Positions 1 through 20,010 of a stretch of DNA of 20,010 nucleotides are shown here, in pieces. The stretch is from a virus: IMG/VR virus record IMGVR_UViG_3300020731_000100, positions 1 through 20,010 of that record. One strand, given 5' to 3'. The translations under genes were made by a program, and so were the position numbers. The notes beneath the pieces were generated by a model that did not search any database, was not told the DNA's origin, and worked only from the letters and a program-made list of their open reading frames with translations. Numbering within the stretch: position 1 is the first letter of the stretch; each line of letters begins with the position of its first letter.

Positions 1-1485
1 CCCAGCCGCTTCCATTTGAGATTGAATATTTGCTACCGCTTCATCGTCTCCGTCTTCTTGTGCTTTCTGAAGTTGTGAAGCAAACTCTGCTTGAACTGCT
101 GTACTTTGAGCAATTTGATCTGTTAAATTAGCCGCTAATTCATTCTGCTGATCTTGTAAGTTATATAGACTATTTAAATCGGTTGGCAATGGATCAGGAA
201 GATCTATGTCAGAAATATCAGCAGGAGTCGATTCAGTTGCTCCCCCGGATTCTGTTTCAGGATTTACTCCTGTTTCTTCAGCATTTGTATTACTGTCTGA
301 CTTTGTAGGTACTTCTATACCTTTAGAATTAGATCCAGCTGTTCCTTTTGAAGGCCCAAATAAACTCTTTAATCCACCTATTCCTAATGCCGCGGCTGAC
401 ATTACAGATTTGTTTGCTAATAAGCTAGCGGCAGTTATTCCGCCTGCTAAAGGATTACTTAACCCTTGTAATCCTGTTACTGCTCCGAATACATTTGACG
501 CTCCGGTACCATTTAATGCGTTACCTACACTACCTAATACACTTAATGGACTAGGAGATTGATCATAATGTATAGTAGCAAAGCCGGGGGGATTGCCAAC
601 TGATACTTGTCCAGTTCCATACAGTACTGTTTCGAAGGCAATTGTCATTTTATTTTCAGCGACCTTTTTGCCATCGCTTACATCTAACTTATCGTGTTGC
701 CATTCTGTAATAATTGGGTTGACTAATGTGTAAGATGTAAATTGCTGTTGATTTAACTGATACAATGTAATGCTGTTAAAGAACGGAACTGTCTGTCCGT
801 TATTAAGACCGTAATCGCCTGGCTGATGTAACATTGAATTATTTTGATATTGGTTATTAGGAATGTAACCTGCCGGAGTATTTCCAACGGCTTTCTGAAC
901 AGCACCACCTATAGCACTACCAATCATACTACCAATACCACCGCCTAATGCCTTGCCTACCATTGCTCCCATTGACGGTGTTTGTATACTTCCTACTAAT
1001 GAATTTTGTCCATCAGCATAGTAATAATTGTAATAATAAACCCACAATCTATGAGTAACGTTACTCATATCATCATGGAATGTTAAATTTATGGGGTTAT
1101 AATTTATTTTTTTCTGTACTAATGTCTTCTTGTTATATTGATTTACATATTCTTGTTCAACTGTAAATTTAGGTAAGTCTGCTGACTTAACTAACATCCC
1201 TAGTTCTTGTTGATGGCGTCCTGGCCAATCGTCTACTGCTTGTAGGGTTGATTTAATAAGACCTAATAGTCCACTACCTTGACCAGGGCCTACTGCTCCA
1301 CCTGCTGATCCTTGTATAGCTGATTGACTTATATCAAAGCTAACATAAAAGATCCAGCCATTCTTAGGGGCAAGAGCAAATTGATTGTCGACGAATAATC
1401 GTGCGGCATGTTGATAATCTCCCATGTTTCCATGGGGGTCTAAGAGTCCGCCTAATACGGGTTGTAAATATGATCCAAGTGACAT
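1..1485 (-). CDS. Tube-fold virion protein (gp19/gp54-like), 3' end outside the window
   Basis: The reading frame is open from ATG at 1485 to the left edge, giving 495 residues with no stop, so the C-terminus is missing. Residues from about 35 to 300 look like a T4 tail-tube-type fold: a strand with NGWIFYVSFDI, then VKSADLPKFTVEQEY, INYNPINLTFHDDM, a WVYYYNYYY segment, and later NPIITEWQHDKLDV and NKMTIAFETVLYG. This order resembles gp19 and the baseplate tube proteins gp48 and gp54, so a baseplate tube or second tube-like role is likely; which one is inference. Two Gly/Ala-rich hydrophobic stretches follow (GGGIGSMIGSAIGGAV and the segment around AASLLANKSVMSAAALGIGG). The last visible part is acidic and Gln-rich and probably coiled-coil. 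There is no Shine-Dalgarno, but a late-type octamer sits only 5 nt upstream of the ATG. A terminator separates it from gp19. Confidence 0.8.
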   Translation of the reverse strand, partial: MSLGSYLQPVLGGLLDPHGNMGDYQHAARLFVDNQFALAPKNGWIFYVSFDISQSAIQGSAGGAVGPGQGSGLLGLIKSTLQAVDDWPGRHQQELGMLVKSADLPKFTVEQEYVNQYNKKTLVQKKINYNPINLTFHDDMSNVTHRLWVYYYNYYYADGQNSLVGSIQTPSMGAMVGKALGGGIGSMIGSAIGGAVQKAVGNTPAGYIPNNQYQNNSMLHQPGDYGLNNGQTVPFFNSITLYQLNQQQFTSYTLVNPIITEWQHDKLDVSDGKKVAENKMTIAFETVLYGTGQVSVGNPPGFATIHYDQSPSPLSVLGSVGNALNGTGASNVFGAVTGLQGLSNPLAGGITAASLLANKSVMSAAALGIGGLKSLFGPSKGTAGSNSKGIEVPTKSDSNTNAEETGVNPETESGGATESTPADISDIDLPDPLPTDLNSLYNLQDQQNELAANLTDQIAQSTAVQAEFASQLQKAQEDGDDEAVANIQSQMEAAG

Positions 1486-1490
1486 GCTAA

Positions 1491-1498
1491 TATTTAGT
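1491..1498 (-). promoter_or_regulatory. Late-type promoter octamer for the tube-fold gene
   Basis: ACTAAATA on the minus strand matches the T4 late octamer TATAAATA at its last six positions. With the T4 spacing, transcription would start at or next to the A of the ATG at 1485, so the mRNA would be leaderless. That agrees with the lack of a ribosome binding site. Confidence 0.5.
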
Positions 1499-1501
1499 CA
1501 T

Positions 1502-1530
1502 AAAAAAAGCCCGGGGAATTCCGGGCTTTT
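1502..1530 (-). terminator. Rho-independent terminator after gp19
   Basis: A perfect 10-bp stem (1505-1514 with 1521-1530, AAAAGCCCGG type) encloses a 6-nt loop. On the minus strand it is followed by a seven-T run (1508-1502), the form of an intrinsic terminator for gp19 transcripts. On the plus strand the arm ends in four T, so weak action in that direction is possible, although no plus-strand gene lies upstream of it in the window. Confidence 0.85.
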
Positions 1531-1545
1531 CGATTGCCTTGCTAC

Positions 1546-2172
1546 TTAACCTGTAATCAATGAACCTAATGTACGGCCAACTTGTTGACCTAGGCCCAAT
1601 GGGTTTCCAGCACCATCTGTTTGGATTGCATTATCAAATTTAATTGTCATTGCGATTTGAACAGCTTCACTGGTCTTATAATCTAATTGTTGATAGTCAG
1701 CATCACTTAAGAAGCAACCGTCGATTTCCCATGTTTCTAAAACATTAGGAGTATCAGCGCCGTTACCACCATCAAGCATTTCAATGATAGTAGTAAACTT
1801 GTAGTCGATACCGCTACTAGCAGAAGCCTGCTCATAGAAGTCGAATTGTTTCTGTAGTTGTTCGCCAACTAGTTTTGTAACAGCACCAGTCATATCGTCA
1901 CGTACTGTTAGAGTCATATCGCCCCATGAATGTTTACCAGCAAGTTTTACCTTACTGTTATAAACGTCAATTACGATTTCTTCAAATGTAACTTTAGGAC
2001 GAGTAACGTCAACAACTTGTTTTGTGATTTCAGTAGTTGGACTACTTACACCAAAGTTGCTCAATGTAACTCTAAAACGATACTTTAGCTTAGGCATCAA
2101 CAAGCCTTGATTGCTTGATGATTGGTCTGTGCTTAACGGTACTGTAAATCTGCTTAAACTTGCGATTGCCAT
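1546..2172 (-). CDS. gp19: Tail tube protein gp19
   Basis: This is the major tail tube protein of a contractile T4-like tail: stacked hexamers form the inner tube through which DNA passes. The 208-residue product is longer than T4 gp19 (163). The family pattern is visible: KYRFRVTLSNF near the N-terminus, VTRPKVTFEEIVIDVYNSKV, the HSWGDMTLTVRDDM strand, and near the end LETWEIDGCFLSDADY and AVQIAMTIKFDNA. The start at 2172 is supported by AGGAG at 2181-2185 and a late-type octamer at 2194-2201. It lies 30 bp downstream of gp18 in the usual sheath-then-tube order and ends just before a strong terminator. Confidence 0.93.
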   Translation of the reverse strand: MAIASLSRFTVPLSTDQSSSNQGLLMPKLKYRFRVTLSNFGVSSPTTEITKQVVDVTRPKVTFEEIVIDVYNSKVKLAGKHSWGDMTLTVRDDMTGAVTKLVGEQLQKQFDFYEQASASSGIDYKFTTIIEMLDGGNGADTPNVLETWEIDGCFLSDADYQQLDYKTSEAVQIAMTIKFDNAIQTDGAGNPLGLGQQVGRTLGSLITG

Positions 2173-2193
2173 ATTATTTGCTCCTGTCCTATA

Positions 2194-2201
2194 TATTTAC
2201 C
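2194..2201 (-). promoter_or_regulatory. Late-type promoter octamer for gp19
   Basis: GGTAAATA on the minus strand lies between gp18 and gp19. With T4 spacing, transcription would begin near 2188 and give a 16-nt leader carrying AGGAG. This lets the abundant tube protein be transcribed separately from the sheath. Confidence 0.55.
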
Positions 2202-2202
2202 A

Positions 2203-5200
2203 TTAAGCCCCGGCTTTAATTGCGCCAGTATTTTCTAAGCGTAATGGAATGTAAATGAATTCCACTGACTTAACTGGTTCAACCGCAATGTCAATCCAAA
2301 GTTGGTTTTGGTCAATTCTTGTTGGAGTATTGTTTGACGTATCGCAAACTACAATGTAGTCGTACAATGCTCTTTGTCCTACTAGTTGTAATAGGAAACT
2401 TTCAATTGTTCGTTTGATCTCACCACGAGTGATTTGATCGTTTGGTTCAAACAAGTATGGTTTCGCAATTAAACCTAGTTGACGACGGATATATGCTGTT
2501 AAACGAGCAACGTTGATACGATCTAAACTGCTTGCTGCACTAGCACGAGTGTATTGACCCATTACAACAATACCAGAACCTGATAATGTTGCGATTGGGT
2601 TAACCTTAACTTGTGCCATAACATCACGTGTACCCTCTGGTAATGCTGTTGTATGGAACTCAGACTGATCATCTAAGTAACCTACTGAACTTACGTTGTC
2701 GACTACACCACGGCGTAAACCTGCTGGAGCAAACCATGGATAACTCTTCTGGTCGCTTTCTGCGATTGTACGTAACATAATGTGGCTTGGTGGAACAACA
2801 ATATAGTTTCCAGTATTGTCTGTTGTATATCCACTTGGGTAGTAGAAAGCCATGTAGTCGTCATAACTTACTGCGCCATCTGGACCGTTATCAAACGCAC
2901 CGTTACTATTATTACCCCATGCTAACAATGAAGTAGCATCTGGTGTTAATGTAAATGGTGTATCACCGATAACAAACGCTGTTTGTGAACGATCAGCATT
3001 CAATTCAATTAAGTTTTGAACAGCTTCTGGATAGCCTGGGCAAGCAATTAAGTTGAATATTAATGTATCAGTATCACGAATTGCTGAACTTGTGTCGATT
3101 AATGCTTTTAATGATTTAACAACTAAACCACGTTGAGCATGTTGACCAAAGCTACCTACACCTTCTGGAGTGTTAGGACTTACAGTAACCCAACGTGCTG
3201 TGTTGTATATAGTGTTGCCACCAGCACCGTCCATAAACTCGTTATTGTAACGAATGTTTTTACCACTGTTAGAATATACGTTGATATAGTTTGACTGATA
3301 ACGTTTTACGTTAAAGCCAGAACGACGTAGGTTCCATAGGCGTGTACCTTTTGGATATAATGCTGGATCTGGACTATCTGGATCAACATAATCACTTACT
3401 AACAACGATTGAATTGTTGATGGTGTAGTTGCTTGTCCGCTTGTTGCGTAACGAGCATCATAGAAAATCCAACCATTTGGTGTTGTATGATCTGTAGGAT
3501 CTTGTTGAACCCATTGTAGAGTTTGGCCGTTCCATACATAGATCTCTTGTCCGTATTTTGTAATATCTGCTGTACTGATCCAGATATCGCCGTTTACTAA
3601 GTCTGTACCATCGCTTTGGCCGCCTGTTAGTAATGGAGCAGTTGCGCTGATGATAGGACCGTTTGGATCTGTATTTGGATATACATTTTTGTAACCACGG
3701 AATTTAGTACCATCGTGAATCATGATATCTACTTCGTCAACTACTGAACTGTACCAATATGTACCGTCTGCTGGTTCTTGGAATGGAGCAATTTGAGTTG
3801 CTTCAAACACTAGTGGTTGCCAGTTAGAAGCACGATATGTATAACCATCTGTATCATACATGCCAGTAGCGTAGAAGTTTGATGTACCAGTAGCAACTCC
3901 AGTATTAACATTACGTGACCATGCTGTATAGCCCATGAATGCTAGTGGAGTATTTGTACCGTCTAAGAAACGAATTTCGCCGCCTGTGCTGTGACTGATT
4001 GTTAATTGATATGTTGAAGCATTATATGTAGCAGAAACATATTGGAAGCCATTTGAGCCTGCGTTGATATATGTAGCAACATCTTCTAATGTATCACCTC
4101 GGTTAATTGTAATAACTGCTGGAGTACTGAACTCACCGCCTGCGATCATTTCTTTTAGTGTAAATGTACTTGTTGAAGTGAACACCAATTCAGACGATGC
4201 AGTCGGAGTTGTAACTGTTGTTGGTCCAGTAGAAACTCTGCGAAGAATTTCAAACTCAGCCAATTGTGGTTCACCTGCTAGACCTACACCGTTATCATAG
4301 TTAGTATCGATATAGATTGAGCCTGTAGCAATTTTTCTACCTAATCCAGCTGAATCTAAACCAGCAATAGCAAGTTCAGGTGCTGAGTATAAAGGTGCTG
4401 CAATTTCTGTCCATGCGCCACTTGCTGCACTGTATGTTTTAACATCCCATGAAGCGCCTTGGTTAGGACTTGTTGTCTTGATGTATACAGAACCACTTGG
4501 AGCACTTGTAAAGTCTGGATAAGCTGTATGTGGACCTTGGAATAATTGTGGTCCTTCATATGTACCAGCAGATAGACCTAACGCTGTTAACAATGTTGCT
4601 GTGCTACCAACTTGGATGTTGATCTTACCATCTTGTACATCTTTGTTTTGAATTGTAACTGCTGGAATGCTTGTATAAATTCCAGATTGAACTGTAATTG
4701 CGCTCAATCCGCCATTTGATACAGTAACGTTAGTTACAGTACTTCCGCTAACAACAACTGTTGGAGCAGTAGCATAGTCAACACCAGGAGCAGTAACTTG
4801 AATACTGTCAATATCAAATGTTAAGTTTAACGTACAACCAGAACCTGTGCCACCTGTTGTTGAAACAGGGTTGGTGGGAATTGCTGTGTATTCACCTTGG
4901 TTGCTAATTGTAGCCGCTAAAATTGCGCCAGTTAATGTATTAACTGCTGTAACTGTAAGTTGAGCAATAGATGTTGATGTAGTAGCAGATCCACCTAGAA
5001 CTGTAAGAACGTTACCAACTGCGTAGTTTGTACCGCTGTTAGCAAATGTTTTAGCGTGAACTTCCATAATTGCGCTAGCCACTGCACCGCTTGCACCGTT
5101 ACTAGCCGCTGTAGCATCTGCGTATAACTGAATATAGTTACCTGTACCAACTAATGCGTTAACACCGTGTGTACGCATAACGCTGTTGATACTTGAAACC

Positions 5201-6024
5201 ATAGCGTTTAAGTTAGTACCTCTTAATATAACAGTTTGACCGTTAATAAGAACTGTAGCATTATTGTAAACTGTTAGATCACCTACAACTGTTGTGCCGG
5301 TTACTACTGGGAAACTTGTTTGCCAGCATGTTGATTTGAATGAAACGCCTGCTGTAAATCCTGTTTCTGTGTTAGAACCAACTACTACCCAGTTACCTGC
5401 TGTATTTTTATACCATAAAGTAATTGTGTTAGCACTTGTAGCAACAATAGCGTATGTACCAGCAACTCCTAAACTTGCTTTAGGAGTATACATATCGTTC
5501 ATTAGATATGTGGCCGCGCTGTCGTTATCAATAACAACAGGAATTTGATTAGTAAATGCGCCAGCTACTTCGTCCCATTGGAAAATACCCCATAGTGTAT
5601 TTGAAGTAGTATCTAACCAATATGTACCATCAGCCGCCGCACCCTCTGGGGAACTAGCTTCTGGCATTAATTGACCTAAGTCTAAATCTGCTCTGGCAAC
5701 GTATGCTTGTGAGCTAACGCCTAGTAAACTGTATGCGGCTTGTAGACCGTATTCGTTTAGTTCGCCGCCGTTAATTGGATTACCGCCAGCATCTGTATAG
5801 AAGCTTGGAGTACCGAAAGTATCAGTAAGATCTCGCTGACTTGTTACTACATATACTTTGCCAGCGTTAGCTTGTTGAGTACCAACTGCGATACCTGTAC
5901 CGCTAGCATTTTGTTTGTCTTGTGCAGAAGCAACGATAATTAGTGGAACAGTTCCTGGAGCCGCTGGGCCATAAAAACTTTGATCGATTACTTGTACTTC
6001 TACGCCTGGTGAATTAAGTGCCAT
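2203..6024 (-). CDS. gp18: Tail sheath protein gp18, unusually large
   Basis: This is the contractile sheath subunit that surrounds the gp19 tube. The N-terminal part (residues 1-115) has the family start SPGVEVQVID, a DLTDTFGTP motif and YGLQAAYSLL...AYVARA. The C-terminal part (about 890-1273) carries the conserved sheath core, with INVARLTAYIRRQLG, EPNDQITRGEIKRTIESFL and VEPVKSVEFIYIPL. T4 gp18 has 659 residues; this one has 1273. The extra length is an insert of about 770 residues (about 120-890) made of small beta-rich units, including G-x-Y-[AT]-x-x-P repeats (about 329-459) and 'GTYWLDT'-type hairpins near 133, 510, 567, 753 and 811. Such inserts should decorate the outer surface of the sheath. 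GGGAGAA at 6031-6037 supports the start, and a late-type octamer lies upstream. Confidence 0.93.
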   Translation of the reverse strand: MALNSPGVEVQVIDQSFYGPAAPGTVPLIIVASAQDKQNASGTGIAVGTQQANAGKVYVVTSQRDLTDTFGTPSFYTDAGGNPINGGELNEYGLQAAYSLLGVSSQAYVARADLDLGQLMPEASSPEGAAADGTYWLDTTSNTLWGIFQWDEVAGAFTNQIPVVIDNDSAATYLMNDMYTPKASLGVAGTYAIVATSANTITLWYKNTAGNWVVVGSNTETGFTAGVSFKSTCWQTSFPVVTGTTVVGDLTVYNNATVLINGQTVILRGTNLNAMVSSINSVMRTHGVNALVGTGNYIQLYADATAASNGASGAVASAIMEVHAKTFANSGTNYAVGNVLTVLGGSATTSTSIAQLTVTAVNTLTGAILAATISNQGEYTAIPTNPVSTTGGTGSGCTLNLTFDIDSIQVTAPGVDYATAPTVVVSGSTVTNVTVSNGGLSAITVQSGIYTSIPAVTIQNKDVQDGKINIQVGSTATLLTALGLSAGTYEGPQLFQGPHTAYPDFTSAPSGSVYIKTTSPNQGASWDVKTYSAASGAWTEIAAPLYSAPELAIAGLDSAGLGRKIATGSIYIDTNYDNGVGLAGEPQLAEFEILRRVSTGPTTVTTPTASSELVFTSTSTFTLKEMIAGGEFSTPAVITINRGDTLEDVATYINAGSNGFQYVSATYNASTYQLTISHSTGGEIRFLDGTNTPLAFMGYTAWSRNVNTGVATGTSNFYATGMYDTDGYTYRASNWQPLVFEATQIAPFQEPADGTYWYSSVVDEVDIMIHDGTKFRGYKNVYPNTDPNGPIISATAPLLTGGQSDGTDLVNGDIWISTADITKYGQEIYVWNGQTLQWVQQDPTDHTTPNGWIFYDARYATSGQATTPSTIQSLLVSDYVDPDSPDPALYPKGTRLWNLRRSGFNVKRYQSNYINVYSNSGKNIRYNNEFMDGAGGNTIYNTARWVTVSPNTPEGVGSFGQHAQRGLVVKSLKALIDTSSAIRDTDTLIFNLIACPGYPEAVQNLIELNADRSQTAFVIGDTPFTLTPDATSLLAWGNNSNGAFDNGPDGAVSYDDYMAFYYPSGYTTDNTGNYIVVPPSHIMLRTIAESDQKSYPWFAPAGLRRGVVDNVSSVGYLDDQSEFHTTALPEGTRDVMAQVKVNPIATLSGSGIVVMGQYTRASAASSLDRINVARLTAYIRRQLGLIAKPYLFEPNDQITRGEIKRTIESFLLQLVGQRALYDYIVVCDTSNNTPTRIDQNQLWIDIAVEPVKSVEFIYIPLRLENTGAIKAGA
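3357..5667 (-). repeat. Inserted beta-module region inside gp18
   Basis: Approximate span of the non-core part of the sheath protein (residues about 120-890). It contains at least five G-[ST]-[VIY]-[YW]-x-x-[TS] hairpins (residues 133, 510, 567, 753, 811), several followed by an aromatic/DG/W signature, plus three units of the form VxxPGxDYATAPTVVV. These are degenerate protein-level repeats; I did not find long DNA-level identity between them. Boundaries are estimates. Confidence 0.6.
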
Positions 6025-6058
6025 TTGTCATTCTCCCATAAATGGATTTTCTTTAATA

Positions 6059-6066
6059 TATTTAGT
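6059..6066 (-). promoter_or_regulatory. Late-type promoter octamer for gp18
   Basis: ACTAAATA on the minus strand. With T4 spacing the start would be near 6053, giving a leader of about 29 nt that carries the GGGAGAA ribosome binding site. It lies in a 100-bp divergent region shared with the plus-strand zinc-finger gene. Confidence 0.55.
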
Positions 6067-6088
6067 GTGGTTTGGTAAAAACAACCGG

Positions 6089-6096
6089 ATTAAATA
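6089..6096 (+). promoter_or_regulatory. Late-type promoter octamer for the HNH-like gene
   Basis: ATTAAATA on the plus strand, followed by a leader of about 23 nt that ends in the purine-rich AAAAAGGGCGG before ATG 6125. It diverges from the gp18 octamer 22 bp away. Confidence 0.45.
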
Positions 6097-6124
6097 CATC
6101 TGAAAAGGGCACAAAAAGGGCGGT

Positions 6125-6460
6125 ATGAGAAAACTATGTAAAACTTGCGCTAGTAGACCTGTAGCAGTGAATTATTATAAAGAGGGCAGACCTTTTTATA
6201 GGTCTCAGTGCGATCATTGTTCTAGAGGTAGGGGAAATGGAACCCCTGGCTGGAAACGTGCGGGGTATAAAAAGAAAGATCAGTGTGACAAGTGCGGGTT
6301 CAAATCTAAGAGCCTGGAGATCTTTAATGTATTTTATGTAGACGGCGATTTAAACAACAATCGCCCTAACAATTTAAAAACTATATGTGCGAACTGCCAG
6401 CGTGTTCTTCATAAGGAAGGAGTTCGTTGGACTCAAGGGGATCTGACACCAGATTTTTAA
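6125..6460 (+). CDS. Small zinc-finger, degenerate HNH-like protein
   Basis: The 111-residue basic protein has four CxxC pairs (C5/C8, C29/C32, C54/C57, C88/C91) and ends in an HNH-like core: a DGDLNNNRPNNL stretch (73-84), then ICANCQRVLH. HNH nucleases normally have a His or His-His just before the DGD-type turn and CH after the last CxxC. Here these are FYV and CQ, so the expected catalytic His is absent. It may bind DNA or RNA without cutting. As I recall, close relatives occur in T4-like cyanophages as proteins of unknown role. The start is supported by AAAAAGGGCGG just upstream. Its last 80 bp overlap the 3' end of the kinase gene on the opposite strand. Confidence 0.8.
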   Translation: MRKLCKTCASRPVAVNYYKEGRPFYRSQCDHCSRGRGNGTPGWKRAGYKKKDQCDKCGFKSKSLEIFNVFYVDGDLNNNRPNNLKTICANCQRVLHKEGVRWTQGDLTPDF

Positions 6461-7073
6461 CTTGGGCATAAAGATCATCAATGCTAGTATTATTGTCTAG
6501 CACAAAATCAAAGTTTGTACCAACCCAAGCAGTTTCGCTAGCATGAATTCCGGCACGTTCTAATCTAACTTTACTGGTAGACCAAGTAACGTTACCGTCT
6601 GGCCCTCGGTTGGCACTAACTGCGGCATCATACCATTCGGGTTCTGGACCACGTACAACACGTACTACAATTCCGCCTGCGTCTTTAATTGATTTAATTT
6701 CATTAGGAAAACGACAATCGCTAATAACAATATCGTCTTTACTATTGCGTAGTTTATTTTCTAATGCCGCAATCCAAATATCATCATGGAATGATTTACG
6801 ACAAACTTCAGTGCCCCAATATTGTAGTACCCAACGTGGAGTTAAATGTGGCATATTTAAGCGTTCTGCCCACCATGGATCTACTTGTTCACGCCATTCA
6901 CGGGCTTGCTTTGTACGGCCTTCTAGCATTGTTCTATCCCAACCAAAGACCATACTAACAGCATCTTTCAGTGTATTCGCAAAACTCTCTCGTCGAAATC
7001 CATGAAAATTTGTAAGATAATCAGCAATAGTATCTTTGCCAGAACCAATAAAACCGCACACACCTATAATCAT
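6381..7073 (-). CDS. gp1: Deoxynucleoside monophosphate kinase (T4 gp1-like)
   Basis: This cytoplasmic enzyme phosphorylates dNMPs to dNDPs with ATP and feeds phage DNA synthesis. The 230-residue length is close to T4 gp1 (241). A P-loop GFIGSGKDT lies at residues 7-15, and the typical DIVISDCRFPNE strand-loop follows in the middle, then GGIVVRVVR. AGGAG at 7079-7083 supports the start. It is the only gene here with a perfect host-type sigma-70 promoter (7096-7124), which fits early use. The last 26 codons lie opposite the conserved end of the HNH-like gene; the tail after DLYAQVKNLV is probably not part of the kinase core. It sits among structural genes, away from other nucleotide-metabolism genes. 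Confidence 0.92.
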   Translation of the reverse strand: MIIGVCGFIGSGKDTIADYLTNFHGFRRESFANTLKDAVSMVFGWDRTMLEGRTKQAREWREQVDPWWAERLNMPHLTPRWVLQYWGTEVCRKSFHDDIWIAALENKLRNSKDDIVISDCRFPNEIKSIKDAGGIVVRVVRGPEPEWYDAAVSANRGPDGNVTWSTSKVRLERAGIHASETAWVGTNFDFVLDNNTSIDDLYAQVKNLVSDPLESNELLPYEEHAGSSHI

Positions 7074-7095
7074 AGTATCTCCTAACGATACTTTA

Positions 7096-7124
7096 ATTAT
7101 ATTAAGGAAATATTACAATGTCAA
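7096..7124 (-). promoter_or_regulatory. Perfect consensus sigma-70 promoter for the dNMP kinase
   Basis: On the minus strand, TTGACA (7124-7119) and TATAAT (7101-7096) are separated by exactly 17 bp. Both hexamers match the bacterial consensus at every position. The predicted start is near 7089, giving a leader of about 16 nt with AGGAG before ATG 7073. It lies wholly in the gap between the gp13 stop and the kinase start. Confidence 0.85.
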
Positions 7125-7132
7125 GAATTAGG

Positions 7133-7891
7133 TTAACCAATTACAAAAGTTAACGGCTGTCCGCCATCTTTGTAGTTAATAATGTCTTGCTCTAGCGTTT
7201 CCATTTCAGCTTTGCCTTCTGCTTTGAGCTGTGCGCCATTGAGACTTGTGCCGCCTTGCGGGCTAGCAATTTGAGCAAACTTTTCACGTGCTTCGCCTAA
7301 CATAACTTTACAGTTTGCTAGAGCATAATCTTTAATCCACACGCCGGCGTAGTTGTCTTGGAATAAAGTAAAATCAGGACGTTGATTATACATCCACAAA
7401 AGAACACTTTCAGATCCTTGCGGACGTTGACTAATACGTAGACGTCTTGTAGGTTGGTCAAATTCAAAGTTGATAAAACTACCAAACATCTTGCCTACTA
7501 AATTTTGATAGCTAGCAAAGGCAAAATATGTGGCTAAACCGCCCATATTACTTGTGCTTAACAAATAGGTGTTTGTGTAGGCTAAGTTGAACGGTTCAAA
7601 TAGACTACCTCCGTCACCTCCGCCTGTTCTAGAACCAATACTTCTACGAAATACCTGTCTAACTGAAATAACTTCCGGAGCAAGTATGTATTCATTAACA
7701 TCTTGTTGTAGTGTCAAAAACGCAAAACTTTCTTCAGTAGAATGTTGGCTTCGTTGACGGTACTTTAACAGCGCACGTTTAATTGCGATATCGTAGTGTT
7801 TTGGGTCTAATTCGACGTCAATCATACCGTCACCTAGGAAGGTTTTGATATAATCTACTACGTCTTTGTATGCTGTATCTAAGTCGCTCAT
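7133..7891 (-). CDS. gp13: Neck protein gp13
   Basis: This is the head-completion/neck protein that links the portal to the tail in T4-like phages. The frame opens upstream as far as 8044, but the start at 7891 is preferred (252 residues). Its N-terminus MSDLDTAYKDVVDYIKTFLG and the next segment MIDVELDPKHYDIAIKRAL match the usual start of cyanophage-type gp13 as I know it, and the upstream extension would run across the start of gp14. Other family-like stretches are RQRSQHSTEESFAFL, EVISVRQVFRR, and near the end LGEAREKFAQIASPQGG. It lacks a clear ribosome binding site, and a late octamer abuts the ATG. The alternative ATG at 7906 has no support. Unlike the usual arrangement, gp14 points the other way. 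Confidence 0.9.
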   Translation of the reverse strand: MSDLDTAYKDVVDYIKTFLGDGMIDVELDPKHYDIAIKRALLKYRQRSQHSTEESFAFLTLQQDVNEYILAPEVISVRQVFRRSIGSRTGGGDGGSLFEPFNLAYTNTYLLSTSNMGGLATYFAFASYQNLVGKMFGSFINFEFDQPTRRLRISQRPQGSESVLLWMYNQRPDFTLFQDNYAGVWIKDYALANCKVMLGEAREKFAQIASPQGGTSLNGAQLKAEGKAEMETLEQDIINYKDGGQPLTFVIG

Positions 7892-7896
7892 ACTTT

Positions 7897-7904
7897 TATT
7901 TACC
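7897..7904 (-). promoter_or_regulatory. Late-type promoter octamer for gp13
   Basis: GGTAAATA on the minus strand, ending 5 nt before the gp13 ATG. With T4 spacing, transcription would start on the A of the ATG itself. It shares base 7904 with the plus-strand octamer for gp14. Confidence 0.5.
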
Positions 7905-7911
7905 ATAAATA
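7904..7911 (+). promoter_or_regulatory. Late-type promoter octamer for gp14
   Basis: CATAAATA on the plus strand differs from TATAAATA only in the first base. It ends 7 nt before the gp14 ATG, which implies a leader of about 2 nt and fits the missing ribosome binding site. Confidence 0.55.
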
Positions 7912-7918
7912 GTAGACT

Positions 7919-9148
7919 ATGCCAAGACTCTCTCTTTACCGTCCCGAAAAGGGCAATGATTTTAAAATGCTCGATAGGGTTATTAACGAGCAATTTCAGG
8001 TAGGCGGAACTGATATTTTTATTCACAAATATATAGGTCCGCAAACTGCCGCGCCCGCTAGCACAGAAGGAGGAGTTCCTGGTGTTGCTAATGCTACTAC
8101 ACCTGAATTAGGAATTCAGGACGTAATTTTCATGGAAAATAGAGATAGAAAGTACGATGCTGATATCTATAGTATTCGTGGAATTTACACAATGAACGAC
8201 ATTGACTTTAATTTAAGTCAATTTGGATTGTTTTTAAATAGCGATGATATTATGATTACATTCCACTTAAGAAATATAGTGGAAACAATTGGTCGTAAAT
8301 TAATGGCTGGAGATGTTTTAGAACTTCCTCACTTAAAAGATGAGTATGCCAGTAACGATGATTTAGTAGCATTGAAAAGATTTTATGTAGTGACTGACGT
8401 AAGTCGTCCTGCGTCTGGTTACAGTCAAACATGGTACCCACATTTACTACGTGCTAAAGTAGGACCATTAGTTGACAGTCAAGAATTTAGTCAAATTCTC
8501 AATGCTCCGGCAGGAGATGGCAATAAAACATTACGAGATGTTATTAGTACATATAATCAGAATATTGCTATTAATAATCAAATTGTTGCCCAAGCAGAAA
8601 TTGACGCTCCACTAAGCGGATACGACACAACTCCATATTATGTTTTACCGTTAGAGGATCGAGGAGACGGAGAAGATACCTTACAGTTAGAAGATGCTAG
8701 TGATACTGAGCTCGATGCTAGTTTAGATAATCCTGCTGTTGATGCTAGTGCTGTATTTGAAAGTCCTGCTAAAGATCTTTATATAGGATACATGACTGGT
8801 GGAATGCCACCTAATGGCGCTCCTTACGGATTTGGAATTGCATTTCCAACACAAGGAATTGTTACAGGACAATTTTATCTTAGAACAGACTTTGTACCTA
8901 ATCGTTTGTTTAGATTTGACGGACAAACATGGGTAGCATGGGCTGACAATTTAAGAATGACTATGTCAAATACTTACGATGCTAACGCAACAAATCAAGA
9001 TCTAACACAACCGCAAAGTAGTACAAGTACAAGATTAACACAGACTACAAGCTTCATTAACAATAATAATACTGCTACAATCGCAGGTCAAATTGTTCCA
9101 GAGCGCCAAGCACTAAGTAAAGCATTAAGACCAAAGGCAGATAATTAA
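7919..9148 (+). CDS. gp14: Neck protein gp14
   Basis: This is the second neck/head-completion protein, which works with gp13 at the head-tail joint. The 409-residue product begins MPRLSLYRPEKGNDFKMLDR and then QVGGTDIFIHKYIGP. It contains ENRDRKYDADIYSIRGIY, DIDFNLSQFGLFL, GDVLELPHLKDEYA and SQTWYPHLLRAKV, all typical of cyanophage-type gp14. T4 gp14 is shorter (256 residues). The extra C-terminal part (about 230-409) is acidic, then carries a module with GQFYLRT (317-323) and FRFDGQTWVAW (331-341) like those in gp18 and gp15, and ends in a Thr/Asn-rich tail. The gene ends 1 nt before gp15 and is probably co-transcribed with it. Confidence 0.9.
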   Translation: MPRLSLYRPEKGNDFKMLDRVINEQFQVGGTDIFIHKYIGPQTAAPASTEGGVPGVANATTPELGIQDVIFMENRDRKYDADIYSIRGIYTMNDIDFNLSQFGLFLNSDDIMITFHLRNIVETIGRKLMAGDVLELPHLKDEYASNDDLVALKRFYVVTDVSRPASGYSQTWYPHLLRAKVGPLVDSQEFSQILNAPAGDGNKTLRDVISTYNQNIAINNQIVAQAEIDAPLSGYDTTPYYVLPLEDRGDGEDTLQLEDASDTELDASLDNPAVDASAVFESPAKDLYIGYMTGGMPPNGAPYGFGIAFPTQGIVTGQFYLRTDFVPNRLFRFDGQTWVAWADNLRMTMSNTYDANATNQDLTQPQSSTSTRLTQTTSFINNNNTATIAGQIVPERQALSKALRPKADN

Positions 9149-9149
9149 A

Positions 9150-10265
9150 ATGGAATTTTTCTACGACGGCCAAGTAAAGCGTTACATCAATCAGTTTATG
9201 CGATTGATGAGTAATTTTAGCTATCAAGATGGTAGTGGCAAACTTACACAAGTTCCTGTTCGATACGGTGACTCTAGTCGACAAGCTGCATGGGCATTAA
9301 CTAAAAACTCAGAGAACATTGTTAATTCTGCGCCTTTTATTGCCTGCTACGTTAAGGGATTAGACTACGATAGAAGTCGCATACAAAATCCATATCATGT
9401 AGATAAGATTAATATTCGAGAACGTGCGTTTGATGAAGTAGGAAATGTCTACTTAAACGAACAAGGTGAAAATTATACCGTTGAACGTTTAATGCCAAGT
9501 CCCTTTAAATTAACTTTTGTAGCAGATATTTGGACAACTAACACAGAACAAAAATTACAAATATTAGAACAGATTCTAGTGTTGTTTAATCCAGCAATGG
9601 AAATACAAACCAGTAATAATTTTATTGACTGGACTAGTTTAAGTTACGTTGAATTAACCGGAACTACTTGGTCAAGCAGACAAATTCCTCAAGGAGTTAG
9701 TAACGATATTGATATTTCCACACTAACTTTTGAAACTCCTGTATGGATCACAACTCCAGCTAAGGTTAAAAAATTGGGTATTGTTACTAAAATTATTGCT
9801 AACATTTTTACAGAACCAGCAGGTACTACATTAAGCACAGGATTAGATTTTGGTATTCCAGTAGTTAAGCATACTGTTACTCCAGCAAATCTAAGTGTAT
9901 ACATTATGAACAATACTGTAACACTTATCCCGCAAGGCGATCCGATTATTGGAGACGAATATACACAAATTCCTATTCCAGCAGGCCCTACGGTTAATTG
10001 GAATTCTGTATTAAATGTATATCCTGGAAAATATCGTTCAGGACTTAGTCAACTTGCGTTTACTAAACCAGACGGTACACAAGTTGTAGGTGTTATTACA
10101 TTAAATCCTAGCGACGATACACAAATGTTAATTAATATTGATCCTGACAGTATTTTAAACACACCATTAACTGATTTAGCAGACATTTATACTAGAGGAA
10201 CAATTAATGCAGTTATTGATCCTACTACATTTAATCCAGGCACAAACATCGATCCTGATACATGA
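9150..10265 (+). CDS. gp15: Tail completion and sheath stabiliser gp15, ending at an in-frame TGA
   Basis: gp15 caps the top of the tail, stops sheath assembly and joins the tail to the neck. The first 225 residues or so match the family: MEFFYDGQVKRYINQFMRLM, VPVRYGDSSRQAAW, then FIACYVKGLDYDRSR, ERLMPSPFKLTFVADIWTTN and QILEQILVLFNP. T4 gp15 has 272 residues; this product has 371 before the TGA at 10263-10265. Beyond the TGA the same frame stays open for 92 codons with protein-like content, so the full gp15 was probably 464 residues with Trp (TGG) at this position. The start is 1 nt after the gp14 stop, which suggests coupled translation. Confidence 0.9.
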   Translation: MEFFYDGQVKRYINQFMRLMSNFSYQDGSGKLTQVPVRYGDSSRQAAWALTKNSENIVNSAPFIACYVKGLDYDRSRIQNPYHVDKINIRERAFDEVGNVYLNEQGENYTVERLMPSPFKLTFVADIWTTNTEQKLQILEQILVLFNPAMEIQTSNNFIDWTSLSYVELTGTTWSSRQIPQGVSNDIDISTLTFETPVWITTPAKVKKLGIVTKIIANIFTEPAGTTLSTGLDFGIPVVKHTVTPANLSVYIMNNTVTLIPQGDPIIGDEYTQIPIPAGPTVNWNSVLNVYPGKYRSGLSQLAFTKPDGTQVVGVITLNPSDDTQMLINIDPDSILNTPLTDLADIYTRGTINAVIDPTTFNPGTNIDPDT

Positions 10266-10544
10266 TACTTAATATTAGAAGACATAGGCAATACTGATGT
10301 AGAAAACGGTCAAGGTCCTATTGCCTGGCGCAACTCAGACAACACTGATTTTTATGCCAAGGCAAATGATATTATTCAATGGGACGGTGCTAGATGGAAC
10401 GTTATATTCGCTTCTGAGAATAACCCAACTGTACTTTACATAACTAATTCATACACTGGCATTCAATACAAGTGGGATGGTGAATCATGGACCAAGAGCT
10501 ACGAAGGAGTATACGATGCCGGTAACTGGCGTTTGATACTATGA
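10266..10544 (+). pseudogene. gp15: In-frame C-terminal extension of gp15 beyond the TGA
   Basis: Ninety-two sense codons continue the gp15 frame after the TGA and stop at TGA 10542-10544. The translation has a YLILEDIGN start, ANDIIQWDGARWNVIF, then YITNSYTGIQYKWDGESW and GNWRLIL at the end. These DG-x-x-W hairpins resemble modules in gp14 and gp18. From memory, gp15 of related phages ends in a similar segment. The stretch has no plausible start of its own with a ribosome binding site. Its stop overlaps the Nudix ATG as ATGA. It is either the remnant of a truncated gp15, a segment made by TGA readthrough, or real coding sequence broken by one wrong base (A for G) in the data. Confidence 0.75.
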
Positions 10545-10981
10545 CAAAAATAATATGTAGTGGCGGGTTATTCCTAAGTAAAGAAACAAATAGATTTTTA
10601 TTCCTATTGCGTAATCAAGGACGAACCGCAGGAACTTGGGGACTTGTTGGCGGTAAACAAGAACCAGATGATGCTACAGCATATCAAGCATTAGAAAGAG
10701 AAATTAGCGAGGAGGTAGGAAAAACTCCGCCTATTAAGAAAATTATTCCTCTTGAATTATACACTAGCGAAGACCAAAATTTTCATTTTAATACATACGT
10801 TCTTATTGTAGAAAAAGAATTTATTCCTACTCTAAACAAAGAACATGTAGGATATGCTTGGTGTGATTTAAACAATTGGCCAAAGCCATTACATCAAGGC
10901 GTAAAACGTAGCCTATCTAGTAAGATAAACAAAACAAAAATTGAAATTATTTTAGAATTACTCGGGGAATACAAGCCCTGA
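10541..10981 (+). CDS. Nudix hydrolase
   Basis: Nudix enzymes cleave nucleoside diphosphates linked to another group (NDP-sugars, NADH, ADP-ribose, oxidised dNTPs, RNA caps). The 146-residue product has the box at about residues 38-60: GGK, EPDD, then REISEEVG (53-60), with the metal-binding RE-x-x-EE glutamates E54, E57 and E58 in place. The first half of the box is one residue longer than the standard G-x5-E-x7-REUxEExGU form and has D in place of the first E. The substrate cannot be told from sequence. No ribosome binding site is visible; the ATG overlaps the TGA of the gp15 extension (ATGA), so translation probably depends on ribosomes arriving from gp15. Its last 24 bp overlap the convergent gene. 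Confidence 0.88.
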   Translation: MTKIICSGGLFLSKETNRFLFLLRNQGRTAGTWGLVGGKQEPDDATAYQALEREISEEVGKTPPIKKIIPLELYTSEDQNFHFNTYVLIVEKEFIPTLNKEHVGYAWCDLNNWPKPLHQGVKRSLSSKINKTKIEIILELLGEYKP

Positions 10982-11308
10982 CGGTTGCCAAGGCGGAGCA
11001 AGACTTGCGGAAGCTGGGGTAATTTGATTCTGAATCTGAGAGGCAATCATTGCCTTGTACGTATCTAAATTAGATCCTAATGCAGATGTAACCCATGTTT
11101 CTATTTGCGTAGGAGTTAATTGATCAAATTCAACAAAGTTAGAAGGATCAGGTTCACTTAATCCAACAGTATTAAACACCTGGGCGGCATGACCTTCTCC
11201 GTCAGATCCATTTAAAATAAATTCAACGTTATATATTACATTGTTCATACTGTTCAATGTAGGGTGAGCGTTAAATTTAAGAAAATCCCAAGTGTAAGTT
11301 ATTGTCAT
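10958..11308 (-). CDS. Small tail-region protein, paralogue of the 11618-12007 gene
   Basis: The function is unknown. The 116-residue product starts MTITYTWDFLKF and shares a layout with the 129-residue protein at 11618-12007: an ITYTW start, a N-VI segment, L-x-G-x-D-x-x-G, a linker, WV/WI-x-S, a QI-x-x-QI helix, then a PW near the C-terminus. It lies 3 nt after the 85-residue gene and has no clear ribosome binding site, so translation may be coupled to it. The position directly downstream of the fibre genes suggests a role in fibre attachment, folding or the adhesin tip; that is inference. The end overlaps the Nudix gene tail to tail. Confidence 0.75.
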   Translation of the reverse strand: MTITYTWDFLKFNAHPTLNSMNNVIYNVEFILNGSDGEGHAAQVFNTVGLSEPDPSNFVEFDQLTPTQIETWVTSALGSNLDTYKAMIASQIQNQITPASASLAPPWQPSGLVFPE

Positions 11309-11311
11309 ATA

Positions 11312-11569
11312 TTATTGAATAGTTTTTTCTGCTAATGGACCTTCTGGAACACTAGCTTGTTGCTGTTGTTGTACTTGTGGTACTGCTTGTTGACTAATTG
11401 TGTCGATAATAGGACGGCTGTATTTGTGTGGCAATTCATCCAATGCGGCAATAATAGTATTAATTTGACTTACTTTTAATGTAACAGTAATGTCAAAATC
11501 TTCCTGAGCAGGTTGCTGTGCTGGTGCTCCATTAGTGCCTGGTGCTGGTTGAGGGGTTGCGTTATTCAT
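11312..11569 (-). CDS. Small protein with Pro/Gln-rich ends near tail fibres
   Basis: The function is unknown. The 85-residue product has a Pro/Ala/Gln-rich N-terminus, a central folded-looking core (DFDITVTLKVSQINTIIAALDELPHK, about residues 24-49, given here only as a landmark by its DFDITV and ALDELP ends), and a Gln-run C-terminus. Small proteins with a 'TLxVxxxNxIxxALxxLP' core occur next to tail fibres in other phages, as I recall; the match is by eye only. The start at 11569 has AGGAG at 11576-11580. That site lies at the edge of an inverted repeat (11579-11621) that could hide it in the mRNA. Confidence 0.75.
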   Translation of the reverse strand: MNNATPQPAPGTNGAPAQQPAQEDFDITVTLKVSQINTIIAALDELPHKYSRPIIDTISQQAVPQVQQQQQASVPEGPLAEKTIQ

Positions 11570-11578
11570 AAAAATCTC

Positions 11579-11621
11579 CTGAGATAGTTAATATTAATTA
11601 TTTGATTTTAACCGATCTCAG
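11579..11621 (-). promoter_or_regulatory. Inverted repeat next to the ribosome binding site of the 85-aa gene
   Basis: A 7-bp stem (11579-11585 with 11615-11621) is extended by a 5-bp stem (11587-11591 with 11608-11612), with a small bulge and a 16-nt loop. On the minus strand its 3' arm overlaps the first bases of AGGAG (11580-11576), so folding could limit translation of the gene starting at 11569. A five-T run follows at 11574-11570, so weak termination is an alternative. The stop codon of the 129-residue gene lies in the other arm. Confidence 0.45.
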
Positions 11622-12007
11622 ACTGGTCCTGGATTAACATCAGCGGCAGTTACAACGGTACCTGTACTTGCCCACGGTAAATCTTGTGCGTGAACTTCAG
11701 TAACAGAAGATGTAATTTCTCCTAATTGCTGAGCAATTCTGTCATTAATATGAGAGGAATACTGAGGATTAGAATTAACCACAGACTGAATCCACCCAAC
11801 AACATCGCTTTCTTGTAGCTGTGAATAAGGAATAAATGTGCCGGTGCTTCCAATAGCTGTAAAAGGAGTACTACCTTTAAATGTGCCAGTATTGCCGCTT
11901 TCGTCGGTGCCGGACAGAGTCCAGTGAGTTTGAATAACTGAATTGGTAAAAGTACCTTCAGTTGCTATTTTAACTTTGTCTACACTCCAGGTGTATGTAA
12001 TTGCCAT
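11618..12007 (-). CDS. Small tail-region protein of DUF7936 type
   Basis: The biochemical role is unknown. The 129-residue product begins MAITYTWSVDKV, then has VIQTHWTLSGTDESGNTGTF, an IPYSQL segment, VVGWIQSVV, a QQLGEI helix and DLPW near the end. This pattern fits a family of small phage proteins found near tail fibres that I believe is catalogued as DUF7936; the family name is from memory. AGGAG at 12014-12018 and its own late octamer (12031-12038) support the start. A paralogue lies at 10958-11308, and the 118-residue neighbour upstream may be a distant third member. Confidence 0.8.
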   Translation of the reverse strand: MAITYTWSVDKVKIATEGTFTNSVIQTHWTLSGTDESGNTGTFKGSTPFTAIGSTGTFIPYSQLQESDVVGWIQSVVNSNPQYSSHINDRIAQQLGEITSSVTEVHAQDLPWASTGTVVTAADVNPGPV

Positions 12008-12030
12008 GTTTATCTCCTAATCAAGCTATA

Positions 12031-12038
12031 TATTTATG
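12031..12038 (-). promoter_or_regulatory. Late-type promoter octamer for the DUF7936-type gene
   Basis: CATAAATA on the minus strand overlaps the stop codon of the upstream gene. With T4 spacing the leader is about 18 nt and carries AGGAG. Confidence 0.55.
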
Positions 12039-12390
12039 CCCCCGGGGCTACATTCGGTTTAGGTAGTGTAGCGTCGATCGGAAGAGGTCTTTTAGCATCA
12101 TTACCGATTTTTGGAATAGTAGATGCTGATGATAATCCGTGTGTTTTAAAGATTACATTCCACAAATCTTGAATGATTTCTGGTTCTTGACTAACGTCAG
12201 AATCTTGATATAATCTATACACATTGGTGTTAGAAATTGGAAAATGTGGATCATTTGAACCAGGGTCATCAACTGTAATAGTTGTATGAATCCATAGAGC
12301 ATGTGGTTCATCCATAGGATCTCCGTTTGCTCGAGATGTCTCGGCAGTATATCTAATTTGATCAATTGTTGTTGTTTTAGTTATTGCCAT
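12034..12390 (-). CDS. Hypothetical tail-region protein
   Basis: I do not recognise this family. The 118-residue product starts [14 protein letters not shown] and has [24 protein letters not shown], then [14 protein letters not shown], and a Pro/Ala-rich end. The MAIT start, the beta-then-helix layout and the length recall the two paralogues downstream, but similarity is too weak to claim by eye. Its first 14 bp overlap the 3' end of the large fibre gene, and AAGGAAG within the fibre coding sequence serves as ribosome binding site, so the two are translated from the same message. Confidence 0.75.
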
Positions 12391-15300
12391 TTATCAGCTT
12401 CCTTACCATTTCTTTTAAGTCATCAATTTCGTTTTGTTGTTCTTTGATAGCTTCTATTAGAAGACCTACGGTATTTGCGTAGCTCAATCCATACATATCT
12501 GTTTCTTCATTGTATGTAACCAATTCTGGAACAACTTCGTTAACTTCCTGAGCAATTAACCCTAGTTGACGCATTGTACGTTTAACTTGTGGGTTACCCT
12601 CTAAGTCTTCATTTTCTACTTTTTCGTAGTATACACCACGTAATTGCTTAACTTTATTTAATGCGTTATCAATTGTGACGATATTTTTCTTGTATCGTGA
12701 GTCAGAAGTTGCGTATACGTTACCCTGGGCATAAATGCTACCAGTTGAGAAAATACGATATCCGTTATTACCACTAGTACCAAAGTTAGAGTTACCAGAG
12801 TTATATGTCCAGTATACTAACCAACCCCAAGATTGGTCATATAGTCCAATATCTGTACCGCCACGACCCATTAGGGTAAACGAAGCGTCTACGTTATATC
12901 CTTGCCATCCGCTACGTCCGCCTGAGTATGTACTTACGTTACCATAAGATCCGCCTTGGTTCTCTGGCCACCATAATCCGTGTCCATAACTTTCGCTATA
13001 CAATCCAGTACCGCCTTGAGCACGGAACCAGTTGTTTGCGTGAACTGTAGAAATATAGCTGTCTGATCTAGGAACAATATAGTAACCGGTGTTAGCAGAG
13101 TCATAATAAATCGGTGACTGCATTGCGCCGTTGGCCCAAACAGTTGATCCGTTATCCCAGTGTAAGTTCCATCCTACATAACTTGTGGTATTACCATAAC
13201 CTAAATACCATGCGTTAGCAGATAAGTTAGTTACAAGACCCCAATACGTTGAAGCATTGTTAATTGCTAGAGCACTACCGTTATTGCTGTATGCGTTGGC
13301 TTGATGTGTTGCGCCGGCAGCTGTAGTAATATAATAGAATACAGATGTACTAGGTGGATTTAAGTAGTAGCTAGTATTGTTGTTTAGGTACATGACACCG
13401 TTGGTGACTTTTTGTATATCCCAACTTGCCCAGTTACCGTTTAAGAAACCATAGCTACCGCCGCCGTTACCGTATAATTGATATCCAAATTGTCCACCAC
13501 TACCGATACCTAAAATACCAGTATCGCCTTGACTTGATTGAACTTGTAAGTTACCATTACCGCCATTAGAAACAGTTTTACTTGCGCCAAATTGAACTGC
13601 CGACAATACACTTGTACTGCGAGGTATTAAGTAATAGGCTGTATTTTGCGAGTCGTAAACTGTGCCGCCTACGTAAATTGGGCCGTTACGATAGTAGTTA
13701 ATATATGCGCCATAGCTTGCGCTAGCAGATTCGTAATGTAAGTTACCGTTAGTTGCCGCAATTTGAGCAATACCCGAACCTTGGTCAATACCATTGCCAC
13801 CGATATGGAACTGTGCTGACCAGGAAGGGTTAGGACCAAAACGTATACCGTTATATGTAAAGCTGTTGTAACCGGCCGGATTCATGTAGTAACCGGTGTT
13901 ACCATAAGCATAAACATAGCTATGGTATGCGGCTTGTCCAGTTAATACTGTATACGGACCTAATGCTAGTCCAACGTCAGTTGCTCCACTCCATGTTGGA
14001 GATCCCCATGAAGTACCGACTTGGTCAAGTCTTATTAAGTGGCCGCCGTTACTACCTAAACCCCACCATCCTGCTCCACTCCAGTTAGAAACAAACGCCG
14101 CTTGTGTTGTATAAGTTGCACTTGGGTTACCAATTACACCGTAACCGTATAAAGAGTTAATTACACTTTCGCCACTAGCTTTTAGATAATATGTTGTATT
14201 AGCATTGTCATACATATTACCGCCAACATACAAGTTGCCAGTAATAGTTAAGTTACCTGATGCGCTACCGCCGCCTGTGATTGTACCGGCAGAGTTAGCA
14301 TAGTTAGAAGTATCAGCATACCCGGCGTAGATTTTACCCCAACCTGTCCATGTTCCGTTTTCTTTAAATCGAATGTTTAAGTAAGGATTGCCATAACCAT
14401 AACGGTTAATAGCAGTTTGCATTGCGTAACTGCTGTAGGCATAGTCGTTGCCTAGGCCTTGGTTCATTACATAGTACTGATATAACCCGCCTGGTCCGTC
14501 TGTTACTGCGCTATCTTGATGTACAAAATAGAAACCATAGCCTGCTGGACCAGAGAAGCTTTGATAAGTAGTATGATTGTAACCTTGATTATTAAACAGT
14601 TGACTACGTGTTACGCTTGCGCCAAAACCAGAATCATATAATGCTGTAGAATATCCACCTGCGTTACCTGTAATGCTACCAGTAATTGTATTTGAAACTG
14701 TTAGGCCTGAGAATATACTTGTACCAGCTGGTTTAGCATAATATGATGTATTGCTTGAATCATAAAAATACGGTGCTCGCATATCTGTAACAGCATAAGC
14801 AGAACCGTTAACGTTTAATTGATATGTTGCGGCAATTGTTGTACCAATAACTGTGTTACCAGTATTATTTTGAATCGAAAATACGTTTGTACCTGCTGAT
14901 GTACTTGTAGCATAACGGAAGATCCAACCGCGACTACCTGTGTCCATTACAAAGTAAGTGGCATAGTCACTATTAACACCGCCGTGTGTTCCGTATGTAC
15001 CAACTGCCTTAAACATCATGTTAGATGTTGTACCAGCGATAGTAGTCCATAAACTTACACCGTTACCAAAAGATGTGCTGTCTCCGTTTTTGTTAGTAGC
15101 AATACCACCTACTAAAGTTAAGTAGTATAGGTATGAGTTAGCACTAGGCTGTAAGTAATATGCGTTATTAGAATAATCGTAGAAATATGTAGCGTAGATA
15201 GGACCGTTAAAGTTACCAGTAACTTGACTGTTTGTAACATATCCTACGTCATTAGTTAACTGACTTAATTTAGTTAAGTTTTGTGCGTTCCAGTCTAGTA

Positions 15301-17938
15301 CATACGCACTACCTGTATAATAGTACGGTTGTTTGTCACTGTTCTGAATCTTAAATCCAGTACCAGAAGTGCTATTCCAGAAATAAGCATCAGTAGTCGA
15401 AAACTGTACATAACCTACAGTGGTACCGTTGCTTTGGAAAAGCATTTGCGGATTAACTTGCGTAGTGTTTAAATATAATCCGTCAGTTGCGTTGGTACTA
15501 TGTGTAAATCTACCAGTAACGTCAATTAAACCACCTAAGGTAGAAACACCGCCGTTTGGTCTAAATGCTATTTGAGTAGCATCAAATTCCATTGGGCCAT
15601 ATGTAGAATTTCCTCTATTGTAACTAATACCATATGCGGTTGTGCCGCCTATACCAATTTCAAAAGCTAATGCGGTATCTTGTGCGCTACTATACCAGCC
15701 AGTGGCACGTATTTGTCCACCAGAACTAATTGTTGCCGCAGATCCTAAGTTACCGGTAAATCTTCCTGTTCCTGCAACGTCAAGCATATATGCTGGAGTT
15801 GTTGCCGCACCAACTTTAACGTTGCCGCCGCCAGATCCTAAGAATGTATATCCACCGCCACCTGCTATATCAACGTTACCTGCTACATATTTTTGTAGGT
15901 ATGTTACACCAGAAGCAGTAGCCGATTCGATCGCAATATCGCCTTGACCATAACCTTTAATGTTAGCCGCTGTAGATGATCTATCAAAATATGTAAGGTA
16001 ATTTGTATGGTCTGTTAAATCGATAACTGTTGCTTGAACAATGTAAAATATTAACGGACTGCCTGATGATGGAGCAGGACTACCTGAAATATAAAAATAG
16101 TTAGTAGACGCAAATGTTCCACTATCACCAGTCATTACCACGTAAGCGTATTCTTCCCACTTACCTGTACCCACGTTGTTTGTTAACCAATAAGTTTGAC
16201 TGTTATTACCAATACCGTTTGATGCCCAGTTAATTGTATAACCAACTGGCAATAATGTTTTAAATGTTGCTACTAGTACTCTATTCGGACTAGTACCTGT
16301 ACTAAATGTAAATCCGCCAAAACCCGGACTTTGTGAGTTACCAGCAATTCTAACTTGTAGAGCATAGTTACTTCCGCCTAATCCGTTAGCGGTTGCGTTA
16401 GGGGATCCTACAGGAGCAGTGATCCTTGTAATTGTAACGTTACCTGATCCGTTATTATCATAAACAGAAATACCGTTTAAGCCGCTGTAAAAGTTTTCAT
16501 CAGGATATAATCTCTTACCACCAATACCTGCGGCAGTATAACCAATTGTTGGAGCACCTGCTAGGTTAGTATCTCCTGGTGTATACCAATTTGTTCTATT
16601 ATTGAATTTTAATCCGCCAGGGGCACCGTACCCTGTTGCTCCAACGTTAAGGTTAGCACCATCATAAGTAAATCCACTTGAACCGGATAATACTCCAGAA
16701 CCGTTTACATATATAACTTGGTTGGCGGAGCCTGCCGATACACCAGCACCAGTTGAACCAGCAACACCAGTCGCGCCTTGTGGTCCAGTGGCACCAGTAG
16801 CACCAGTTGATCCTAATCCTGTGGCACCAGTTGGGCCAGTAGACCCAGTAGCACCGTTAGATCCGTTTGTACCTTGTTGTCCAGTAGCACCAGTAGCACC
16901 TGCCGAACCAGCAGATCCAGTTTGTCCTGTCGCCCCAGTTTGTCCTGTTGCTCCAGTGGCACCTTGTGCTCCGGGTGTACCTGCTGTACCAGCACTACCT
17001 GTCGCTCCGGGAGCTCCCGTTGCGCCTTGAGGACCTGTGGCACCTGTGGCTCCGATAGCACCTGTGGCTCCTGTACCACCGCCTTGTCCACTTACACCAG
17101 ATGCCCCTTGAGGACCTGTAGCACCTGTTGCACCAATAAATCCAGATGCTCCTGTAGCACCTTGATTACCAATAACGTTAAAAATCCATGAAGCGTATGT
17201 ACCTGCTCCGCTAACCGCAACAACGTTAACTGTAATTGTTAAGCTGATAGGGTTAACTGAGGTAACCATACCCTGCATGTTAATTGTAGGAACAGTTTGA
17301 TAATTTACACTAACATAAGTACCTTGTTGATACGCACCAAGTTGGTTAACTGCCCATGTTTGAGAACCTAATCCAATTGTTACAGCAGAGGTAGAAGTGA
17401 CATTATTATAACCTGGTCCAGTTGCTCCAGTTGCTCCAGTAGAACCAACAGTTCCCGAACTACCTGCGCTACCTGTAGCACCTATCGGACCGGTAGCACC
17501 AGTTGCCCCTAACGGTCCTGTAGCACCAGTTGATCCAGTTGCCCCTGGATTTCCGCTAGGGCCAGTAGCACCTGTAGCACCAGTAGAACCTTGTGTACCA
17601 CCAGTACCTGCTTGTCCTGTTGCTCCTACAGGGCCAGTAGCACCTGTAGATCCCGTAAAACCAGTTGCGCCAGTTGATCCAGTTGCCCCTGTATAACCAG
17701 TTGCGCCCGTAGCTCCTGTAGCACCAATATATCCCGTAGCACCTGTAGCACCTGTAGCACCCGCAGGACCAGTTGATCCCGAATTTGCTGGTGTAAAATA
17801 AAGGTTACCTGTACCGTCTGTAGCAATAACGTTACCAGATGCCCCCGCATTCGCAGGCAAGGTAAGAGATACTGTCCCCGTACTAGGAGATTTTAAGGTT
17901 ATTGAGCCTGAGGCGCCGGTATCGAAATTAATTGACAT
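12377..17938 (-). CDS. Collagen-like tail fibre with S74 self-cleaving chaperone
   Basis: This is a likely receptor-binding fibre, 1853 residues. Visible parts in order: an N-terminal head (1-52); collagen-like Gly-x-Thr repeats (53-176); a beta domain (177-258) with the [20 protein letters not shown] type seen in other phage tail proteins; a second collagen-like stretch (259-399); a beta-sandwich-like region (about 440-660); fibre shaft modules, including an LTNDVGYVT motif; a pyocin-knob-like part ending in [13 protein letters not shown]; and seven copies of a 'YDxxNTxYYLxPxxxS' unit. Residues 1744-1853 are an intramolecular chaperone with the SDSRYKKNI signature, [13 protein letters not shown] and a C-terminal coiled coil. 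A late octamer lies 18 nt before the ATG; the ribosome binding site is weak. Confidence 0.92.
12380..12706 (-). other. Peptidase S74 intramolecular chaperone domain
   Basis: Codons for residues 1745-1853 of the fibre. Known S74 domains trimerise the fibre and then cut themselves off before the Ser of the SDxRxK motif. Here S1745 and K1750 have the same five-residue spacing as the Ser/Lys pair of endosialidase. Cleavage would fall between T1744 and S1745 and release a chaperone of 109 residues. The C-terminal [18 protein letters not shown] helix is a typical trimeric coiled coil. Confidence 0.85.
13056..15200 (-). repeat. Seven 'YDxxNTxYYLxP' fibre modules
   Basis: Seven degenerate copies of one unit are spread through the fibre, with cores [72 protein letters not shown] and [12 protein letters not shown]. 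Each is followed by a Ser and then a hydrophobic strand. Similar units occur in many T4-like phage fibres. The copies are separated by unrelated segments of varied length, which suggests each caps a shaft segment. Confidence 0.75.
16742..17164 (-). repeat. Second collagen-like GAT repeat stretch
   Basis: About 47 Gly-x-y triplets (fibre residues 259-399) dominated by GAT and GPQ/GSA-type triplets with few breaks. Thr in the third position is usual in bacterial and phage collagen-like proteins, which lack hydroxyproline. The GGTGCTACTGG-type DNA is internally repetitive, so copy number could change by slippage or recombination. Confidence 0.85.
17411..17782 (-). repeat. First collagen-like GAT repeat stretch
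   Basis: About 41 Gly-x-y triplets (fibre residues 53-176), with runs of GAT broken by GYI, GYT, GFT and GST triplets. It should form a rigid triple helix near the N-terminal, particle-side end of the fibre. Confidence 0.85.
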
Positions 17939-17956
17939 ATTGCTTTACTATATCCA

Positions 17957-17964
17957 TATTTATT
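17957..17964 (-). promoter_or_regulatory. Late-type promoter octamer for the collagen-like fibre
   Basis: AATAAATA on the minus strand in the 39-bp gap after the upstream fibre gene. With T4 spacing the leader is about 13 nt, ending in a weak AAAG before ATG 17938. Confidence 0.5.
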
Positions 17965-17977
17965 GTTTCTAAATTAC

Positions 17978-20010
17978 TCAATCTGTAACCTCGACAGTTT
18001 CTATTTTTGCTACAAATCTTACAGTTGAACCGTTGCTATTAGCGGTAAATTGTAAGGCTCCATTTACAGTATCAGCTGTTACGTTACAATCAAATCCTGA
18101 TTGACTTGACCATAATTTTGTTTTATTCACAACTTTCAACGAAGTAGTTCCTACGTTTGCGTACTGTGAAATTACACCTTCAAATAACCAACCTGCTTCG
18201 TCATTACTTGTTGTAGAACGAGCAGTAACAGTTGCTCTAAATGTGTATGTAGAGTTAGCTGGTAAGTTAATTTGGTTAGTTGTAACAACACCTAACCCAG
18301 TTGTAGTTAAAATACCAGTACCGCTAGTAACTGTACGTAATACATATACAGAAGTTTGTGCGTCTCCAGCAGTAGCAAAGTTTCCGCCTGCTATTACTTG
18401 TACAGGATTCAAGCCTCTAGTTGTAGCACCTGCGCCTGTTAATACTGCAACACCAATAGTAGCAGTTCCACTAACTGTTAATGCTCCAGCAAATGTAGCA
18501 GTAGTAGCAGTAGTAATTCCGCCAACACTTAAATTGCCGCCAATATTAGCATTGCCGCCTATGCCAACTCCGCCACTTACAACTAAAGCACCGTTGCTTG
18601 TTGCTGTACTTGTTGCTGTGCTTGTGAAGTTTACAAGACCTGCGACAGTTAATCCGCTTTGATCAGTTTCGCTACCTAATAATAATAAGTTGCCGCCAAT
18701 ACTTAAATTGCCGCCAATGCCTACTCCGCCTGCTACAGTTAGAGCACCTGTTGTTGTGCTTGTACTGCCTGATGTATTTGAAATACTAATTCCGTAAGTT
18801 GTACTATTGCCACGGCTTGTTACTGTTTGTAATGTACCTGTATTCCAAATTGTAACTACGCCCGATGCTGTTGTAACTGCGGTATCTGTACCGGCAACAA
18901 TAGTAACAACACCAACGCCACCTGTACCTAATGTAGCGGTTGTAACTACTTGTGCGCCACCCACAAAAATTGCGTAGCCACCCACATATAAATTTCCGCC
19001 AATTCCGACACCACCAGCAACTGTTAATGCGCCATTAGTAGATGTTGTAGAACTTGTTAAGTTTGTAATCTGTGTCGGACCAACTAACGTAGTTGTACTT
19101 GATACATTTAATTGTCCGCCAATCCAGACATCTTTAATAATACCAGCACCCCCGGCAACTTGTAAATCACCAGAGTTAACATTGATTGCGTTATTTCCGC
19201 TTTGTAAACTCATTGTGCCGAACATAGCACCGCCTAGTGTATAACCAGTAAACGGATTACTTTGACCAATTTGACCAATTTGCTGTGTTCTTGTAACATA
19301 CATAAACTTCTCAGTGCTACGCTGCATACCAAAGAATGCGTGTGTATCACCGGATGTGTTAGTTAAAGTATTATAATGAATTAAAATACCTTTATCTAAT
19401 CCGTCATCTGTTGCTAGAGGACCTAGATATTCTGGACTACCAATGTTAATAACAGGATCACTAATACTCATCGAACTTGTCGATAGAATAGTTGTTTGTG
19501 TTCCTAATACTGTTAGGTTACCAATAATAGTCTGATTGCCACCAACGTATAAGTTTTGACCAACATAGGCACCACCAGTAACTTGTAGAGCACCACTATT
19601 TGCTGTTCCACCTGTTGATGAATTAGTAATATAGATAGCGTTAGTTGTGGTAGACCCTCTATTAGTAATAGATTGTAGTGTACTTGTGCTCCAGATATAA
19701 ACTGTTGTACCACTTAATGTGCTTGCTGTATCTGTACCTGCTACGATTGTTGTAACACCAAACTGATTGATTGTTGCTGTAGTAATAATTACAGCACCAG
19801 CAATAGTTGATGTTCCACCAATGTTAACACTACCTTGAATTCCAACACCACCTGCTACAGTTAGAGCACCTGTTGTTGTACTTGTACTAGACGCTGTGCT
19901 TGTAATATTAACCGGAACATAGAATATATCAGAAGTTGTTGAGAATATAGCATTAGTGTTACTTGCTATTGTTACAACAACTTTGTGTACAGTACCAGAG
20001 TCAGTTACAG
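17978..20010 (-). CDS. Second repeat-built tail fibre or structural protein, N-terminus outside the window
   Basis: The frame is open from the TGA at 17978-17980 to the right edge (676 residues visible), so the ATG at 19471 is internal and not the start. The product is a beta-rich fibre. It has GALTVAGGVGIGGNL-type units, a VTTIVAGTDTA...LQSITNRG segment that occurs twice (as ...LQTVTSRG the second time), and at the internal Met a segment GTQTTILSTSSMSISDPVI followed by a GILIHYN region, a pattern I know from cyanophage structural proteins. The C-terminal 150 residues form a likely binding head, with NSTYTFRATVTARS, EGVISQYANVG, then CNVTADTVNGALQFTAN and VRFVAKIETVEV. It lies 39 bp upstream of the collagen-like fibre and may build the same fibre complex. 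Confidence 0.88.
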   Translation of the reverse strand, partial: VTDSGTVHKVVVTIASNTNAIFSTTSDIFYVPVNITSTASSTSTTTGALTVAGGVGIQGSVNIGGTSTIAGAVIITTATINQFGVTTIVAGTDTASTLSGTTVYIWSTSTLQSITNRGSTTTNAIYITNSSTGGTANSGALQVTGGAYVGQNLYVGGNQTIIGNLTVLGTQTTILSTSSMSISDPVINIGSPEYLGPLATDDGLDKGILIHYNTLTNTSGDTHAFFGMQRSTEKFMYVTRTQQIGQIGQSNPFTGYTLGGAMFGTMSLQSGNNAINVNSGDLQVAGGAGIIKDVWIGGQLNVSSTTTLVGPTQITNLTSSTTSTNGALTVAGGVGIGGNLYVGGYAIFVGGAQVVTTATLGTGGVGVVTIVAGTDTAVTTASGVVTIWNTGTLQTVTSRGNSTTYGISISNTSGSTSTTTGALTVAGGVGIGGNLSIGGNLLLLGSETDQSGLTVAGLVNFTSTATSTATSNGALVVSGGVGIGGNANIGGNLSVGGITTATTATFAGALTVSGTATIGVAVLTGAGATTRGLNPVQVIAGGNFATAGDAQTSVYVLRTVTSGTGILTTTGLGVVTTNQINLPANSTYTFRATVTARSTTSNDEAGWLFEGVISQYANVGTTSLKVVNKTKLWSSQSGFDCNVTADTVNGALQFTANSNGSTVRFVAKIETVEVTD
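18729..18766 (-). repeat. Direct repeat copy A within the second fibre gene
   Basis: A 38-bp stretch is identical to 19851-19888 except for one base (18758 against 19880). It encodes the STSTTTGALTVAG part of the fibre unit. The two copies are 1122 bp (374 codons) apart in the same frame. Confidence 0.85.
19851..19888 (-). repeat. Direct repeat copy B within the second fibre gene
   Basis: Partner of 18729-18766. The surrounding protein modules are also alike (an IVAGTDTA...RG segment lies near each), which points to internal duplication. Recombination between the copies would delete 374 codons without changing the frame. Confidence 0.85.

Follow-up and report, generated by a model that had tools for sequence, protein, structure and literature searches.

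A hairpin unit common in phage tail fibres appears to recur in the neck protein gp14 and the tail sheath protein gp18 of a T4-like phage

Comparison with a profile drawn from other phage proteins indicates that the neck protein gp14 and the tail sheath protein gp18 carry what appears to be one real, shared small unit, which recurs in virion proteins and in tail fibres above all. The unit was already common in tail fibres. The relation of gp15, the tail sheath stabiliser, to this unit seems marginal. We consider the fibre-type hairpin to be, on balance, a fixed building block of the gp14 neck and the gp18 sheath, with a role that is most likely structural.

The DNA analysed (the window) is a linear IMG/VR record of 20,010 bases from a T4-like phage, in which gp19, gp18 and gp13 are encoded on the minus strand and gp14, gp15 and then a NUDIX-like gene on the plus strand. 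Relatives of gp15 in GenBank belong to jumbo phages, including PA5oct, Phosso, Atu_ph07 and RaK2. Related IMG/VR loci were retrieved (n=80), and near-identical homologues were left out of the alignments, which kept 39 sequences of gp14, 37 of gp15 and 19 of gp18. Elsewhere in the window, positions 12377-17938 on the minus strand encode a collagen-repeat fibre of 1853 aa that includes a Peptidase_S74 endosialidase chaperone domain. A small ORF at 6125-6460 looked HNH endonuclease-like by eye, and a likely deoxynucleotide kinase at 6381-7073, named by eye and from the Phosso annotation, overlaps it tail to tail. The gp14 features are as follows.

7919..9148, plus strand: gp14-like neck protein of 409 aa, phrog_11591 'virion structural protein', between gp13 and gp15
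8867..8950, plus strand: hairpin unit of gp14 (GQFYLRTDFVPNRLFRFDGQTWVAWADN), fibre-unit HMM E 2.8e-5 for this window

The unit spans roughly 35 residues and follows the pattern P..P..G-[DQT]-x-[WYF]-[YWL]-x-x-T ... [LIV]-[YFK]-x-[YW]-[DN]-G-x-x-W-V. It is visible across the 39 non-redundant aligned gp14 sequences, and a motif pattern for gp14 matched 76 of 80. The strings that a preliminary description of this DNA had quoted from gp14, gp15 and gp18 are all present, that of gp14 (GQFYLRT...FRFDGQTWVAW) at 8867-8950 on the plus strand. Comparison of gp14 with T4 gp14 by hhalign was weak (E 0.15); identity with the T4 protein, assigned from gene order and phrog_11591, is tentative. Homologues of both gp14 and gp15 are annotated as present in virions of PA5oct by ESI-MS/MS, and those of CBB are given as virion proteins by mass spectrometry in an excerpt of PMC5259590.

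The sheath protein holds several such stretches, listed here with the other features of its gene.

2203..6024, minus strand: tail sheath protein gp18 of 1273 aa, carrying a large insertion (PF17482 54.5 bits, cut-off 26.9)
5545..5631, minus strand: gp18 unit A (DGTYWLDTTSNTLWGIFQWDEV...), with only weak matches to a widened HMM
5377..5466, minus strand: gp18 unit F, a look-alike meander (VAGTYAIVAT...WYKNTAGNWVVVG) with predicted strands and without a significant profile link
4399..4497, minus strand: gp18 unit B (SGSVYIKTTSPNQGASWDVKTYSAASGAWTEIA), aligning with unit A within the internal duplication (E 4.6e-5)
3994..4119, minus strand: Flagellin_IN-like (flagellin-hook) segment, Flagellin_IN PF07196 near cut-off
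3688..3768, minus strand: gp18 unit D (DGTYWYSSVVDEVDIMIHDGTKFRGYK), for which homologues reach E 1.4e-5 with the fibre-unit HMM
3502..3594, minus strand: gp18 unit E (NGDIWISTADITKYGQEIYVWNGQTLQWVQQ), the best gp14 partner in the windowed scan, with weaker HMM matches

Identification of gp18 was clear (phrog_10581, E 7.5e-202), and most of the 19 sequences keep its hairpin-like stretches, four or five in number (A, F, B, D and E). They lie at 3502-5631 on the minus strand, outside the interval in which the preliminary description had placed them together with the gp14 and gp15 strings. Part of gp18 is duplicated internally over about 175 columns, each copy combining a hairpin with a flagellin-hook-like domain (E 4.6e-5). 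The insertion with this duplication takes up window positions 3358-5742. Flagellin_IN (PF07196) scored 23.2 bits in the gp18 fragment and 22.4 in the whole protein, on either side of the cut-off of 22.7, and matched 8 of the 19 homologues at E<=0.1; a fold search with the insertion returned flagellin and FliD at Z of about 7 to 7.9.

Direct profile comparison of gp14, gp15 and gp18 gave scores close to background. The short motif [YFILV]x[WYF][DN]Gxx[WF] matched 37 times in 244 protein clusters, where shuffled sequences gave 1.56 matches and reversed sequences 1; relatives inflate the count, and almost all of the matches fall in gp14 and gp15, none in gp18. A second motif scan of six cultured phages, covering seven regions, stayed near background, with counts of 9 against 3.4 and of 7 against 1.55. 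Full-length profiles of the three proteins did not match one another significantly (best E 0.12). Among 2,756 ORFs and reversed decoys, the unit HMMs found nothing beyond their own family at an E below about 0.5. Searching PDB sequences with the unit profiles of gp14 and gp15 returned chance-level matches only. In an unbiased windowed profile scan the unit-unit pair ranked first in all three cross-protein comparisons, with scores of 20.5 (gp14 and gp15), 22.0 (gp14 and gp18 E) and 20.6 (gp15 and gp18 D). The best scores in a null test were 20.8, 19.5 and 19.5 against best-of-eight column shuffles of 19.0, 19.3 and 18.4, and a reversed control of gp14 against gp18 reached 23.7, above the real score. 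With its control failed, the direct profile-profile comparison was too weak and was rejected as sole proof. The preliminary description had named scores no better than background between the proteins as grounds for giving up the idea of a common module, and taken alone these scores would have amounted to such a refutation.

Such scores are what would be seen if aromatic [DN]-G hairpins arise repeatedly, so that the three proteins are alike by chemistry and not by descent. The shortness of the motif also fits convergence, as does gp15, where the full pattern once ascribed to all three proteins (G-x-[FYI]-[YW]-...) is represented by its second half only. For the unit as a whole we regard convergence as an unlikely explanation that still deserves weight, since E-values of about 1e-5, with no decoy, link gp14 and gp18 D to a fibre-unit HMM, several of whose matches take in the leading P..P..G segment as well.

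The link to tail fibres came through two leads. A gp15 profile weakly matched (E 0.083) the Atu_ph07 protein AUZ94958, which has two tandem units, and phrog_16122 pointed to an XaC1 tail fibre. A tblastn search with the tandem unit of AUZ94958 reached 123 records from phages of Vibrio, Synechococcus, Streptococcus and others, and the majority of the listed ones are annotated as tail fibre. The best match outside gp14 to the gp14 region in tblastn was a Geobacillus tail fibre at E 0.03 (62.5% over 24 aa). The 10 units of the fibre-unit HMM came from tail fibres and other phage proteins; they were chosen by eye from 15 pattern matches after two ME01 duplicates and three non-units had been dropped. 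The HMM was run against the 2,756 ORFs and an equal number of reversed decoys, E-values being given for 5,512 sequences. Built without gp14, it matched gp14 at a best E of 4.9e-6 (2.8e-5 for the window); built without gp18, it reached 1.4e-5 for gp18 unit D. Domain matches at E<=0.01 numbered 34 in gp14, 18 in gp18 and none in reversed or other sequences, counts that are not independent because homologues repeat; at E<=1 one other ORF appeared and no reversed decoy.

Since the units were gathered partly by our own loose pattern and picked by eye, the seed could lean towards gp14 and gp18. An 8-unit HMM without the Geobacillus and XaC1 units, both of which came from searches led by gp14 or gp15, and retaining the Atu_ph07 units, themselves from the gp15-led match, still gave 19 matches in gp14 and 12 in gp18 at E<=0.01, with none in reversed or other sequences at E<=1. 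Adding gp18 units to the fibre HMM finds gp14 and, conversely, adding gp14 units finds gp18. Of the gp18 units, D matched the fibre HMM significantly and E more weakly, while A, B and F were not significant. No Pfam model covered the unit in six unit-bearing proteins (fibres and others), and phrog_8309 was matched by the unit at positions of about 20-55. Positions 611-642 of phrog_211 (head-tail adaptor Ad2, gp13) match the S-N03 fibre unit (E 0.0035), so the unit may also sit in some gp13 proteins. A literature search for a phage WDG motif found no paper, and searches on sheath/flagellin and on the gp15 extension found nothing on the hairpin unit among the entries listed.

The third protein differs in that its look-alikes lie in a C-terminal extension beyond an in-frame TGA.

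9150..10262, plus strand: gp15 core, tail sheath stabiliser (PF16724 90.4 bits, cut-off 25)
10263..10265, plus strand: in-frame TGA, where relatives with printed codons have Arg (CGT/CGC/CGA/AGA)
10266..10541, plus strand: gp15 C-terminal extension, 92 aa, with stop TGA at 10542-10544
10332..10409, plus strand: gp15 half-unit a (...ANDIIQWDGARWNVIF), from alignment, unit HMM and windowed profile scan
10431..10508, plus strand: gp15 half-unit b (VLYITNSYTGIQYKWDGESWTKSYEG), from alignment, unit HMM and windowed profile scan

The strings quoted from gp15 (IIQWDGARW and YKWDGESW, within 10332-10508 on the plus strand) lie behind the TGA and hence outside the 371-aa ORF. The extension is visible across the 37 aligned gp15 homologues, phrog_11196 spans both core and extension, and the reading frame reaches the end of the extension in 76 of the 80 relatives; it runs off the contig in L056, L076 and L078, and in L049 a stop lies at another point of the core. 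That stop, TAA at codon 302, is one base from the otherwise identical L041 and is a second lone stop. Against L001, L004 and L007 the dN/dS of the extension is about that of the core, which indicates purifying selection and would make the TGA at 10263-10265 recent, an error or read through. The NUDIX-like gene (window 10541-10981, named by eye and from its neighbourhood) follows gp15 directly, its ATG overlapping the TGA that ends the extension; a NUDIX gene is annotated beside gp15 in PA5oct, RaK2, Vibrio 2.275, XaC1 and CBB.

One alignment took in 33 of 38 gp15 extensions, five long-insert relatives being excluded. phrog_16122 matched 26 of these 33 extensions (best 8.5e-5) and in whole genomes found gp15 of Phosso and PA5oct in addition to the XaC1 tail fibre. 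The gp15 half-units gave an E of 0.12 with the eight fibre units, and one member reached 0.0041 after gp18 units had been added. The half-units are thus look-alikes of uncertain descent, which may or may not share an origin with the gp14 and gp18 unit, and for gp15 convergence is as good an account as descent. The proposal of one unit common to three proteins therefore holds up for gp14 and gp18 through the fibre-unit HMM and is weak for gp15.

AlphaFold2 predicts three short strands for the unit, with the second turn formed by [DN]-G (gp18 E and gp15b). For gp15, modelled with L001 as query, the mean pLDDT was 73.9; the extension was mostly confident beta structure (block-mean pLDDT 74-92), and half-unit b had predicted strands at 429-433, 439-442 and 447-449 (L001). 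The gp18 insertion was modelled at a mean pLDDT of 68.1 with three predicted strands each in B, E (fragment 720-723, 734-738 and 743-747) and F (fragment 97-101, 107-112 and 118-120); unit D was given two short strands, and in unit A the first strand was absent and pLDDT was low. For the structural comparison proposed in the preliminary description, the models of these two proteins show the three short strands in units B, E and F of gp18 and in gp15b. Three-stranded meanders being common, this agrees with a shared fold without proving one. Matches in the fold searches came mostly from the core of gp15 and from the flagellin-like domains, so that these searches bear barely on the extension and the hairpins.

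The position of the unit is constant in gp14 and gp15 across families and cultured jumbo phages. When gp14 and gp15 unit profiles were searched against 11 phage records, a gp14-like match was found in eight, these being all eight jumbo genomes searched, and the gp15 extension in seven (three clear and four weaker, 4e-8 to 0.0076). The gp15 profile did not find Vibrio 2.275 gp15 in this search, and T4, S-PM2 and HTVC008M gave no match to either profile. In SCTP-2 the gp14-like match lies apart from its gp15. The profiles found essentially their own protein in the 11 genomes, apart from two further sub-threshold matches in Atu_ph07, of which one falls in AUZ94958 and the other is unexplained. 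A second unit copy is present in RaK2 gp14 (E 0.0025), and a doubtful one in XaC1 gp14 (0.059). The unit is resident, not mobile, and duplication within a protein was the only kind seen. A cassette now moving among the virion genes of these phages, as an interchangeable unit spreading through the virion gene set would be, is barely credible: occurrence in several kinds of protein and the extra copy in RaK2 gp14 would suit it, yet the gp14 and gp15 sites are unchanged across deep divergence and whole-genome searches return essentially own proteins.

Carbohydrate binding, the function first suggested for the unit, appears very improbable from the profile evidence. The hairpins are aromatic-rich, and CBM_5_12 weakly matched 2 of the 39 gp14 sequences (best 0.0013) and 1 of the 33 gp15 extensions (3.1), but no Pfam CBM family exceeded its cut-off in gp14 homologues or gp15 extensions. 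Where the CBM_5_12 match was located, in four gp14 relatives (11.5-15.4 bits, cut-off 26.2), it fell in another insert near residue 200, outside the unit, and the chance-level PDB searches with the unit profiles also argue against binding. This CBM5/12-like insert occurs in gp14 of L038, L069, L073 and L076, always below cut-off. A likeness of gp15 half-unit a to CBM5/12, raised by our own pattern, was dropped, Pfam giving no support.

A further alternative is that the hairpins of gp14, gp15 and gp18 dock with one another and lock successive rings at the head-tail joint. The C-terminal part of T4 gp14 (residues 178-256) binds gp15 and touches its residues 203-245 after tail attachment (excerpt of PMC12270204); here, the unit of gp14 sits in its C-terminal half, and the half-units of gp15 in the extension. 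Mutual docking is nevertheless decidedly unlikely, as each ring of the sheath carries the gp18 copies anew, well away from the neck, and the unit occurs in fibres too.

Our preferred reading, that of a fixed building block, would start from a self-contained, uncurated hairpin common in phage tail fibres. In this jumbo-phage lineage one copy would have become fixed in the C-terminal half of gp14, the part that docks gp15 in T4, and several copies would have entered the gp18 sheath insertion, where hairpin and flagellin-hook-like block then duplicated together; the two shorter look-alikes of the gp15 extension might share this origin. By packing its aromatic residues the hairpin could form a small and stable element, serving as surface or spacer, that would prop accessory domains in neighbouring rings of neck and sheath. 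Alternatively, it might offer a docking face for other hairpin-bearing virion parts. By analogy, the virion mass spectrometry of gp14 and gp15 homologues and the binding of gp14 to gp15 in T4 would suggest a structural or docking role. It is a long shot that the hairpin is a general virion building block of fibres, neck and sheath, whose fibre and ring copies dock by like-with-like beta pairing.

Through the unit, a connection between the repeats of tail fibres and jumbo-phage neck and sheath proteins becomes testable, and the fibre-unit profile could serve to catalogue a virion module that is so far uncurated. For units this short, direct pairwise comparison fails where an outside profile works.

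Among known systems, T4 gp15, the tail terminator (PF16724; PDB 4hud/4huh), has its core fold in common with the homologue of the window gp15: the core of L001 matched it at Z 16.3 (rmsd 3.2, 168 aligned). T4 gp15 has 272 aa against 464 in the homologue, and the profile match is limited to the core. Type 3 multi-domain sheaths (PMC9230969) are described as having a conserved N- and C-terminal core with large accessory domains, for which adhesion or stability has in general been proposed; the sheaths of Atu_ph07 and RaK2 are among the models, and gp18 has a similar core-plus-insertion layout. The excerpted text of that paper compares flagellin for overall architecture only and is without mention of the hairpin or its duplication. 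Known fibre units occur in tandem as G-[DQ]-L-W-Y-[ND] ... Y-[DN]-G-x-x-W in S-N03, Vibrio K250, Javan141, Geobacillus PT9.1 and Atu_ph07. The present units resemble them in length, leading P..G, strand pattern and the [DN]-G-x-x-W turn; in contrast to those units, which belong to fibres or fibre-like proteins, they occupy fixed sites in neck and sheath proteins.

Follow-up and report, generated by a model that had tools for sequence, protein, structure and literature searches.

The window analysed here is an entire virus record of 20,010 bases, in which a gp15 reading frame opens at 9150 and meets a TGA at 10263-10265, giving an ORF (9150-10265) of 371 aa that ends in NIDPDT. Past this TGA, the same frame encodes 92 further residues, YLILEDIGNTDVENGQGPIAWRNSDNTDFYAKANDIIQWDGARWNVIFASENNPTVLYITNSYTGIQYKWDGESWTKSYEGVYDAGNWRLIL, and ends at a second TGA at 10542-10544, which overlaps the ATG (10541) of a 146-aa Nudix ORF as ATGA. 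The locus raises the question of whether the first TGA is a regulatory device, a recoded sense codon or a private change in a single record. The features concerned are as follows.

7967-9148, + strand: neck protein 5' of gp15 (virion structural protein, gp14 position; phrog_11591, 1.9e-70)
9150-10262, + strand: gp15, codons 1-371, 5' of the TGA; T4-like tail terminator / tail sheath stabiliser (PF16724, phrog_11196, Foldseek)
10263-10265, + strand: private in-frame TGA, codon 372 (codon survey of 80 relatives)
10266-10541, + strand: conserved C-terminal domain of gp15, codons 373-464, frame unchanged (alignment, dN/dS, predicted structure)
10542-10544, + strand: normal gp15 stop TGA, in ATGA overlap with the Nudix start (sequence; overlap in 59 of 80 relatives)
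10541-10981, + strand: Nudix hydrolase, probably translated via coupling to gp15 (Pfam NUDIX, 1.5e-12; phrog_1198, 5.9e-21; no SD-like 5-mer)

Elsewhere in the window, the divergent neck genes at 7133-8044 (- strand) and 7967-9148 (+ strand) may overlap at their 5' ends (7967-8044), their true starts being uncertain. A small Cys-rich ORF (+ strand), HNH-like by eye, extends into the 3' end of the dNMP kinase gene, which lies on the - strand (6125-6460 and 6381-7073); the small ORF is open in several relatives too. The very long collagen-like (GATGATG) gene at 12377-17938 appears to encode a fibre, the C-terminus of which resembles, by eye, a peptidase S74 chaperone domain.

gp15 and its C-terminal domain

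Residues 4-250 of gp15 are covered by the Pfam family PF16724 (T4-gp15_tss; 1.4e-25), with a score over this core domain of 90.4 bits against the curated Pfam cut-off of 25, and the protein matches phrog_11196 (9.3e-78). Its predicted fold, a model of moderate confidence (mean pLDDT 72), retrieved the T4 gp15 structures 4huh, 4hud and 9mkb in Foldseek (E ~1e-9), and T4 gp15 was also found by sequence using the family profile. In T4, a hexameric ring of gp15 terminates the tail (PMC3004832). The likeness to T4 gp15 (PF16724; PDB 3j2m, 4hud, 4huh) lies in residues 4-250, by sequence and by fold, and in the context of neck genes. The jumbo-phage gp15 family is ~200 residues longer than T4 gp15 (272 aa), and the C-terminal domain that would be lost to the TGA is part of this addition.

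The same gene is annotated at full length (~441-460 aa) in five isolated jumbo phages, its CDS coordinates giving 460 aa in Phosso, 456 in PA5oct, 457 in Atu_ph07, 441 in RaK2 and 445 in GAP32. In PA5oct it is one 456-aa CDS carrying an ESI-MS/MS note. While the window record has a TGA at the site, none of the five has a stop there, and Phosso, PA5oct and Atu_ph07, isolates at 35-39% identity, have Arg-Tyr. A Nudix gene follows gp15 in PA5oct, RaK2 and GAP32, where the gene order virion structural protein - gp15 - Nudix is also found.

Relatives were taken as the 80 best from IMG/VR, 46 of them distinct below 95% identity; the nearest seen are ~78% identical in DNA and 82% in aa, and near-identical records may be missing from collections, so that a TGA fixed in this phage species could have escaped notice. 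At the given base composition, an open stretch of 92 codons would arise at random with a probability of ~0.003; decisively, the run past the TGA aligns over its full length with gp15 of all 80 relatives, and is therefore beyond chance. This bears out the preliminary description, in which gp15 was cut by an in-frame TGA and its frame then stayed open for 92 codons of protein-like content. Relatives ending at the site would have argued against a longer gp15; none of the 80 does, and thus the long form is the normal gp15. We read gp15 of this jumbo myophage as a single gene spanning 9150-10544 (464 codons), with the 92 codons forming its usual C-terminal domain.

Comparison with the nearest relatives (82% aa), at a dS close to 1, gave a dN/dS of 0.06 for the core and similar values for the middle (0.16) and the extension (0.15-0.16). 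Measured by that divergence, the stop must be recent unless the C-terminal domain is still made. Since purifying selection on the extension is expected under functional readthrough too, dN/dS by itself decides neither between these two nor between a private change and readthrough. The C-terminal domain was predicted with a pLDDT of 74-91 per ten residues, its first strand lying at residues 371-375; the TGA would thus sit inside a predicted strand.

Short W-D-G-x-x-W / F-D-G-Q-x-W motifs recur at 8896-8960, in the gp14-position protein, and at 10376-10420 and 10465-10500, in the gp15 extension, and perhaps represent a shared small module. In one relative (L091:7332-8996), gp15 has an in-frame insertion of ~80 codons right after the conserved TRYLILEDIG motif, within the C-terminal domain.

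The TGA site across relatives

In all 80 relatives the gp15 frame continues past the site, and an in-frame stop was found nowhere in their aligned gp15 (0/80). The residue at the site is Arg in 68 and Thr in 10, the remaining 2 having a gap. Arg is encoded by AGA (30), CGT (20), CGA (13), AGG (3) or CGC (2), and Thr by ACA (6), ACT (2), ACC (1) or ACG (1), with neither TGG nor TGA at the site in any of the 80. Alignment with related gp15 had been suggested as a check for Trp at the site and for the same C-terminus; the C-terminus was shared by 80 of 80, while Trp never occurred. Trp was thus rejected as the ancestral residue at codon 372, and the proposed route from TGG to TGA gives way to one from CGA, a single C>T change. 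A search for TGA at the same motif in other records returned three chance matches, all outside gp15. Of eight records returned by a second motif search, at least seven encode gp15 relatives, and Arg was the residue at the site in each one read out.

On these comparisons the TGA is very probably a private single-base change and not a regulatory device. A conserved Arg codon 372 would have become TGA, most simply through a single C>T transition, at 10263, in a presumed ancestral CGA. Either the metagenome consensus would have picked up a base error or minor variant, or the sampled phage would have acquired a nonsense mutation very recently. That the TGA occurs in this record and in none of the 80 relatives supports base error and recent nonsense mutation, both raised at the outset, as a pair. 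As every relative keeps the C-terminal domain, we lean slightly towards an error or non-fixed variant over a nonsense mutation. A real TGA would cost the tail terminator its entire C-terminal domain.

Readthrough, recoding and fixed truncation

Programmed UGA readthrough yielding a short and a long gp15 was an option of the preliminary description, and is considered here as specific to this lineage. The stop stands at the beginning of the C-terminal domain (strand 371-375), the 92-codon frame is open and under constraint, the Nudix start 3' of it appears coupled and T4 gp15 is itself short (272 aa), all of which would suit such a device. However, the stop falls within a predicted strand and not in a linker, at an Arg that is kept even at the 35-39% identity of the isolates, and is shared by none of the 80 relatives, although near-identical records may be hidden. 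The stop here is UGA-U, a context that usually gives efficient termination in bacteria. The stem 20 nt 3' of the TGA did not stand out from shuffles (z -0.85), and in four relatives the region 3' of the site takes a different fold; an RNA stimulator there was rejected on these grounds. One relative (L003) folds better than shuffles in this region (z -3.05), with a different structure and no stop. Neither a leaky context nor a conserved stimulatory structure was thus found at the site. An Rfam scan of the window was empty. Searches of the phage readthrough literature turned up nothing on gp15 specifically. The A1 protein of Q-beta is a readthrough virion protein whose stop is conserved and functional; gp15 resembles it in having a stop followed by a long open in-frame extension, but differs in that its stop is private to one record. 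We consider readthrough very improbable, and give equally little credence to the case in which this phage species carries the TGA as a fixed feature with a set rate of readthrough, which would provide two tail-terminator forms and meter the coupled Nudix.

General recoding of TGA to a sense codon, by phage or host, would account for a single in-frame TGA within a conserved gene. Yet there was no other in-frame TGA in ~5,900 codons of the window, in which TGG occurs 101 times; TGA terminates four other genes or frames there, with Nudix among the genes so ended, and ends gp15 itself in most relatives. A tRNA scan found no tRNA gene in the window. The early view that recoding was unlikely is thus strengthened, and we regard it as the remotest of the explanations. 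Comparison with the ORFs of relatives revealed no other interrupted gene in the window; a candidate at 1-1545 (stop near 1500) was dismissed, as its stop was judged to fall within the gap that follows the tube gene, 5' of where the candidate itself starts.

A private single-base change also includes, as a sub-case, a fixed truncation, whereby a 371-aa gp15 suffices for the phage and the 92 codons are left over as a very young pseudogene. The T4 homologue (272 aa) does without such a domain, and the gp15 core (4-250) is intact. Against this, the C-terminal domain is kept in 80 of 80 relatives and in distant isolates, the 92 codons are free of other decay and Nudix would lose its coupled ribosomes, so that we hold a fixed truncation to be rather unlikely.

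Coupling of the Nudix gene to gp15

The overlap of the extension stop with the Nudix ATG, described earlier as ATGA, is seen at 10541-10544. The claim that Nudix has no ribosome binding site also stood, as no SD-like 5-mer was found at its start; such 5-mers (AGGAG/GGAG-type) are present at several other genes of the window. A start-stop overlap of gp15 and Nudix in the correct frame occurs in 59 of the 80 relatives (52 ATGA, 6 GTGA, 1 TTGA), and only 12 of these 59 have SD-like 5-mers. Because the overlap is conserved, the suggested translational coupling of Nudix to gp15 is likely real, a fair inference from sequence comparison. Nudix would probably be started by ribosomes finishing at the ATGA overlap, and a real TGA in gp15 would then be polar on Nudix, lowering its translation and expression.

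For annotation, the 464 codons of gp15 in this phage should be recorded as a single, interrupted gene rather than as a case of readthrough. As a by-product, the analysis points to a conserved start-stop overlap that likely couples Nudix to gp15 in these phages.
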